Source: Bradyrhizobium sp. 186 (GTDB lineage: Bacteria > Pseudomonadota > Alphaproteobacteria > Rhizobiales > Xanthobacteraceae). From it: a stretch of 64,000 nt of DNA. The notes beneath the pieces are model-generated. The model was not told the DNA's origin and did not search any database. It saw nothing but the letters and a program-made list of their open reading frames with translations. Made by a program: the position numbers and the translations under genes. The stretch covers positions 295,289 through 359,288 of the forward strand of contig NZ_CP082165.1 of NCBI RefSeq assembly GCF_023101685.1. The letters run 5' to 3'. Shown here one piece after another: positions 1 through 64,000 of the stretch. How positions within the stretch are numbered: the stretch's first letter is position 1; each line of letters starts with the position of its first letter.

Positions 1-758
1 TGTGGTCGTTGTCCGTTGTAAAAGTCGAGATACCGGCCAATCGAATGTCGCGCCTCACTGACGGTTTCGTAGGCTCGCAGATAGACCTCCTCGTATTTGA
101 CGCTTTTCCACAGTCTCTCAACGAACACGTTGTCGCGCCAGGCTCCTTTGCCATCCATGCTGATGGCGATGCCGTTGTCGGCGAGAACGCCGGTGAAGGC
201 CGCACCAGTGAACTGCGAGCCTTGGTCGGTGTTGAAGATGTCCGGCCTGCCGTGACGCGCGAGAGCATCCTCCAGCGTCTCGACGCAGAAGGCCGCCTCC
301 ATCGTGATCGACAGCCGCCACGACAGGACACGACGTGTCGCCCAGTCCAGCACCACGGTGAGATAGACGAAGCCCTGCGCCATTGGAATGTAGGTGATGT
401 CCATCGCCCAGACCTGGTTCGGCCGCGTGATCTCGATGCCGCGCAGCAGATACGGATAGATCTTGTGGCCGGGTTCGGGCTTCGTGGTGCGCGGACGGCG
501 ATAGAGCGCTTCTATCCCCATCCGCCGCATGAGCGTCTTCACATGCCGGCGGCCGATCTTGCACCCTTGCAAAGCCAACAGGCCTCGCAACATACGCGAA
601 CCGGCGAAGGGATACTCCAGGTGCAGCCGATCGAGCTGCCGCATGATCTCGAGGTCGGCAGAAGAAACCGGCCGCGGCAGATAGTAGACGCTGCCGCGGC
701 TGACCTTCAAAATCTCTGCTTGCTTGGTGATCGACAGATCGTGCTTACGGTCGATCAT
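1..758 (-). CDS. IS3-family transposase OrfB (DDE integrase domain), cut by window edge
   Basis: Translating the minus strand from the ATG at 758 gives a typical IS3 OrfB. An N-terminal HTH_21-like part (GSRMLRGLLALQG, IGRRHVKTLMRRMGIEALY) is followed by an rve catalytic core. The acidic triad is visible as D in VWAMDITYIP, D in FNTDQGSQFTG, and E in VFVERLWKSVKYEEVYL. The frame is open to base 1 and the stop lies outside the window. With OrfA it forms one transposition unit that is probably functional as far as it can be seen. Confidence 0.9.
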   Translation of the reverse strand, partial: MIDRKHDLSITKQAEILKVSRGSVYYLPRPVSSADLEIMRQLDRLHLEYPFAGSRMLRGLLALQGCKIGRRHVKTLMRRMGIEALYRRPRTTKPEPGHKIYPYLLRGIEITRPNQVWAMDITYIPMAQGFVYLTVVLDWATRRVLSWRLSITMEAAFCVETLEDALARHGRPDIFNTDQGSQFTGAAFTGVLADNGIAISMDGKGAWRDNVFVERLWKSVKYEEVYLRAYETVSEARHSIGRYLDFYNGQRP

Positions 759-1063
759 CGCTTTGCGCTCAGCAATCCCGCCTTGGTGAGCGCGCCTTCT
801 AAAAAATCGTTCTCCAGCGTCAGCTCCCCGATCTTGGCGTGCAGCGACTTCACGTCGATCGCAGGCGCGGACGGCGCCGTGTTCCCCGATCCGAAAACTC
901 CGGAAGCACCGCCCTCCAACTGGGCCTTCCAGGCCGTAATCTGATTGGGGTGGACATCAAAGTGTTCGGCCAGTTGGGCTATCGTCCGGTCGCCCTTGAC
1001 GGCGGCAAGCGCCACCTTCGCCTTGAAAGCCGGTGTGTGGTTCCGGCGCGGTCGTTTGCTCAT
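755..1063 (-). CDS. IS3-family transposase OrfA
   Basis: A 102-residue protein with an N-terminal helix-turn-helix (KRPRRNHTPAFKAKVALAAV, then TIAQLAEHF-VHPNQITAWK) and a C-terminal leucine-rich stretch (IGELTLENDFLEGAL). This is the usual layout of an IS3-family OrfA that binds the element ends. The stop overlaps the start of OrfB as ATGA, so OrfB is probably made by frameshifting or coupling, as is known for IS3 elements. The start is the ATG at 1063, followed upstream by about 50 bp leading into a likely terminal repeat near 1100-1120. I could not fix that repeat because the left end lies outside the window. Confidence 0.9.
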   Translation of the reverse strand: MSKRPRRNHTPAFKAKVALAAVKGDRTIAQLAEHFDVHPNQITAWKAQLEGGASGVFGSGNTAPSAPAIDVKSLHAKIGELTLENDFLEGALTKAGLLSAKR

Positions 1064-1200
1064 GGTCTCTCCTGCTCGCGGCGATTATCGCCGTTGTCAG
1101 GCAGAAATTCCACTTATCGACCTGTTCAAATTTGCGGAGCCGGCTCTGATTGGCTCTCGGAGCTCGCGGCAACGCCAATATCGAAACTCACGGTTCCCAC

Positions 1201-1250
1201 TTAGCCCTCTCAAGGCTGAAACAGGGGTTCGATTCCCCTAGGGAGCGCCA
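1201..1250 (+). tRNA. 3' half of a tRNA-Glu(CUC) gene, probable attachment site
   Basis: The sequence folds as an anticodon arm (stem TAGCC/GGCTG, 7-nt loop CTCTCAA, anticodon CTC after the universal T33), a T arm (AGGGG-TTCGATT-CCCCT) and an acceptor 3' strand ending AGGGAGCG-CCA. The acceptor strand and arms fit tRNA-Glu. No matching 5' acceptor strand (GCTCCCT) or D arm is present upstream, so only the 3' half is here. A tyrosine integrase gene starts 28 bp downstream and points at it, the standard arrangement of an integrative element using a tRNA 3' end as att site. No second copy was found by eye in this window. Confidence 0.75.
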
Positions 1251-1277
1251 GCTTGCCTTTCATTGCTTTGTTTTCCT

Positions 1278-2381
1278 TTAAGTTTTAGTGATTTTCCCCA
1301 AACCCTCAGATGCGGTTTGGGGAGTTTTGTTCGCTTTGTGATCTCGCTCCGCCTTATGCTTGTCCAGCTTAACAATTGCGCGTCGGCCACCTCGACGGCG
1401 ATCGGCCTCGCGGGTGTAGCGTTCAGCTTCGGCAAGTGTGGTGTGGCCGAGCGCGGCCATGATCTCGTGCGCCGTGCATTCTGCGTCAGCCATCAGGCGC
1501 CCCAGAGTCTTGCGCAATCCATGCGGCCGGCAGGTTAGGTCGGTAATTTCGGCGGCTGTGATTGAGTCGCGCATCCAGCCGCTGAAGCCATCCACGGTGA
1601 ATGGCTTCCCGTAGGCCGTGGTTAGGATGCAGACATGACAGCGGGGAAGGGCGGCCAATGCCCTGCGGAGCGAGTCCGCCAAAGTGACGACAACGGGCAC
1701 GCCGGTCTTCTTGCGCGTATATTCGAAAGCCTCATCATCAGTTTGCGTCCAAGTGGTGAGATGCACATCAACACGCGCGGTGCCGACATTCAGCATCAAC
1801 TCGTAGGCAGCGCGCTGCTTGGTGCCAATCGGCCAGCGCTTCTCGAAGGCGGCCATCTCCGAGTCCTTCCACGCACGGATTTCCTTGGTCTTGCCGCGCT
1901 TGATGTCGTCCGAGGGGTCGCTCGTTAGCCACGGTGGCTTAAGCCCCATGGCGTGCCTGATCAGGATGCGGAGTTTCTTAAGCGTGTCGATGCGTGCACC
2001 AGGCTTGCCGGCGAGGGGACCGAGGATTTTCTCCTCAACGCGCTCCTTTGTCAGACCAGCGACAGCGCGGTGGCCGTGGTCGCGGCGAACCTGCTCGAGC
2101 CGGCTCCGGTAGCCCACCTTGCTGCCTTGGCTGAGCATCCGAAAATTATCGCTCTGGTAATAAGACGCGATCAATGCACCGATGGAGCGCGGCGTGTCCT
2201 TTGTCGGCCCCGGCTTTGCGTCTGCACCGCCGACCATCGCAAGAGCATAAGCCTTTTTAAATTCTGCGGATGTCGGGTCGCTGGGCAGTTTGATACGCGG
2301 GCCTTTGCCGATGCGATAGTAGAAATAGACGTGCCCCTTTACGACGTTGCATTCTACATTCGGTGGCAGCTTGCGACGCAT
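1278..2381 (-). CDS. tyrosine integrase of genomic island
   Basis: A 367-residue phage-type integrase. It has an N-terminal arm-binding part, a core-binding SAM-like domain around residues 85-160, and a catalytic domain. Catalytic residues visible are R in NVGTARVDVHL, H and R in CRPHGLRKTLG, H in AALGHTTLAEAE, and Y four residues later in RYTREA. It lies next to the tRNA-Glu 3' fragment and is transcribed toward it. An excisionase-like gene ends 2 bp upstream, so the two are probably one operon. The length and complete active site suggest an intact enzyme that integrates or excises the surrounding island. Confidence 0.9.
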   Translation of the reverse strand: MRRKLPPNVECNVVKGHVYFYYRIGKGPRIKLPSDPTSAEFKKAYALAMVGGADAKPGPTKDTPRSIGALIASYYQSDNFRMLSQGSKVGYRSRLEQVRRDHGHRAVAGLTKERVEEKILGPLAGKPGARIDTLKKLRILIRHAMGLKPPWLTSDPSDDIKRGKTKEIRAWKDSEMAAFEKRWPIGTKQRAAYELMLNVGTARVDVHLTTWTQTDDEAFEYTRKKTGVPVVVTLADSLRRALAALPRCHVCILTTAYGKPFTVDGFSGWMRDSITAAEITDLTCRPHGLRKTLGRLMADAECTAHEIMAALGHTTLAEAERYTREADRRRGGRRAIVKLDKHKAERDHKANKTPQTASEGLGKITKT

Positions 2382-2383
2382 AG

Positions 2384-2632
2384 CTATTCATTCCACCCAA
2401 AGTCGGAGTTGTCGGCGCTCTCTCCTTCTTTCGGGAGGTTGTCGATAGCGAGGTCCAACTCCCGAACATCCCAAGCCTTGCGGTGGGCCGTCAACAGACG
2501 CGGCATCGGCATTCGGCCCTCGCTGATGAGCTTGTCGAAAATGGTGGGAGAAAGACTGACGTAAGCGGCGGCGGCTTCGCGGCCGATAAGTCTCGGCGGT
2601 AGCTGAGAAGGTAGGGCCGTCTGTCTGGCCAT
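2384..2632 (-). CDS. excisionase / AlpA-like helix-turn-helix protein
   Basis: An 82-residue protein with a MerR-type winged helix motif (LIGREAAAAYVSLSPTIFDK, then LISEGRMPMPRLL, then KAWDVRELDLAIDNL). This pattern is characteristic of AlpA/Xis-like DNA-binding proteins encoded directly upstream of island integrases. Its stop lies 2 bp before the integrase start, implying translational coupling. It most likely directs excision or regulates the integrase. The acidic C-terminal tail has no recognised function. Confidence 0.8.
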   Translation of the reverse strand: MARQTALPSQLPPRLIGREAAAAYVSLSPTIFDKLISEGRMPMPRLLTAHRKAWDVRELDLAIDNLPKEGESADNSDFGWNE

Positions 2633-2810
2633 AGACGAATTCTCTCGAATAGCCGCGTTTGCGACACCGAAGCTTTACGATTGCTTTCGAGAGAACTTGC
2701 CGCCGCGTTTGTCCGGCAATTTGGCAATAAACAAGAATACCGAAATCTGCGAATGCTTGCAAGATGGACTCCGCGTGGGCTCGCACCAACATCGCTGCAA
2801 CCAACTCCCT

Positions 2811-3536
2811 TTACCGTGGATGACAAGACTCAGCTGATTGCAACCAATGCCGTGGTTTTCCGTCGCTACAGATCTCCACATTGGACGCTGCCGTGCCGGA
2901 GCTAGCCAAACGGGCTCTGGCTTCTCTGACATCTTGTATCCCGACCATTGCTCGGCTTGCGAACTTGGCTCCGCCGTGCTCCAGCACCTTTCGATACTCC
3001 GCATCTGCCAAAACGATGCAGCCCGCACGAAGCGCACCATCAGCGAATGTCAACCGAGCCGCGACTTGGCCTTCCATAAATTGCGCAAAGAAGCGGTTAT
3101 AATCATTTGCGTAACGAACATCGTCATTCAATGAAGAGATGATTACCTCATTGTAAGGGAAGTTGTCGGCCAATCGCCGAGTACTGTCGGCGGCTTCAAT
3201 ATTCGCCGAAGCCAGCTTGGTCATTAGTCCATTTAACTGAACCAGTTGAGCCGACCATTGGTTGATGTCTTTGGTGGAGCAGCCGGTCGCGGATAGGTGA
3301 CCAGCAAACAAGCTCGCATCGGACGTGAGTTTTCGGAGCGCTTCTGTTCGACTATTTATCTCTTTCTCACGGCTAATCTGAGCGGGGCCGCGCAACTTGA
3401 TCCAGTTCTGTTTTTCCTGCGGTGTAAAATAGTTCTGTGCTTGCAAGTTGCGTGTGTCTGCGAAAGCCGAACCAATCGCAAGTAGGACCAATATCGACGA
3501 GTGATGGAAAAATCTGGCGCTCAAACAAGCCTCCAA
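2811..3536 (-). CDS. secreted helical protein of unknown function
   Basis: A 241-residue protein with a clear Sec signal (FFHHSSILVLLAIG then SAFA before DTRN). The remainder is predicted mostly helical with three cysteines (TGCSTK, RAGCIVL, EICSDG). Spacing of motifs such as GC-S, a downstream Q-rich amphipathic helix, and AL-x3-C-x4-A-x-EY resembles the first half of the secreted protein at 7813-9450, so the two may be distant relatives. It sits between the integrase operon and the XRE gene. I do not recognise a family. Confidence 0.65.
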   Translation of the reverse strand: MEACLSARFFHHSSILVLLAIGSAFADTRNLQAQNYFTPQEKQNWIKLRGPAQISREKEINSRTEALRKLTSDASLFAGHLSATGCSTKDINQWSAQLVQLNGLMTKLASANIEAADSTRRLADNFPYNEVIISSLNDDVRYANDYNRFFAQFMEGQVAARLTFADGALRAGCIVLADAEYRKVLEHGGAKFASRAMVGIQDVREARARLASSGTAASNVEICSDGKPRHWLQSAESCHPR

Positions 3537-3635
3537 AAGGCACCTTGCTGCGGATTGAAAATTAGTCCGCAGTAGTTATCGATTGTATCTTAAAAGCGGT
3601 GGCCTTAAAAGCGGTTACCCGCAGGTTGTGTCCTT

Positions 3636-3863
3636 GTGAAAAGGACGCACAAAGGGCCGCTGAGGGACGTTCTGGCGAAGAATATGCGCCGGCTGCGGGC
3701 TGCGCGTGGGCTAAGCCAAGACGAACTAGCTTACGAAAGCGGGGTCAATCGAACCTACCTCAGTTCGGTCGAGCGATCCGAGAGAAACGTGTCGATCGAT
3801 AATATTGGCCGCATCGCAAAGGGGCTTGGCGTGGAGCCATGGAAGCTTCTGAAGGACAGTTAG
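3636..3863 (+). CDS. XRE-family transcriptional regulator
   Basis: A 75-residue single-domain Cro/CI-type HTH protein: NMRRLRAARGLSQDELAYES, then GVNRTYLSSVERSERNVSID, then NIGRIAKGLGVEPWKLLK. Proteins of this size often control neighbouring mobile-element genes. Its stop codon lies 5 bp from the first 16-bp palindromic site, so it marks the left edge of the cassette array. The site shares no coding frame with it, and I see no recombinase remnant on this side. Confidence 0.85.
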   Translation: MKRTHKGPLRDVLAKNMRRLRAARGLSQDELAYESGVNRTYLSSVERSERNVSIDNIGRIAKGLGVEPWKLLKDS

Positions 3864-3868
3864 CCGCT

Positions 3869-3884
3869 GTGCACGTGCCTGCAC
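3869..3884. repeat. array site 1, palindromic crossover-like site with TG centre
   Basis: GTGCACG-TG-CCTGCAC: two 7-bp inverted arms around a 2-bp centre, with one mismatch relative to the consensus left arm GTGCAGG. The same element recurs at 5939, 6904, 9667 and 12998. The layout of inverted half-sites flanking a dinucleotide is that of serine recombinase crossover sites (known for the family). Use of this site here is inferred. Confidence 0.6.
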
Positions 3885-4375
3885 GCAGATATGGGTTTCC
3901 GACCCTCCAAAACGGTGCGCTTAGTGCATCTCTAAATGGTCGTGCAATTTACCATTTGAAATTGGACTTAAGCCTATGGTGCGCAAGACATATCGGGTTG
4001 GTCTTACATGCGCTTAAGTAGGGAGTAATTGGAGTGAGGCATCTCATACCGAGTTGGAGAGTTATGGGACCGCCCTGTAGGCCGATGTAATACACGGCTG
4101 AACTGCGGCCCTGTGTTATGGAGTCTTACAGGGACATTCGAAAAATTTTTCCCGGAGATTTTTGGATCATTACAGATACTAGACACCTAGCCGCGGTTAT
4201 CGGTTTTCGACAAAGGGTGGGGGATCGGGGGATCTGACTAGCAGGAGGGTGCTGATGGTCGATTTATTTCATCTATGAAAATTGGACGCATGATCGGGCT
4301 CGCATTCACAAGGGCCAATGCGGATACTGCAATGATGGTGGTGGGACGCAGGCCGGATCGTCGCCCCGCAACGGC
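3885..4375. repeat. conserved cassette tail, copy 1
   Basis: This stretch has no convincing gene but shares ordered blocks with 6920-7290. Shared blocks are GCAGATAT-GGTTT just after the palindrome, then GTCTTACATG, then TACACGGCTGAACTGC, then TCTTACAGGG-CATTCGAAAA, then TATCGGTTTTCGACAAAGG followed by a G-run. A further match, GCGGATACTGCAATGATGGT at 4319, recurs at about 7745. The order and spacing show that two cassettes end in a common module of about 350 bp. From 4376 to 4730 I see nothing beyond short, unconvincing reading frames. Confidence 0.65.
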
Positions 4376-4730
4376 AAATGGCATGGTCCAAGCTAAGGCG
4401 CGCGGACACAAAGGCGTATCCGAGCTGCGGCCCTGCGATGAGGAGAGGCAGCTAGCCAATCGAGCCTCGCAGCGTTTGCGCCAGTTACTTGAAGGCGTTC
4501 AACCGAACTGGAGCCTGTGCGTTGCGCCTGTCAGCCGGGCACGGAAGGTACAGACCGTTGCAACTACGGACGGTCGTGCGCGGTGTTGAGGGTACAAGGG
4601 CGGGAGCGTCGATAATGATCAGTGAAGCACTGGCTGAACGGTACGTATGTGGTTCGACCACGTGCCCGCCGCGACGGAACTGGTGCTTAAAGCCGCAATA
4701 GGCCGCTTTGGTTTTGGTCGATCTTTAGAA

Positions 4731-5660
4731 CTAGCTCTGATCGGTTGGGAAATAGTCCTCAGGACGATCCTGGATTTTGTTAAACTCTTCTTCCAATGCG
4801 TCCAGTTGCGCTGGAGTGTGGAAGCGAACCTTCAGATCAAATTCGTGTGAGCCTCGTCTGAGGGCGTTGGTATTTGTGGTCCACTGAAAACTCAGATCGT
4901 CTAAAAGACGGATGACACTGGTTACCATGCCCACGGGGGCCGCTTTTAACTTCTCGAACCTAGCGGGCACCTCGGTCGCGCTGAGCTCGATCTCGAACTG
5001 CAAAAAGGCCCAACTGTGTGCAAATAGAGAATTGACCGCGTCTAATAAGGCTACAGCGTCGCCCGGAACGCCAGGCTCTCCAAGAGCCTCGCCGAGCTTC
5101 TTGTTTACAATCAGACTAATCCCCGTGACTGCGTCGACCAGTTCGTTACCCCTATCTGAAATCAACTTCATCAGTTGAATACCGTCAATTTCTCGCTTCG
5201 GCGCAGCTCGAACCAAATCGTCGAAATGTTCATACCGATCTCTAAACAAAGAGAGCTTTGACCTCAGTAGTTCGTCGCCGAGTGCGTATTCCCAGATTTC
5301 GTCGTCATGCTTGAGTGCAAGCGACCGAGCCAGCACGGTTTCTCCCGCGTACACCTCGGCGACATCCACCGTCGGCTCGTTGCGTCCCTTGGAGATCGTT
5401 TGAGGGAAAGGTGACGAGTTTGAGAGTGGCGGCGTAGGCTCATCGAGAGTGTGTTTCACTGTCGAAAGCGGCGAACGAGATTTTCGCGACGAAGTCCACG
5501 AAAGCCCCGTCCCAGGAATTCCGACAGTCGCTTTTGCCCCTGTTCTTCCAAGATTGACGGTGGCACCGTTTCCACCAAGCGAGACGCTGACGCCGCTTTT
5601 AGACAAGTTCAAACGAACGCCTGCGAAAAGCTTAAAGCTGCGACGAAATCGAAAACCCAT
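4731..5660 (-). CDS. DUF4236-domain protein, cargo of array cassette
   Basis: A 309-residue protein. Its first 55 residues are a textbook DUF4236 domain (GFRFRRSFKLFAGVRLNLSK, SGVSVSLGG, GATVNLG, VGIPGTGLSW). The rest is a helical region without recognised motifs and no membrane segment. It starts 44 bp after the stop of a displaced recombinase C-terminal half (5704-5938) in the same direction, so the two would be co-transcribed if a promoter and N-terminal half were joined at the site. DUF4236 proteins have no settled function. The gene appears intact. Confidence 0.8.
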   Translation of the reverse strand: MGFRFRRSFKLFAGVRLNLSKSGVSVSLGGNGATVNLGRTGAKATVGIPGTGLSWTSSRKSRSPLSTVKHTLDEPTPPLSNSSPFPQTISKGRNEPTVDVAEVYAGETVLARSLALKHDDEIWEYALGDELLRSKLSLFRDRYEHFDDLVRAAPKREIDGIQLMKLISDRGNELVDAVTGISLIVNKKLGEALGEPGVPGDAVALLDAVNSLFAHSWAFLQFEIELSATEVPARFEKLKAAPVGMVTSVIRLLDDLSFQWTTNTNALRRGSHEFDLKVRFHTPAQLDALEEEFNKIQDRPEDYFPTDQS

Positions 5661-5703
5661 GCTTGGCCACCATAGTCAAAAGATAACCGCACCAAACGCG
5701 CTA

Positions 5704-5938
5704 TCAGCTCTCAGTTTCACATGGCGGTTGGTCTTCTAGTCTACCAAGCACCCTCCGAACCTGCGCTGCCGACCAAAGGCCGCCGCGAGCGGTGGCAGTC
5801 TGCCGGGTATTTTGACCCGTGGCAATTGAGCCGAACGATGTGCTTCCTTCGTCCTGCAAGCTTCGGATGGTTGGCACGAGATCGAGTGCCCGCTGGTTAG
5901 CCTTGGCCGTCCTAGCGGCGCGCGCTTTTCCTAGGTCG
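5704..5938 (-). pseudogene. displaced serine-recombinase C-terminal half 2 (frame open)
   Basis: Reading the minus strand through the palindrome gives RAGTCTDLGKARAARTAKAN, then QRALDLVPTIRSLQ, then GGLWSAAQVRRVLGRLE. This matches the C-terminal part of the recombinase at 9432-10127 residue for residue over most of its length. No catalytic domain precedes it; upstream of the site the frame runs into unrelated sequence back to 6057. The frame across the site is the same as in the intact gene, so site-specific joining to the N-terminal half would give a full-length protein. I call it a displaced module rather than simple decay. Confidence 0.8.
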
Positions 5939-5954
5939 GTGCAGGTGCCTGCAC
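5939..5954. repeat. array site 2, perfect palindrome with TG centre
   Basis: GTGCAGG-TG-CCTGCAC, identical over 16 bp to the site inside the recombinase gene (9667-9682) and in the same orientation. Recombination between these two direct copies would remove 3.7 kb and attach C-terminal half 2 to the catalytic half. Confidence 0.7.
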
Positions 5955-6269
5955 GCCAGCAGAGGGTTTTCTGAGGATACGACACGGGCAAATACGCCTG
6001 ACTAGTTCCACACCCGCAACCGTTTGATGATCGGCCTGCGTGGTCTCTCAGAAGCATCCATCATGTCGCCATGGTCTTCAAAGCGTCGGATGATGAAATT
6101 GTGGAATGCTCCGGCTATCTTCGGGACGCCCGTAATCGATCCAGAGGTGCGGAAGGCAGGAAACTGATCGCCGGGCGTTTAAGTATGGGGGCTGTTCGAG
6201 GGATATCCCTCACCTTGAACGCGGCCACAGGTCCTTCTCATTTCTGATGCGAAGCTTGTTGTTTTTATC
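5955..6269. other. non-coding end of short cassette
   Basis: I see no gene, RNA or strong hairpin here. Unlike the two other cassette ends it lacks the conserved tail blocks (GTCTTACATG, CATTCGAAAA), so this cassette either never had the tail or lost it. Confidence 0.4.
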
Positions 6270-6653
6270 CTATGTCCCGTACAGTCTACGGCCATCCGGT
6301 TTGGTGATCGCAACTATACGATGTCCATCCTTGTCGCGAGCGCTCGTCAGTGTTTCCAGATCGCCGTTCGGCAGATCACTGCATTGATTGGGGAAGCCGC
6401 GCTCAATGCAATTAACCCGGAGGTGTTCGCGTGTCTTCGCATCGAGCTTGACCGTCACTTTCGGCGGTGTCTTGTGCTGTTCGCACTCCGCGACGTAGAT
6501 ATCGGCGTCGGACTTGGCGTCCTCTAAATTCTGTTCGTTTCGCCGTTGCGCGATACTTTCGCAGAATTCCATGTCACCTATGGGCTTGCTGACTGAGGCA
6601 ACGCCGCCGCTTGCGGTGTAGAAGACCAGAAATATTTTCAACATGGTCGGCAC
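6270..6653 (-). CDS. small exported protein of unknown function, cargo of array cassette
   Basis: A 127-residue protein with a hydrophobic N-terminus (MLKIFLVFYTASGGVASV) that could be a signal peptide. Four cysteines (MEFCES, VAECEQ, VNCIER, NQCSDL) fit a disulfide-bonded periplasmic protein. It begins 12 bp after the end of displaced recombinase C-terminal half 3, the same arrangement as the other cassettes. I do not recognise a family. Confidence 0.6.
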   Translation of the reverse strand: MPTMLKIFLVFYTASGGVASVSKPIGDMEFCESIAQRRNEQNLEDAKSDADIYVAECEQHKTPPKVTVKLDAKTREHLRVNCIERGFPNQCSDLPNGDLETLTSARDKDGHRIVAITKPDGRRLYGT

Positions 6654-6664
6654 TCCATATCGGG

Positions 6665-6903
6665 TTATCGATCCTGCAAACTATTGCGCGTATTCGTACC
6701 CGTGATCCGGTTAAGGACGGACCTGACTTGTGCGGCCGACCACTCGCCACCCCGAGCGGCTGTGATGCCTTTGGTATTGAGGCCAGCAGCTAGGCTCCGC
6801 AATGAATGTACCCCTTCTTGCCGAAGCTGAGTGATGATTGGTGCAAGGTCGGTTGCTCTGCTGCGAGCTTTGGCGGTGCGTACGGCTCGCTTTGGCCAGA
6901 TCG
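6665..6903 (-). pseudogene. displaced serine-recombinase C-terminal half 3, frameshifted
   Basis: The minus strand carries VRTAKARSRATDLAPIITQL, then LRSLAAGLNTKGITAARGGE, then WSAAQVRSVLNRI, clearly a recombinase C-terminal domain. Right after the palindrome the frame that follows the intact gene reads AGTCTDLAKAS and then leaves the domain frame, so a 1-nt indel separates them. Joined to the catalytic half, it would encode a truncated product. It is more diverged than copy 2, consistent with an older insertion. Confidence 0.75.
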
Positions 6904-6919
6904 GTGCAGGTACCTGCAC
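6904..6919. repeat. array site 3, perfect palindrome with TA centre
   Basis: GTGCAGG-TA-CCTGCAC: both 7-bp arms match the consensus but the central dinucleotide is TA, not TG. In serine recombinases the central 2 bp must match between partner sites, so this copy should not recombine with the TG sites (inference from family behaviour). Confidence 0.65.
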
Positions 6920-7290
6920 GGCAGATATCGGTTTGTCTGCTCTCCAAACTGTAAGGTGTTACATAGTTTCAAGAGTGCCGCGATTTGGGCTTTTGAAATG
7001 TAGTCAAGCCTCTGAGCGTATTATCTTATCGGGCTCGTCTTACATGAGATGTTGGGCCGCGATTGTTACTTTTGGGTCTTATACGCGCGGAGGTGACTGT
7101 AGGACGGTGTCATACACGGCTGAACTGCTGAACTGCTGAACTGCTGAAATGCTCAACTGCTGAACTGCGGTTTGTGTTACGTTGTCTTACAGGGTCATTC
7201 GAAAATTTTTTCGGGAAGTTTTTATACAGCTACAAACACGCTTCAATCTGTTGGGGGCTATCGGTTTCGGACTAAGGGTGGGGGAGGTGC
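6920..7290. repeat. conserved cassette tail, copy 2, with octamer expansion
   Basis: It carries the same ordered blocks as 3885-4240, including GTCTTACATG, TACACGGCTGAACTGC and TCTTACAGGG-CATTCGAAAA. At 7120-7167 the octamer CTGAACTG occurs six times in tandem (two units with one change each), where copy 1 has a single unit. The reading frame across the later blocks (CY-VLQGHSK-FS, then GYRF-TKGGG) is partly conserved between copies and may encode a short peptide or the start of the next gene. Confidence 0.65.
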
Positions 7291-7294
7291 GCTC

Positions 7295-7693
7295 GTGCAA
7301 GATCGCGATTACTATCTTTCTTTGCGACGGAAGTACGAGCCTGCGAAACCCAAGCTGGTGACAGTGGCGGAGGCACCGCCGGCGTCAGGAGGTGCAAAAT
7401 CACTGTTCAAGGGTGATACGCATCCTGATTTTGTGATTTTCGTTTGGTTCATCGATGCGACGGCCCCGGACCTATGTCGAATATTCGTGGTGCCGGCTCA
7501 GACGGTTTCAAACGATGTCTTGAAGGCACATCGTCATTGGCACAGCCGACCCACTCGCGAAGGTCAACAACCAAAGGGAGCCGATCGACCAGTCATAAGC
7601 TGGAAGGGCCGCGATATGGAAAGAAGCATATCGAATAACTTTTCTGAGAAATGGAAGAAATACGAGGATGCTTGGAAGCTGCTGGACGGCTAG
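7295..7693 (+). CDS. hypothetical protein within cassette
   Basis: About 132 residues from the GTG at 7295; an in-frame TTG at 7172 would add 41 residues that run through the conserved tail repeat. The body is YYLSLRRKYEPAKPKLVTV, then HPDFVIFVWFID, PDLCRIFVVPAQTVS, HWHSRP and ERSISNNFSEKWKKYEDAW. It has no signal peptide or membrane helix. The FVIFVWFID and RIFVVP strands with basic surroundings recall small nucleic-acid-binding or nuclease folds, but I cannot assign a family. It is the only cassette gene on the plus strand. Confidence 0.55.
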   Translation: MQDRDYYLSLRRKYEPAKPKLVTVAEAPPASGGAKSLFKGDTHPDFVIFVWFIDATAPDLCRIFVVPAQTVSNDVLKAHRHWHSRPTREGQQPKGADRPVISWKGRDMERSISNNFSEKWKKYEDAWKLLDG

Positions 7694-7812
7694 CCTAAAG
7701 GTACCGCTCTAAACCTGCGGATGCGCAGGTCTGCGTGATGATAATGCGGGTACTGCAACGATGGTCGCGGGACCACAAGCCGGATCGTCGCCGCGCGCGG
7801 CGTCGATAAAAG

Positions 7813-9450
7813 TCACTTCTGTCTGCAGAAATTCTTGACGATATAGTCTTCTGAAATAGGTTCATCCCACCCGCAGACTTTTTCGCAGTAGGCATCAAGC
7901 TTCCCAATTGGGAAGTTTGGATTGCGAACGGCTAGTGCGTCTAAGAACTGCTTATCACCACTAGTTCTCGGGCCGGGACATTTGGACCTCTCTAACTTAC
8001 CTTCACTGCATGAGTTTATATAGCTCTTAGCAAAACGGCATTCAGAGATCTCCAGCCGGCAAACGCGTTTGTAAAAGGTGACGCGATCTACTGGTGTTCC
8101 GGTCGAACAGGCTTCCGAACATTGTTGATTGAGACGGCTGTACGAGATCCCAGCGTACTTGTCCTCCATCTCCGTGACAAAAAAGTGTTGCGAATTGCTG
8201 CTTGCAACGGCGCAGCTATGTCTGCGAGAGCAGCTGTCCAATGCAGAATAGAGACGATCACAGTCTTCGCCCGGGAGCGCTTCGAGTGGATCGAGCTTGC
8301 TTTTTCGGATCGAAAACGCGCCATTTCTGAACCGTGCCGAAACGCGCTGCTGCTTCTGACGATAAACAAAGTCTGCTTGATTTGAGTGTGGGTCGAGCTT
8401 CTCGACGCGGATATTGCAGTCAATGCACTGGTCAGCAAGTGACTTGATCGTGCCCCGCCTCCCATCTTCTACAATGAGCTTCCAGTCCCAAAACCGTATC
8501 CCGTTTCCGTCCGCCGGCAATGAAACCACGACAAGATCGTAATCGCTGGTTTTAACGTGATGTTCAAAAGCGAGGTACCCGTTCTCGTTACAGAATAGCT
8601 CAGCGTTGTTTCTATACAGGCAGGTTGAAAAATGGCCCGCTGGGTTTCTCAAGATCGAATAGACCTCCTTTCTGAATGTAAAAGTATCGGGTTTGGAAGG
8701 TAGATACTCTTCCACGGCATGATCGGAGCAATTCCTCATCAGGGCGGCATCCCAGACGGCTTGCTGCGTCCGGTGAACGACATCCGAAAGTTGTTTGGAA
8801 TGTCGTTCAAGCTCCTCGATGTTGAGGGCCCACGTAACCAGATCGTCATCCGCTATGGGATCGCTAGGCTGGATTTGATCGCCGCGCGAAACGATTTCTA
8901 ATCTCGCTAGCTCAAGCTCATCGGCCAGCGCGTCTGCCCTGACGAAATTTCGTTGGAACTGCTTGAAAGTTTCGGAGTGGCATCCGGGCTTCTCAATTTC
9001 GCTAACAACGGCCGAACCACTGTCGGTCAATCGTTCGAGCAGCGAAGGAATGCGGTTTGCTAAATCGTTCAAAGCCTCCGTGGATTTTAAAGCGAAATCG
9101 TGTGCCTCACTTGATAGTATTCTGGCAGGCACAGCGCAGCAGTTTTGAAGTGCCCTCCGACGCCTCTCACCGTTAATTTCCTCGACCGCCGCGTCGTATT
9201 GTTCTTTGGTGATTGTTCCCGCCCCTAAGGCTTTGGAGAGCACCTCGAACCTGCCCTGTTCTAGCTTTGCCCATCGTTTGGCAGATTCTTCGCGTTGTGC
9301 AGGAGTAGCCATTTGTGCCGTTACGATGGGGAATTCGTAATGATCCCTGTTCGGCGGTTCTTCCGCAGATTTCGCATACTGCGGGTTTGAAAACACCAGC
9401 AATATAGTCGCTATTGAAAGCAGACGGAACGTCAAGCTGAGGCTTCGCAT
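7813..9450 (-). CDS. large secreted cysteine-rich protein, cargo of array cassette
   Basis: A 545-residue protein with a Sec signal (LTFRLLSIATILLVFS then YAKSAEE). The mature part has an N-terminal helical half and a C-terminal half rich in cysteines (ADQCIDCNIR, EDCDRLYSALDSCSRRHSC, QQCSEAC, KRVCRLEISECR, EKVCGW), implying several disulfides in the periplasm or outside the cell. Its ATG overlaps the last codons of the recombinase gene by 19 nt, so translation is probably coupled to it. This makes it the currently expressed first cassette gene. No family recognised. Confidence 0.75.
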   Translation of the reverse strand: MRSLSLTFRLLSIATILLVFSNPQYAKSAEEPPNRDHYEFPIVTAQMATPAQREESAKRWAKLEQGRFEVLSKALGAGTITKEQYDAAVEEINGERRRRALQNCCAVPARILSSEAHDFALKSTEALNDLANRIPSLLERLTDSGSAVVSEIEKPGCHSETFKQFQRNFVRADALADELELARLEIVSRGDQIQPSDPIADDDLVTWALNIEELERHSKQLSDVVHRTQQAVWDAALMRNCSDHAVEEYLPSKPDTFTFRKEVYSILRNPAGHFSTCLYRNNAELFCNENGYLAFEHHVKTSDYDLVVVSLPADGNGIRFWDWKLIVEDGRRGTIKSLADQCIDCNIRVEKLDPHSNQADFVYRQKQQRVSARFRNGAFSIRKSKLDPLEALPGEDCDRLYSALDSCSRRHSCAVASSNSQHFFVTEMEDKYAGISYSRLNQQCSEACSTGTPVDRVTFYKRVCRLEISECRFAKSYINSCSEGKLERSKCPGPRTSGDKQFLDALAVRNPNFPIGKLDAYCEKVCGWDEPISEDYIVKNFCRQK

Positions 9451-10127
9451 GTTGTTTGGTCCTGTAATCTATTAAGTATCCTTCGAACCTGTGCTGCCGT
9501 CCAAAAGCCCCCGCGAGCCGCAGCAATCTGGCGCGCATTTAGACCGGTCGCAATCGAGCAAAGCGACGTGCTTCCCGCCGCCTGCAAGCTCCGGATCGTT
9601 GTTGCAAGATCGAGTGCCCGCTGGTTGGCCTTGGCCGTTCTCGCAGCGCGGGCTTTCTCAAGATCGGTGCAGGTGCCTGCACGGCCCCGAGCACCGCCGA
9701 GGATAGTCCCGCGAGCCTTGGCGGCGGCCAGCGCGACCCTTGTCCGCTCGGAAATCATATGGGCCTCATGCTCCGCGACTGCCGCGAGTATATGAATTGT
9801 GAGCCTATTCGCCGACGGGAAATCGCAGGCTTGGAATTCCACTCCGGCGTCCATGAGGGCCGATACGAAGGCTACGTTCCGGGCGAGCCGGTCAAGCTTG
9901 GCAATAAGGAGTACGGCCCTATGCAGGCGGCAGGCTGAAAGGGCTTCCGCAAGCATTGGCCGGTCTGTACGTCTTCCCGTTTCTATCTCGGTATATTCGG
10001 TGATCAATTGTCCGGCGCCGCGTAGACGATCATTTATGGTCTTTCGCTGGGCCTCTAGGCCCAAGCCCGACCGGCCCTGACGTTGGGTGCTAACTCGATA
10101 ATACGCGATGTACCGGCCCTGCTGCAT
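9432..10127 (-). CDS. small serine recombinase with the crossover-like site inside its own gene
   Basis: A 231-residue resolvase/invertase-family protein. The catalytic domain spans residues 1-148 with S13 in YYRVSTQRQG, the conserved AKLDRLARN, and AVAEHEAHMISERTRVALAA. The C-terminal DNA-binding part is RAARTAKANQRALDLATTIR, then GLNARQIAAARGGFWTAAQV. I chose the ATG at 10127 over one 60 bp upstream because conserved sequence begins there. The 16-bp palindrome at 9667-9682 encodes residues about 149-154 (AGTCT), exactly between the two domains. Related C-terminal halves follow the same palindrome at 5939 and 6904. The downstream secreted-protein gene overlaps its end. Confidence 0.88.
   Translation of the reverse strand: MQQGRYIAYYRVSTQRQGRSGLGLEAQRKTINDRLRGAGQLITEYTEIETGRRTDRPMLAEALSACRLHRAVLLIAKLDRLARNVAFVSALMDAGVEFQACDFPSANRLTIHILAAVAEHEAHMISERTRVALAAAKARGTILGGARGRAGTCTDLEKARAARTAKANQRALDLATTIRSLQAAGSTSLCSIATGLNARQIAAARGGFWTAAQVRRILNRLQDQTTCEASA
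9667..9682. repeat. array site 4, within the recombinase coding sequence, TG centre
   Basis: GTGCAGG-TG-CCTGCAC at the boundary between catalytic and DNA-binding domains. Any insertion here would separate the domains unless the insert brings its own C-terminal half, which is what the neighbouring segments contain. Confidence 0.7.
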
Positions 10128-10300
10128 TGCGGTTGCCCCGTAACATTGTATGCGAGGTTGGTTCGATAGAATGTAACAGGCCACCAATGAGGTTCGCCTG
10201 CAAATCTATTTTTACAAGGTTGGTGGACTGGTCGGACCGGTCGGGCCTATCGGGCGGAGATCGTTCACCTACAATGAACCGGAGAATGGGAGAGCTTCAG

Positions 10301-11302
10301 ATGGGCAACGTGAACGTGGCGGTAAACGTCACATCGCAATTTTCTTTGGACCGTTTCCAAATCACGTCCGGCCTTGCGGGTGCAAAGCACGAGTTCATTT
10401 TCGATGAACGTCCAATAACACTATCGCTACCACCTGCTGAATTGGAGGGACGAGGCATTGACGTTCCAATAATGTGCGTCAAGTGGCAGTCGGAGGGAAT
10501 GGTTCCTCTGGAGTATAGGGTGAGCGTCGTCGATCTCGCTATAGAGCTTGCAGAGCCGGTCGACATCCCTGAAGAGTTGCTCGGTTTGCCCCCCAGTCAA
10601 CGCAATTTGCTGGACAAAGATAAGATCGGGAAACTCGACACCCTAACACAAGAGGCCGGCGATACCCTCAAGCGCGCCTTTGAACACTGGTTACGGGTAC
10701 TTCGGTGGAAATCGCGGACCGGAAGCATCGGAGAACCGCAGATAAAATACGCCGGGCCTGATGGAGGAGGATCATTTCTCACAGAGAGGGCAACCCAGAA
10801 ACGGTTGTGGCGTCCACCGCACCGGATTAGGGCGACGTTGGAGAAGGCAGTGACTTCAATGGAGTGGGATGCTGTCCAGGTCGCACTGAGCAGTAACAAG
10901 CAGCCTCCAGTTTGGATTGATTTCCTTTTTGAAGCGAGAATGCGAATGAATAATGAAGATCGCGTGGGAGGAGTACTTACCCTGGCGATTGCATTCGAGG
11001 TCAGTTTGCGGAAAATATTTTCGGCGGAATTGGAAAAACTCAACGCCGACCCCGCTGTGTTGGCAGTCCTCGACGTCGCAAACTTGCGTGCTTTGCTAAC
11101 TTGGCTGAAGAAAACAAGAGCTTGGAACGGAGATTGGGAGGATGCGACCGAATTCAGCACGTTACATAAGCTCATGGACTACCGAGATGGAGTGATGCAT
11201 ATGGCCAAAGTTGAGAGGCTCAACGATGCTGAGTTGCGTTCAATGTACGCGGCAGTTGAGAAGTTCGCCTATTTTACGTCGCGCGTTTTGGGGTTGGATT
11301 GA
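10301..11302 (+). CDS. HEPN-like protein divergent from the recombinase
   Basis: A 333-residue protein; the ATG at 10301 has GGGAGAG upstream and is preferred to the farther in-frame ATG at 10127, which would overlap the recombinase start. The N-terminal part is beta-rich without recognised motif. The C-terminal third carries an R-x4-H motif (MDYRDGVMHMAK) in a helical context (GGVLTLAIAFEVSLRKIFS, LHKLMDYRDGV, YAAVEKFAYFTSRVL), as in HEPN proteins, many of which are RNases in defence or toxin systems (known for the superfamily). The domain call rests on this motif and helical pattern alone. It is divergently placed, 173 bp from the recombinase. Confidence 0.6.
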   Translation: MGNVNVAVNVTSQFSLDRFQITSGLAGAKHEFIFDERPITLSLPPAELEGRGIDVPIMCVKWQSEGMVPLEYRVSVVDLAIELAEPVDIPEELLGLPPSQRNLLDKDKIGKLDTLTQEAGDTLKRAFEHWLRVLRWKSRTGSIGEPQIKYAGPDGGGSFLTERATQKRLWRPPHRIRATLEKAVTSMEWDAVQVALSSNKQPPVWIDFLFEARMRMNNEDRVGGVLTLAIAFEVSLRKIFSAELEKLNADPAVLAVLDVANLRALLTWLKKTRAWNGDWEDATEFSTLHKLMDYRDGVMHMAKVERLNDAELRSMYAAVEKFAYFTSRVLGLD

Positions 11303-11433
11303 GCCCGACGCGCGCGCGGAATTCCGCGTCCGGGCGCATGTTCCTATAGATGCCGGCAGGCGGCTACATATGATATATAGCTGATAATTATCGTCGTGAT
11401 TGGACTGTTGTCCCCCGAAGGGGGACGATAGTC
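11303..11433 (+). terminator. two hairpins downstream of the HEPN gene
   Basis: Directly after the stop is a GC-rich inverted repeat centred on CGCGGAATTCCGCG (about 11303-11335). A second hairpin, GTCCCCC-GAA-GGGGGAC with extra pairing outside, lies at 11402-11433. Neither has a strong T-run. The first motif recurs before csbD. Confidence 0.45.
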
Positions 11434-11729
11434 GAGGCGCGACGATAATTCTTGCGCATCGAGCGCGGAAGCGAAAATAGAAAAGCAAATCGCTATGCCT
11501 GCGGTGTTGCCATTGCGGCTATGGCGGTCGGCTCGCGACGCGAGGATAGTAGCCCCAGCCCCGGTAGCTGGTTCGATGTTTCGGGCAAGACGTGAATTGA
11601 AGTTCGGCATGATATTTGAGCTTTGAAGTTTTGGTCCGCGATTTCGTTATTTCGGCCGCGACCGCCGAAATTTTGGATAACATTCCGCGCAGACGCCAGC
11701 ACGATCCGGCAAATACGGACGGTAAAAAA

Positions 11730-11888
11730 ATGCCAAATCGGGGCGTTCACCTCATTGGGCACGATTTTGACTTAGCGGATTGGGCCGAAGTCTTGAAGCC
11801 GTCATTCGACCCACGGGTGATGCGGAGCGACGATGCGTTTGTGCTCCGATGGACCGGCTTTGAACGGACATGCCGTCAACTTCCGTAA
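11730..11888 (+). CDS. short hypothetical protein, possibly truncated
   Basis: About 52 residues (MPNRGVHLIGHDFDLADWAE, VLKPSFDPRVMRSDDAFVLR, W) from the ATG at 11730. The composition is protein-like and unlike the flanking spacer. It ends in a less convincing tail (ERTCRQLP), suggesting a 3' truncation or frameshift. Between 11434 and 11729 I see nothing else. Low certainty. Confidence 0.35.
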   Translation: MPNRGVHLIGHDFDLADWAEVLKPSFDPRVMRSDDAFVLRWTGFERTCRQLP

Positions 11889-11913
11889 AGACCGCGGACT
11901 CCCCTCTTCGTGC

Positions 11914-12285
11914 TTATTCGCTTGCTCCTTTTTTGAAGTAATAACGGTTCGGATGCTCATGGCCTGCATACTGCGTCCTATCTGTGTACCAGTTGTCGGA
12001 GTGAACCTTGAAGGCGTGCATCGCCATCAGTCCCATCGCTTTTGCAGCAAGTGCTTCATCGAGTGCCTTCTTCCACAGTATTTCCCACGGCAGGTCTTCC
12101 CAGTCAGCCTTCGCCTCGAAGCCGGGGACCGTCACCTTGCTATGGGTGCTGATCATCCGTTGGGTGATGCCGTCGATCACGTCGTTGAACTGAACAGGGG
12201 TGAGCCACTTCTTGGTGATCAAATCCCACATGTCTGGAAACGATTGCTTGGTAATTGGTCGGCTGGTCATCGCGTCGAATAACAT
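11914..12285 (-). CDS. hypothetical protein
   Basis: A 123-residue soluble protein rich in Trp and Lys (FPDMWDLITKKWLTPVQFND, WEDLPWEILWKKALDEALAA, HSDNWYTDRTQYAGHEHPN). It has no signal peptide or membrane helix. It lies 79 bp downstream of another minus-strand gene, possibly in one unit with it. No recognised family. Confidence 0.6.
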   Translation of the reverse strand: MLFDAMTSRPITKQSFPDMWDLITKKWLTPVQFNDVIDGITQRMISTHSKVTVPGFEAKADWEDLPWEILWKKALDEALAAKAMGLMAMHAFKVHSDNWYTDRTQYAGHEHPNRYYFKKGASE

Positions 12286-12364
12286 GTTGGTGCTCCTTTC
12301 TGGGCAATCTTTTCGGTCGCGTGAAGCGAAGGCCGGTTGAACCGTCGGCTCGAGGGTTAGTTTT

Positions 12365-12898
12365 TCAACGCGGCCAGACTGCCAAATGTGGGAATTGTTG
12401 CTCTATCTCTTCGAATGTAATTTGAGCTTTGAAGTGCGCCAGATGAGGCTCGTATTCCTTTCGCTTTTGTGCACTGAAGAAAATGCCGGTGGAAGCCATA
12501 TGATGAGGTAGAACTTTCGCGGGCGGCTTTCTGGCCCAGCATTGTGCGCGAAGCGGATAACCTCGCGACTGAATGCCGTCGGACTTAAATTTATCTTGCG
12601 GCTGTTTGACCTCGAAATGCAAAGCGAAGCGGAGGCTCGATTTGTTTTCAAAGATTGTGAATAGGTCGGTTTCTTTTCCGCTGCAGCCGTCGCATCTGCA
12701 TTTCTCGGTGAAGTGAAACCTCCACCATTCGGCGGTCAAGTTAGCCCTATGTGCGCTGATTTCCCGATTGAGAATGCGAGCCTCCGCGAATTCTGCGAAT
12801 TCGGACTTTGATAATACCCAGCGCCGGAAGCTTGGGTCGTCGATCATCGCGCGCGCGATGGGTGAGGCGTAGAGATATTCGATGGACCCATACTTCAT
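12365..12898 (-). CDS. hypothetical protein, candidate PD-(D/E)xK-like fold
   Basis: A 177-residue protein; the ATG at 12898 is chosen because AGGAGGG lies 5 bp upstream. It contains a possible zinc pair (EKCRCDGCSG), followed by ETDLFTIFENKSSLRFALHF and EVKQPQDKF. An acidic residue on one strand and an E-x-K on the next is the pattern of PD-(D/E)xK nucleases, which would fit an island gene, but one pattern is not proof. It lies just left of palindromic site 5 in the orientation that the other cassette genes have. Confidence 0.55.
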   Translation of the reverse strand: MKYGSIEYLYASPIARAMIDDPSFRRWVLSKSEFAEFAEARILNREISAHRANLTAEWWRFHFTEKCRCDGCSGKETDLFTIFENKSSLRFALHFEVKQPQDKFKSDGIQSRGYPLRAQCWARKPPAKVLPHHMASTGIFFSAQKRKEYEPHLAHFKAQITFEEIEQQFPHLAVWPR

Positions 12899-12997
12899 AT
12901 GTACCCTCCTATCGTGCACCCCTACGATCCGGATGATCATGGGATAGGGAAGTTTCCTAATCCTAGCGGCGCACTTTAATCTTTGACAGGCAAATCG

Positions 12998-13013
12998 GTG
13001 CAGGTGCCTGCAC
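12998..13013. repeat. array site 5, solitary perfect palindrome with TG centre
   Basis: GTGCAGG-TG-CCTGCAC, preceded by ATCG as at the other sites, but with no recombinase coding sequence on either side. It may be a secondary target or the far edge of a former insertion. Confidence 0.6.
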
Positions 13014-13069
13014 GGAGAACGCTTGCTGGAGTTGGAGTATTACCGTGTAGTGCGGCAGGGTCTTAGTGC

Positions 13070-13093
13070 GCGCGCGCGGAATTCCGCGCGCGC
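13070..13093. promoter_or_regulatory. 24-bp GC-rich perfect palindrome upstream of csbD
   Basis: Alternating GC arms flank GGAATTCC, a perfect 12+12 palindrome, followed by more alternating CG/CA sequence and TATAGATGCC. A close relative with the same core and the same TATAGATGCC lies at 11311-11352. The position before a stress gene suggests an operator or a strand-structure element, but its function is unknown. Confidence 0.4.
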
Positions 13094-13153
13094 ATAGCTA
13101 CGCGCGCACGTGCGTGCTTATAGATGCCCGTAGCTACATCTAAGGAGTGAGTT

Positions 13154-13345
13154 ATGGATCGCGAGCATGTCAAGGGAGTCGCCGAAAAGACGAAGGGCTC
13201 CATCAAGGAAGGCGCCGGGAAGGTGACCGATGACAAGAAGATGCAGGCCGAAGGCAAGGCCGATAAGGCCAAAGGTGCTGCCCATAGCGCAGTAGGCGAT
13301 GTGAAAGACGCTGCACGTGATGCGGCTGACGCGCTGAAAAAATAA
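13154..13345 (+). CDS. CsbD-family stress protein
   Basis: A 63-residue charged protein typical of CsbD: MDREHVKGVAEKTKGSIKEG, AGKVTDDKKMQAEGKADKAK, GAAHSAVGDVKDAARDAAD. These proteins are abundant under general stress and are predicted disordered or helical; their biochemical role is unclear. It has a good ribosome binding site (AAGGAG) and its own terminator. I saw no clear EcfG-type promoter upstream. Confidence 0.9.
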   Translation: MDREHVKGVAEKTKGSIKEGAGKVTDDKKMQAEGKADKAKGAAHSAVGDVKDAARDAADALKK

Positions 13346-13368
13346 ATACTCAACGATCGCACTTCTAC

Positions 13369-13395
13369 GCCGCCGCTTTCAGGCGGCTTTTCTTT
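13369..13395 (+). terminator. rho-independent terminator of csbD
   Basis: GCCGCC-GCTTTCA-GGCGGC followed by TTTTCTTT, 24 bp after the csbD stop. Confidence 0.8.
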
Positions 13396-13439
13396 GGCCA
13401 TATGCAACGGCGCAGCGGCGCCTTCACTGTAAGCGTCGT

Positions 13440-13810
13440 TCTGGCTTTGAGGGATTGCTCGCGATAGGCCCAGGAAAGAAGTTGGTCGAAGTTGCGGCTC
13501 GGATGACCGTTGACAATCCAGCTCAGGAGGTTGGTAAGGCAGGCGAGCGGGTCGAGATCAGTAAGCTTGGTGTCCGTGGAGGCGACCGCGCAGTGTTCGG
13601 CACTACGGTCGGGCCCAGCGGCTTGGCTCAACTCGGTCCACTGACGGAGCTGTGCGACGGCCGCCAAATCAGCCTGGAAATCCTGGCTCAATTCTCGCTG
13701 AGCAGGCCGCGCCGCGAGCCGCTCGTATTCGCTCGCCAGTTTCAGCGTCGCGTCCTTTGCTTTGGGATCATCCAGCTTCGACGCCAATAAAGACAGAGGT
13801 CGAGAAGTTC
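13440..13810 (-). pseudogene. IS66-type transposase C-terminal relic and a second degenerate fragment
   Basis: On the minus strand, LTDLDPLACLTNLLSWIVNG then HPSRNFDQLLSWAY resembles the conserved C-terminus of IS66 transposases (normally DPxAYLxDVLxRI-x-HPxxRIxELLPW). Upstream, another degenerate piece (DDPKAKDATLKLASEYERLA) looks like a small rhizobial orphan protein. The open frame joining them is probably accidental. Confidence 0.5.
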
Positions 13811-13843
13811 CTAACCACTGTACGCGCAGCTTGAGGTGCATCC

Positions 13844-14137
13844 ATGACAAGCATCTCAATATCAGCGGGTCACGCTGGAGTGGTCGCAGCGACAATCCGT
13901 GATGGGGCGTCCGAGCCGGCGGCTGCCAAGATCATCCCGCTGCCATTCAGTCGAGAGCGATACCTGATTGTCCAGACCAGAACGGACTGCGAATTGCTGC
14001 GACGGAACGTCAATGTCGTTGTCGAAAGCCTCATTGCTCTTAACTGCCTGCTCGAAAATATCGATGACAGGTCGATGCGCGAGGGATTTCAATCTCGGGT
14101 CGCGCGGCTGAACGAGATGCTCTTGCTTCGGCTTTGA
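13844..14137 (+). CDS. hypothetical protein
   Basis: A 97-residue soluble protein with GAGGTG upstream of its ATG. Its sequence includes PLPFSRERYLIVQTRTDCEL and LLRRNVNVVVESLIALNCLL, then a helical C-terminus. The composition and ribosome binding site argue for a real gene. No recognised domain. Confidence 0.55.
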   Translation: MTSISISAGHAGVVAATIRDGASEPAAAKIIPLPFSRERYLIVQTRTDCELLRRNVNVVVESLIALNCLLENIDDRSMREGFQSRVARLNEMLLLRL

Positions 14138-14461
14138 GCAGTTATCCGCCGCGGATCGCCTGCTGCAGGAGATGCTTCCCTATACCTGAGGCAGGGCGGA
14201 TTGCGCTGCACAGTGTCCAGGTTGCGATGTCCTGCAGGGATTTCTGTTCTCAAAGCCTCTCTCAGCCGACACTTTTGAAAGGTATCTGCGCTCAACTGTT
14301 TTCGGTGTCACAAAACTGAACGCTCGACTCGCCGACGGGTCGGCGAGGCATTCGGCTTATGCGCCCCACGACCACCATCCATGTACACGGCATCGGCGAA
14401 GCAGAAGAATCGATCCGTACCTCTGATGTTGGGCTCCGCGCTGCGGTCGCGCGGCACGGGC

Positions 14462-15241
14462 TCACATAGTATCGCCCGATTCACCGCTAGCCGGGCGTTC
14501 GTGATCCGATAAGACCAGAGTGCCTGATGGCGCGGTAACTGTCGAAAAGATCTTGTCGAGTTTAAGTCGTATCGCACCGTGGCATTCGCACGCCGCCGCT
14601 GCGAGCCGAAACTGGTCGACCTCGATGTGGCCTCGCCGATCAGATCGAATCGCTCCGGACGCACGCAGATTGCGCATTAGGAGCGTCACCGTTGTTCGTC
14701 GCACGCCGAGTATCTCCGACAGCGTTTCCTGAGTCAGCGGCAGGTTATCGGTGCCGATACGGTCGCGAAAATTTAGCAGCCAGCGTGCCATCCGAGCCTG
14801 CACCGGGTGCAGTGCGTTGCAGGCTCCGCCGAGCTGAAGCTGCACCAGCATCGCCCTGATGTGGCTCTGGACCGCGCGCCGGATTGCGGGACTCCGGCTA
14901 AAGGCGGCGTGAAAGCGCGAGACGGGAATCCGCGAGGCGGTGCCTGCCGCGCGAACGATGGCCGTGATGGCGGAGGGTGACGAGCCCAGCACGGAAAGTG
15001 TGCCTAGAGCGCCCTCGCATCCGACTACAGCACTAGCAACGGTCTGCCCATCCGCCATGTCGATCATGAGAGAGATGACGCCGCTATGAGGGAAGAGGAC
15101 ATGCTCGACCTGGTCCCCCACTCGCGACAGCAGCGCATCCTGATCGAGTGCGACCCTCTCCAGATCCGGTGCGAGCAGAGCGAAATCCCCTGACGGCAGT
15201 GCTGCCAAAAGGCGGTTGCCGATCCCGCCAGCACGCGTCAC
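14462..15241 (-). CDS. Crp/Fnr-family transcriptional regulator
   Basis: A 259-residue protein with an N-terminal cyclic-nucleotide-binding-like beta barrel (residues about 20-125; VEHVLFPHSGVISLMIDMAD, VVGCEGALG) and a C-terminal winged helix (LPLTQETLSEILGVRRTTVT, LLMRNLRASGAIR, RRGHIEV). It lacks the N-terminal cysteines of oxygen-sensing FNR. Rhizobial genomes carry many such short Crp relatives without known ligand. It stands alone. Confidence 0.85.
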   Translation of the reverse strand: MTRAGGIGNRLLAALPSGDFALLAPDLERVALDQDALLSRVGDQVEHVLFPHSGVISLMIDMADGQTVASAVVGCEGALGTLSVLGSSPSAITAIVRAAGTASRIPVSRFHAAFSRSPAIRRAVQSHIRAMLVQLQLGGACNALHPVQARMARWLLNFRDRIGTDNLPLTQETLSEILGVRRTTVTLLMRNLRASGAIRSDRRGHIEVDQFRLAAAACECHGAIRLKLDKIFSTVTAPSGTLVLSDHERPASGESGDTM

Positions 15242-15902
15242 TGCAGATGCCCCTTACGACGCTCAAGTCCGGCTTGTGTTCGTATAACGTGCTTCAACGG
15301 CCTGCACACGGCTTCGTTCTCAACAACCAAACTCCTTCTGTCAGTAAGCGCCAGTCGACTGTCTGCTCACCGCGTCCTTAGCTTAGATGCAAGTGCACTG
15401 GACAAGACAATTGCGAAATGCGCATGGGTGACATCGTATGGGCAGCTGCTTGAATCCGCCCGGCAAACTTCGAACTTTCGTGGCGCAAACTAGCGCGCGT
15501 CCCCGCAATGTCTTCGCTTGTGAGCGATGATGTGGCCTCGAACGAAAATAAAACGAAAGTTCTTGCGACAGGAATGAAGGGTGGTTCCGAAGTGCCCGTG
15601 TTTGGACTCACGGGAATTGCCCGGTATCTTTGGCGAGCTTCCGGGCAGGGCCGGCCCTCGCGATCTCCAGACCGCTCATTGCCTAGTGGTCGACTTGCGA
15701 GTGCCACGTGGCGACGTCGGCTTGCGTCCCGGTCCATGCCTGGGCAGTTTGAAGTCAGTATGGACTATGTAGCCGACACGAGCTGTCGGTCTACTCGTCG
15801 TGCAAAAGCGGCCAACTTGCGTTTTCGCTAAGCCTGACTCTCATCCTATCTGGCAATTTCTCACGCCTGGAACGCGTTCTGCAAAGGCTTAAGGTTGCGC
15901 CA
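15242..15902. other. gene-poor stretch
   Basis: Short open frames occur here but none has a convincing composition, start site or motif. I see nothing I can name. Confidence 0.4.
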
Positions 15903-16169
15903 ATGCTTACTATCAACATCAACTGGGAGTACTTTCTCGCGGCCCTAGGGACGCTGATCGTGCTGGCGTACTACGCGAACGGACGATTCACGAAGCTGGA
16001 GACAAATGTTGAATGGCTCAAGAAGGCATTTGAGGCGCTCACGCAGAGCGGCCAGGCTGCGCGTAAACGAAAACCTCGCAATTCCTCCGTAAACCGATCG
16101 AAAGCTCGTCCACGCTCTCGTTCAGTGCACTCGGGAGACCACCCACAAAGTATTTCAGTGGTTAGTTAG
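15903..16169 (+). CDS. small membrane-anchored protein
   Basis: An 88-residue protein with one N-terminal transmembrane segment (YFLAALGTLIVLAYYA), a short amphipathic helix (FTKLETNVEWLKKAFEALTQ) and a strongly basic C-terminal tail (RKRKPRNSSVNRSKARPRSR). It probably spans the inner membrane once with the basic tail in the cytoplasm. The tail after about residue 60 looks unstructured and may result from a frameshift. No family recognised. Confidence 0.55.
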   Translation: MLTININWEYFLAALGTLIVLAYYANGRFTKLETNVEWLKKAFEALTQSGQAARKRKPRNSSVNRSKARPRSRSVHSGDHPQSISVVS

Positions 16170-16284
16170 CCGCAACACTGAGGCTCCGGCCGAGCAGATC
16201 GAGTTATCGGAAGCTTTTGCGACCATCACCTTCGCTCGCACGCAGGTTCGCATATGCGTGACGGCACCTGAGCGGCCAGGTGCG

Positions 16285-16500
16285 GGCGCATGGGTATGGA
16301 TTTCTAACTCCGAACATACAGAGCTCAGCAATAAAAAAGGCTCGGCAGCGATGCCGGGCCTTTCTGTATTGGCTATACGTAAATCTCGACGACGATAGCC
16401 GCGTGGAGGTGTGAGCTCTCAGGGGGCAAGCGGAGACTCGAGCGAAGCGGACTTTCGGGAGGATGTGACAATCCGGACTGGATCGTCAAGAAATATGCGG
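16285..16500 (+). pseudogene. relic of a second groEL 3' end with its downstream region
   Basis: ATGGGTATGGATTTCTAA at 16290-16306 encodes the GroEL C-terminus MGMDF-stop, as at 24000-24017. Thirty-two bp later comes a hairpin (16339-16360), then a block with CTCGACGACGATAGCCGC and GTGACAATCCGGACTGGA that also follows the intact groEL at the same spacing. The upstream sequence is not groEL. I read this as the scar of a duplicated or displaced groEL locus. Confidence 0.6.
16339..16367 (+). terminator. terminator of the groEL relic
   Basis: GGCTCGGCA-GCGA-TGCCGGGCC followed by TTTCTGT. It is nearly identical in structure to the hairpin after groEL at 24051. Confidence 0.75.
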
Positions 16501-16565
16501 TTTCTGCGCTGATGCAGGCAATGTTCTGACTCGGAGTCGCTTGGCGCGTGCACAAAGGACAACCC

Positions 16566-16808
16566 ATGGCCCGCGAAACAAGCTACTTCGTTCAGGCATT
16601 CAATGCCGGCCGGGGAGGAAGCCTCAACGCCGATGCTCCGATCGCCTGCAAGACGGAAACGGGCGCCCTCCGCACGGCCGAGAGGCTGGCTTTGAGCAAA
16701 TTGAGCGTCATTGCCTTCTCATCCACCGGCGACCCTGAAATGGGTGACTATGACGACGTGCCGACCGTTATTTTCCGGAAGGGCGAGCTGCCATCGGCCT
16801 TCGGCTGA
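16566..16808 (+). CDS. hypothetical protein
   Basis: An 80-residue soluble protein: MARETSYFVQAFNAGRGGSL, then KTETGALRTAERLALSKLSV, then GDYDDVPTVIFRKGELP. Its length and composition match small conserved orphan proteins common in rhizobia. The ATG is chosen because the shorter frame matches the likely domain start. No known function. Confidence 0.6.
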   Translation: MARETSYFVQAFNAGRGGSLNADAPIACKTETGALRTAERLALSKLSVIAFSSTGDPEMGDYDDVPTVIFRKGELPSAFG

Positions 16809-17100
16809 GGTTGATTGCTGGTGGCCATCCTGGCTTGAGGCACAGCTACCGATGGCCATGGCTGCTCAAGAATCCGGAATTAGGACGCTCCAGAACGCAC
16901 AACGCCGCCAGGCCGAATAATGTCTGGCAGCGTTGTTTCAGATCCGGACATTGCAATCCCCCGGTAGCTATCTGTCTGCACACACCGTGCCGAGGTTCAC
17001 GTTCGCGCCCATTGCGTTCGAATAGAAGCTGGAACCAATGTCACGCGCCTAACTTGGTAAAAGGTGACCCGATGCCGTCCCCCCAGGCATCGGATGAATG

Positions 17101-17137
17101 ACGGCCCCGGCTCTTCCCCCGTGCTGGGACCGTTTTT
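17101..17137 (+). terminator. probable terminator
   Basis: Imperfect hairpin (ACGG-CCC ... GGG-A-CCGT) ending in TTTTT. A second inverted repeat, CCGATGCC / GGCATCGG, lies just before it at 17069-17093. The rest of 16809-17188 holds no recognisable gene. Confidence 0.5.
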
Positions 17138-17188
17138 GGTCCTGACCAGCAATATCCCTTGGCTCCGTCAATCGATCTGAATGCGGAC

Positions 17189-17983
17189 TTACGCCGCCGG
17201 CGAGGTCAGGGAAGCGATCGGAACGTCGAATGCGTACACGAAGCCGGTCGGCTCATAGGTTAACCGCACGTCGCCCTTGAGCTGCTTGCCAAGGGTTTCG
17301 ATCAGTCGTGTCCCGAAGCTGCGCTTTTCGGGAGGGTGGACAAGGGGACCGTTCTTCTCGGCCCATGTAAGGTGCAAGCGCTCGGTCTGTGGGTCCAGCG
17401 CCCAGCTGATGTCAACGCGCCCCTCCGGGTCCGACAGGGCGCCAAACTTCGTGGTGTTCGTGCAAAGCTCGTTAAGCGTCATCGCGACGGCGATGACGGC
17501 ACCCGACGTCATTCGGATATTTGGTCCCGAAATCGAGAATTTGGGCACATCCGGATTGTCGAAGGCTTCGGTGGCGCCGCGGACGACGGTGCCAAGGTCC
17601 GCGCTGGTCCATCTTGCCTGCAGAAGGAGATCGTGCGCCCGTCCGAGCGCCAGCAGCCGGCCCTCAATGGCGCGCTGCGCGTGCTCAGTGCCCGGTAAGT
17701 TGCGCAGGCTCTGTGAGACAATAGCCCCGACGGTCGCGAGCGTATTCTTGATACGATGGTGCAGCTCTTCAAGGATCAGCTGTTGCAGCTTGTCGGACGC
17801 CTCGCGCTCCCTGGCCTTGATGCCGGCCTTGGTGAGCAGCCTGCGGCTATTGATCTCGGCCTGCGCGAGGAGAAGCCGCAGGCTGACATTCTCTGCCGCC
17901 AGAAAGTCCTGGTGTGGTACTGCGCCGCTCCCGGAGCGCTGGTCTGTACGGCAATCGTCTTCGGGCATCCTCAATTGTATCAC
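17189..17983 (-). CDS. HWE/HisKA_2-family sensor histidine kinase
   Basis: A 264-residue cytoplasmic kinase. An N-terminal coiled region (SLRLLLAQAEINSRRLLTKA) leads to the dimerisation helix with the phospho-acceptor H76 in LEELHHRIKNTLATVGAIVS. The ATP-binding domain follows (N box AMTLNELCTNTTKFGAL, later FGTRLIETLGKQLKGDVRL). The HRIKN and N-box forms mark the HWE/HisKA_2 group common in rhizobia. No input domain is visible, so it may be controlled by a partner. A receiver gene lies 84 bp upstream in the same direction, so they probably form one phosphorelay. Confidence 0.88.
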   Translation of the reverse strand: MIQLRMPEDDCRTDQRSGSGAVPHQDFLAAENVSLRLLLAQAEINSRRLLTKAGIKAREREASDKLQQLILEELHHRIKNTLATVGAIVSQSLRNLPGTEHAQRAIEGRLLALGRAHDLLLQARWTSADLGTVVRGATEAFDNPDVPKFSISGPNIRMTSGAVIAVAMTLNELCTNTTKFGALSDPEGRVDISWALDPQTERLHLTWAEKNGPLVHPPEKRSFGTRLIETLGKQLKGDVRLTYEPTGFVYAFDVPIASLTSPAA

Positions 17984-18067
17984 GACCAGCTGGTTGCCGC
18001 ACTGATCTTCGGCAGGCCCGGACGCAATCAGGCGATTTGGCGGCGTTCGACGTGAAAACTGCCGGCG

Positions 18068-18466
18068 TCAGGTGTGGCCGATCATGCTGTGCATCTCGGC
18101 TATCATTTGTCCGGCCTCAAGTGGCTTGGCGAAAAATCTGCTGCAGGCGGGAAGATCGGTGCGTGGTGGGTTCAATTGCCCCGAGACCACGATGATTTTG
18201 ATCGACGGCCAACGCTTATGCACGGTCTGCGCAAGTCCTAGGCCATCCATGCTGCCGGGCATCTGGATGTCGGTGCACATCAGCGCGATGTCGGACCTGG
18301 ATTCCAGGATTGCTATGGCTTCGTCGGCACCGACGGCTTCAACCGGCGTGTAGCCGGCATCTTCCACCATGTCGACCGCGCGCATGCGGAGCATCATCTC
18401 GTTCTCGACGATGAGAACGACGGCTGGAACGCATGAAAGATCGAGCACCATCGGATGGACGTCCAC
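18068..18466 (-). CDS. single-domain response regulator
   Basis: A 132-residue receiver domain with the phosphorylation site D66 (MCTDIQMPG), acidic pocket (VENE, residues 20-23), S95 (VVSGQ) and K114 (FFAKPLE). There is no output domain, so it acts through protein contacts or as a phosphate shuttle. It is placed immediately upstream of the HWE kinase gene. Confidence 0.88.
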   Translation of the reverse strand: MDVHPMVLDLSCVPAVVLIVENEMMLRMRAVDMVEDAGYTPVEAVGADEAIAILESRSDIALMCTDIQMPGSMDGLGLAQTVHKRWPSIKIIVVSGQLNPPRTDLPACSRFFAKPLEAGQMIAEMHSMIGHT

Positions 18467-18481
18467 GGGAACGGGTATCGC

Positions 18482-18847
18482 GTGGGGGTAAGCGGTCGAT
18501 CTGGGACAAGCATCTCAGCGCCCATATGATCCACGTCAACGCGCTCTTTTTCCGACTGCCCAAGCCAGCCATGATGCGTGAACGGTGGATCGGGAAGGAA
18601 GTAGCGCTGAACGGCCGTCATTGGGACGGCACGCCGCTCTTTCCGAAGAAATGCTCGTGCATTTCAGCGGCATTTCGCAGGATGATTGCCTTGTTCATCG
18701 CCTCCGTGCGCTGATTTCCCGACGGCATCACGCGACCCGGGCGGTCACCGCTCTGGCGTGCAGCTCCTTAGCCAACGATGGCCGGGTTCGTTCGGAGGGC
18801 GTACGAGCTGTTTGCCTGAGCCGATTGTGCCGGTCCGCCGAGGTGGA
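18482..18847. other. stretch with one very short possible ORF
   Basis: The only candidate is a 26-codon minus-strand frame at 18618-18698 (MNKAIILRNAAEMHEHFFGK) with GGAGG before its ATG. It may be a real micro-protein or the relic of a longer gene. Confidence 0.3.
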
Positions 18848-18955
18848 CTACCATTGAATGAGCATTGCGGCGGCGATCAGCAGCACAAAAAAGATCGGTA
18901 GCAATACCGGCGGTACGAACCGCTCGCGAACACTGAATTTGTAGACATTGGACAT
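18848..18955 (-). CDS. 35-residue single-pass membrane protein
   Basis: MSNVYKFSVRERFVPPVLLP followed by a hydrophobic helix IFFVLLIAAAMLI and ending QW. A second copy of the same design lies at 19393-19497 (KFNLHQWPVPPKLLP, a hydrophobic helix, then TIQW). Conservation of VPP-x-LLPI and IQW between copies supports both being protein-coding. The function is unknown; it is probably an inner-membrane micro-protein. Confidence 0.6.
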   Translation of the reverse strand: MSNVYKFSVRERFVPPVLLPIFFVLLIAAAMLIQW

Positions 18956-19113
18956 AGCGGCCGCCTTTTGGTCGCGGCGGGAGCGCAATGCTCTCAGTCA
19001 CCGATGACAGCCGGGGGAGTTTGGGTCATCATGGACGGCCATGTAGATGCGATTCGAGGGTTGGCTATTGTGGACTCCATTACCGCGTCATCATAAACTT
19101 AGGGAGAATCGAC

Positions 19114-19248
19114 ATGGCCAAAGGCGAGCAAAGGGGCAATCGCGAAGTCAAGAAGCCCAAGAAAGATAAGATCAAGACAATTGCCGCGGCTCCAAGCCAA
19201 AAGACGGCTGCATGGCAGCCAACAATCGGCTCAGGGAAGAAGAAATAG
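19114..19248 (+). CDS. 44-residue lysine-rich small protein
   Basis: MAKGEQRGNREVKKPKKDKI, then KTIAAAPSQKTAAWQPTIGS, ending GKKK, with GGGAGAATCGAC before the ATG. Very basic small proteins of this kind are frequent in Bradyrhizobium and look conserved, but have no assigned role. Confidence 0.65.
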   Translation: MAKGEQRGNREVKKPKKDKIKTIAAAPSQKTAAWQPTIGSGKKK

Positions 19249-19392
19249 CAATGTATCGTCGCCAGCCACTCGACCCGTGCGACTACCGAGGCCGTACCAA
19301 ACGAGCGCCCGCGTGGACTGCTCAATGTGCTTTTCGTGGTTGCTCTGACGCTCCGGCGAAATCTCTGCTGGCGTCGTATCAACCGAGGCGGG

Positions 19393-19497
19393 CTACCACT
19401 GAATGGTCACTGCGCCAGCAACGACCAGCCCCAATAAAATTGGCAACAATTTAGGAGGGACGGGCCATTGATGCAGATTGAATTTTGAGAATCGGGC
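19393..19497 (-). pseudogene. frameshifted paralogue of the 35-residue membrane protein
   Basis: The minus-strand frame reads KFNLHQWPVPPKLLPILLGL, then VVAGAVTIQW-stop, clearly related to 18848-18955. The only nearby ATG (MPDSQNS) is in another frame, so a 1-nt indel near the start has probably disabled it unless a rare start codon is used. No other gene is visible in 19249-19609. Confidence 0.5.
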
Positions 19498-19609
19498 ATG
19501 TGGCCGCCTGTTGTTGAGGCGGGTCTGCCTCCGGTATTTCAAAAATCGGCTTGGAGTTGCGGCGAGCAGGCAGCCGTTGCTGTTTTCGCCGTCGCATTCA
19601 TCTACTGAT

Positions 19610-19891
19610 TCAACATCCGCGACATATTCCCTTCAGGCGCGCGGTAACCTTGTCATTTTCGGCTTTCAACGACTCCACGGGATCGACAAACGTTGATCCG
19701 GCCGTATCTTGTGTTGCCGTGGATTGTCGCTTGTTCCCCTGAACCGGAGAAGCCTCTCGGTCAAAGCAAGCCAAGCGTTCCTTGTCCGAGCCGATCGAGC
19801 GACACATCTTGGTAGCCGCAAAAGCCGGTGTGGTAGCCAGAACGCTCAGGCCGACCAACAATATCGATGTGATTATCGATGTGATTCTCAT
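19610..19891 (-). CDS. small secreted protein
   Basis: A 93-residue protein with a Sec signal (ITSIILVGLSVLA-type core, cleavage after AFA before ATKMC). The mature part has CRSIGSDKERLACFDREA, a pattern seen in small periplasmic proteins with one disulfide, then a low-complexity linker and a charged helix. No known function. It precedes a decayed region. Confidence 0.65.
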   Translation of the reverse strand: MRITSIITSILLVGLSVLATTPAFAATKMCRSIGSDKERLACFDREASPVQGNKRQSTATQDTAGSTFVDPVESLKAENDKVTARLKGICRGC

Positions 19892-20227
19892 ATTTCCCTC
19901 TGTTGCTTCCGCACATTGCTGCGCAGAATGATACCGGCAGGTTTTCCCTCAAACTCGCAGGCGAAGATTTTCCGCGACGCGCATTCTTCGATCTGATTAC
20001 GCGACCGCAGGAATTGCTGTTCGCGCTGAGCTGGCGCTGTCCGCGAGACATGTTCGTCTCGTCCATCGCTGAGGCGCTGACGGCTCACGGCATCTCCTTG
20101 GCGCCGTCCATCATCGAAAACAGCACCACACTACGATTGAACTCATACCCCGAACTTACCGCGCGCGAGGGTCATTTGATCTGCCTTGCGAGGATTTTGA
20201 GAGGCAATAGCGCGCGCTCCACGATTG

Positions 20228-20407
20228 TCATCTCTTCTTGACCGGCGGTGGACTGATCTCGGCGATCCTGCGCAGGCAGTCGGCTTCGGAATCGTGCGGG
20301 CCCGACACGAAGGTTCCGCTGACCTTGGTGGAATACCAACCGGAAGCCACACCGACGCGAAGCGACTCTTCAGTCTTAATGTGACGGGGCGAGAGAGTTT
20401 GCATCAT
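20228..20407 (-). CDS. 59-residue hypothetical protein
   Basis: MMQTLSPRHIKTEESLRVGV, then ASGWYSTKVSGTFVSGPHDS, then EADCLRRIAEISPPPVKKR. The sequence is protein-like throughout and resembles short rhizobial orphan proteins with a GPHDSEADCLRRI segment. An in-frame ATG one codon later is also possible. The neighbouring stretches 19892-20227 and 20408-20924 contain only doubtful frames. Confidence 0.6.
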   Translation of the reverse strand: MMQTLSPRHIKTEESLRVGVASGWYSTKVSGTFVSGPHDSEADCLRRIAEISPPPVKKR

Positions 20408-20924
20408 CAGGTACTTCCGGTTGGTCGTTCGATTGCATCGAGCGCGCGGGATGAATCTTCAGTCGTGTGAGCCGGAACGTTCGTCTCGTTCAGCTCTCGC
20501 CGGCGAGCCTAGTTGGATCCGGCAGTATCGCCGTCACGAGGTCGCGGTCATGCGTATCGGTCGACGTGAGGTCGGCGGTATACAGATTCAAGACGTGACG
20601 CGCCTTGGCGTCGGGCCAGGAGGCGGCCGGCCGCAAGAAGCTGCATCTCGACAGCGGCTTGGCGGTCCCGCAGCAATTTTGCATTGCCTCGACATCGGCG
20701 GCCACGCGGCGGATATCGGTCGTCTTTCGCACCGTCAAGCCACGATGACTATCGAGATCGATCGGGACTTTTCCCGCCGCGAGCGCGTGGTCATATCGAT
20801 CGACCAGCGCCTCTACGCACGAGGAGAGTCACATTTTGAGCCATGTCAGACCGTGCGCGCTATGGCAGCAAATAGCTATCGGTTTCTCGCGGAATGCGCG
20901 CTTTTGTCCGACTAAGGCAGCTGT

Positions 20925-21606
20925 TGGCTGTGTTTGGCGGCTGCGTAGCCATCTATCGTTGCGCCGGCCGGTCCGATGCGTCTGGCCGCCGATGGCGTGG
21001 TGCGCGACAGCGGCCAGCCTGACCCGGTGTTTGCTTCCGCCTGCCAGTACACGATCGAAGACTTGCCCGCTGATAACGCTGGTCTACCTGCTCGGCAGCC
21101 GCTATTGCGAGACCGACCGGCTTTCAGAAACGGCGCGGAAGCTGTTCCGGGCGACGCCGCCGGCTGGACGCGGGTCCAAGCCATCTGCGAATTCGTCCAT
21201 TTTCACATCGCTTTCGGCTACGAGCACGCCCGCGCCACCATGACGGCTTGGGAGGTCTTCAACGAAGGCAAGGGCGTGCCGCGACTATGCGCACCTCGCC
21301 ATCACGTTCTGCCGCTGCATGACCATTCCGGCGCGTTACTGCACCGGGTACCTCAGCGACATCGGCACACCGCAGCCCTGGCGGCCGGCGATTTCGCCGG
21401 CTGGTTCGAGGCTTATATCGGCGGCCGCGGGCATACATTCGATCCGCGCAACAAACGTTCCGAGGATTGGCCGCGTCCTGATCGCGCAGGGGCGCGATGC
21501 CTCCGATGTTCCGATCATCCACGTTCGAACCAAACACACCGGGGTATGGACCGACGAGGTCCCGGTGATCGAAGCGAAAAGCGGGCTGACGAAAGCGTGT
21601 CGGTGA
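20925..21606 (+). pseudogene. transglutaminase-like protein, multiply frameshifted
   Basis: Pieces of one protein appear in successive plus-strand frames: VYLLGSRYCETDRLSETARK, then TRVQAICEFVHFHIAFGYEH and AWEVFNEGKGV, then HLAITFCRCMTIPARYCTGY, then GDFAGWFEAYIGGR-HTFDPR and PRIGRVLIAQGRDASDVPII. This matches the bacterial transglutaminase-like family, whose catalytic Cys follows GKGV; here the frame breaks just at that point. At least three indels are needed, so the gene is dead. Confidence 0.75.
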
Positions 21607-21852
21607 TGATTGCTTTAGTGTCCTATTGATGACAGACAATCTCCCCGATACCTCCAGCCCAATTAAATCACTTGCATGACTCTCAATTCGCCAAAAAAAG
21701 TTCAATGGCGCATAGCAATCAACCCGCTAGCTTGCTTACTTCGCCTGCGGGCAATCGCCCCAGGGCTTCCTCCTCAAGAACCCCAAGTTGAAATCTAACA
21801 TCCTGGGCCGAAGCCCTTGCGCCTCCGTGTCGCAGGCTTATGTGAAGAGCGG

Positions 21853-21879
21853 TTAGCACTCGCCCAATGTGACTGCCAA
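21853..21879 (+). promoter_or_regulatory. CIRCE-like operator before groESL
   Basis: TTAGCACTC, 9 bp spacer, GACTGCCAA. The left arm is a perfect CIRCE half (known consensus TTAGCACTC-N9-GAGTGCTAA) and the right arm has two mismatches. It lies 35 bp before the groES start, so HrcA repression of this operon is likely. Confidence 0.75.
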
Positions 21880-21913
21880 TCCAGAAATAATCACAAAAGC
21901 CGAGGAGGAACGC

Positions 21914-22231
21914 ATGAAATTCCGTCCGCTTCACGACCGCGTCGTGGTCAAGCGCATCGACGCAGAAGAGAAGACCGCTGGCGGCATCATCATTCCCGAC
22001 ACCGTCAAGGAAAAGCCCTCGCAGGGCGAAATCGTCGCTGTCGGCCCCGGTGGCCGCGACGAAGCCGGCAAGCTGATCCCGATCGACCTGAAGATCGGCG
22101 ACCGCGTGCTGTTCGGCAAGTGGTCCGGCACCGAGGTCAAGATCGACAATGAAGATCTGCTGATCATGAAGGAAAGCGACATCATGGGCGTTCTCACGGA
22201 TCTGCCCGCCGCCAAGAAGAAGGCCGCGTAA
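21914..22231 (+). CDS. groES: co-chaperonin GroES
   Basis: A 105-residue 10-kDa chaperonin: [40 protein letters not shown] with the mobile loop, then [20 protein letters not shown] and IMGVL. AGGAGGAACGC precedes the ATG. It caps the GroEL cylinder during ATP-driven folding in the cytosol. It lies in an operon with groEL 142 bp downstream and has a CIRCE-like site upstream. Bradyrhizobia usually have several groESL copies; this is one of them. Confidence 0.97.
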
Positions 22232-22355
22232 GCGCCAGCCAGTTTTCCTTATCCTGGGGATTCGGCGCCGCCGGGTTCTCGAGGATAAGGCCCCGCAATT
22301 CGAATCTCATCCCTCAAGAGCCCGCTTATTCATGCGGCCGTTGGGGTGTGACTAG

Positions 22356-24017
<1,662 letters not shown>

Positions 24018-24050
24018 GTCCAACCGTTCAGCGCTCAAAAGAAAAAGAAA

Positions 24051-24077
24051 GGTCCGGCAGTGATGTCGGGCCATTCT
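24051..24077 (+). terminator. terminator of groESL
   Basis: GGTCCGGCA-GTGA-TGTCGGGCC, 9-bp stem with wobble pairs, then ATTCTGT. It is located 33 bp after the groEL stop. Confidence 0.7.
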
Positions 24078-24190
24078 GTCTCGACGACGATAGCCGCATT
24101 GAGGTGACCGCTTAGGGGCACGCGGACATTTGGACTACGCCGATTCTCAGGAATAGCGTGACAATCCGGACTGGACCATCAAGAAATGCG
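24078..24190. repeat. post-groEL block repeated at 16378-16500
   Basis: It shares CTCGACGACGATAGCCGC, a diverged middle, and GTGACAATCCGGACTGGA-C with the copy after the groEL relic. It has no coding frame. From 24191 to 24619 I see nothing recognisable. Confidence 0.55.
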
Positions 24191-24619
24191 CGGCGAGGGA
24201 TCCCGGCGAGCGAACTGCTACCCCTGGCGATGTGATAGTCGGGCTCGCTAACTCAACAAGCTACGGACCTTCATGGCGGCGTCATAGATCTCGATCTGAA
24301 GCATCGGATAAGCCGACTTCAGCTTTCGACATGATGCTTCGGCGGCTCAACAGTCTCAAACTCCGACTTGAAATGGCCATCGACGATCGTCGCGAACCCA
24401 TCGGTAGGAGGCCGATCGGCTCGTACCGCTTTCTTCGGCTCTGGTTCGTCAATTGAGAGAACGGGTGCTTTCATCATTATTCCTTTTCCGGTCGCCGCCG
24501 TTAGTCGCGCTCAAGGCTGGTCGGCAGCTGCCGTGAATGTTGCTTCACTTTTAAAGAGCGTGACGTAGAGACCGCTTAGAGGCGCAGCTCAAGTTGCTCC
24601 TCTCGCAGCAACTCACGGA

Positions 24620-24799
24620 TTATCCGATGAGCCATCGCCCTTTGTGAATATCGAATTTCACCAAGCCTTCGTCTCTCATTTTCAATAGAAGAGATTGGCA
24701 GACTTCCTCATTCACGACATTGGCACGTTTCATGACCTCGTACACTTTGAGCGGCTTCTCGCGGAGCGCGCTTAGGATATTCTCTCGATCATTCAGCAT
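24620..24799 (-). CDS. 59-residue winged-helix-like protein
   Basis: MLNDRENILSALREKPLKVY, then EVMKRANVVNEEVCQSLLLK, then MRDEGLVKFDIHKGRWLIG, with AGGAAG upstream of the ATG. The helix-helix-turn-helix followed by a short wing (GLVKFDIHKGRWL) is the pattern of compact winged-helix regulators. It is probably a small DNA-binding protein; the target is unknown. Confidence 0.65.
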   Translation of the reverse strand: MLNDRENILSALREKPLKVYEVMKRANVVNEEVCQSLLLKMRDEGLVKFDIHKGRWLIG

Positions 24800-24851
24800 G
24801 GCTACTTCCTACAAGCAAAGAAATGCAAATGTTTACTCTTGAATGAGCCGT

Positions 24852-25088
24852 TTAGATCATCACGAGTTTGATCTTGCCACCTTCAAAGCTTCCCGCCGCC
24901 AGAGCGTCGCGAGCCATCTTTTCGATGGTCGGCCAATTTGTGAGAAGGTACTTCTGCGCCTGAATTTTCGTTGGGAAATTGGTTTGCAGAATGCAGTCTT
25001 GCCGTGCGTTCCCATTCGCAATCTGAAAAGATGCCGTTTGAGGCCCCTCGTTGATCTCTTGTTCGGTTGCCTTGGGAAACTTTCGCAT
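24852..25088 (-). CDS. hypothetical protein
   Basis: A 78-residue soluble protein from the ATG at 25088: MRKFPKATEQEINEGPQTAS, FQIANGNARQDCILQTNFPT, then KYLLTNWPTIEKMARDALAA. An upstream in-frame ATG at 25139 is less likely. Compact alpha/beta composition; no recognised family. Confidence 0.6.
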   Translation of the reverse strand: MRKFPKATEQEINEGPQTASFQIANGNARQDCILQTNFPTKIQAQKYLLTNWPTIEKMARDALAAGSFEGGKIKLVMI

Positions 25089-25184
25089 GGACTGTTCCTT
25101 TATGAACTTTGACGCTGTCGCGAATGAAATCGGTCCCATCTCGGCTAAAATTGACCGGCGGATAGGTGGAGTGGCCCGGCAGAT

Positions 25185-25352
25185 TTAATCGATGTAGGCT
25201 ACCTCAGCCGCGTTCTTTTTGGCCTTCGGCGCAGGCTTCGCCCCGTGGTGCGCACTGGGTTTCGTGTTCCGGACCGCCTCGGTCAGCATCTGGCGTAGCT
25301 CAACCTTCGTCTTCGGTGGTTGTCGCGTGATAGACGCTTGCCAGTGGGCCAT
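25185..25352 (-). CDS. small basic hypothetical protein
   Basis: About 55 residues from the ATG at 25352 (MAHWQASITRQPPKTKVELR, QMLTEAVRNTKP, a Lys/Ala/Pro-rich tail). An in-frame start at 25484 would give 99 residues with a less convincing N-terminus. No known function. Confidence 0.45.
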   Translation of the reverse strand: MAHWQASITRQPPKTKVELRQMLTEAVRNTKPSAHHGAKPAPKAKKNAAEVAYID

Positions 25353-25534
25353 GCACACTATGTGGTGATGCTCAAGGGGAATTAAACCCCGCTGATGGGC
25401 GGAAAATCGCGGACGACAGCCATTTGAGAGGGGGCATTTGCGAGCATAGAGGATGTATCTATTCGTCTTGGATGCCGTTTTCATGCAATGAGGGGCTTAG
25501 AAATAATAATAGCAATTCGCCAGATTGGTGCGAA

Positions 25535-25753
25535 TCAGCTGACGGCGTGGCTAGTGCCAGCCGGGCCATCATCCCTCAGCGCTGCACGGTATAAATTCAA
25601 GAAGTTGCGTGCCCGAAACGCCGCTTCGTCGGGGTCTAAACTGATGCTGTAAATCTGTTCAAATAGCTGTGCAAATTCACGCACCGCTTGCTCCGGGAGC
25701 CCGTAGAGCGGCGCAATGGGCGAGGCGACTTCGCATGCGTGTTTCTTCCTCAT
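25535..25753 (-). CDS. hypothetical protein
   Basis: A 72-residue acidic helical protein (PEQAVREFAQLFEQIYSISL, DPDEAAFRARNFLNLYRAAL). The pattern resembles small orphan proteins in rhizobial genomes. No signal peptide or motif. Confidence 0.5.
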   Translation of the reverse strand: MRKKHACEVASPIAPLYGLPEQAVREFAQLFEQIYSISLDPDEAAFRARNFLNLYRAALRDDGPAGTSHAVS

Positions 25754-26364
25754 CCTGATATCATGTGCTTTTGTGCAGTCACGATGCTAGGCGCGGAAAA
25801 TGCTAAACCTGCGCAATCTTCCGTCCACCTGTTGCGGAGCCCACATAGCTCTGCGAGCGCCTTAGCTCACGAAGTCGGAAGCCGATGTTGTCTTCTCTCA
25901 TTAAGTTACGTGCTAGCTACTCGAAGGCCGTCCGCGGCAGCTTGCGCGATAGCAGGGCAGTGTCCTGCCCCTTGGCCCTATGTGTTCGCTGGGTCGCCAT
26001 GAATATGATTTGCTGGGATGGCCCATCTTCCTCGAGTTCTGCGCTGCAGGGGCACCTAGAGTATCGTGTCAAAGAGATTGACGACAAGGGAGAGTTGCTC
26101 GGCAACTATCAAGGTCGGCGTGACGAACAAGGCATTGGAAATGATTGCTTAGGCGCTGACAATTCAGGCTGACGCTCCGCCCGCATGTGGGCCACGCCAC
26201 GTTGTAACTTGTGCGAAATGTGTCGACCAAGCTGGCCCGGGCTATGGCGCACCCGCAACCAGTTTTTACGCTCGCCTAGTCGCTCGTTCGCCTGCCTCGA
26301 ATATCTCCCCGTCAAATTCGGGAGCATTCAAAGTCCTGTTTCACTATTCGGAATCCACAGCTAC
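25754..26364. other. gene-poor stretch
   Basis: Overlapping open frames on both strands but none convincing; no RNA or strong terminator seen. Confidence 0.4.
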
Positions 26365-26690
26365 CAGATCGATAGGCGGAAATCATCAGCCAGAAAATGC
26401 CCATGATTGCTCCGACGGCGGGAAAGCCAAAGGCAAACCTTATCCAGAACAGCGTGATATCGCGCTGGAAGCTGCTTCCCTCCGGCTGCTGCCGCGGCGG
26501 CAAGGTCGCGCATCTTCATCTGGATCCAGACCACCGGAAGCCAAAAGGCCCCTGTCACGAGGTACAGGGCAAGGCGCTCCGTAGTTCCCGTGCAAATCGC
26601 CGCAGCAACAGCCCGGATACCAGTTTGTCAGCCAAATGCAGCAACCGCGTGGAGCCCACTACGGCTTCTTCCAAGATCCGCCTCTTTGAT
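26365..26690 (-). pseudogene. DUF2269 membrane protein, frameshifted
   Basis: Two minus-strand frames together give LVTGAFWLPVVWIQMKMRDL, AAGGKQLPARYH, then in a second frame ITLFWIRFAFGFPAVGAIMG and IFWLMIS. This is the C-terminal half of the DUF2269 predicted membrane protein family. One indel near ARYH separates the frames, and the N-terminal half is not recognisable. Dead gene. Confidence 0.65.
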
Positions 26691-26859
26691 TGAGCGGCAT
26701 GCCGAGGTCGCCAACCTTTTGGGAAAGTCTGCTCTGGGGTTGCGGCTGCCGGAGGCTGGCCCGGCGTCGATCTGCTCTGTGGTTGACGATCCTGGAGCGA
26801 CGACCGTCTAAGGTTCCCTCAAAACAAACCGGGCCGGTCGCGCTCCGCCGTCGCTCCCG

Positions 26860-26985
26860 TGCGACGCCCAGCGCCCAACTCTGGCATCCGTTCGATCATG
26901 GCGCGCTCGGCATGGACGACCTTGGAATCCCTTCGACAGCTTTCTTCAGTTCGGCTTCCCGCTCGCGGCTCAGACGGCGCAGCGC
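26860..26985 (-). pseudogene. degenerate small coiled-coil gene, copy A
   Basis: On the minus strand, REAELKKAVEG continues in another frame as KVVHAERAMIERMPELGA. A related relic lies in the opposite direction at 27418-27545. Both look like decayed copies of one small helical orphan protein. Confidence 0.4.
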
Positions 26986-27138
26986 GGGAAACGTTCCAGA
27001 CATTTCGTCGCACCAGCTGGAGCGCATCGCCTTCGATCAGGACCGTATGACGCGCACGCCTTTGCGCGCCGCCGGAACATGCCCTCATCTGCGGACGTTG
27101 TTCTCTCGGACAAGTGATCCGTTATTTGAGAGCCAACA

Positions 27139-27381
27139 GTGACATCAATTTTAGTCAGGCGGGACCAGTTCAATGTCACTCCGCAAGGCGTGATCCATAA
27201 GCCTACTGGCGCGTCCTTAACACCCGGTCTTGGCGATAGCAGATCTGGAACAATTCGCCTCGGTCAGCTGGGAAATGTGCTTCCAACTGGCGACGTGTAT
27301 GACACAGAAGAAGTGAAGAGAATTATGAGAGAGCTCTGGGCCGATTATGTCGCCGCAGGTGGGACCGCAAAATCGTCCTAG
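27139..27381 (+). CDS. hypothetical protein
   Basis: An 80-residue soluble protein: MTSILVRRDQFNVTPQGVIH, KPTGASLTPGLGDSRSGTIR, LGQLGNVLPTGDVYDTEEVK, then an amphipathic helix IMRELWADYVA. Coherent alpha/beta composition between two decayed genes. No recognised domain. Confidence 0.55.
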   Translation: MTSILVRRDQFNVTPQGVIHKPTGASLTPGLGDSRSGTIRLGQLGNVLPTGDVYDTEEVKRIMRELWADYVAAGGTAKSS

Positions 27382-27417
27382 GGTTTTGACTGACCCGCGG
27401 TATCGGGCACTCGGGCG

Positions 27418-27545
27418 CGAGGATGATTTCAGAGCGCGAAGTCGAACTGAAGAAGCTGGTCGAAGGGGCTGGATAGGTTCCGACGGCGAGCGCGGGATCA
27501 CCGAACAGATGCCGCACGTGGTAGCCGGGCGTCGGAGCGCGTGAT
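27418..27545 (+). pseudogene. degenerate small coiled-coil gene, copy B
   Basis: SEREVELKKLVEGAG stops early, and the continuation (DGERGITEQMPHVVAGRRSA) is in a second frame. It is related to the minus-strand relic at 26860-26985. The surrounding 27546-27733 shows nothing else. Confidence 0.4.
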
Positions 27546-27733
27546 CCGTGGTTACGCCACATAGCTTAACCAAGGAGCCCGACCATCTCATGTTTCAACT
27601 GAAGGAAAACAACCGTGTTTGGGCCGCCCAAGGACGGCGATACGCGTGACGCGCACCGTACTTTGGGTTCTCGATCGCCTGTGATGGACTTGCGTCCTCC
27701 GTCGAGTGTCGAAATGTTGGCAAGCAGGCAGAA

Positions 27734-28276
27734 ATGGATTGCGGATCATTGTACAACTGCCTGCCCCGCGCGATTGTCCGCACAGGTGCAACAAGATCGG
27801 CTCCATTCTTGAAGCAGCACGGCACGAGAACCTGTGGAAGCTGCACGGCCTGCTGCGATGGCTGGCTGCAGATCGAGGTGCGCGGCCACAAGGTGGGCAA
27901 GGGCCAGCCGTGTCCGTTCAGCGTCGCGCAGCACTGCACGATTTATCTGGAGCGACCGCAACACCCCTGCCGGGAATTCGTCTGCGGTTGGCTTGTAACT
28001 TCGAGCCCGTTGCCGGACTGGATGCGGCCCGACAGGTCCGACATGATCATGCTGGCCGCCAATTTCTTCTGGCGCGGGCTGCCGGTGGACGTCGTGGTGC
28101 CGGCCGGCGCGCGCCCGAAGCAGAAGGCTCTGGACTGGTTGACGAAGTTCTCTGCCGAGAAGAAGCGGCTGCTGCTCTACCAAATCGGTGATGACTGGTT
28201 CGCGTTCGGGCCGCCGGACTTCCAGGCCGACATCTCCGATCGGCTCGCGCGAGGCGAAAAGCCCTGGGGCGACTGA
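27734..28276 (+). CDS. YkgJ-like cysteine-cluster protein
   Basis: Up to 180 residues; the conserved part begins near residue 30, so a later start such as the TTG at 27809 is possible. The cysteine pattern is CGSCTACCDGWLQIEV, GQPCPFSVAQHCTIYLERP, then PCREFVCGW, as in the YkgJ/CxxCxxCC family thought to bind zinc or an Fe-S cluster. The rest is a compact domain with a Trp- and Phe-rich end (DDWFAFGPPDF). Role unknown. Confidence 0.65.
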   Translation: MDCGSLYNCLPRAIVRTGATRSAPFLKQHGTRTCGSCTACCDGWLQIEVRGHKVGKGQPCPFSVAQHCTIYLERPQHPCREFVCGWLVTSSPLPDWMRPDRSDMIMLAANFFWRGLPVDVVVPAGARPKQKALDWLTKFSAEKKRLLLYQIGDDWFAFGPPDFQADISDRLARGEKPWGD

Positions 28277-28502
28277 CCGTGTTGCAGGGATGGCGCGCGA
28301 CGAGAAGCTGAGCGCACCGCAATGCGACGTAGCGTCGCGTTTTTCAATTCGTCCGACAGTGTTGCGCAAAAGACGCATGCGGTGAGCAAATCGCAGTTGG
28401 ACCGGCCCATCCGCGTTGTATTTGGCATCTGGTATACAATAATTTCCCCTTCTATTCCCGGGCCCGCCAGATGGGTCCCGCGGCACATAAAGGGGAAACC
28501 AG

Positions 28503-30152
28503 ATGAGGAAGGCCTTCCTGCTCGGAACGGGCTTTGCTGCCCTATGCGCGACATCTTTCAACCACCAGCTGCACGCCGCGTCTCTTGACGAGGTCGTTGC
28601 GCGCCTCGATGCGCTCGAGCGCAGCAATGCCAAGCTTGCGAAGGAGAATGCCCAGCTCCGCGAACGCGTCAATCACGTTGGCGAGCCCAAGGCGGCAGCC
28701 GCGGCAGCGCCGTCAGCGTCGCCGAAAGGCAATCCGGTGCAGCATGCGGCAGTCGCTCCGTCACCCACGCCGACGGCTGCGCCGGAGCACACAGTGGTCA
28801 GCGTCGGTGGTGCGCCGCTCTACAGCAAGGCGCCAGGAGGCAACGCGTTCATCGATAACACGACGGTGACCCTCTATGGCCACGTCGATCTCTCCGGCGA
28901 CGTCTTCAACCCGGGCGTCTACGACCAGGGTACCAAGTTCGGCGTCTCTAGCAATCTCACCTATTTCGGCGTCCGCGCGCGTCACAATCTCGATCCCTAT
29001 GGCTACCCTGGATGGGCGGCGATCGCACAATTCGAGTCGCTCGTGGAAGTCGCGGCCGTTCCGACCGAACGCGCGGCGTTCGGCACGCGAGACAGCTTCA
29101 TCGGCATGGAAAGCCCTTGGGGCACGATCAAGGCCGGCAAGGCCGATACACCGTACAAGAAGGCGACGGCGAAATACGATCCGTTCTCCGCAACGCTCGG
29201 CGACTACAATTCCATCATGGGTAATACCGGCGGCGACCTGCGCGCCGAGTTCGATTGGCGGGCGGCACATGCTATCTGGTACGAATCACCGGTCTGGTAC
29301 GGCTTCCAGGCCGCCGTCATGGTGTCGCCCGGACAGAACACGGCAAAGGACAACAGCGACTACGCCCTTGGCGATTTCAACTGCCCCGCCACGTCGGCGC
29401 GCGGCAGCGGCTCCGGCTTCCCGCTGACCTCCGCGCCGGAAGGCTGCACCGACGGCTCCTACGGTAATCTCTACAGCGCATCGTTGACCTACAATCAGGG
29501 CCCATTCACCGCTGTGGCCGCCTACGAGTTGCATGAAGGCACCAACCGCACCGGCGACGAGGCGGTTACGCCTCTGAGCAATGGTGGCGTCCTGATCGTG
29601 CCGCCGGGCTCGGTCGGCATCGCCAATGAATGGGCCGCGAAAGTCGGTGCCGGCTATAAGCTCAATGATATGATCGGGACCTTGCAGCTTTACGGCATCT
29701 ACGAGGTGATGCGCCGGGAGCATACGGTCGCAGACTTCAACGAGCGTTCGCGCGATGGCTACTTTCTGAGCGCGAGTCAAACGGTCGACAAATGGGACAT
29801 CAGCGCGTCATGGGCCCACGCCAATGCGTCGCCGGGCTCGCCGGGCACGGGCGTCCTTAACGCCTATCCCACCGCCGGGGTACCGGTATCGGCTCCAGCA
29901 GGTGCGACCGACTTCGCGCTGAACTCAGTAGACTCCAGCGCCGATCAATATGCGCTGGGCGTGAAGTACCACTTCAGCCCATTCGTGAGCTGGTACATGG
30001 TCGGTAGCTATCTCCGCAACGGCCCGGGCGCGCATTACTGCCTTGGCGCCAGCGGTCACGGCTACGCCGTCTGCGGCCGCGACGCCAACAACAACGTGGT
30101 TTCCGGCAACAAGGCCGAAGCGGTCACGACCGGCATGACATTCGACTTCTGA
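28503..30152 (+). CDS. outer-membrane porin
   Basis: A 549-residue protein with a Sec signal (KAFLLGTGFAALCATSF, cleavage near LHA-AS). A short coiled coil follows (LDEVVARLDALERSNAKLAK, ENAQLRERV), then an Ala/Pro linker and a long beta-barrel with alternating aromatic strands (TVTLYGHVDLSGDVF, DSFIGMESPWGTIKAGK). It ends in the outer-membrane signature TGMTFDF. The coiled coil probably trimerises in the periplasm. It has a good ribosome binding site (AAAGGGGAAA) and its own terminator, so it is monocistronic. Confidence 0.88.
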   Translation: MRKAFLLGTGFAALCATSFNHQLHAASLDEVVARLDALERSNAKLAKENAQLRERVNHVGEPKAAAAAAPSASPKGNPVQHAAVAPSPTPTAAPEHTVVSVGGAPLYSKAPGGNAFIDNTTVTLYGHVDLSGDVFNPGVYDQGTKFGVSSNLTYFGVRARHNLDPYGYPGWAAIAQFESLVEVAAVPTERAAFGTRDSFIGMESPWGTIKAGKADTPYKKATAKYDPFSATLGDYNSIMGNTGGDLRAEFDWRAAHAIWYESPVWYGFQAAVMVSPGQNTAKDNSDYALGDFNCPATSARGSGSGFPLTSAPEGCTDGSYGNLYSASLTYNQGPFTAVAAYELHEGTNRTGDEAVTPLSNGGVLIVPPGSVGIANEWAAKVGAGYKLNDMIGTLQLYGIYEVMRREHTVADFNERSRDGYFLSASQTVDKWDISASWAHANASPGSPGTGVLNAYPTAGVPVSAPAGATDFALNSVDSSADQYALGVKYHFSPFVSWYMVGSYLRNGPGAHYCLGASGHGYAVCGRDANNNVVSGNKAEAVTTGMTFDF

Positions 30153-30166
30153 AGTCGAGGCTAGAG

Positions 30167-30211
30167 CTCTCGCAAAGAGGAGCTGTTGCAGCTCCTCTTT
30201 GCGACCGAGAG
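30167..30211. terminator. strong hairpin after the porin gene
   Basis: TCGCAAAGAGGAGCTG-TTG-CAGCTCCTCTTTGCGA, a perfect 16-bp stem. It can serve both the porin and the facing relic gene. Confidence 0.8.
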
Positions 30212-30234
30212 AAACATTACGAGGCAGAGCGGCG

Positions 30235-30545
30235 TCAAGGAATGCCGCTCTGCGGTGATACGATTCGCTGCCAGGTCTTGACGAACTGCTCGCGTGTGCG
30301 CGCATCGAGATAGGTCAATGACGGGAGCCCGAGCGTCGGAAAATTGAGCACGCCGGGTTTTTCCGCGAGATACCGTGCTTTCATCTGCTCGCGGTCGGCA
30401 CCGAGCCCAGCAATCGAAAGACCGAATGCATCGGACACGACAGCCTGGCCCGCTTCGGAGAGTGCATATTCGACGAATGTCCGGGCCAGTGCCGCATGTT
30501 GTGCCTTGCGGGGAAGGCCAACACGGTGTCATTGGGAAGGACTGC
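30235..30545 (-). pseudogene. extracellular solute-binding protein, C-terminal relic
   Basis: The minus strand reads RKAQHAALARTFVEYALSEA, GQAVVSDAFGLSIAGLGADR, then PGVLNFPTLGLPSLTYLDAR. This is the C-terminal part of an ABC-type substrate-binding protein. Upstream the frame shifts (NDTVLAFP is in another frame) and the rest is missing. Confidence 0.6.
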
Positions 30546-31046
30546 TAATCTAGCCTGGAGCTGCCAAGACGTCCGGATTGACGCGCGTAGGCGCGGCGGG
30601 TTCGACGCTCCGAAGCCTGCTAGACCGGACCCGCGTCAGACACAATGGAATGGCTTCTAGCCCTATATCTTCAGTGACATGCGATTTCGTGGTTCTATTC
30701 TTTCAGATAGAGCTGATCGCGCAAAATACGTCCGAAGAGGCGGCCGCGTGGTCTCAAGCCACGCGGTAGGGCGCCGTCTTGCAGGGCTCCCCGGTGCACA
30801 AGGATGACGGCCGCAAAGAAAAACCCTCGCATTGAAGCGAGGGTGGTGGACAAAAGGCATGTCCAAGGAAATCCGCGCTGGTTGGGCTCTACGGCATCAC
30901 GCCGCAAGTCGGGCCTACCAACAGTCCCCGCAACGGGCGACCAGCCCGCTAGATGCTTCTTCCGTTGCGTCATGATGGGAGGCGGATAAGGTCAGTGTCT
31001 CGCGTTGTACCGCGGCACCCCTCTTTTGGTTGACTTCCCAAGAAAG
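30546..31046. other. intergenic with one hairpin
   Basis: No convincing gene. ACCCTCGC-ATTGAA-GCGAGGGT at 30823-30844 reads as a terminator on the minus strand, where it is followed by TTTTCTTT. Confidence 0.45.
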
Positions 31047-31067
31047 AGCCCCGCCACCGGCGGGGCT
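31047..31067 (-). terminator. terminator of the DUF3768 operon
   Basis: AGCCCCGCC-GGT-GGCGGGGCT then CTTTCTT on the minus strand, 16 bp after the last gene's stop. Confidence 0.75.
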
Positions 31068-31082
31068 GCAAAGAACAACGAG

Positions 31083-31310
31083 CTAGTCATCTGTGATACG
31101 GAGGGGCGGCTCCTTACGAGGTGCGTAGAGCCGGGCACAAATCTCGGAGCAACACAACATGTCTTGCCTTGAGATCCACGCCACTGCCTTGCCGCTTCGT
31201 TCGTCAAATCCGCCGTTACAGAAAGGACAAGACCACGTGGGATAGCACATGCCGTTATGCGTATCCCATAGGGGGCCGTCGGGATCGAAGGTGACCCTCT
31301 TGAACAGCAT
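31083..31310 (-). CDS. small cysteine-rich protein, probable zinc binding
   Basis: A 75-residue protein from the ATG at 31310: MLFKRVTFDPDGPLWDTHNG, then YPTWSCPFCNGGFDERSG, then QDMLCCSEICARLY. Two cysteine pairs (CPFC and CCSEIC) suggest one zinc site. The start overlaps the stop of the DUF3768 gene (TGATG), so the two are translationally coupled. Confidence 0.7.
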   Translation of the reverse strand: MLFKRVTFDPDGPLWDTHNGMCYPTWSCPFCNGGFDERSGKAVAWISRQDMLCCSEICARLYAPRKEPPLRITDD

Positions 31311-31564
31311 CAGTACTCCCCCGCAAGCATGAGCGTTAGCACACGCGTTGTCTTTTCGGGATCTGCCGGGTCGTCGGAACCGAATTCGCACCGCTTGTCG
31401 TAGTAGTCGATCTTCCAAAAGAACTTGCGGCCGATCAGATCGAAGCTTCCGAAATCGTGCTCGTCATGCGGGTCGTTCTCTGGAGAGAATTCCGAGAAGT
31501 TCGCCACGTGAAGAAGCGCACTGGCCTTCACACAGTCCGGTAGTTCGTTGACGCCTGATGTCAT
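31310..31564 (-). CDS. DUF3768-family protein
   Basis: An 84-residue protein: ENDPHDEHDFGSFDLIGRKF, FWKIDYYDKRCEFGSDDPAD, PEKTTRVLTLMLAGEY, diagnostic of DUF3768, a small family frequent on rhizobial and sphingomonad plasmids and islands. Function unknown. Forms an operon with the downstream zinc-binding protein. Its 5' end overlaps the nominal start of the opposing plus-strand gene, which hints at a recombination junction here. Confidence 0.85.
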   Translation of the reverse strand: MTSGVNELPDCVKASALLHVANFSEFSPENDPHDEHDFGSFDLIGRKFFWKIDYYDKRCEFGSDDPADPEKTTRVLTLMLAGEY

Positions 31565-32672
31565 CCCCTATTCCGGCGGCTTCGCATTGCGATCCCGTAG
31601 CCTGCTCGAGTTGATGGCATATGACGAGGCCGATCTGACGAGCAAGCTAGAGCAGTATCATAAGCGGCGTCCGGATCGGATTTTCGATCCGAAGAACAAC
31701 CGCCGGATACTCGCAAAGCCGCTCCCGACGGTGGACAGCAACGGCCACCTTTCGCCGCTGACGAACGGTCAGGAGGCCGACCTCCTCGCGCCGTTCGCGC
31801 CAGCAGCGGCGGTCAAGGCCGACGGTTCTCAGATGCCACCGCGAGCTCACGGCATCGGCGTCGTCTTCGGTACGGCATGGGCGGGCGTTCGGTTCGTCGA
31901 GGCGGCTCTGATGGATGCCGAGCGGACGAAAGACGGATTGGTCGAGGTCGAGCCGCGGACCTACGAGGGGAAGAAGGATCTCTTCGACGACGCGAAACGG
32001 CCATCGCGGTCGGGACGCCCCCGCGTGCTCGTGGTGTCGTCGAGGACGCCATGGCGGCCCGACTGGATTCTCGAAGCCGAGCGGCTCGGTCGCGTGCGGA
32101 AGGGCGAGGTGAGGATCGTCTTCGTCGGCGATCCGCTTCACGCTTCCGCCTGGTCGGAGGATACGGCCGTGCTGAAGCGCATCAGGCCTCAGGTCAAGTT
32201 GGTCCGGCTGCGACCAGTGACACGGTCGTATCTCGGATCTCGCCTGGAATCGCTGCAGCTTTCAGCGGATTTGATGGATCGCATCATCGAGGCCACCGGC
32301 GGGTGGTCGGAAACTGTCGGGCCGCTTTTGGCTCGGATAACCGAACGGCCGAGTCAGGCGTCCGCCTTGATCGATGCCGACCGGCAAGCGTTGCTGGCGG
32401 CGCCTAGCCCGTACGAGCGACTGGGTATCCAGCCCGAACTTGTCGCCTTCTTCCGTGAACTCGCCCAGTACGCGCATGGCTCGGTCATCACGTATCGGGA
32501 TTTCCAGCATCTCTGCACGACGGACGGCAGGAAGATCGTCCCGAGCGTCCTGGCGGTCTACAGCGACGTCTTGGGGATCATCTCGTTCTCGCCGGATCAA
32601 TCGGGTAATCGAAGCCTGCACAAGGTCGACCTCAACCCGCTGGTCCTCGCCGCACTGCTGAAGCCGGAGTGA
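31548..32672 (+). CDS. unknown protein of a two-gene candidate defence locus, possibly 5'-truncated
   Basis: Up to 374 residues. The frame is open from 31548, but that start overlaps the DUF3768 gene, so the ATG at 31614 or a lost upstream part is likely. It contains an alpha/beta segment RPRVLVVSSRTPWRPDWILE, then GEVRIVFVGDP, then helical stretches (LSADLMDRIIEATGGWSETV) and a C-terminal winged-helix-like end (PSVLAVYSDVLGIISFSPDQ). The last part of an AAA/STAND ATPase would fit, but no Walker motif remains. The stop lies 4 bp before the next start, so the two genes are coupled. Confidence 0.6.
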   Translation: MTPDVIPYSGGFALRSRSLLELMAYDEADLTSKLEQYHKRRPDRIFDPKNNRRILAKPLPTVDSNGHLSPLTNGQEADLLAPFAPAAAVKADGSQMPPRAHGIGVVFGTAWAGVRFVEAALMDAERTKDGLVEVEPRTYEGKKDLFDDAKRPSRSGRPRVLVVSSRTPWRPDWILEAERLGRVRKGEVRIVFVGDPLHASAWSEDTAVLKRIRPQVKLVRLRPVTRSYLGSRLESLQLSADLMDRIIEATGGWSETVGPLLARITERPSQASALIDADRQALLAAPSPYERLGIQPELVAFFRELAQYAHGSVITYRDFQHLCTTDGRKIVPSVLAVYSDVLGIISFSPDQSGNRSLHKVDLNPLVLAALLKPE

Positions 32673-32676
32673 GGTA

Positions 32677-34326
32677 GTGGAACGCGAAGATTTGTGGTGG
32701 TCGCAGGCCGGGCCGTCGAGTGTTCTCGGCAAGATCGCGCTCGCGGTCTCCCGAAAAGACAGGGTCGTCTGCATTTCGACGCCGTTTCCCAGGATTTCCG
32801 GATTGACGGCAGCGGTCGAGTGTAGGCTCCGGAGCGAACTCTCGCTTGACAGCGTGCCGATCGATCTGACGGCCGAGGATCAATCTCAACCGATCGCACA
32901 CCTGCTAGCCGGTTTCCTCGACGTCTCGGCGGTCGAGATCGGTACTGTGGCCGACTTCGCCGTCCATCCGCGGCTCGTCGACAGGGTGCTGATCGTCGAC
33001 GGTCTTGACCGCACCCAACTGCGTCGCTGGAGCCTGTTTCTGCGTCAGCTCATGGCCGAACCCGCGGAGGAAACCGTGGTCGGACCGGTCGTGATCGTCC
33101 TGTTGCCGACGGAGCTCAACAGGGACGACCGGTCGGCGCTATGCGGCCCCGCAAACCTGATCTCGACCCTGGGCATCTGCGATCGGTACGACAGTGCGAG
33201 CTACGCTGCTGCGATCGGCGCCCGCCCCGCGCAGGGCCTGACCTCGCGCGTCGGGCATGCGGCGGCGATCGAGGTCGCAGCCTGGTCGCGCGAGATGCTC
33301 GAGGAAATGGTGAAATGGGACGCGGCGGATCAGATCTCGCCGTTTCCGCTGCTCGAACGCATCGCGGCAAAGAATAGTTATCCGTTCCCTTGTTGGGAAA
33401 ACGGTCTGGTTGACTATTGGGACGACGAGCCGGCTGCGCACGCGGCGGCGGCCCTGCAACATGGATATGTAGATCACATTCGGCGACGCGTCTGGAGCGC
33501 TCAGGCGAGCATTCTGCTGCCGTTCACTCAGCGGATCCTGAGGTCCCTTATCTCGAGGTACCAGCACGTACTTGCCAGGAAGATCTCTCCCGCAAAACCC
33601 TACACCAGGAAGATCCACGATCACGTAAAGACCATCGAAGATTTCTGGAAACTAGAGTTCTACGACTTGAAGGAGTTCACGAAGGACCTGCTCAGTCCCA
33701 ACGAAGCCAGTCTGCTAAGCCAGGCGGGTTGGATACGCAACAAGGTCGCCCACTTCGACTTGCTCGATCCGGAGGTCGTCTCACGCTTCTCCGACTTCTA
33801 TGAGGCGACGATCGGCGACGTTGACTTCGACATCCCGGGCTGGAACTGGCCGCGCTGCGGACAGAGCATGACGCTCACGGTCGGTCCTTCCGGAGCCGGG
33901 AAGTCCACCTGGTCGGCTGCGCAGGGGATCGAAGTGATCTCTTCAGACGAAATTAGAAAGGAACGGAGTCCGGGCGGTGAAGTGCGGGGCGCACAGTCCG
34001 AGATATTCCACAAAGTTCGGATGCGCAGCGCGAAGGCCCTCAGCAACGGTCGATCCATCATCGTCGATGCGATGCATATCGAACCGGATGATCGACTTCG
34101 CCAGTTGGCGATAGCTCCGGCTGACGTTCCGAAGAAGTACGCACTCATCGACCGGCCCCTCGCGGACAAGCAGCGGGACGGCGGTTGGAGAGGAGAGAAA
34201 GGTCTCGTCGACAAGTATCACCGCCTGTTCGTCGACCACGCGGGCGCTGCGCTGGCGGGGGACGGAAGAGGCGACGTCGAGGTCATCGACCTCCGGGTGC
34301 AACACAGCGAAGGAAGCACCGGTTAG
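32677..34326 (+). CDS. HEPN-like and polynucleotide-kinase-like fusion protein
   Basis: A 549-residue protein from a GTG with GGAGTGAGG upstream. Residues 1-250 are an alpha/beta region without recognised motif (RVVCISTPFPRISGLTAAVE, RVLIVDGLDRTQLRRWSLFL). Residues about 270-375 are helical and carry R-x4-H in IRNKVAHFDLLDPE, as in HEPN domains. Residues about 395-549 form a P-loop kinase: LTVGPSGAGKSTWSA, SSDEIRKE, IIVDAMHIEPDDR and LIDRPLADKQRDGGWR, like PNKP-type RNA/DNA kinases. A HEPN RNase with an end-healing or modifying kinase would suit phage defence. The role is inferred. Confidence 0.65.
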   Translation: MEREDLWWSQAGPSSVLGKIALAVSRKDRVVCISTPFPRISGLTAAVECRLRSELSLDSVPIDLTAEDQSQPIAHLLAGFLDVSAVEIGTVADFAVHPRLVDRVLIVDGLDRTQLRRWSLFLRQLMAEPAEETVVGPVVIVLLPTELNRDDRSALCGPANLISTLGICDRYDSASYAAAIGARPAQGLTSRVGHAAAIEVAAWSREMLEEMVKWDAADQISPFPLLERIAAKNSYPFPCWENGLVDYWDDEPAAHAAAALQHGYVDHIRRRVWSAQASILLPFTQRILRSLISRYQHVLARKISPAKPYTRKIHDHVKTIEDFWKLEFYDLKEFTKDLLSPNEASLLSQAGWIRNKVAHFDLLDPEVVSRFSDFYEATIGDVDFDIPGWNWPRCGQSMTLTVGPSGAGKSTWSAAQGIEVISSDEIRKERSPGGEVRGAQSEIFHKVRMRSAKALSNGRSIIVDAMHIEPDDRLRQLAIAPADVPKKYALIDRPLADKQRDGGWRGEKGLVDKYHRLFVDHAGAALAGDGRGDVEVIDLRVQHSEGSTG

Positions 34327-34461
34327 CTGCAGGTGTCAGGCGAAGGCAAGCAATGGCTACGACGAACGTGTTAGATGAAAAGACCCCCTCGGTTTTCTGG
34401 CGGTCAAAAATCGGCGAAAAAATCGAGGCGAAATTCGTCAGTCGTGTCAGTGGGATATGAG

Positions 34462-34520
34462 ATCGAGTCGTTTTCAGAACGAAATCGAGTCGTTCTTAAA
34501 GCGGAAATCGAGTCGTTTTC
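34462..34520. repeat. three iteron-like direct repeats
   Basis: ATCGAGTCGTTTTC or ATCGAGTCGTTCTT begins at 34462, 34484 and 34507, a period of 22-23 bp (two helical turns). Regular spacing suggests a protein-binding array. The spacer 34327-34816 has no gene. Confidence 0.5.
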
Positions 34521-34693
34521 AAAGTGTCCGCATAGCCTAACAAGTTCACTTTCGCTCCATCGTTCATGCCCGCAACCAGACCGTTGTGAACGGATGACTC
34601 TAACGATCGGACTAAGAGTAAAAACACTCGTCAGATCACCTGCGGGTTACGTGGGCTGAAAAGGAAGTTACACGACCGGAGCCAGTTGGCTGA

Positions 34694-34761
34694 CTGATAA
34701 GCTTTGGTCGCAAATGGAGTCAGTTGGCAACTGATAAGGTAATACATCAAAGCTTATCAGT
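34694..34761. repeat. 14-bp inverted repeat next to the split integrase gene
   Basis: ACTGATAAGCTTTG at 34694-34707 and CAAAGCTTATCAGT at 34748-34761, with another ACTGATAAGG between. It lies 56 bp from the integrase stop codon, so it could be the arm or core binding sites of that integrase. Confidence 0.45.
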
Positions 34762-34816
34762 CGCAGAAGACCGCTGTTGACGTGAAAGCACCCGGCACCG
34801 GGTCGATGGTCGACTA

Positions 34817-34906
34817 TTACAGATCGATCTGCTCGGCTATGGTCAGGGCGTCATCGACCTCAATTCCGAGATAGCGGACCGTACTTTCTAACTTTGTATG
34901 GCCGAG
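34817..34906 (-). pseudogene. 3' fragment of split tyrosine recombinase gene
   Basis: From CTCGG at 34906 the minus strand reads LGHTKLESTVRYLGIEVDDA then LTIAEQIDL-stop. It holds the catalytic H (LGH) and nucleophile Y (VRYLG). It continues exactly in frame from the 5' fragment ending at 37465 if 34907-37469 is removed. Confidence 0.85.
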
Positions 34907-34937
34907 TAGTCACGATTCATAATGCACCTCGGCTAAC

Positions 34938-36995
34938 TCATTGAAAGTCAAAGACCTGCTGCGTGGCATTTTGTGTTAGCGGAGGCTTCCGACGCTTTCC
35001 CTTGGCGAAACCTGCCAAGTCCTCGGCCCTGATCACCCAAGGCGCGCCCACGCAAGCTTGTCGGCCTTTGATGTCGCCGCGGCGGAGCATACGCAACGCC
35101 GTCATGTTGCAGACGCCGATGAGTTTTGCTGCCGTTTCGAGCGTAATCTCGCCGCGCTCCGCCCACTCCCCGTCGCGGAAGACGGCGATGTCGTGGTGAT
35201 TGCGGAAGCCGCGGGCGCGCTCTTGCGTCCAGGTATTGCCGTGCCCGGTCTCCACGCGAGTGCGATTGAGCAGGCGCGCGATCTGCCGATCGGGCATCAG
35301 CCGCGCCAGCTCACGCACGAGTGCGATCGTGTCGTCGGGGATACGTGGATTGTGCCGGCCGGCCGCATTCAGTCGCTGTTTGACTTGCAGTTGGGTATGA
35401 TCGCCGCCTTGCCAGTGCAGGACCGCATGGATGATTGCGCCGTCCCTGCGCACGACGATCTCCGTGAGTGCCGCGCGAAGGATACGCTTGCGCGTTGCGG
35501 CGGTTGCAGCGGGATGCAACCAGGCGCGCTCCAGATCAGCACCGAGCGCCACCAATTGCTGGCGCTCCGGCTCACCGAACGGCGGCGGACGGCGCGCAAT
35601 CAGGGCGGCGATCTCTCCTTCAAGCTTTGCGACAGCCTGCAATGCCTCGTTCCAGCGGCGCTCCAGCTCGCCGGCGACCAGCCGGTTTGCCGGGTCGACG
35701 GCGTCGTACTGTCGGCGCGCGTGCGCGGCTTCGTAGCGCGCCTGCTGCAGCGACAGCTCCAGCTGGCGCTCGGCCGCGGTCGTCGTGCTCGATTGCGCCT
35801 TGATCGCTTTGAGTGCTGCCTCGGCGCCGAGCGGCTTCAGCACGCGCAGGACCTCGTTACTGATCGCTGCGTCGATGCTCAAGCCGCTGATCGAAATGCA
35901 GCGCGCGGCACCGTGGTTCGTACGCGCACCGTAGCAATTGTAGCGGCCGATCTTGCCGCTGTAGTGCACATGGAGCTTGCGGCCGCAGTGGCCGCATCGC
36001 AGCAGTCCGGGCAGCAGCAACTCGCCTTTACGAGCTGCTCCGCGAGCGAGTGCGCTGCTCATGCCGGTCGCATTGTTGGCGATCACCTCGAGGTTGTGCT
36101 CGAACTCGTCCCAGGTGATGTAGGCCGCGTGGTGATCCTTGATCAAGACATCCCATTCCGCCATGGGCTTTTGCACACCACGCCGGACATGCTTGCGTCC
36201 ACCTTTGACACTCACACGGCTCGTCGTGCGCCCGAACGCGTAGGCACCTGCATAGATCGGATTGGTCAGGATGTTGTGCACGATGTTGTAGGCCGGCAGT
36301 CGCCACACGACGCCGTGCGCCTCTCCTTGGCGCGACTTGACCGGCAGCTCGATGCCCTCCTCTCTCAGCCAGATGTGCACCTGTCTAGCACTTTGCAGCT
36401 CGGCGAACTTGGTGAAGACCAGCTGCAGGGCGTCCTGCACGCGTTTGTCCGGATTCTTCTCTATGCGATCGCGACCGATCTTCACATAGCCGGCGGCGAC
36501 ACCGAGGACCAGCGCGCCGCGGCGCGCCTTCTGCTTCAGCGCTTCCTGCGAGCGGTGGCGGAACATCGAGAGTTCAAGCTCGCTCATCGTGCCCTTCATG
36601 CCAAGCAGCAGCCGATCGTTGGGATGGCGAGGATCGTAGATTCCGTCCTCGTCGACGATGAGCGTGCCGACCAATCCACAGAACTCGATCAGCGTATGCC
36701 AGTCGCGGCCATTACGGGCAAGACGCGACGCCTCGATCGCGAGCACAGCGCCGACACGGCCGTCGCAGATCGTTGCAAGCAGCCGCTCGAAGCCGGGACG
36801 CGCGATGCCGCCGCCGGACCGGCCGAGGTCGTCGTCGATGACTTCGACGTTGCTCCAGCCAAGCTGCTTGGCGCGATCGACGAGGCCGTATTGGCGCCGT
36901 CGGCTCTCATGATTATGCGCGAGCTGGTCTGCTGTCGATTGCCGGATGTAGACGCAGGCGTTGCGGGCGAGATGCTCAGTCGTGATTTTGGTCAT
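34938..36995 (-). CDS. large serine recombinase
   Basis: A 685-residue recombinase from the ATG at 36995. The resolvase catalytic domain spans about residues 1-160 (S20 in VYIRQSTADQ; EASRLARNGRDWHTL; MSELELSMFRHRSQEALKQK). The Recombinase domain follows about 180-290 (LREEGIELPVKSRQG, NILTNPIYAGAYAFGR), then a zinc ribbon about 340-395 (LLRCGHCGRKL ... CYGARTNHGAARC), and a coiled coil plus helical tail. This layout is that of large serine integrases and transposases that make simple insertions with a 2-bp crossover. It starts 20 bp inside the preceding small ORF, so it is the last gene of a coupled operon. Confidence 0.92.
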   Translation of the reverse strand: MTKITTEHLARNACVYIRQSTADQLAHNHESRRRQYGLVDRAKQLGWSNVEVIDDDLGRSGGGIARPGFERLLATICDGRVGAVLAIEASRLARNGRDWHTLIEFCGLVGTLIVDEDGIYDPRHPNDRLLLGMKGTMSELELSMFRHRSQEALKQKARRGALVLGVAAGYVKIGRDRIEKNPDKRVQDALQLVFTKFAELQSARQVHIWLREEGIELPVKSRQGEAHGVVWRLPAYNIVHNILTNPIYAGAYAFGRTTSRVSVKGGRKHVRRGVQKPMAEWDVLIKDHHAAYITWDEFEHNLEVIANNATGMSSALARGAARKGELLLPGLLRCGHCGRKLHVHYSGKIGRYNCYGARTNHGAARCISISGLSIDAAISNEVLRVLKPLGAEAALKAIKAQSSTTTAAERQLELSLQQARYEAAHARRQYDAVDPANRLVAGELERRWNEALQAVAKLEGEIAALIARRPPPFGEPERQQLVALGADLERAWLHPAATAATRKRILRAALTEIVVRRDGAIIHAVLHWQGGDHTQLQVKQRLNAAGRHNPRIPDDTIALVRELARLMPDRQIARLLNRTRVETGHGNTWTQERARGFRNHHDIAVFRDGEWAERGEITLETAAKLIGVCNMTALRMLRRGDIKGRQACVGAPWVIRAEDLAGFAKGKRRKPPLTQNATQQVFDFQ

Positions 36996-37158
36996 CGCCG
37001 CTCCCCCCGCTTGCCGCCTTTGCCAGCGCCGCCGCGATCTCGCGCAGCAGCACCTCGATGACCATCGCGAGCTCGCTCTTTTGAGCTGCACGCAGTTCGA
37101 CGCACGGTCGCTCGGCCTCGAACAGGCTTGGCTGGAAATTCTCGGATCGCTGCGTCAT
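36976..37158 (-). CDS. 60-residue protein of the serine-recombinase element
   Basis: MTQRSENFQPSLFEAERPCV, then ELRAAQKSELAMVIEVLLRE, then IAAALAKAASGGSGDDQNH. Its start lies within the preceding ORF and its stop within the recombinase start region, so the three frames overlap. Small helical proteins in this position are a regular part of rhizobial elements of this type; the function is unknown, possibly a recombination directionality or accessory factor. Confidence 0.7.
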   Translation of the reverse strand: MTQRSENFQPSLFEAERPCVELRAAQKSELAMVIEVLLREIAAALAKAASGGSGDDQNHD

Positions 37159-37469
37159 TCTCTAGTCGCTCCGTTTTTGATTCGGACGCCAGAAAGCCTA
37201 GAAGCGCATCGACCTCGTTGCGTAGGGAGCGAAGAACATTCAGGGGAAAATGCGGCTCAACGCTGATCTCGAATCGGGACGCAGCCTCGTCAGTCATCCA
37301 CGCCGGAAGGCAGGCAAAGGTGCCGTCAAGTTGGTGAACAACGAGAAACGCGGCGCCACCTCGCTCAAGCCGCCGCCTAACACCTACCGTCTCCCCGAAG
37401 CGAGGATGAAATCGGTAAGTGATGCGTGCTTCAGCCTGTTGTTCGCGGGCAGTATGTCGCCCTTCCGAG
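36992..37469 (-). CDS. first ORF of the element, start codon lies at the opposite element end
   Basis: The frame enters from the right border and reads EGRHTAREQQAEARITYRFH, then PRFGETVGVRRRLERGGAAF, LVVHQLDGTFACLPAWMTDE. It resembles small proteins that accompany rhizobial recombinase operons. No start codon precedes the conserved part within the element. If the ends are joined, ATG at 34920-34918 (ATGAATCGTGACTA) plus CTCGG continues in frame to give 163 residues, with GAGGTG 4 nt before the ATG. In the integrated state the only upstream in-frame ATG is 37561, inside the host gene in a different frame. Confidence 0.75.
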
Positions 37470-38003
37470 GAGTAGTTGCACAGCACGCAGGTTTCCGGTC
37501 TTGCGATAGATCTGGGCCGCCTTTGTACGGCGCATTGAGTGCGTACCGTAAGCGGCAGCATCTAAGCCGATGCTCCTAACCCACTGATGCACCAGCCGCG
37601 AATATCGACGCGTCGATATATGAGGGCTGGCATGAAGTCGACTTGGGAATAGATATCGGGAGCCACTCGCCCGTAATGTTGGCAGCCAGGCCTCAATTGA
37701 AACTCTCGTCTGGTCTGTGATCTCAAATTGGACTGGTCGACCTGTCTTCTTTTGTGTGATCGTTGCCCGATGGCGCACGTTGTTTCCCGAACAAACGTCG
37801 TCGAGGCGCACCTTGACCAGATCACAGGCGCGAAGTTTGCTGTCGATTGCCAGATTGAAGATTGCAAGGTCGCGCTTGGATAGCGCGATTTCTAGCCGAA
37901 CTCGAATCGACCAGACATGCTTCGGTTCGAGAGGCGTTTTCTGACCGACGAGCAATCCCTTGTTCCAAGGTTGATGATTTGGGCTAACGCGTCCAATAGG
38001 CAT
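37470..38003 (-). pseudogene. 5' fragment of split tyrosine recombinase gene
   Basis: 178 codons: MPIGRVSPNHQPWNKGLLVG, ALSKRDLAIFNLAIDSKLRA, CDLVKVRLDDV with catalytic R, then YGTHSMRRTKAAQIYRKTGN and LRAVQLLLG. Beyond the junction it runs into RATYCPRTTG-stop encoded by the insert. With the fragment at 34817-34906 it forms a complete small integrase/recombinase of 207 residues. Confidence 0.85.
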
Positions 38004-38268
38004 GGGGGATCCTCCACCATCCCGCCCACCGCGTCGCTCTGTTGCGAGCGTTTCATCTTATGCCGAGCGACCGTTTTTGCGCATCCAGGAAGGCGCGACA
38101 GGCCGCTTCTGGCGCAAAGCGGCCGTCTGCGGGATCGGCGCTTTCGCTAGGCTGCGGCACAAACCCAACCGCGATAGCCGCACGGTGCACCGTCGTCATT
38201 CAGGTGCAAGAAGGCGCCCGGCTAAAATGGGGTGCACAGCTATGGCCAGTCGGTCCGCGAGAACGGAA

Positions 38269-38922
38269 TTACGATCGGGTATCGATCCGAGCCTTTAGCC
38301 CGCTGATCAGCAGATCGAGTCCTGCTTCGAAGCGATCGTCAAGATCGTTGTCGAACATACGGTGCAAAGCCGCGTGGATGCTTGGGTACTTCATTGCCGC
38401 AAGGTTCGCGAACTCCGCTTGCCGGTTCGCGAGATCGAGCGGGCCGCCTGTTCGCGGATCCAGTCCCTGTTCCTCCATTGTGAAACCCAGCACGTAATAG
38501 ACGAGACTGAAGGCTGCGTCGGATGAAAGCTTTGGCGAAGCGCCAGCTTCCTGCATTAGCGCCATCATGGCTTCGACGATTCGAAGCACGTTGTCGGTAG
38601 GAACATACGTGCCGGCGAAGACACGAGCACCGTCCCGGTGGGCGAGAAAAGCCCTCCGGATGGCACGGAAAACCGCCTTCAGCCGCACATCCCAGGTCTT
38701 CCCCTTGAGATTCCGCGGCAGCGACACGGCGCCAAAAATGGCATCCGCCATGCCGTCCAGCAACGCCTGCTTGTTGGGAAAATGCCAATACAGCGAAGGC
38801 GCCTGAATCTTCAAGGCCGTGGCGAGCCGCCGCATCGTGAGGCCCTCCAGCCCAACCTCATCAAGCAAGGTCAGCGCCGCCCGTACGATCACCTCTTGTT
38901 GAATGCCCACACCGGCTGCCAC
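38269..38922 (-). CDS. TetR-family repressor
   Basis: A 217-residue regulator with N-terminal HTH (AALTLLDEVGLEGLTMRRLA, TALKIQAPSLYWHFPNKQAL) and a C-terminal ligand-binding part like the tetracycline-repressor class (LVYYVLGFTMEEQ). It is divergent from the FAD monooxygenase gene; two palindromic sites lie in the 57-bp gap, so it probably represses both genes until a substrate binds. Confidence 0.9.
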   Translation of the reverse strand: MAAGVGIQQEVIVRAALTLLDEVGLEGLTMRRLATALKIQAPSLYWHFPNKQALLDGMADAIFGAVSLPRNLKGKTWDVRLKAVFRAIRRAFLAHRDGARVFAGTYVPTDNVLRIVEAMMALMQEAGASPKLSSDAAFSLVYYVLGFTMEEQGLDPRTGGPLDLANRQAEFANLAAMKYPSIHAALHRMFDNDLDDRFEAGLDLLISGLKARIDTRS

Positions 38923-38935
38923 CGCTTGATCTCCC

Positions 38936-38970
38936 TAACATCGTTAGATTATATCTAACATCGTAAGATA
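38936..38970. promoter_or_regulatory. paired TetR-type operators
   Basis: CTAAC-ATC-GTTAG at 38936-38948 (perfect) and CTAAC-ATC-GTAAG at 38956-38968 (one mismatch), 20 bp apart between divergent genes. Confidence 0.65.
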
Positions 38971-38979
38971 TGTGGTGAG

Positions 38980-40467
38980 ATGATCATGAGCAATGAATTT
39001 GACGTCGTCGTCATTGGCGGCGGACCGGTGGGACTGTGGCTTGCGTGTGAGCTGGCGCTGGCAAAAGTGAAAGTCCTCGTGCTGGAACGGCGCACCGAAC
39101 GCGTCACCCAATCCCGCGCATTGACGCTCCACGGTCGAACCCTGGAGGTGTTCGCCCTGCGTGGGATCGCGGAACGCTTCCTCTCACAAGGTCGTCCGAT
39201 CCCCGGGTTCTTCTACGGAGGGCTGGATACGCTGCTTGACTTCTCGACATTGGACTCGCGCTTTCCTTTCACGCTGTTCCTGCCACAGGCGACGACCGAA
39301 AGGCTCATCGAGGAGCGTGCACTGGAATTGGGCGTGAACATCAGGCGTGGCCACCTTGTGGAAGAGGTTGAGCAGAATGCCGACAGCGTCATCATACGGG
39401 GCCGGAACGGCGAGGCGCCATTCGGTTTTGCTGCCCGCTACGCCATAGGGGCCGATGGCGCTCGCAGTATCGTAAGGCAGGCCTTAGCCATCGATTTTGT
39501 CGGTCATCCGGCACGGCATACAATGACATTGGCAGACGTTGCGCTTGATGCGCCACCAGAGAAACCGGTCCTCACCCTGGTCAACGAAGCTGGTGGTTTG
39601 GTTCTCGCGCCACGTGGCGATGGTGTTCATCACCGAATTGGCGTCATTGATGCATCGACACCCTATATTGCACCCTCCGAGCCGGTATCGCTCGCCGAGG
39701 TCGCGGCTTGCGCGGCCCGCATTTTCGGCAGGGATCTCCGGCCGCGCGATCCTGTTTGGATATCGCGCTTCACAGATGAATCGCGCCTCGCCGAGTGCTA
39801 TCGGAAAGGGCGGATTTTCCTGGCTGGCGATGCCGCTCACATTAACCCGCCGATGGGCGGTCAGGGCATGAACGTCGGCATCCAGGACGCCATGAATCTC
39901 GGCTGGAAACTGGCGAGTGTTATACACGGTACCGCGTCTGACGAGATACTCGATAGCTATCAGTCGGAACGGAGACCGATCGGCGAGGCGCTCCAGGATG
40001 ACACGCTTGCGCAATTCGCGCTGTTCTCCGCTTTTGATCCTCCGGCACTGGCTCTGCGGCGCATGCTCAGCGGCTTTCTTCGCGTGCCGGAGGTCAACCG
40101 CCAGCTCTCGGACCAGCTCTCCGGGTTTGGTGTCGCCTACCCAGAACCGCTGTTTCAGGCGGAGCACAATTGGGAACATCGGAAAGGTGTGAGCGGACAT
40201 CGTCTTTCCGACGGGGATCTTATGTTGAGGGACGGCTCGCGCACGACCCTCTACCGCTATCTCCAGGAAGGCCGCTGGGTCCTGTTGCAAGTCGCTGCGG
40301 AGAGCGACGCAACGCCGGTCAGGGACGCAATCAACATCGTCAGCCTGGCACCCGGCGCCAACGACGGCCTGCTCGGCAAATTCGCTTCAATGCTTGTCCG
40401 TCCGGACGGCTACGTCGCCCACGTGCGCGCCGTAGACGACGCAGACAGCATGGAGTTCGCCGCCTGA
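38980..40467 (+). CDS. FAD-dependent aromatic-ring monooxygenase
   Basis: A 495-residue flavoprotein of the class A hydroxylase family (PheA/TetX/Rox-like). It has the dinucleotide-binding GGGPVGLWLACELA, the second FAD motif RIFLAGDAAHINPPMGGQGM, and GADGARSIVRQ (DG motif). It uses NAD(P)H and O2 to hydroxylate a phenolic or polyketide-like substrate, or inactivates an antibiotic such as rifampicin or tetracycline; the substrate cannot be told from sequence. Controlled by the divergent TetR gene. Confidence 0.88.
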   Translation: MIMSNEFDVVVIGGGPVGLWLACELALAKVKVLVLERRTERVTQSRALTLHGRTLEVFALRGIAERFLSQGRPIPGFFYGGLDTLLDFSTLDSRFPFTLFLPQATTERLIEERALELGVNIRRGHLVEEVEQNADSVIIRGRNGEAPFGFAARYAIGADGARSIVRQALAIDFVGHPARHTMTLADVALDAPPEKPVLTLVNEAGGLVLAPRGDGVHHRIGVIDASTPYIAPSEPVSLAEVAACAARIFGRDLRPRDPVWISRFTDESRLAECYRKGRIFLAGDAAHINPPMGGQGMNVGIQDAMNLGWKLASVIHGTASDEILDSYQSERRPIGEALQDDTLAQFALFSAFDPPALALRRMLSGFLRVPEVNRQLSDQLSGFGVAYPEPLFQAEHNWEHRKGVSGHRLSDGDLMLRDGSRTTLYRYLQEGRWVLLQVAAESDATPVRDAINIVSLAPGANDGLLGKFASMLVRPDGYVAHVRAVDDADSMEFAA

Positions 40468-40606
40468 TTGCCCGCGCGGCCCGTGTTCAGGATCACGACG
40501 GTTACACCTCTGCCCGAGCGTCCTCACGACCCCTTGACTTGCCATCAAGCACGAGACGCATCAATTAGATGACGATTATCATTCGAACAATGGAAAGGAT
40601 GAATTT

Positions 40607-41404
40607 GTGGCAACTACAAGCGTGGTAAACGTCGATGATGCGCGTGTCGCATATCGATTGCACGGGCGCGGTCCTGCTGTCGTGCTCGTAAACGGCACGG
40701 CCGCGCTGGATGCGCATTGGGGCCCGGTGATCGGAGAGCTCAGTAAAAACCGAACCGTGATCAGTTTGGACTACTCGGGCTCGGGAGACACGACGGATGA
40801 CGGCAGCGCACTTAGCCTGCAGAAACTGGCCCGCCAAGTAAGGGAAGTGGTCCGCGCAGCCGGTGTGGACCGGTTCGACCTGGTCGGCCATTCCCTCGGA
40901 GCAGCGATTGCAATCCAGCTTGCAGCCAGTTCCGCAGATCTGGTCCGATCCCTCATTGTGGTCGCCGGATTTTCGCGGGGCGCAGAGCCGCGGCTCAAGC
41001 TTCAATTCGAGCTCTGGCTCGATCTGCTCCGAACCAACCGTGACGCATTTCTCAGGATGCTTCTGCTCTCCGGACTCACGCCGGCGTTTGTCTCAAGCGT
41101 GGGCGCTTCAACGATCGAAGACATGATCAAGGGGTACATGCCTCTTGCCAATTGGGAGGGGATTACACGTCAGGTCGAACTGGATCTGGCTGTCGATGTA
41201 AGCGAACAAGCCAGAAGCGTTACAAGCCCCACGCTTGTAATCAACTGTGCTCACGATCAGATCGTCACGCAGACACCCGAGTTGGCCGCGCGCATTCCCG
41301 GCGCGATGGGCCGACAGATTAGTGCCGGGCACCTGGCCTACTTCGAGGGAGCCGATGAATTTCTCTCCTTGGCTACCGAGTTTCTGCGCCGTCACGACGC
41401 GTGA
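40607..41404 (+). CDS. alpha/beta hydrolase
   Basis: A 265-residue protein from a GTG with GGAAAGGA upstream. Oxyanion region VVLVNGTAALDAHW, nucleophile S in LVGHSLGAAIAI, acid D in NCAHDQIV, and His in SAGHLAYFEG are all present. Probably an esterase or carbon-carbon hydrolase acting after the upstream monooxygenase. It is separated from the next MBL gene by 26 bp, so they are likely co-transcribed. Confidence 0.85.
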   Translation: MATTSVVNVDDARVAYRLHGRGPAVVLVNGTAALDAHWGPVIGELSKNRTVISLDYSGSGDTTDDGSALSLQKLARQVREVVRAAGVDRFDLVGHSLGAAIAIQLAASSADLVRSLIVVAGFSRGAEPRLKLQFELWLDLLRTNRDAFLRMLLLSGLTPAFVSSVGASTIEDMIKGYMPLANWEGITRQVELDLAVDVSEQARSVTSPTLVINCAHDQIVTQTPELAARIPGAMGRQISAGHLAYFEGADEFLSLATEFLRRHDA

Positions 41405-41430
41405 AGGCGGCCAAATGATACGAGGTTAGT

Positions 41431-42363
41431 ATGAACCGTCGCGATATGATGAAGCTGGCTTCCCTGGTCATGCTTCCGATGATGCCGGGAGCAGCGATGG
41501 CAAGTTCGGATAGCAAGGCACCTCCATTGAGGTACAAGGTATTCACTGTCACTCGTCCGGGCCTGAACCGCGATGTGCCGCCCGGCAAGGAGCCCCTTAT
41601 GTGGGTGGCCAATTCGGCGACGCTGATCTACGGAGAGCAAGACGCGGTACTCGTCGATACCTTCCTTACGGTAGAGCAGTGCAACGGTTTGGCAGACGTC
41701 ATCGTTGCGAGCGGAAAGACGCTGAAGGCAATTTACGTCACGCATGCGCATGGGGATCACTTTTTTGGGATAAAGGTGCTGCAGGATCGATTCCCAGACC
41801 TGAAAGCACTGGCGACACCCGATGTCGTGGCAAAAATGAAGCTTCAGATTACGCCGGAAAAATTGAACAGCCGATGGCGCAAGCTGTTCCCAAATCAAAT
41901 TCCAGATCTCATTTCCATTGCGGATCCGCTGGAAGGCAATGAGATTGATTTGGAAGGAAGCAAATTAGTCATTGTACGAGTCGGGCATACCGACACTGAT
42001 GATACGACGTGTCTTCACGTTCCATCGATCGGATTGGTCGTCGCCGGCGATGCCGTCTATAACGGCATTCATCCATTTCTCAACGAGTCGAATCGGCAAA
42101 CTAGGCTGGAATGGATTGCCGCGCTTGACAAGATCGACGCGCTGAATCCGTCAGCGGTTGTTGCGGGACATAAGGTTCCCGGCAACGATGACAGTCCGAA
42201 AAATGTGGAAGAAACGCGCCAGTACATGCGCGACTTCATTCGGTTGAATGACGCGACAACAACCGCCCGCGAGTTCTATGACCGGATGCTGGAGCTTTAC
42301 CCTGATCGCGCCAATCCCGGCTCGCTTTGGAGTTCTGCCGCGGCTGCCAAGGCTGAGACATAA
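41431..42363 (+). CDS. MBL-fold metallo-hydrolase, exported
   Basis: A 310-residue protein with a twin-arginine-like leader (MNRRDMMKLASLVMLPMMPG) and the metal-binding H-x-H-x-D-H in YVTHAHGDHFFG. Further ligands are H in VRVGHTDTDDTT, D in VAGDAVYNG and H in VVAGHKVPG. These belong to the metallo-beta-lactamase superfamily of zinc hydrolases. Similar to quorum-quenching or lactone-cleaving members, but the substrate is open. In operon with the alpha/beta hydrolase. Confidence 0.85.
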   Translation: MNRRDMMKLASLVMLPMMPGAAMASSDSKAPPLRYKVFTVTRPGLNRDVPPGKEPLMWVANSATLIYGEQDAVLVDTFLTVEQCNGLADVIVASGKTLKAIYVTHAHGDHFFGIKVLQDRFPDLKALATPDVVAKMKLQITPEKLNSRWRKLFPNQIPDLISIADPLEGNEIDLEGSKLVIVRVGHTDTDDTTCLHVPSIGLVVAGDAVYNGIHPFLNESNRQTRLEWIAALDKIDALNPSAVVAGHKVPGNDDSPKNVEETRQYMRDFIRLNDATTTAREFYDRMLELYPDRANPGSLWSSAAAAKAET

Positions 42364-42569
42364 CGCTGCACGCGGGGAAAGGGGCGGGTTGTCGGCCCTA
42401 GCTTTGCGGTCGGCTGACCTTTGCCGCCTTTGGCTTCAAAGGCGGACGACTTCTTGTGGCGCAAAGCAGACGTTCACCGAAAAGCTGACGTCCGAAAAAC
42501 GCCAACAAGAGATATTGCTCGGTTGCCGAGAGGACGCGCTCCCCGCAAACGGCGCGCCTGGGAGCCAAC

Positions 42570-42690
42570 TCACATGCGCTGATTGGAGAGCACAAGGTTT
42601 ACGCCAGCGTCGCTGAATCGCTCGACGAGAAAGTCGAGAAACGCACGCACCTTGGGCATGCGATGCCGACCTTGCGGGCTTCAAGTTCCT
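42570..42690 (-). pseudogene. LysR regulator C-terminal relic
   Basis: The minus strand reads GRHRMPKVRAFLDFLVERFS then DAGVNLVLSNQRM-stop, the usual end of LysR effector domains. The rest of the gene is absent. 42364-42569 also contains TGGCGCAAAGC (42457), a motif repeated elsewhere in spacers of this window; nothing else is visible. Confidence 0.5.
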
Positions 42691-42769
42691 CATCCGCTGA
42701 AGGTGCGCTCAATACTGTTTACGAGATAGAGGGCGCGTTGGAAAATGATGGCCTTGTGATCCGTGGGCT

Positions 42770-43516
42770 TCACGAAGCTGTTTTGCCGCCGTTGACGCCT
42801 AGTATCTGGCCCGTGACGAACGAAGCATCGTCGGACGCGAGGTAGACGATGGCCCGGGCAATCTCCTCGGGCTTGCCTGCGCGCTTGAGTGGCACGCCCG
42901 CAATCAAGCCAGCTTTTCTGTCGGCGCCGCCGGTGAACCGGTTCAGCATCTCAGTTTCGACTGGACCCGGCGCGACCGCGTTGACGCGGACACCGAACTC
43001 TGCCCCTTCGACGGCCGCAGCTTTCGTCAATCCTTCGACCGCGTGCTTGCTGGCAGTATACATGGAAGCGCCCGGCGCGCCTCTCTGGCCCATGGTTGAT
43101 GACAGATTGATGATGCTGCCGCTGCCTTGGGGCTGCATCACGCGCAATTCGTGCTTCATGCTCAGAAGCGTCCCCAGCACGTTGGTATCGAACGTGGCGG
43201 CGTAGCTTTCTTCGGATTGCTCCGTCACCGGACCTGGCTTGCCTTCAGTGCCGGCGTTGTTGACGGCGACGTCGAGGCGACCAAATCGTGCGACCGTTTG
43301 ATCGATCAGATTGCGCACTTCGTCGTCGTGGCGCACGTCGACACGGACGAATTCAGCCTCCGCACCCAAATTGCGCAATTCAGTAGCCAGGGCCTGGCCC
43401 GCTTCGTGGCGCCGGCCGGAGACAACCATGCGGGCGCCTTCGCGCGCAAAGGCCAGGGCGGTCGCACGGCCGATGCCCGTCAGGGCGCCGGTGATCAGCA
43501 CAACAGGGGCGCTCAT
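42770..43516 (-). CDS. SDR-family oxidoreductase
   Basis: A 248-residue classical short-chain dehydrogenase from the ATG at 43516: cofactor motif VLITGALTGIGRATALAFA with GRR after beta-2 (NADP preference), NNAG, catalytic S in INLSSTMG, and Y-x3-K in MYTASKHAVEG. The end NGGKTAS is typical. Strongly similar over its length to the SDR at 46775-47521, so they are paralogues flanking one regulator. Substrate unknown. Confidence 0.9.
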   Translation of the reverse strand: MSAPVVLITGALTGIGRATALAFAREGARMVVSGRRHEAGQALATELRNLGAEAEFVRVDVRHDDEVRNLIDQTVARFGRLDVAVNNAGTEGKPGPVTEQSEESYAATFDTNVLGTLLSMKHELRVMQPQGSGSIINLSSTMGQRGAPGASMYTASKHAVEGLTKAAAVEGAEFGVRVNAVAPGPVETEMLNRFTGGADRKAGLIAGVPLKRAGKPEEIARAIVYLASDDASFVTGQILGVNGGKTAS

Positions 43517-43752
43517 GTACATCGCTCCATAGCTATAGATCGCGGATAATATTGCGCTCCACACCTCGCCGGATCGAGTAAAGCGATGTGAAGCGTTGTT
43601 GCGCCGGTGGCCCTTCAGACCCTGGAACCGGTGGCTTTCCGAGGGCTCACCTACCGAACACGGCTTGCCGTCAGGGCTCGGTTAGACAGCGACCGGGGGC
43701 CGAGGTAGCCTAGATCCAGGATCCCGACGTAAATCGGTGTAAAGGGACCAGA

Positions 43753-46569
43753 ATGGGCGATCCAGCGGACGCCAGCACTCAGGTCCTCGCTTTCGGGCCG
43801 TTCCGGCTCCTTCCGGCGCAGCGCATGCTGCTGGAGGGCGATGCACCCGTTCGGCTCGGCAGTCGGGCACTCGACATTCTGATCGCTCTGGTCGAACGCC
43901 CCGGCGAGGTCGTCAGCAAGGAGGAACTCGTCACCCGGGCTTGGCCGAACACTTTCGTCGAGGAGACAAATCTCCGGGTGCATATCGGCGCGCTTCGGAA
44001 GGTGCTGGGACACGGCCTGTCCGTCGGCGGGTATGTCGCGAATGTTCCTGGTCGAGGCTACAGCTTCGTCGCGCCGGTTACGCGTGAGGGCCCCCCTGCA
44101 GCCCACGGCCCGGCACGGGAGCGGCTTTACAATCTGCCGCCTACGCTGACCCGGATGATCGGCCGCGCCCAGGTGGTCAGTGAGCTGGCGGACCACATCC
44201 CGCGCGAGCGCTTTCTGACCCTCGTCGGCCCTGGCGGCATCGGTAAGACCACAGTTGCGCTGGAGTTGGCGCAAAAATTAGACGAGTCCTACAAGGATCG
44301 TGCCCATTTCGTCGATCTGGCCTCGCTCGCAAATCCTCAACTGGTCCCCACCGCAGTTGCCTCGACATTCGAATTCCACACCCTCTCCCAAGATCCGCTT
44401 GCTGAGCTGGTTGTCTTGCTTCAGGATAAGCAGGCTCTGCTCGTGCTCGACAACTGCGAGCATTTGATTGAGGCCGTCGCAGTCCTGACGGAAAGAATCT
44501 TCGCGGAGGCACCTGGCGTCCATATTCTTGCGACCAGCCGCGAGCCCGTGCGCGCTACAGGAGAGTGGGTGCACCGCCTTTCATCTTTGGAGATTCCTCC
44601 GGTGTCGCCGCACTCCGCCGCGGAGGCGCTCTCCTTCTCCGCCATCCAGCTCTTTACTCAGCGCGCTATGGCGAGCCTGGAATCGTTCACGCTGACCGAT
44701 GCGAATGCGCCGATCGTGGCCGACATCTGTCGTCGGGTCGATGGCATTCCGCTGGCCATCGAGCTCGCCGCGGGTCGGGTTGACTCCTTCGGCATTCAGG
44801 AACTGGCTGATCGGCTCGGTGATCAGCTATCTGTCTTGACCAAGGGCCGCCGTGCGGCATTGCTGCGTCACCAGACTATGCGCGCGACATTGGACTGGAG
44901 CTATCAGTTTCTGCCGCCGGCCGAACAGGTGCTGCTCTGTCGGTTGGCAATCTTTCGGGGAACTTTTACGCTCACCTCGGCCACCGCGGTTGCCACCTGT
45001 GAGAAGCTCCGTGCGCCGGATGTGTTCGACCCCATTGCCAATCTGGTTGCCAAGTCGCTGATCACGGCCGATGTCAGCGGAGAGATAGTTCACTATCGCT
45101 TGCTCGACAGCACCCGCGCCTACGCGACCGAGAAGCTCGAGCAGAGCGGCGAATACGCAGCGATGTCCAGGCGGCGCGCGGTGCATTGTTGCGCGGTTCT
45201 CGACAATGCGGAACGTGATTGGGAGAGACAATCAAAAACTGAATGGCTCAGGAACTATGCCAGGTGGATCGATGATGTACGTGCCGCACTGGACTGGGCC
45301 TTCTCGTCTGCCGGCGATGCGTCTTTAGGAATTGCCCTGACCGCCGCTTCAACACCTGTCTGGTTCGCGCTGTCGTTCGTTAGAGAGTACCGGGAGCGTG
45401 CGCAGCGGGCGCTGGAAGCTATCCCCACTGCCTCGATTGCGAAGCCAGAACTGGAGATGAAGATCAACGTTGCCCTTGGGGCGGCGATCTTCAATACTCA
45501 GGGCATCGTTCCGGAGATAGCCACGGCCTATGCGAGGGCACTCGAAATCGCCGAGCACCTCGGCGCGTCAACGTACGCGCTGCGCGCACTGTGGGGACTC
45601 GCGAGAGAACGCTATGTCCAAGGCGACTATCGTGCGGCCCTCAGCTTCTGTGAGAGGTTCGGCCAGGTGGCTAAGACATCGGGCGACCAAGCGGCCGATC
45701 TCGTACATGATCGAATGATGGCGCTCGCGCTCCATCTCGTGGGCAGACAGGCGGAGGCGCGTCTGTATGCCGACCGCACGCTCAACCATCCGGCCGCGGT
45801 AATCCGAACGGCACACAAGAGCTTCCACGAATATGACAACCGGGTGGCGGCACGCTCCCATCTCGCGCGCATACTTTGGGTCCAGGGCTTCCCGGATCAG
45901 GCGGCTGCGATAGCCCAAGAGGGTGTCGCATACGGCCTCTCGCTCGAATACCCGCCGCCGCTTTGCTACGTGCTGGCATATGCGGCCTGTCCGATCGCAT
46001 TCTGGAATGGCGATATGGCGATGGCGACAAGTAATGTGCAGCTGTTACTCAAGCAGTCGGCGAATCTTTCCTTCGGCTATTGGCAGTCCTGGAGATATTG
46101 CTACGAACAGGTGGCGGCTCTCGGGGACGACGATGGTACGTTCGAATTCAAGCAGCGCCTGGATTCTCTGCGCGCATCCGCAATCGGCCCAATTTATTCA
46201 GATTTGCTCAGCACGTTGCGCGAGGAACTGACTGGACCGGAAACAATCGCCCGCGCCGAGGCAGGTGAAGCGGGCTGGTGCGCTGCAGAGATCCTGCGCG
46301 CCAAGGGGATGCAAATTCTGAAAGATGGCGGCCCGAACGCCGCCGAAGCAGCGGAGGTCCCGCTGCTGCGATCGCTCGACATCGCGCGGCAGCAGGGGGC
46401 CCATTCCTGGGAACTGCGTACTGCCACGAGTCTCGCGCGATTGTGGAGAGAGAGACGCCGCATTGCGCAGGCGCGTGATCTGTTGGCGCCCGTGTACGGT
46501 CGCTTCAGCGAAGGGTTCGCGACCGCGGATTTGAGGACGGCGAAAAGCGTCATCGACGAGCTCGCATGA
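43753..46569 (+). CDS. winged-helix / NB-ARC-like ATPase regulator
   Basis: A 938-residue regulator. An OmpR-type winged helix spans about residues 10-105 (LGSRALDILIALVERPGEVV, SKEELVTRAWPNTFVEETNL, RGYSFVAPV). A P-loop ATPase follows (TLVGPGGIGKTTVALELAQK; Walker B ALLVLDNCEHLIEA; ATSREP; GIPLAIELAAGR), then about 450 residues of helical repeats ending SWELRTATSLARLWRE. The family resembles AfsR-like STAND regulators. It is divergent from one SDR and upstream of another, which it likely controls. A paralogue of equal length lies at 54514-57327. Confidence 0.88.
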   Translation: MGDPADASTQVLAFGPFRLLPAQRMLLEGDAPVRLGSRALDILIALVERPGEVVSKEELVTRAWPNTFVEETNLRVHIGALRKVLGHGLSVGGYVANVPGRGYSFVAPVTREGPPAAHGPARERLYNLPPTLTRMIGRAQVVSELADHIPRERFLTLVGPGGIGKTTVALELAQKLDESYKDRAHFVDLASLANPQLVPTAVASTFEFHTLSQDPLAELVVLLQDKQALLVLDNCEHLIEAVAVLTERIFAEAPGVHILATSREPVRATGEWVHRLSSLEIPPVSPHSAAEALSFSAIQLFTQRAMASLESFTLTDANAPIVADICRRVDGIPLAIELAAGRVDSFGIQELADRLGDQLSVLTKGRRAALLRHQTMRATLDWSYQFLPPAEQVLLCRLAIFRGTFTLTSATAVATCEKLRAPDVFDPIANLVAKSLITADVSGEIVHYRLLDSTRAYATEKLEQSGEYAAMSRRRAVHCCAVLDNAERDWERQSKTEWLRNYARWIDDVRAALDWAFSSAGDASLGIALTAASTPVWFALSFVREYRERAQRALEAIPTASIAKPELEMKINVALGAAIFNTQGIVPEIATAYARALEIAEHLGASTYALRALWGLARERYVQGDYRAALSFCERFGQVAKTSGDQAADLVHDRMMALALHLVGRQAEARLYADRTLNHPAAVIRTAHKSFHEYDNRVAARSHLARILWVQGFPDQAAAIAQEGVAYGLSLEYPPPLCYVLAYAACPIAFWNGDMAMATSNVQLLLKQSANLSFGYWQSWRYCYEQVAALGDDDGTFEFKQRLDSLRASAIGPIYSDLLSTLREELTGPETIARAEAGEAGWCAAEILRAKGMQILKDGGPNAAEAAEVPLLRSLDIARQQGAHSWELRTATSLARLWRERRRIAQARDLLAPVYGRFSEGFATADLRTAKSVIDELA

Positions 46570-46774
46570 CACTGCCGTTTGGCAGCCGAGCGGCTGAGCT
46601 GCTTCTCGCTGCAAATTAACACCGCTTTTACAACTCTTCACTCGCGTCCGGCCCGATAAGCCCGCAGGCTCAAGGCGCCCGTAACTCATGCTGGCGGAAG
46701 GCTCTGAACTACCGCCGCGTCCGGCCGGCAACGCCGCCGGTTTCCGGCGGCCCAAGACAAGAAAGGATTCTAAT

Positions 46775-47521
46775 ATGAGCAATCAAGTTGTCTTGATCAC
46801 GGGTGGACTTACCGGCATCGGTCGCGCCGCCGCCGTCGCCTTCGCCAAGAAGGGCGCGAAGGTGGTCGTTGCCGGCCGGCGTGATGAGGCCGGCCAGGCG
46901 CTCGTTAAGGAGCTGCGCTCGTTCGGTTCCGAGGCCGAGTTCATCAACGCCGACGTCCGCAAGGAGGATAACGTCCGCGCGATGGTCGACAAGACCGTCG
47001 CACGGTTTGGCCGTCTCGATGTCGCGGTGAACAATGCCGCCACCGAAGGCCAGGTCGGTCCGATCACGGACCAGACCGCGGAAAGCTTTGCCGCGACGTT
47101 CGAGACCAACGTTCTCGGCGTGGTCCTGAGCATGAAGCACGAAGTGCGCGCCATGCAGGCCCAGGCGAGCGGCAGCATCATCAACATCTCCTCGACCTAT
47201 GGGCACAGGGGCGCGGCCTATGCCTCGATGTATGTCGGCGCCAAGCACGCCGTCGAAGGCATCACCAAGTCGGTGGCGCTCGAAATCGCCAAGTCGGGAA
47301 TTCGCGTCAACGCTGTCGGGCCAGGCCCCACGGACACCGGCATGCTGACCCGCTTCACCGGCACGGCAGAGAACAAGGCGGCCCTGGCGACACAGGTTCC
47401 GTTCGCTCGGCTCGGCCTCTCGGAGGAGGTCGCCGATGGCATCGTGTTCCTCGGCTCGGACGAAGCCAGGTTCATCACGGGTCACGTCCTCAACGTCGAC
47501 GGCGGTCACACCGCCAACTGA
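46775..47521 (+). CDS. SDR-family oxidoreductase
   Basis: A 248-residue classical SDR: VVLITGGLTGIGRAAAVAFA, AGRRDEAG (NADP-type), NNAA, S in INISSTYGHRG, Y-x3-K replaced in register as MYVGAKHAVEGIT, ending DGGHTAN. The start at 46775 follows GAAAGGA. It heads a run of plus-strand genes (HbpS-like, hydrolase-DUF427, amidohydrolase) that may be one catabolic operon. Paralogue of 42770-43516. Confidence 0.9.
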   Translation: MSNQVVLITGGLTGIGRAAAVAFAKKGAKVVVAGRRDEAGQALVKELRSFGSEAEFINADVRKEDNVRAMVDKTVARFGRLDVAVNNAATEGQVGPITDQTAESFAATFETNVLGVVLSMKHEVRAMQAQASGSIINISSTYGHRGAAYASMYVGAKHAVEGITKSVALEIAKSGIRVNAVGPGPTDTGMLTRFTGTAENKAALATQVPFARLGLSEEVADGIVFLGSDEARFITGHVLNVDGGHTAN

Positions 47522-47591
47522 TTCTGTCCGGGCGCAACTATTACGACCCACACCCGATCAACGCGCAATACTTATCAAGTGGAGGAGTCCA

Positions 47592-48029
47592 ATGGCTAAC
47601 GTGGTGAAGAAAAACAGCATTTCTTCTGAACTAGCACAGAAAATGGTGGATCAAGCGGTGGCGAAAGCGAGGAAAATTGGCGTTGCCGAGAACGTGGCGA
47701 TTCTCGATGACGGTGGCAATCTCAAAGCCTTCAGCCGGATGGATGGGGCCCCGATCCTTTCCATCGAGATTGCGCAGAACAAGGCGTACACAGCTCTGTT
47801 CGGCGTCTCCACACAGGACTTTTTCAACTTTATCCAGGACGACCCGTCGCTTTTGGCCGGCATCCCCACGCTTGCGCGTGTGGCGGCCTACGGTGGAGGG
47901 TTTCCCATCAAGGTGGACGGCGAAATTGTCGGGGCGATCGGGGTCAGCGGGGCACCCACAGTGCAGAACGACGTCGATTGCGCGAGAGCAGCCCTGGCGC
48001 TCGTACCCGACGCGGTGCCGGCTGAGTAA
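47592..48029 (+). CDS. HbpS/GlcG-family protein (DUF336)
   Basis: A 145-residue protein: SSELAQKMVDQAVAKARKIG, NVAILDDGGNLKAFSRMDGA, NKAYTALFG, YGGGFPIKVDGEIVGAIGVS, DVDCARAAL. Members bind haem or corrinoids or are encoded with dehydrogenases and hydratases; exact role is unsettled. GGAGGAG precedes the ATG. It is located 13 bp before the next gene, so co-transcribed. Confidence 0.88.
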   Translation: MANVVKKNSISSELAQKMVDQAVAKARKIGVAENVAILDDGGNLKAFSRMDGAPILSIEIAQNKAYTALFGVSTQDFFNFIQDDPSLLAGIPTLARVAAYGGGFPIKVDGEIVGAIGVSGAPTVQNDVDCARAALALVPDAVPAE

Positions 48030-48042
48030 AGAGGGCGCGACC

Positions 48043-49311
48043 ATGATGACTCATAGCCGTCCGGAAATGATTCATAGCCACCAGACCGCGCCGACGCTGT
48101 TCGTCGAGGCCAACGGCATCCGCTTCGCCTGTCGTCGCTTCGGAAAATCGGGCGGCGTGCCGCTCGTTTTCAACCAGCACTTCACCGGGACGATCGACCA
48201 TTGGGATCCGGCGGTGACCGATGGCCTCGCGGCGACGCGGGAGGTGATCCTGTTCAACAACGCAGGCATTTCCAATTCGAGCGGGGAGGTGCCGGGATCG
48301 GTCGAAGAAATGGCGGTCAACGCGGCGGCGTTCATCAGGGCGCTTGGCCTTGCCAAGGTCGACGTCCTCGGCTTTTCGCTTGGCGGCCTGGTCGCGCAGG
48401 CGCTGACGCTCGCCGACCCTGGTCTGGTCCGCCGCCTGGTCTTGGTGGGGACGGGGCCGCGGGGCGGCGAGGGCATGGCGACCCTGACGCCTGAGGCTCA
48501 GGCCGTGTTCGGCGCGACATATGCACACCCTGACGATGTGTGGCTTGGCGTTTTCTTCACACCGACCGAGAAGAGCCAAGCTGCGGGCCGGGCATTTCTA
48601 AAGAGGTTTCGCCAGCGCCAGGAGGGTCGCGACCCGGAGGTGAGCGAGAAGGTCGCGCCTGCGCAGATCGGGGCGATCAGCAAGTGGGGTGCTCCGCGCG
48701 CGGGCGCGTTTGACTATCTCCGAGAGATTACCCACCCCACGCTGGTGATCAACGGAAGCAATGACGTGATCATCTATACCGTGAATTCGTTCATTCTTCA
48801 GCAAAATCTACCCAACGCGCAGCTCATCCTCTATCCCGATTCCAATCACGGGTCGCAGTACCAATATCCCGCATTGTTCGTCGCCGACGTGACGCGGTTT
48901 TTGGACGCCGAGGTCCCGTTTCCAACTCAGAAGGATCCAGTCATGGCTGACAAGCCGATGAAGATTCCGGGGCCCGACCATCCCATTACGATCGATGCGA
49001 ACCCGTCTCGCGTCGTGGTCACAGTCGGCGGAAAGGTGATCGCCGACACAAGCGATGCGTTGACGCTTCGCGAGGCCTCCTATCCTGCCGTTCAGTATAT
49101 CGCGCGTCGGGATGTCGATATGGCCGCGCTCACGCGCAGCGAACACACCACGTATTGCCCCTACAAGGGCGACGCTTCGTATTACAGCATTCCCGCTGGC
49201 GGTGATCGTTCGCTCAATGCGGTGTGGACGTATGAGACCCCTTTTGAAGCGATGGCGCGGATCAAGGATTACCTCGCCTTCTACCCCGACCGTGTCGACG
49301 AGATCAGCTAA
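48043..49311 (+). CDS. alpha/beta hydrolase fused to a DUF427 domain
   Basis: A 422-residue protein. Residues 1-295 are an alpha/beta hydrolase: nucleophile S in DVLGFSLGGLVAQ, acid in NGSNDVIIY, His in PDSNHGSQYQ. Residues 301-422 are a complete DUF427 domain (KIPGPDHPITIDANPSRVVV, HTTYCPYKGDASYYSIP, NAVWTYETPFEAMARIKDYL). At the junction (48931-48945) an AAGGATCC followed by ATG looks like a former ribosome binding site and start, so the fusion probably arose by loss of the hydrolase stop. Both domains appear intact. Confidence 0.85.
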   Translation: MMTHSRPEMIHSHQTAPTLFVEANGIRFACRRFGKSGGVPLVFNQHFTGTIDHWDPAVTDGLAATREVILFNNAGISNSSGEVPGSVEEMAVNAAAFIRALGLAKVDVLGFSLGGLVAQALTLADPGLVRRLVLVGTGPRGGEGMATLTPEAQAVFGATYAHPDDVWLGVFFTPTEKSQAAGRAFLKRFRQRQEGRDPEVSEKVAPAQIGAISKWGAPRAGAFDYLREITHPTLVINGSNDVIIYTVNSFILQQNLPNAQLILYPDSNHGSQYQYPALFVADVTRFLDAEVPFPTQKDPVMADKPMKIPGPDHPITIDANPSRVVVTVGGKVIADTSDALTLREASYPAVQYIARRDVDMAALTRSEHTTYCPYKGDASYYSIPAGGDRSLNAVWTYETPFEAMARIKDYLAFYPDRVDEIS

Positions 49312-49552
49312 CCGACGCCGGCGGCCTCGCTTTGGTGGCTCGGGCCACACGCCACTGCGCTGGTGACCATCGACTTCGCCGCAAAGGCATTCGCCATATC
49401 AACTACGGCCGAGCGTGACACGTTGGTACGAGGGGGTTTCGGCCCGGACCAGCATAAGTGCATGAGGCGGATCGTGTTCAAACCGCACGAGAGTAAGCGA
49501 GGCGATCGGCGCGAGGCTTTTCTCGAGATGGACGATAACGGAGGAGAGAGAC

Positions 49553-50635
49553 TTGATTAAAGACGTATTCGTTGTCGATGCATCGGCGCACAGCTACAAT
49601 CTTCGAGAAGACAATTATGCTGCAGGCCGGTATTCGCGAGCCGTTGTCGATGCCTTCTATGGCGCCCACTATGGCCTGTCCCCAGTGGGCTATAGGCTTC
49701 CCCGTGGGCAATTCGCGCGCGACTGGACGCTTGCAGAAACCGCAAAGGTGCTGTTCGTCGAAAGCGATTACGATTTCGCCTGTCATCATGTCACCCCGAT
49801 AAACGCTTTCAAGGACGGCGGGTGCAGCATTGAGAAAGCCCGGGAGGCCCGCGAAAGATGGCCTGAGCGGTTTCAGGTCTATGCTGGAGTGGATCCCGTA
49901 TTTCCAGAGCATGCGCTCGACTCGCTCGAGCAGCAGGTCGAAGAGTTGAAGCCGGTCGGCATAAAGCTTTATCCGAATAGCTACACGGCGGACGGTGTCG
50001 TCGGATGGCATATGGATGATCCGGAAATCGCCTTTCCTATATTCCAGCGGGCCCACGATCTAGGGCTCAAGGCCGTCGCCATCCATAAGGCCATCCCTCT
50101 TGGACCCGTGCCGATGGATCACTACCGGATGGACGACATCGATGCGGCCGCTGCAGCGTTTCCCGATTTGCAGTTCGAGGTCGTGCACGGCGGTTTCGCG
50201 TTCATCGAGGAGACGGCGTTTCAACTGGCGCGATTTCCGAACGTCTGGGTGAACCTCGAAACCACATCGAACCTTGCGGTCGCCAAACCGGGTGCGTTCG
50301 AGAGGGTCATTGCCGGCCTCATCACACATGCCGGAGAAGGCGCGCTCGACCGGCTCATGTGGGCGTCGGGTGCCACTGTCTTACACGCTGAACCGCCGCT
50401 CCGATGGTTCTGGGAACGATTCCAATTCTCGCCCGAAATGCGTGAACGAGAAGGCCTCCCGGAAATCACCGAGGAGATCAAGAGAAAACTCCTTGGACTC
50501 AATTATCTTCGAATGCATGGGCTTGATGTGAAAGCTCTCGCGAAGAGCATCGAAGGTGATGAATTCGCCGTTGAACGGGCAAAAGGGAAGCCAGAACCCT
50601 ACGCGACCACCTACTCAAAGGGGTTTGCAGAATGA
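49553..50635 (+). CDS. amidohydrolase-family protein
   Basis: A 360-residue TIM-barrel hydrolase of the Amidohydro_2 (ACMSD-like) type from a TTG with GGAGGAGAG upstream. Visible features are VVDASAHSYN at the N-terminus, GIKLYPNSY, AVAIHKAIPLG, FEVVHGGFAF and LDRLMWASGA. The His residues in HKAI and VHGG are likely metal ligands. The gene ends in an ATGA overlap with a MIP18-like gene, implying tight coupling. Substrate unknown, perhaps a lactone or ring-cleavage product. Confidence 0.8.
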   Translation: MIKDVFVVDASAHSYNLREDNYAAGRYSRAVVDAFYGAHYGLSPVGYRLPRGQFARDWTLAETAKVLFVESDYDFACHHVTPINAFKDGGCSIEKAREARERWPERFQVYAGVDPVFPEHALDSLEQQVEELKPVGIKLYPNSYTADGVVGWHMDDPEIAFPIFQRAHDLGLKAVAIHKAIPLGPVPMDHYRMDDIDAAAAAFPDLQFEVVHGGFAFIEETAFQLARFPNVWVNLETTSNLAVAKPGAFERVIAGLITHAGEGALDRLMWASGATVLHAEPPLRWFWERFQFSPEMREREGLPEITEEIKRKLLGLNYLRMHGLDVKALAKSIEGDEFAVERAKGKPEPYATTYSKGFAE

Positions 50636-50997
50636 CGGCCTTTACGCAAGAAGATGTGATTTCGCGTCTGCATGAGATAATTGACCCTTGCAGCGCTGCC
50701 ACCAAAGTCCCTTTGTCGATAGTCGAGATGGGAATGGTCGAGAACGTGGAATTAGCATCGGGGAATGTGGTGGTCGCCCTTCGCATGACATCACCGTTGT
50801 GTCACGCGCTGCCGTATTTCCAGATGGAAGTCGAGCGCGTGCTCGCCGGCATTCCTGGTATCCGTGGCGTCAAATGTACGTTTGACCATGGCGGGAATTG
50901 GCAACCGGACAATATGACTGTCAGCGCACAACGGAAGCTTGCCGACCGACGTGAGTTCGTCCGGAGCCGGGCAGGGGTGTATGTCGAAGGAGAATGA
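50632..50997 (+). CDS. MIP18/DUF59-family protein
   Basis: A 121-residue protein with LHEIIDPCSAATKVPLSIVE, VALRMTSPLCHALPYFQ and VKCTFDHGGNWQPDNMTVSA. The SPLC cysteine is the conserved residue of the MIP18/PaaD-like family implicated in iron-sulfur cluster delivery. It overlaps the amidohydrolase gene by 4 bp, so it probably helps mature or assemble that enzyme. Confidence 0.8.
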   Translation: MTAFTQEDVISRLHEIIDPCSAATKVPLSIVEMGMVENVELASGNVVVALRMTSPLCHALPYFQMEVERVLAGIPGIRGVKCTFDHGGNWQPDNMTVSAQRKLADRREFVRSRAGVYVEGE

Positions 50998-50998
50998 A

Positions 50999-51403
50999 AT
51001 GACGCAGACAATCGAGGAAAAGAATAAGGCTTTCGTGTTGGAGGCTTTCGAAACACTTTTCAACAAGAGGGACTATGCCGCTGCGGAGCGTTTCTGGTCT
51101 CCGAACTACATTCAGCATAGCGCGCACATTCCGCCGGGACGCGAGGGCCTCTTCGCGTTGGTCAAGGGCACACCCGACAGCCTCCATTACGAGAACGGAC
51201 TTATTGTCGCCAACGGAGACTACGTGGTGCTCCACGGCCGGTTCTCAGGCATGGGCCTGCCGGCGAACTGGATCGTGGTGGATATCGTGCGCCTCGGGAA
51301 CGGCCAACTTGCCGAGCACTGGGACGTCATCGAGGACGAAGCGACAAAGGAAGCGTCCGTTAGCGGCCTGCCCATGTTCGGGACGACATTTCCCTCGGGA
51401 TGA
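50999..51403 (+). CDS. SnoaL-like (NTF2-fold) protein
   Basis: A 134-residue protein from the ATG at 50999 with AAGGAG upstream: NKAFVLEAFETLFNKRDYAA, AERFWSPNYIQHSAHIPPGR, NGDYVVLHGRFSG and QLAEHWDVIEDEA. This is the SnoaL-like polyketide-cyclase fold common in small hydrolases and isomerases. Last gene of the amidohydrolase operon, overlapping nothing downstream. Confidence 0.85.
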   Translation: MTQTIEEKNKAFVLEAFETLFNKRDYAAAERFWSPNYIQHSAHIPPGREGLFALVKGTPDSLHYENGLIVANGDYVVLHGRFSGMGLPANWIVVDIVRLGNGQLAEHWDVIEDEATKEASVSGLPMFGTTFPSG

Positions 51404-51599
51404 TCTGGTGCGGCGTTCGAGCCGTCGTTTTGCACCAGAGAGGCAGTCGCGTTTTTCAAGATCGGGCGATCCCGCTACAGGCGATTTCGGCGACGCAATC
51501 GTATTGAAGAAATTCGGCAAGGTGCCGGACGACCTCAGATCCACGGCGTCAGCATTCCCGACAGCAAGCTCACCGGCGTTAAGCTGGAAAGCTGTCGGG

Positions 51600-51785
51600 T
51601 CACTTAGCGTAACCCTGAGAGCGCAACCAAGCGATGCGACGGTCTCCGTTTACCCAGTCCTGTGCATCAGCTTTGCTTTTCAAGCCGGTGATTTCTCGGA
51701 CCGGGACGGCTGGATATTCGGCCAGGATTTTCCAGTCGTCTTCTGCTTGTCGAACGATTCTGAAGGTCACCTTTACTTTTGCCAT
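51600..51785 (-). CDS. small hypothetical protein
   Basis: 61 residues from the ATG at 51785: MAKVKVTFRIVRQAEDDWKI, LAEYPAVPVREITGLKSKAD, AQDWVNGDRRIAWLRSQGYA. Compact alpha/beta composition like small rhizobial orphan proteins. Convergent with the SnoaL gene. Confidence 0.65.
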   Translation of the reverse strand: MAKVKVTFRIVRQAEDDWKILAEYPAVPVREITGLKSKADAQDWVNGDRRIAWLRSQGYAK

Positions 51786-52341
51786 GCGGTACCATGCATG
51801 GAAATCGGTCCAAAGAGAACCCGGTTGCGGCGGGCTGCGAGCTTCGAAGTAATGCCTCAGACCGGATGGCAACCGGTGTGGATATCGACAAGCATCTTTT
51901 CAACAGTCTGCATCGATTGATTGCACTCATAGAGCCCGGCGCTGGATCGAATTTTGAACGGCCGCTATTGGCGCAAAGCTGCCGCTCACGGGCATTTCCG
52001 TTCTTGCGGTGCCGGCTCAACGGTGTACGCAACAGCCGTTAAATCTCTCTGCTGGGGGTTCAAATTGCAAGGTCTCACGGTTCTTCCCCCAAAGCTTCCG
52101 CCAAGTCGGTTGCCGAGTTCGAGACGTTCGTGTCGGTTGCTTGTTTGCGGCCTGGGTTTGCTGATGTCGCTGAGCGTCCAGCAGTACACGATTGGAAATT
52201 CGCGACGCGTGTTGAATGGTTGAACGGACACTAGGATTCCAGCCCAGACTCGCGTGGCCGATCAAAAACCGTTAGCCTGCAGTAACTTCGCGAGCGCCAC
52301 AGCGGTCGTGTCGGCGCACTGTGGACCATCGTTGTGGACCA
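51786..52341. other. gene-poor stretch with dispersed motif
   Basis: No credible gene. At 51963 it has TTGGCGCAAAGCTG, a motif that recurs in spacers near 38104, 42457 and 54206. It ends at the IS256 insertion. Confidence 0.4.
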
Positions 52342-52349
52342 TTCAAGCC

Positions 52350-53767
52350 GAGCTATCGCCAAATTTTGGTGACGGCCGGAGCCGGTCAGGCGGCGGCGGT
52401 TGTGGGCTGACGGTCGGTCGGCTTGGCGATGACCTCGATCCCGTTGTTGAATGTCACACCGAGAACGAGTTTTGGCAACTGGTTGTGGCCATCGAGACGA
52501 CGCCAATTTTTCTGGGCGCCCTCGACCAGTTTGAAGACCATCGCGAGCGCGGTCTTGTTGGATAGACAGCCCTTCGACCGGATCGTGCGGTGGCGCACGG
52601 TGGCGAAGGTGCTTTCAATGGGATTGGTAGTCCGCAGGTGTTTCCAGTGCTCGGCCGGGAAGTCGTAGAACGCCAGTAGCGTGTCCCGATCCTTGCTCAG
52701 GCAGTCGGCCGCCTTCGCGTATTTGGGCGTGTAGCTCTCGATGAAGGCGTCGAACGCCAGCTCGGCGGCGGCCTTGGTTTCGGCCATCCAGATCTCCTGC
52801 AACGCGCGTTTGGCTTTCGGCTGCTGGCTCTTCGGCAACTTGGCGATCACGTTCGCGGTCTTGTGCACCCAGCAGCGCTGCTCGCGTGTTTTCGGCCAGA
52901 CCTCACCGGCGGCCTTCCAGAACCCGAGCGCGCCATCGGCGATGGCGAGCCGCGGCGGCACGTCGAGCCCGCGCCGCTTCAGGTCGAGCAGCAGATCGCG
53001 CCAGTCCTGCGCGCTCTCGCGGACGCCATCGGTGAAGCCGACCAGTTCCTTGCGGCCTTCCGGCGTCGCGCCGATCAGCACCAGGATGCACTGCTTTTCG
53101 TCTTCGAGGCGTGCCTGGAGATGGATGCCATCGGCCCAGATGTAGACGTAGCGCTTCGCCGACAGATCGCGCTTCTGCCACGCGGTGTGTTCGGCGAGCC
53201 AACGGTCCTTCAGGCGACCGATGGCGGATGCCGACAACCCGGCAGCGTCCTTGCCGAGCAGCGCCGCCAGCGCCTCGGAGAAGTCGCCGGTCGAGATCCC
53301 CTTCAGATATAGGATCGGCAGCAGCGTCTCGATCGACTTTGACCGGCGCATGTAGGGCGGCAGGATCGACGGCGAGAACCGGATGCGGCCGGGATCGGCG
53401 GCGTCCGCCTCGCGATCGCGCACACGCGGTTGGCGGACCGCGACCGGACCGATACCGGTCATCACCTCGCGCTCCGGCAGGTGACCGTGGCGGACGACGC
53501 GCTGGTGGCCGTCCTCGGTCTTCAAATCGGCATGCTTGCCGAGAAAGTCTGCAACCTCGGCCTCTACCGCCTGGGCAAGCAGGGAACGCGCCCCATTGCG
53601 CAAGATTTCGGTGAGTTGATCTTCGACGTTTCCTGGCTGAATCAGCTTGATGATGTTATCTTCAGACACGGCATATCGCTCCTTCGGTGGAGAAGTGGAG
53701 GCGTCAAGCACCCCCACGATATGCCGCCTTTCCGATTCCCGCCGTCACCAACTTTGGGCGATAGCTC
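52350..53767 (-). mobile_element. intact IS256-family insertion sequence
   Basis: 1,418 bp bounded by imperfect inverted repeats beginning GAGCTATCGCC and including TTGGTGACGGC. The 8-bp direct repeat TTCAAGCC flanks it on both sides (52342-52349 and 53768-53775), the expected target duplication length for this family. The intact ends and transposase suggest a fairly recent insertion. Confidence 0.92.
52386..53717 (-). CDS. IS256-family transposase
   Basis: A 443-residue mutator-type transposase with catalytic D in YIWADGIHLQ, D in LAIADGALGFWKAAG, and E in TTNPIESTFATVRHRT. Full length for the family, no internal stop. Its start lies 50 bp inside the right end. Confidence 0.93.
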   Translation of the reverse strand: MGVLDASTSPPKERYAVSEDNIIKLIQPGNVEDQLTEILRNGARSLLAQAVEAEVADFLGKHADLKTEDGHQRVVRHGHLPEREVMTGIGPVAVRQPRVRDREADAADPGRIRFSPSILPPYMRRSKSIETLLPILYLKGISTGDFSEALAALLGKDAAGLSASAIGRLKDRWLAEHTAWQKRDLSAKRYVYIWADGIHLQARLEDEKQCILVLIGATPEGRKELVGFTDGVRESAQDWRDLLLDLKRRGLDVPPRLAIADGALGFWKAAGEVWPKTREQRCWVHKTANVIAKLPKSQQPKAKRALQEIWMAETKAAAELAFDAFIESYTPKYAKAADCLSKDRDTLLAFYDFPAEHWKHLRTTNPIESTFATVRHRTIRSKGCLSNKTALAMVFKLVEGAQKNWRRLDGHNQLPKLVLGVTFNNGIEVIAKPTDRQPTTAAA

Positions 53768-53775
53768 TTCAAGCC

Positions 53776-54513
53776 GCGGCGGGACCAAAGCCACCTCGGG
53801 CGGCTAGGGCCGGCGAGGGGAGCTCCATCTTACCGAAGCTGGTAGATCGAGCTGTCCTGATGTCGCGTTCGGGTGACCCCAGCGGGGCGGCTCGCGAGCG
53901 GCCCATATGCATCCCGACGACGGCTTCGCCAAACACACCCGTTATCTCAGCTCTGCCGCAATTACTGCGTCTACGTGTGGCGCGATCCTAGTACCCACTT
54001 TTGTTCAAAGGTGATTCAGAATCTGGCCGTACGTCTAGCGCTTGTCCGTATCACCCAACTCTGATTCCGGGTACTAGATGTCCGACGTTAGAATAGCCGA
54101 GCACTTCGATCGCAATTGCTCGCCGTGCGTCAGACGCTGGCAGGAAGGTTTTGACCTTTCGGATGAGGTCTAAGGTTTCGTCCAAAGGCTTCGCGACCGG
54201 CGGCTTGTGGCGCAAAGCGGTCATTGACCGATCGAGCACTGCAGCGGTGCACAGCAGTTGGACAGCAGCCCGCTAAGCCTTGAATAGTCCGACGCTTCAC
54301 GATTGGCTCAACGGTTGTCGCTACAAGCCTTCTGCGAAACGAGATGCTTTCCTCGTTAGCATCCGGGATCTGGAGCAGCAGCGACGCCGCCTATTCAAGG
54401 GGTGTCTTTGAGGATGCTGGCGAGAGCGGGCGCTTCCTTGAGACGTTCATGGTGGCGTCCTGGCCTCGAGCTTCTCCGACGCGGAACTTTCGGCTGGTAT
54501 GATTCGCAGGGCC
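53776..54513. other. gene-poor stretch
   Basis: Short frames only; one minus-strand segment near 54060-54230 (LDETLDLIRKVKTFLPASDA) could be a gene relic. It contains another TGGCGCAAAGCGG motif (54206). Nothing else recognised. Confidence 0.35.
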
Positions 54514-57327
54514 TCACGGAAGTGTTGAGAACAGTTGACGTGCTGCTCGAACCTCGGGAGTTTCGTTGCTCTCCCTCAACTTGGCACAGATAGGGCCGAG
54601 AAGATTCCTCGCCTGAAGTTTCAGACCTGATGCAGCCCACAAGGCCGCCAAGCTCGTTGCTGATCTTAGCTCCCAGATCGCTGCCCCTTGACGGAGAGCC
54701 ACCCGCAAAGCCTGCTTGAGGAGGGCCTCGGCTTGCGCCTGATTTCCGCCGGAGAGGCGCACGATTTCTGCTCGCAAGCGTAGGATCTCAGGGTCGCAAA
54801 GCGCTTCGCCGTTGGCTTCGGACTGTCGTTCGAGTTCCTCGAGTAGGCAGCTCGCCGGCTCGAGTCTCCCCATTTCGATCAGAGCGGTGGCGAGTTCGGC
54901 TTTGAAGCGGTTGTGATTGGTTGAAATTCCTCGGTCGTCCAGCCGCGCGATTCCTGCAGCTAGTTCCTTTGCGCCCGTCTCCACGTCTCCCTGACGGATC
55001 AGGATCATCCCGCGAAGGGAAGGCACCCAGTTGGCATAGGGCCGATGACGCTGACCGTGGGTCTCGAGCCGGGTCAGATATTTCTCGGCCAGGTCCAGGC
55101 GACCGGCGAAGATCGCGGTCGGACATGCAGCCTGCTGGAGAGCGTAGAATTCCGACACAGGGTCCGATCGAGATTCGGCTTCCCGAACGGCGTCATGCGC
55201 CGTGCCGATGGCCTCTTCGATTTCGCCGCGCAGAAATTGAACCTGCGCGAGCGTGCTCAGTGCAAGGCTCCTCTGATTGTAGACCAGTCTCGCATCTATC
55301 GGATTTTCCGACCGATCCAGGCGCTCCAGCACGCTTTGCAGAAGTCGTGCGGCTTCGATCTGGTCACCCATGACATGGCGGATATTGGCGATCAGCCGGT
55401 CTCCGATGAGTATCGCGGCAGCGTCTCCATTGCGGAACCCTAGCTGTCTGAATGCCTCGGCATGTGCTGCCGAGACCTTGAATCGACCGGCGTTCCATGC
55501 ATTGACCATCAAGCTCCATCTGGCCCTCAATTGGTGCGGCAGATCGTCGAGATTCTCCGCGATGGCGCGCGCACGCTCGGCGATCGCGATCATATGCGGT
55601 CCATGGGAGTCGATCTGGAGCAGCGATGCAAACAGTTCGACAAGGAGCTGCATCTCGGTTCGGGGATCGCCCGCAAGATCGGTGGACTCGAGGGCGTGGT
55701 TCACGCGCGCGCGGCACTCCTCGACGAGCTGCCACGACCACCAAAGTGGAACGGACGCGAGTGTGAGTGGCAGTCCGATCGCATATGCCTGTTCGTGCGC
55801 GAAGGCCCAGTCGAGAGCCGCGCGTACGTCGTCGATCTGCACCGGCGCTCGTTGGCGTAGCCGCTCGAGCATAAGCAGTGCGTGCCGCTGACGGATAGTT
55901 GCTTCCTCACCTTCCTGGCGAAGACGCTTCAGCGCGAAATGTCGGGTCGTGACCAGCATCCGGAAGCGCCGCGTGTCTCCGTCGGATTCGATCGAAAGAA
56001 GCGATTTCGCCGCCAAGGCAGCGAGTTCGCGAATTACCGCCGCAGGGGGGCGGCTTTCATCCGCTGCAACCGCCACAGCGTCCTCGGCAGTGAACGCGCC
56101 GGCGAATACCGACAATCGCCGAAACAGCGCGCGGTCGGACGGCGAGAGCAGATCATGACTCCACTGGAGCGTCGCGGTGAGCGTCTGATGGCGAGCGATA
56201 GCTGTCCTTCGCGAGCCGAGGTCATCGAACTGCAGGCGGCCGAGCTGTTCGGCTAAGCTCCTTACGCCCAAGGCATCTGCCTGCACCGCCGCCATCTCGA
56301 TTGCGAGCGGCAGGCCGTCCAAGGCGCGGCAAAGGGCGCAGACATAGGGCGCTTCGCGATCGCCGAAGGCGAAGCCCCCAGCAGCCGCTGCGCGTTCAGC
56401 AAACAATTGGACGGCCGAGTAGCTCAAGGCCTGCTGCGCCGAAGCGAGATCAACGTGGGGAACGTCGAGCGGATCGACGCGGTAGGTCCATTCTCCTTCC
56501 ACCCGTAGCATTTCGCGGCTGGTGGCGATGATGCGGACCCGTGGTGCACCTCGCGCCACCGTCTCGCAAAAAAGGGCGGCCGCATCGACGAGATGCTCGC
56601 AATTGTCCAGCAGTATCAGGACGCGCCTATCCTTCAGGCCCGCGACCAGCATCTCCGTCGGATTTCCTGAAAGCACCACCTTTCCCAACGCGGTCGCGAC
56701 CGCTGTTGGGACCCACTCGGGCTCGGCCACCGACGCAAGATCGACAAAGGCCATCCCGTCTGGAAAGTCGCGTTCCAGTCGGGTCGACACGGCTTGGGCC
56801 AACCGCGTTTTTCCGATGCCGCCGGCACCTGCCACGGTAACCAGCCGGTTTTGTCGGACCAACGCGGCCAGATGGTTGATGGCGGCCTCACGCCCGATCA
56901 GCGATGAGAGGGGTTGCGGAACGCCTTCCAGCGTGCGGGACTCCTGCACCGTCGCACTCGGGTGGGCTTCAAGCGTTATAGGAGCCGCCAGCCGATAGCC
57001 CCGCCCAGATTCCGTCCGGATAAGGGACGCACCGCCCTGCGTTCGTCCGAGCGCGTTGCGGAGCTTGGAGACGTGTGCCCGAAGTGTGCCGTCGTCGACG
57101 TGAACCCGTCCCCAGACGCGCGCAACCAGGTCCTCCCGGCTCACAAGATCGCCGCGAGCCTCTATCAGGGCGAGCAGGATTTCGAAGGCGCGGGGGCCGA
57201 GCGGGATCGGCGTTCCCCCCCCAAAAATCTGCCGTTTGAGGCGATCCAGGCGCAACCCTCCGAAACGGAGCACAACGTACTCCGGGACGGCTTCGTCAGC
57301 CGACCGCTCACCCGCCAGTGTTGTCAT
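54514..57327 (-). CDS. winged-helix / NB-ARC-like ATPase regulator, paralogue
   Basis: 937 residues from the ATG at 57327. The N-terminal winged helix (LGPRAFEILLALIEARGDLV, SREDLVARVWGRVHVDDGTL, RGYRLAAPI) is followed by a P-loop ATPase (TVAGAGGIGKTRLAQAVS; ILLDNCEHLVDAA; ATSREM; GLPLAIEMAAVQ) and helical repeats ending IWELRSATSLAALWA. Same plan and nearly the same length as 43753-46569, so the two are old paralogues. It is divergent, with a 99-bp gap, from an alpha/beta hydrolase gene that it probably activates. Confidence 0.88.
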   Translation of the reverse strand: MTTLAGERSADEAVPEYVVLRFGGLRLDRLKRQIFGGGTPIPLGPRAFEILLALIEARGDLVSREDLVARVWGRVHVDDGTLRAHVSKLRNALGRTQGGASLIRTESGRGYRLAAPITLEAHPSATVQESRTLEGVPQPLSSLIGREAAINHLAALVRQNRLVTVAGAGGIGKTRLAQAVSTRLERDFPDGMAFVDLASVAEPEWVPTAVATALGKVVLSGNPTEMLVAGLKDRRVLILLDNCEHLVDAAALFCETVARGAPRVRIIATSREMLRVEGEWTYRVDPLDVPHVDLASAQQALSYSAVQLFAERAAAAGGFAFGDREAPYVCALCRALDGLPLAIEMAAVQADALGVRSLAEQLGRLQFDDLGSRRTAIARHQTLTATLQWSHDLLSPSDRALFRRLSVFAGAFTAEDAVAVAADESRPPAAVIRELAALAAKSLLSIESDGDTRRFRMLVTTRHFALKRLRQEGEEATIRQRHALLMLERLRQRAPVQIDDVRAALDWAFAHEQAYAIGLPLTLASVPLWWSWQLVEECRARVNHALESTDLAGDPRTEMQLLVELFASLLQIDSHGPHMIAIAERARAIAENLDDLPHQLRARWSLMVNAWNAGRFKVSAAHAEAFRQLGFRNGDAAAILIGDRLIANIRHVMGDQIEAARLLQSVLERLDRSENPIDARLVYNQRSLALSTLAQVQFLRGEIEEAIGTAHDAVREAESRSDPVSEFYALQQAACPTAIFAGRLDLAEKYLTRLETHGQRHRPYANWVPSLRGMILIRQGDVETGAKELAAGIARLDDRGISTNHNRFKAELATALIEMGRLEPASCLLEELERQSEANGEALCDPEILRLRAEIVRLSGGNQAQAEALLKQALRVALRQGAAIWELRSATSLAALWAASGLKLQARNLLGPICAKLRESNETPEVRAARQLFSTLP

Positions 57328-57426
57328 CGGGCGCTCGCCACACCGCAACAATTCTTCGCAACACGCAACATACTCCTGGGTGCCGTCCCGTCTATAGTTC
57401 GCCTGGCCCGATTGTCGCCGACAAGC

Positions 57427-58161
57427 ATGGAGCTGGCGATGGGGAATACAACCCCGAAAACGGTCATTCTGGTCCATGGAGCTTGGGCCGACGGCTCTTG
57501 CTGGTCGCCCGTAATCACTCAACTCAATGGCGCAGGAATCGAGGCAACCGCGGTCCAACTCCCCTTGTCCTCGTTGGCTGAGGATGTCGCGACCGTTCAG
57601 CGGGCCATGGCTCTTGAGGAAGGACCGCTGCTGCTGGTGGGGCATTCGTATGGTGGCGTGGTCATCACCCAGGCCGGCGATGATCCGAAAGTCGCGGGGC
57701 TCGTCTACGTGGCGGCGTTCGCGCCCGATGCGGATCAATCCGCCTTGTCCTTGGCCGAATTGCTTCCGCCATCGCCCGCGGGATCGGAGCTGGAGCGCGA
57801 TGGCTCCGGCTTTTTCAAACTCACCCGCAAGGGAATCCTCGAGGACTTCGCCCAGGACCTACCCGTCGAACAGAAGCAAGTCATGGTCTCTACTCAGGGA
57901 CCGACATCCATCCACGCGCTCAGCGCACCGGTCAGCAGCACCGCCTGGAGAGGCAGGTCCTGCTGGTACGTACTGGCGGAAAATGATCGCACCATCTCGC
58001 CTGCGCTCCAGGAACGAATGTCGAGTCACATCGGTGCCGAGACCATTCGCGTTCCCGCCAGCCACGTTGCGATGCTCTCCTGTCCTCAAAAGGTCGCCGA
58101 GGTGATCCTGCTCGCGAGCGCAGCAACGACGCCACAACGGGCGCCTGGCTCAAAAGACTGA
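57427..58161 (+). CDS. alpha/beta hydrolase
   Basis: A 244-residue protein: TVILVHGAWADGSCWSPVIT (oxyanion), nucleophile S in LLVGHSYGGVVITQ, acid in AENDRTISP, and His in VPASHVAMLSCPQ. This short EstA/salicylate-esterase-like type is common in soil bacteria. It shares the intergenic region with the divergent ATPase regulator and precedes a second hydrolase by 66 bp. Confidence 0.88.
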   Translation: MELAMGNTTPKTVILVHGAWADGSCWSPVITQLNGAGIEATAVQLPLSSLAEDVATVQRAMALEEGPLLLVGHSYGGVVITQAGDDPKVAGLVYVAAFAPDADQSALSLAELLPPSPAGSELERDGSGFFKLTRKGILEDFAQDLPVEQKQVMVSTQGPTSIHALSAPVSSTAWRGRSCWYVLAENDRTISPALQERMSSHIGAETIRVPASHVAMLSCPQKVAEVILLASAATTPQRAPGSKD

Positions 58162-58227
58162 TCTCCAAGAGCCCCAGAAGGGGAACTCAAATGCTTCCAA
58201 ACTGGAACGAACAGAACGGAGACGGAC

Positions 58228-59052
58228 ATGGACATTCTAAGTTTAAGGGACGGCACTGAACTGTTCTTTAAGGATTGGGGATCTGGCCAACCAATCGTGT
58301 TTCACTACGGGTGGCCATTATCGGCAGATGACTGGGACGCACAGATGCTCTTTTTTCGCGAGAAGGGCTTTCGGGTGATCGCTCACGATCGTCGTGGCCA
58401 CGGACGTTCAACACAGACGGACAGCGGAAACGACATGGATACGTATGCCGCCGATGTTGCTGAACTGGCCGCGGCCCTTGATCTGCATGAGGCGATCCAT
58501 GTCGGTGACTCGACAGGCGGCGGAGAGGTGGCGCGGTATGTTGCCCGCCATGGCAAGGGACGCGTCGTGAAAGCTGTGCTGGTCAGTGCGGTTCCTCCCA
58601 TCATGCTGAAAACCGAAAGTAACCCGGGCGGGCTTCCGCTGACCGTGTTCGACGGTTTGCGCGCTGCACTGGCGGCAAACCGCGCCCAATTCTACCGAGA
58701 CCTGCCGAGTGGTCCCTTTTACGGGTTCAATCGTCCGGACGCAGAACTCATGAGCGGCGTTGTCGACAATTGGTGGCGCCAGGGGATGATGGGGGGAGCG
58801 AAGGCGCACTACGACTGTATCAAGGCCTTCTCCGAGACGGATTTCACGTCAGACCTCAAGGAGATCGACGTTCCGACCTTGGTGTTGCATGGCGATGACG
58901 ATCAGATCGTCCCATACGCGGATTCCGCCCTCCTGTCGGTCAAGCTACTGCGGCATGGCCGCCTGAAGGTATACCCCGGCCATTCGCACGGCATGCTGAC
59001 CGTAAATGCCGACGAACTGAACGCCGACATCCTGGCGTTCATCCGCGAATAG
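58228..59052 (+). CDS. alpha/beta hydrolase, non-haem chloroperoxidase type
   Basis: A 274-residue protein close to bacterial non-haem haloperoxidase/arylesterases: [30 protein letters not shown], nucleophile S in [14 protein letters not shown], acid D in [12 protein letters not shown], His in YPGHSHGM. Such enzymes hydrolyse esters and can carry out perhydrolysis. Likely co-transcribed with the upstream hydrolase. Confidence 0.9.
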
Positions 59053-59160
59053 CATCGTCCGGAGCCGGCATCGCGAGCAGGGATGAGCTGGATCGGCCCA
59101 AATTGCCCTTGGGGGCCGGGTGCGGGGCCACCACTGTGGGATCGGGAGCTTGCATATAGA

Positions 59161-59200
59161 AGCATATGCCCCTATATTCGACATATACGAGCATATGCTC
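59161..59200. promoter_or_regulatory. repeated GCATATGC palindromes before the NmrA-like gene
   Basis: AGCATATGC at 59161 and GAGCATATGCTC at 59189-59200 (perfect 12-bp palindrome), with TGCATATA at 59151 and ACATATAC between. Spacing and position just before the start at 59219 suggest an operator, perhaps for the MarR protein encoded downstream. Confidence 0.55.
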
Positions 59201-59218
59201 TCAAATGGGAACAGACTG

Positions 59219-60100
59219 ATGGGCAAAGCAAACATTCTGGTTAGTGGCGCAACCGGGCGCACCGGGGGTGCCGCTATCGATGAACTGCTCAAGATGGACA
59301 AGCGCGTGCGAGCCTATGTGCGCTCGGATAACGAGCGAGCGGCGGCCTTGAGAAAGCGCGGGGTCGATATCGCCATCGGCGATTTCACCGACATCGATGA
59401 CATTCGAGCCGCCATGGAGGGCATCAACTCGGCCTACTTTCTTCATCCGATCGCGCCCGGGATTGTCAGCGCGGCCGCATATTTCGCGCAAGCCGCGAAG
59501 GAGGCGGGCGTCAAGGCGATCGTCAACATGTCGCAGATTTCCGCGCGGCGCGAGTCGACAAGCCACGCTGCGCAGGATCACTGGGTCTCCGAGCGCGTCT
59601 TCGACTGGTCAGGCGTCGCAACAACCCATCTGCGTCCGACCTTCTTCGCCGATTGGCTCGTCTACCCGCATTTCGCCAAGGAGATTTGGGTGAAGAAGAA
59701 GATCGAATTCCCCTTCGAGAACGGGCGTCATGCTCCGATCAGCACGGACGACCAGGGGCGGGTCATCGCCCATATCCTGGCGAATCCGAAAGGCCACGAG
59801 GGCAAGATCTACACCCTTCATGGGCCGGTCGAGATGAACCAGATCGAAATTGCCGCTGCCATGAGCGGAGTGCTCGGTGCGAAGATCGAGTACGCGCCGA
59901 CCTCGATCGAGGAATTCAAGCGGAAGATGGAGACCTTATATAAGTTCCCGCCCTTCCTCGTGCAACACCTCGTTGAGGTCGCCCAGAACTATCGGGAAGG
60001 CATCTTCGCAGGCACCAACGATGTCGTTGAGAAGATCACTGGGACGCCGGCGCTTTCGGTATCGGCCTTCATCGACAAACATCGCGACGCCTTTGCGTGA
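59219..60100 (+). CDS. NmrA-like NAD(P)-binding protein
   Basis: A 293-residue atypical SDR from the ATG at 59219: NILVSGATGRTGGAAIDELL (Rossmann motif), RAYVRSDNERAA, and AIVNMSQISARRES in place of the usual catalytic motif. It lacks the Y-x3-K pair, so it may be a redox sensor or a quinone oxidoreductase-like enzyme. A MarR gene follows after 51 bp. Confidence 0.85.
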   Translation: MGKANILVSGATGRTGGAAIDELLKMDKRVRAYVRSDNERAAALRKRGVDIAIGDFTDIDDIRAAMEGINSAYFLHPIAPGIVSAAAYFAQAAKEAGVKAIVNMSQISARRESTSHAAQDHWVSERVFDWSGVATTHLRPTFFADWLVYPHFAKEIWVKKKIEFPFENGRHAPISTDDQGRVIAHILANPKGHEGKIYTLHGPVEMNQIEIAAAMSGVLGAKIEYAPTSIEEFKRKMETLYKFPPFLVQHLVEVAQNYREGIFAGTNDVVEKITGTPALSVSAFIDKHRDAFA

Positions 60101-60151
60101 TGGATGCGCGACAGATTCAAGAGATCTGGTGGAGCTTGGGAAGGAAGAGAG

Positions 60152-60613
60152 ATGTCGCCGGTTAACCAGCCGCTTGGAATCGATCAATGCAACTGCTTCG
60201 CCATGAGGAAGGCGAGCCGGCAGATCTCCCGCCTCTACGATAGCCATCTTGAGCCTGTGGGCTTGCGCATCACGCAATTTCTCACGCTCGCGGCCCTTAA
60301 CGAGGTGGGAAGTGCCGCGGTCAATGAACTCGCCGAACGGCTCGATATCGAACGGACGGCGATGGGAAAGATGGTTGGCTTCCTGGAACGCGACGGTTTC
60401 GTCACGATCAAGCCGTCCCCCACCGACGGGCGAAGCCGCCTTATTGAACTCACCAAAGAGGGACGGCGCCTGCACGAAAGAGCGGCCCCTCTCTGGCGGG
60501 AAGCGCAATGGCAGTTCGAGCAATTGAATGGTGCGGAAAATGTCCAGGCGCTGCGGCAGGGACTGAGAGAGATGGTTGTCGGCGACGTGGCGGTGCGTTC
60601 ATCCGAAGACTGA
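60152..60613 (+). CDS. MarR-family regulator
   Basis: A 153-residue winged-helix regulator: CFAMRKASRQISRLYDSHLE, LRITQFLTLAALNEVGSAAV, NELAERLDIERTAMGKMVGF, then the wing VTIKPSPTDGRSRLIELTKE. The Cys near residue 14 (CNCFAMRKASR) is like the redox-sensing Cys of some OhrR/HypR-type members. Probably autoregulates with the NmrA-like gene through the upstream palindromes. Confidence 0.9.
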   Translation: MSPVNQPLGIDQCNCFAMRKASRQISRLYDSHLEPVGLRITQFLTLAALNEVGSAAVNELAERLDIERTAMGKMVGFLERDGFVTIKPSPTDGRSRLIELTKEGRRLHERAAPLWREAQWQFEQLNGAENVQALRQGLREMVVGDVAVRSSED

Positions 60614-60711
60614 GCCTTCGGATGAATTGTGACAGCAGCACGAGACCGCTCTGCCCCGATGATAACACGCCTCCGCGCTGACCAGCGCCAAAATGGAATG
60701 GAGAGAATGAG

Positions 60712-61110
60712 ATGAAACACACTGTTGCCGCCGGCCTCGCGCTGCTCTTCAGCCTCGCCGGCTCGGGCTCCGGACATGCCCAGCCCGCGACGACATCGAC
60801 GCCGACCACGAGAATTCTCGCCATCGGGACCATCAATCCCAGCGTCGATCATGCCAAGGTGCTTGCGATCCTGCCGAACGAAGTTCGCGATACCGTCAAC
60901 CTCTACTTGGATGGCAAGATCGACCAGTGGTACTCGCTGCATGATCGTCGCGGCGTGGCGTTCATCCTTAATGTCACGGACCCCACGGCCGCACACGAGA
61001 TGCTCGAGAAGCTGCCGCTGGGTCAGGCCCATCTCATGAGCTTCGAGCTGATCCCGCTTGGCCCGCTCAATCCGCTTCGCCAGCTGCCGGGAATGACACC
61101 AAAGCCTTAA
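60712..61110 (+). CDS. exported small protein, muconolactone-isomerase-like
   Basis: A 132-residue protein with a Sec signal (VAAGLALLFSLAGSGSGHAQ). The mature part (RILAIGTINPSVDHAKVLAI, LYLDGKIDQWYSLHDRRGVA, FILNVTDPTAAHEMLEKLPL) has the ferredoxin-like dimeric barrel pattern of YciI/muconolactone-isomerase-like proteins. Next to an SDR gene; function unknown. Confidence 0.7.
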   Translation: MKHTVAAGLALLFSLAGSGSGHAQPATTSTPTTRILAIGTINPSVDHAKVLAILPNEVRDTVNLYLDGKIDQWYSLHDRRGVAFILNVTDPTAAHEMLEKLPLGQAHLMSFELIPLGPLNPLRQLPGMTPKP

Positions 61111-61197
61111 GCGCGCGCGATGGTCGGCCGACGTGATGACGACGTCATCCGGCTGACCGCGAGCGAGCCCGATTAAACCAGACGAAAGGACAAGCCT

Positions 61198-62034
61198 ATG
61201 TCGAAGACATGGTTCATCACAGGCGCCAGCAGCGGCTTCGGGCGCGAGCTGGCCGAGCTTCTGCTTCAGCGCGGAGACCGCGTTGCGGCGACGGTCCGCA
61301 AGCCCGACGCGCTGCAGGATCTTGCCGCGAAATACGGCGACCGTCTCTGGGTTGGCGTCCTGGACGTCACGGACAGCGCAGCCGTGCGCAGCGTTGTCGA
61401 CCGCGCCTTCGCCGAGCTGAGACGGATCGATGTCGTCGTCAGCAATGCCGGCTACGCGCTGTTCGGCGCGGCGGAAGAGGTCGGTGATGCCCAGATCGAG
61501 CGGCAGCTCGACACCAACCTGCTCGGTTCAATACAGGTCGCCCGCGCGGCGATCCCCCATCTGCGGCAGCAAGGCGGCGGGCGGATCATCCAACTCTCCT
61601 CCTCGGTCGCCCAGGCCGCCTATCCGACGATGGGGGTCTACGCCGCCACCAAATGGGGCATCGAGGGTTTCTTCGAAGGCACGATTCCCGAGGTCGCGCC
61701 GTTCGGCATCGAGGTGACGCTGGTCGAGCCAGGCGCATCGCGCACGAATTTTGCCTCCTTGAGCGCGGATGCCGGGCAGATCCTCGACGTCTATGATCCG
61801 ACTCCCGCCGGCGACTTCCGTCGCCTGGTGGCGTCAGCAGGCCTTGCCATGTTCCCCGGAGATCCGCGCAAGATCGCTTCGGCAATCATTGCATCGGCCG
61901 ATCAAAGTCCGGCGCCGAAACGACTGACGTTGGGCAGCGACGCCTATGCGCTCATACACACCGCTCTGACGGAGCGGCTTGCGAATCTCGAAGCCCAGAA
62001 GGGGCTGGCGCATTCGACCGATGTAAACGCCTGA
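61198..62034 (+). CDS. SDR-family oxidoreductase
   Basis: A 278-residue SDR: TWFITGASSGFGRELAELLL, DRVAATVRKPDAL, LDVTD, NAGYALFGA, catalytic S in IQLSSSVAQ, Y-x3-K in VYAATKWGIEGF. This is the classical type often annotated as retinol-dehydrogenase-like. Same direction as the preceding genes. Confidence 0.9.
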   Translation: MSKTWFITGASSGFGRELAELLLQRGDRVAATVRKPDALQDLAAKYGDRLWVGVLDVTDSAAVRSVVDRAFAELRRIDVVVSNAGYALFGAAEEVGDAQIERQLDTNLLGSIQVARAAIPHLRQQGGGRIIQLSSSVAQAAYPTMGVYAATKWGIEGFFEGTIPEVAPFGIEVTLVEPGASRTNFASLSADAGQILDVYDPTPAGDFRRLVASAGLAMFPGDPRKIASAIIASADQSPAPKRLTLGSDAYALIHTALTERLANLEAQKGLAHSTDVNA

Positions 62035-62119
62035 GATCCATCGAGCCGAAATCGACGCATCGGCCGCGACCAGGACCAGTCGTCAACACGCTACCCTTTT
62101 CTTCGACGGAGCTACTATC

Positions 62120-62438
62120 ATGCCTAGGAAAGTTCTGATCACAGGCGCCACCCGTCGATGCAAACGATACTGGCACAAAGAGAGGCGATCGGGGAATGGG
62201 CCTTGCGGCATCTCACTCTGGCTACTTGTCGCGACTGCGCAAACTCAAGCATCCGGCGCTGATCGCGAACGGTAACGATGACATCATGATTCCCACCGTC
62301 AACTCGATCATCTTGTTCAACGCCATGCCCAATGCGCAGCTGGTGCTCTACCCCGATTCAGGTCATGGGGCACTATTCGAGTATTCGGATCTGTTCGTGC
62401 AGCAGGCCAATCTTTTCCTAGACCACGACAACTTCTGA
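62120..62438 (+). pseudogene. deletion scar joining an NAD-binding gene start to a hydrolase end
   Basis: An ATG at 62120 encodes MPRKVLITGATRR, the usual beginning of an NmrA/SDR-like gene, then the sequence changes. In another frame it becomes KHPALIANGNDDIMIPTVNS, IILFNAMPNAQLVLYPDSGH and FEYSDLFVQQANLFL, the C-terminal third of an alpha/beta hydrolase like 48043-49311. A deletion has fused two genes. Confidence 0.7.
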
Positions 62439-62514
62439 GATTGGACCGGGCTCCCCGGCAAAGTCTTTCTCTGCAGAGTTGAACCTGGAACCACTTCGGC
62501 AAAGGAGTCTTGAG

Positions 62515-63519
62515 ATGACATTTTCCGCTGATCGAAATCTTTTTTCTCGCCGTGATTTGTTGTTCGCGGCCGCTGGCGGTCTGGCACTCGCTTCGGCCTT
62601 TCCAGCCCGCGCGGCTGAAAATGCAAAGGGCGTCGAACCACCCATGGCTTCGGCGGTTCCATATATCGAGCATCGCTTATCGCATGATGGCCACATGATC
62701 TATGCCCGTGAATATCCCGGCAAAGAGCCGGCTTATGTCATGCTGCATGGCTTTCCGGACAATCTTCACATCTACGATTATGTGGTGCCTTATTTGACGC
62801 GGGCCGGCCGGCGGGTCGTTGTGTTCGACTTCCTTGGATTTGGCCAGTCGGAAAAGATTGCGCCGGGAAACTATCCGTACACGTTCAAACAACAGGTGGG
62901 AGATCTGGCGGCCGTCGTCGATGCGCTGAAGATCGAAAAGTTCATTCCCGTCGGTCACGACTCCGGCGGGCCATGCGCCGCCAACTATGCCCTCGACAAT
63001 CCTGATCGGGTCGCCTGGCTTTGCCTGATGAACTGCTACTACGCAGAATCTCCGACCTTGAGACTGCCCGAAATCATTGAAGTGTTCGGCGACCCTTGGC
63101 TCAAAGACCTCGCCCAAGCATTTCTAACCAGCCCTGACAAAATGGACTGGCTGTTGAGGTTTCAGGATCAGCACTTTCAGGTCAACATGCCACCCAATCT
63201 CAAGGAGCGCTTTGTCGGCATCTTGCGGCCAATTGTCGATGGCAACTTCGCGAGCGGAGCGGGCCCGGCCTTTGCACAAATGACTTCTCAGGTGCGGGAC
63301 AACGTGGCTTACAATACGACACGGCTTCCGGACGTTCGCCGGTTTGCTCCACAGGTAACCCTTATCTGGGGCGTCCTGGACCCCTACTTAACGCCCGCTG
63401 CGGCCACCGCGATCGCCGCGAATTATCCCCATAGCACGGTAAAGCCGGTGCAAACAGGCCACTGGCTCATGATCGACGCGCCGGAGGAGGTTGCGCAACT
63501 CTTGCTCACGGAAGCCTAG
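62515..63519 (+). CDS. exported alpha/beta hydrolase, haloalkane-dehalogenase-like
   Basis: 334 residues from the ATG at 62515. A twin-arginine leader is visible (FSRRDLLFAAAGGLALASAF then PARAAEN). Catalytic features are VMLHGFPDNLHIY, VVFDFLGFGQSEK, nucleophile D in PVGHDSGGPCAANY, acid region WGVLDPYLTP, and His in QTGHWLMIDAPEE. Asp as nucleophile fits haloalkane dehalogenases and epoxide hydrolases. Tat export of such an enzyme suggests an extracytoplasmic substrate. Confidence 0.88.
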   Translation: MTFSADRNLFSRRDLLFAAAGGLALASAFPARAAENAKGVEPPMASAVPYIEHRLSHDGHMIYAREYPGKEPAYVMLHGFPDNLHIYDYVVPYLTRAGRRVVVFDFLGFGQSEKIAPGNYPYTFKQQVGDLAAVVDALKIEKFIPVGHDSGGPCAANYALDNPDRVAWLCLMNCYYAESPTLRLPEIIEVFGDPWLKDLAQAFLTSPDKMDWLLRFQDQHFQVNMPPNLKERFVGILRPIVDGNFASGAGPAFAQMTSQVRDNVAYNTTRLPDVRRFAPQVTLIWGVLDPYLTPAAATAIAANYPHSTVKPVQTGHWLMIDAPEEVAQLLLTEA

Positions 63520-63744
63520 TCCTACGCCTTCTCGGTCCGCCGGGGTCGATCGCCTGGTCTGCTCCGCGGCGGTCATAACTCGCATTGGTCTCGGCGAATG
63601 CGCCACGCTATGCGGCAATAGAGCCATCACCCGCCGGCTCGCATCGCAAGTGAAGGCCGGTGGGAGGCGAACTCGAAATCAGCGGTCGCCGACACGCCAA
63701 CGCTGGCTGCGGATGCAGCCTCCGGCAACAACAGGATTTAGCGA

Positions 63745-64000
63745 ATGTCACTCGAGGAAGCCGCCGCGCCGGCTTTATCCGCCACGGAGCTCGCGGCCCA
63801 AAACGCGCCATTTGTTCGCTCGGCCGCCGCACCCACTCAGAGCAAGAGCGAGCAGACCCGCGCCGCACTCCTGATCGCGCCGATCCTTCCGACGCTGCTC
63901 AAGCTCGCCTTGCCGATCGTGACCGTCCTGGTGGCGCAGACCGCGGTCAACATTGCCGAAGCCTATTATGTCGGCTTCCTTGGCACGGACGCCCTGGCGG
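63745..64000 (+). CDS. MATE-family efflux transporter, 5' part
   Basis: The first 85 residues lie in the window: an Ala-rich cytoplasmic start, then LLIAPILPTLLKLALPIVTV, LVAQTAVNIAEAYYVGFLGT, DALA, typical of the first MATE helices (GT-x-LA). The frame is open at the window end. Na+ or H+ driven export of drugs or metabolites is the family role. Confidence 0.85.
   Translation, partial: MSLEEAAAPALSATELAAQNAPFVRSAAAPTQSKSEQTRAALLIAPILPTLLKLALPIVTVLVAQTAVNIAEAYYVGFLGTDALA

Follow-up and report, generated by a model that had tools for sequence, protein, structure and literature searches.

A 16-bp palindrome, GTGCAGGNNCCTGCAC, is repeated in a 64,000-nucleotide stretch of Bradyrhizobium sp. 186 DNA (the window), and one of its copies lies in the linker-coding part of a small serine recombinase gene, where recombination would replace the C-terminal half (C-half) of the enzyme. 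The best reading of this arrangement, and in our judgement probably the right one, is a site-specific exchange of cassettes made of a C-half and a passenger gene. Specifically, the palindrome with a CGATYT-like flank would serve this recombinase and its close relatives as crossover site, and a cassette would be a circle comprising the site, a C-half, a passenger gene and a tail. Recombination of such a circle at the in-gene site would exchange the enzyme's C-half for the incoming one, the new passenger gene would land directly behind the new C-half, and earlier C-halves and passengers would be pushed downstream, forming a direct-repeat array.

A scan of the window places exact copies of the palindrome at 5939–5954, 6904–6919, 9667–9682 and 12998–13013 and a one-mismatch copy with a GTGCACG arm at 3869–3884, all assigned to the minus strand, which confirms the five positions given in the initial annotation. 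With up to three mismatches allowed, the window holds 10 matches against a mean of 3.72 in shuffled sequence, and one of 100 shuffles reached 10. Across the whole genome (10,772,313 bases in two contigs) the exact palindrome occurs just at the four window copies, which span 7.1 kb; one mismatch adds three places, one of them 3869 and the remaining two on the other contig, and a backwards control pattern occurs at four places with at most one mismatch. The exact palindrome is present in 15 of 195 genomes of the genus (own genome included), as against 13 of 195 for the backwards control, and hence a single match in a genus genome is normally background; the single palindromes elsewhere in the genus (L008–L021) were set aside on this ground. 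Besides the four copies in its own genome, the maximum among the 195 is two exact palindromes per genome. The core dinucleotide is TA at 6904 and TG at 3869, 5939, 9667 and 12998, and the four TG-core sites share one orientation, that of direct repeats. At four window sites a CGAT or CGAC flank, CGATYT-like, lies outside the palindrome on the C-half side, always on the same strand. The copy at the right edge, 12998, has the flank CGATTT and no C-half behind it; the degenerate copy at the left edge, 3869, is without the flank and begins 5 bp past the stop of an HTH gene. No Rfam match was found at E up to 1 across 3000–14000.

The gene that holds the 9667 copy (9432–10187, minus strand) encodes a serine recombinase with a PF00239 domain at residues 27–161 (3.3e-24), numbered from the TTG at 10187; the database copy of the protein, P0001, begins 20 residues after that codon. 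The N-half (9683–10187, minus strand) comprises the catalytic domain and a long helix at residues 128–158. It includes Ser33 in an RVS motif, which we take to be the active-site serine, and Arg100 and Arg103 of KLDRLAR, presumably the arginines of the catalytic motif. The C-half, C1 (9432–9666, minus strand), is predicted to be an HTH_62-like DNA-binding domain, scoring 26.6 bits at residues 182–241, just below the cut-off of 27. On the coding strand the palindrome has the core CA and encodes R-A-G-T-C-T, residues 169–174, which sit between the catalytic and DNA-binding domains, exactly as had been proposed at the outset. In an AlphaFold model, residues 164–174 have pLDDT below 50 and connect the 128–158 helix to confidently modelled C-terminal helices; judged from this model, the palindrome seems to lie in an unstructured linker. 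The PDB matches of the recombinase, the DNA-invertase 4m6f and the gamma-delta resolvase 1gdt, cover only the catalytic part and the helix.

The site is kept at the level of codons as well as residues. Across the recombinase genes of G000 and of two relatives, G189 and G208, which are themselves closely similar, 54 of the 154 residues identical in all three (35%) keep their codon. The arm codons CGT, GCA, ACC and TGC are all kept in these genes and the Gly codon with the free core base varies; flanking the arms, in the stretch printed, eight of nine shared residues change codon. Among the 120 homologues listed, the site-encoded motif retains R in 117, A in 111, G in 120, T in 115 and C in 108, and the next-but-one D after the motif is kept in all 120. 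Homologues that always had the same C-half would have spoken against the initial annotation; the related proteins are instead N/C mosaics. P0008 and P0045 share 98.5% of the C-half and 72.5% of the N-half, and P0072 has an N-half 97% like that of P0047 and a C-half 97% like that of P0090. Of 27 triples, 13 have a breakpoint interval that overlaps the site residues, ten have one that ends 2–24 residues upstream of them, three have one that ends 29–50 residues upstream, and in one the interval lies downstream. Windows within the N-half also correlate poorly with one another, and exchange may thus occur outside the site as well. A search with the orphan C-half C2 returned three proteins, of which only P0123 is bounded at the site, and a region search with the recombinase C-half returned 19 proteins and nothing beyond the known mosaics.

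Downstream of the in-gene copy, the sites delimit units B (9667–6904), C (6904–5939) and D (5939–3869), each with a site and a different gene. The copies at 5939 and 6904 are indeed followed by a C-half and then a different gene, as was claimed initially, with the correction that the C-half behind 6904 does not share the reading frame of its site. Specifically, C2 (5704–5938, minus strand) is in frame with the 5939 site, is 73% identical to C1 and has no family match. C3 (6665–6903, minus strand) matches HTH_62 at 28.4 bits (cut-off 27), and its ORF is 2 bases short relative to the metagenomic protein P0009, a frameshift with respect to the 6904 site. C3 shares 84% identity with the C-half of P0009 as opposed to 57–58% with C1 and C2, which argues that it is not a local duplicate; at least one C-half, judged by these identities, has a foreign source. 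At the DNA level C1 and C2 share 79% identity as far as the palindrome edge; over the next 60 bp, compared ungapped, identity falls to 22%, a background level, and past the same edge the values are 18% for C1/C3 and 30% for C2/C3. These alignments support the view that the palindrome behaves like a recombination boundary, with C-half homology stopping at its edge.

No two passenger genes resemble each other. That of unit B (7813–9450, minus strand) encodes 545 residues with an N-terminus that looks by eye like a signal peptide, and the protein has no match in Pfam, PADLOC, PHROG or NCBIfam; that of unit C (6270–6653, minus strand) encodes an exported-looking protein, again by eye, of 127 residues; and that of unit D (4731–5660, minus strand) encodes a DUF4236 protein of 309 residues. 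Relative to the ends of the preceding C-halves, C1, C3 and C2, they start at −19 (an overlap with the recombinase end), +11 and +43 nt. Unit B also contains a 173-residue ORF on the opposite strand (7172–7693, plus strand). The tail of unit B (6920–7283) has stretches homologous to part of the unit D tail (3885–4222) and to a module in genome G204. An imperfect hairpin can be drawn in three tails, with a compensatory change in just one of 34 pairs, a weak covariation.

It is informative to consider how these parts are distributed in other genomes. In G204 the sole exact palindrome adjoins the same tail stretches (84% identity over 125 bp and 76% over 188 bp), and on its other side begins a short C-half-like sequence, TDSAKARA; the alignments thus indicate a matching module of tail and site at the only exact palindrome of that genome. 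The 3′ end of the 127-residue gene (6225–6280) also matches G204. In G189 and G208 the palindrome occurs once, within the recombinase gene, and no array is present; the full array was seen in one genome only. G159 has TTGCAGGNNCCTGCAA (TTGCAGG..CCTGCAA) three times, all within the island of its related recombinase, with cores CG, TA and TA; this sequence was absent from four other genomes scanned. The G159 sites surround restriction-modification genes, a methylase and an ATPase/Vsr block, one site lies inside the 3′ end of an 806-residue ORF, and the recombinase gene has no internal palindrome.

Beyond these relatives, the 14-bp core was found at two of 120 serine recombinase loci (40 genomic, 80 viral), in G189 (L053) and G159 (L054), both of this subfamily; the other 118 were without the palindrome, and a more general search for a repeated palindrome next to serine recombinases found none. 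Among 100 serine recombinase loci checked for orphan C-halves, a second C-half-like match occurred at L120, L145 and L154, that at L120 being the end of a different long ORF. None of 19 loci with DUF4236 homologues had the palindrome. An empty-site comparison of 12941–14300, scoring at most two candidates per genome, matched 131 of 257 genomes, and among the matches listed only the own genome reaches 12998. A plasmid collection gave no DNA match to 3000–9700, and 21 plasmids encode recombinases, all below 60% identity; a scan of genome contigs found a single relative, in Geomonas, at 49%. When the tail or the recombinase served as query, no strain turned up in which another cassette occupies the corresponding position.

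Other histories could have produced such an array. It is conceivable, if unlikely, that circles carried a whole recombinase gene with an internal attachment site, that integration split the gene to opposite ends, and that, after further integrations one inside another and the loss of N-halves, a single intact hybrid gene remained along with orphan C-halves. PMC8371274 sets out this principle for suicidal integrases of the SSV1, pTN3 and pT26-2 type, tyrosine enzymes described there as exclusive to archaea, whose gene is split by integration and whose N and C parts have differing histories. Differing histories of the two halves are a feature shared with those integrases, and an attachment site inside the recombinase gene would be another if the palindrome acts as one; the N/C mosaics would fit equally well, and the unit from 12998 to 9667 starts with a site and finishes with the N-half. 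However, no element here is flanked by a C-half and an N-half: the five sites hold three C-halves and only one N-half, and in units B and D the far end, where this history predicts an N-half, is a homologous tail. The recombinase is, furthermore, not a tyrosine enzyme, and, in a further difference from those integrases, the gene here can remain whole after taking up a new C-half, and each unit is a small passenger cassette. The homology of those two tails, together with the frameshift in C3, would also suit a history in which a unit of recombinase and gene was duplicated in tandem and then decayed, the palindrome being simply inherited and mobility long over; we regard this as highly improbable, given passenger genes unlike each other and a C3 that resembles a foreign protein far more than it does C1 or C2.

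The palindrome may also have uses other than recombination. In viral sequence, where pattern scans covered 105 and at least 120 stretches, two IMG/VR phage contigs stand out: one has 45 copies of the 14-bp core in 90,379 bases and the other has 37 in 70,682 bases of the stretches examined, and no recombinase was found in those stretches of either contig; another protein may therefore use the same sequence. L183, considered as a chance match, proved to be a phage contig with many such palindromes, and distantly related phages carry palindrome variants of their own. Moreover, an XRE-type HTH gene adjoins a site both in the window (3636–3863, plus strand) and, in a similar arrangement, in G159, and the 241-residue protein divergent to the window gene (2811–3536, minus strand) has a weak homologue beside the G159 HTH gene (35%, 2e-8). 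The palindrome could be an operator or chromosome-organisation site for the adjacent XRE protein or, by analogy, for a Noc/KorB/ParB-like protein, and the orphan C-halves could be remnants of ordinary homologous recombination. This seems quite unlikely to us, as it leaves unexplained why the homology of two orphans ends at the palindrome edge, why the site lies at a domain border with fixed arm codons, and why G204 has a module of tail and site.

The exchange of C-half and passenger cassettes at the recombinase's own site is supported in part. Of the proposal that circular cassettes insert at the palindrome, the boundary at the palindrome, the foreign C3, the shared orientation of the TG-core sites and the mosaics speak in favor. 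The corollary that cargo comes under the translation of the recombinase cannot hold for unit C as it stands, because of the C3 frameshift and the TA core at 6904; both, the core mismatching the others in the window, also count against exchange. Likewise, simple downstream stacking leaves the upstream site at 12998 unexplained; between it and 9667, besides the recombinase, lie genes for proteins of 391 (plus strand, overlapping the recombinase start), 123 and 191 residues (both minus strand) at 10127–12940, with no Pfam match. The presence of the full array in a single genome, the internal site without an array in G189 and G208, and the several sites without an internal one in G159 likewise count against it. 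We take this recombinase to be the probable cutter, and we infer that cassettes would circulate in an integron-like cycle and that a C-half swap would alter binding. Tyrosine integrase genes are present in the window (PF00589 by Pfam, 1278–2381) and in the islands of G189, G208 and G159, and so the cutter could be another enzyme.

Integrons, with the tyrosine integrase IntI, the site attI and attC sites that are imperfect, foldable 59-base elements, are similar in that units B, C and D form a passenger-gene array bounded by sites in one orientation beside a recombinase gene. In contrast, the site-bearing gene has no IntI match and encodes a PF00239 serine resolvase domain, the site is a 16-bp double-strand palindrome with a short conserved flank and not a folded attC, and the entry site lies inside the enzyme gene, with each cassette carrying part of the enzyme. 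Small serine recombinases use palindromic sites with a 2-bp core, and the window enzyme shares their catalytic family and active-site serine and would use a site of this type; unlike in that group, its C-terminal domain is HTH_62-like and apparently exchanged. To our knowledge, no small serine resolvase or invertase has a crossover site in the linker of its own gene, and the position and codon conservation seen here fit such a putative in-gene attachment site. Shufflons and phase-variable C-terminal switches likewise swap the 3′ part of a gene; shufflons do so with inverted sites and a separate tyrosine recombinase, whereas the sites described here are repeated directly and it is the recombinase gene itself that would be swapped. 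In Hin/Gin serine invertase switches, inverted sites surround a segment, and in the window the four TG-core sites and the flanks have the same orientation.

Among the matches listed from the open-licence PMC literature, titles and the opening lines of abstracts describe no cassette system of the kind proposed here. With slightly less than even confidence, we propose that the DNA-binding domain is itself borne by the cassette, such that each capture would rewrite the 3′ half of the recombinase, link a new passenger tightly behind it and perhaps change the sites used next, and related metagenomic enzymes would form a pool of interchangeable halves. If this is true, the capture of gene cassettes has evolved twice, the second time with a serine recombinase that is itself one of the exchanged parts, and a large group of metagenomic recombinases with a linker seemingly conserved as DNA and not as protein would be explained. 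Natural recombinases that are modular and have a short site would become available as well, along with a direct way to test how domain exchange at a fixed site shapes the evolution of recombinase specificity.

The palindrome GTGCAGGNNCCTGCAC occurs in exact form at 5939, 6904, 9667 and 12998, and a scan of the whole 10.77-Mb genome found these four copies only; a copy with one mismatch lies at 3869, and the contig, 359,288 bases long, ends with the window. Along the minus strand, site 12998 is followed by a 191-aa gene, a 123-aa gene (with a 391-aa gene on the other strand) and the catalytic half (N-half, PF00239) of a small serine recombinase. Unit B begins at site 9667 with the C-half of this recombinase (C1) and continues with a 545-aa gene, a 173-aa ORF on the other strand and a tail (6920–7283). 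Unit C runs from site 6904 through an orphan C-half (C3) to a 127-aa gene, and unit D from site 5939 through a second orphan (C2) and a DUF4236 gene to a tail (3885–4222) partly homologous to that of unit B; site 3869 is then followed by an HTH gene on the other strand. Counted from 12998, the site-to-site units measure 3331, 2763, 965 and 2070 bp. The six coding-strand bases behind the palindrome are CGATTT at 12998, CGATCT at 9667 and 6904, CGACCT at 5939, AGCGGC at 3869, and CGATTC in another genome, G204. The flank is kept at 12998 even though no C-half comes next, which suggests that it belongs to the site and not to the coding sequence. Once the flank is taken into account, four of the five window sites point the same way, as do all four that have a TG core.

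Other features adjoin the array. The tail of unit B holds seven overlapping imperfect copies of a GCTGAACT-like sequence at 8-bp spacing (7108–7179); they sit in the loop enclosed by an imperfect inverted repeat that occurs in three tails. Near the right edge are inverted repeats at 11386–11450 and 13070–13093, the latter a perfect, GCGC-rich 24-bp repeat. To the left, a fragment resembling a tRNA 3′ end (1224–1250; exact copy also on contig C1) adjoins a PF00589 integrase gene (1278–2381), and the two are possibly the scar of an integrated island.

Homology between the C-halves ends at the palindrome. The 239 bases of C1 and C2 DNA that reach to its edge are 79% identical; over the 60 bases beyond, ungapped identity is 22% for C1/C2, 18% for C1/C3 and 30% for C2/C3, and the local alignments stop at 9683/5955 and 9685/6922. 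C2 is in frame with its site, and its protein is 81% identical to a homologue, P0002, and 73% to C1. The C3 protein is 84% identical to the C-half of another homologue, P0009, unusual end included, but 57% and 58% identical to C1 and C2; on these identities, at least C3 is of outside origin. Relative to P0009, C3 lacks two bases after the site; C3 and site 6904 are not in the same reading frame.

The in-gene site seems to be kept as DNA. The nearest named proteins to the window recombinase come from Bradyrhizobium, at 88% and less. The recombinases of this genome and two others, G189 and G208, have 154 residues in common, 54 of them (35%) written with the same codon; this counts as little more than one independent comparison because G189 and G208 are themselves close (85% over 793 bp). 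The arm codons CGT, GCA, ACC and TGC are unchanged in all three (4/4), the Gly codon, which supplies the free core base as its third position, varies, and eight of the nine shared residues flanking the arm codons in the stretch inspected have changed codon. The encoded motif is also nearly invariant in the protein sequences of the best 120 homologues of 8000 scored candidates (R 117, A 111, G 120, T 115, C 108), followed by T or N in 106 and then D in 120. In a structure model (15-row alignment; mean pLDDT 76, pTM 0.46), residues 164–174 fall below pLDDT 50, between a helix (128–158) and the C-terminal helices; an invariant peptide within a predicted disordered linker is consistent with a constraint on the DNA.

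Mosaic relatives are found among the homologues. Mean identity over 7140 protein pairs is higher for the N-halves (78%) than for the C-halves (60%). P0008 and P0045 share C-halves that are 98.5% identical and N-halves that are 72.5% identical; P0072 joins an N-half 97% like that of P0047 to a C-half 97% like that of P0090, whose own N-half is closest to P0111 (96%). The 27 mosaic triples passing thresholds draw on 10 different mosaic proteins and hence are not independent of one another. In 13 of them the six site residues fall at least partly within the best breakpoint interval; in ten this interval ends 2–24 residues upstream, in three 29–50 upstream, and in one it lies downstream. Window-by-window correlations (0.58 within the C-half, 0.13–0.41 from it to N windows) support a C-half block; because N windows also correlate poorly among themselves (0.05–0.60), the protein data alone do not fix the breakpoint. 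Of three proteins matching the C2 orphan, one, the 80-aa metagenomic P0123, begins VVIRYL-RAGTCTDL and is an orphan C-half with its boundary at the site; neither of the others has such a boundary. On viral contig L120 (1259–1924), a different ORF, with a similar domain at its C terminus, follows closely on a serine recombinase.

The close recombinase subfamily is rare in the genomes searched. Within the genus (265 genomes), four have a match below 1e-110 (the source, G189, G208 and G159) and 46 below 1e-60; in 391 sampled family genomes only the source passes 1e-84, and of 229 order genomes three others pass 1e-80, all three lacking the palindrome at the recombinase locus. In G189 and G208, GTGCAGGAACCTGCAA inside the recombinase gene is the only TGCAGGNNCCTGCAC-type site in the genome, and no array was found around it; both genes lie within islands at tRNA-Gly that have 48–75-bp direct repeats and carry a homologue of the window's PF00589 integrase. 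Islands of ~9–11 kb at tRNA-Gly(ccc) on three loci (L184, 6013–17088; L185, 5838–14504; L186, 689–10253) have homologous tyrosine integrases and each a serine recombinase of this kind; their other genes differ, including an AbiU-like protein in L184 and a methylase and Vsr in L186. The G159 recombinase has RPGTAAD at the motif position and no internal palindrome; that genome, 87% complete, has three copies of TTGCAGGNNCCTGCAA, every one within the recombinase island. They lie on either side of a C-5 methylase gene and of a block comprising Vsr and an ATPase-type protein (PADLOC REase_II); the middle copy falls within the ATPase ORF, at its 3′ end. An XRE HTH gene ends right at one of the three, an arrangement nearly matched at window site 3869, and the genes divergent to the HTH gene are weak homologues. 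A query of site plus tail matched two of 223 genomes, the source and G204. The latter has one exact palindrome, adjoined by stretches matching the tails of units B and D (84% over 125 bp, 76% over 188 bp) and, on the opposite side, by a C-half-like start, TDSAKARA; 80 bp past the tail, a stretch of 56 bp matches the 3′ end of the unit C gene at 86% identity. Among 40 control genomic recombinase loci (624 kb), the 14-bp core occurs only in those of G189 (L053) and G159 (L054), and in none of 80 viral ones (974 kb). In available loci of 5 kb or more, all palindromes with 6-bp arms and a 2-bp core recurring at least three times are TGCAGG, in the window, G159 and phage contig L183, itself fetched by means of the palindrome.

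It is also worth considering that the same 14-mer can, by sequence, occur as a dispersed phage element. Two phage contigs (94–101 kb) are rich in TGCAGGNNCCTGCA, with 45 copies in 90,379 bases of IMGVR_UViG_2936046547_000001 (L183, L301, L325 and other pieces) and 37 in 70,682 bases of IMGVR_UViG_3300050120_000158 (L333, L362 and others). Counted without a control, 35 of the 45 copies on the first contig and 26 of the 37 on the second sit near the stop codon of an ORF of at least 80 aa, no more than 200 bp behind it or 20 bp ahead of it; 29 and 20, respectively, also fall within an ORF at least 150 aa long. Ten window proteins gave no tblastn match to either contig at E up to 0.1. Two phages with short stretches in common with these contigs have variants of their own, Agrobacterium phage JP1 (TGCAAANNTTTGCA, 11 copies in 30 kb) and Rhodobacter phage RcTiptonus (GCAATCGATTGC, 9 copies in 47 kb); the main text of the RcTiptonus paper does not contain the word palindrome. 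The phage palindromes either resemble the window site by chance or are targets; they are perhaps a phage-encoded dispersed operator.

Site-specific recombination at the palindrome by its own host recombinase, which would swap C-halves together with passenger genes, accounts most economically for the breakpoints, the codon conservation, the mosaics and the shared module of tail and site. The enzyme containing the palindrome, rather than the neighboring tyrosine integrase, would do the cutting, and exchange may proceed via circular cassettes, as in integrons. Nested integrations of the suicidal type would leave similar traces, but they should leave more N-halves than the single one of this array. 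Titles and abstract openings in the literature yielded no account of such a system. It differs from integrons in that the site-bearing gene lacks IntI and the array lacks attC, and from suicidal integrases, described as exclusively archaeal in PMC8371274, in that those are tyrosine enzymes whereas this one is a serine recombinase. The system of this Bradyrhizobium is by type neither an integron nor a suicidal integrase, and would work like a cross of both.
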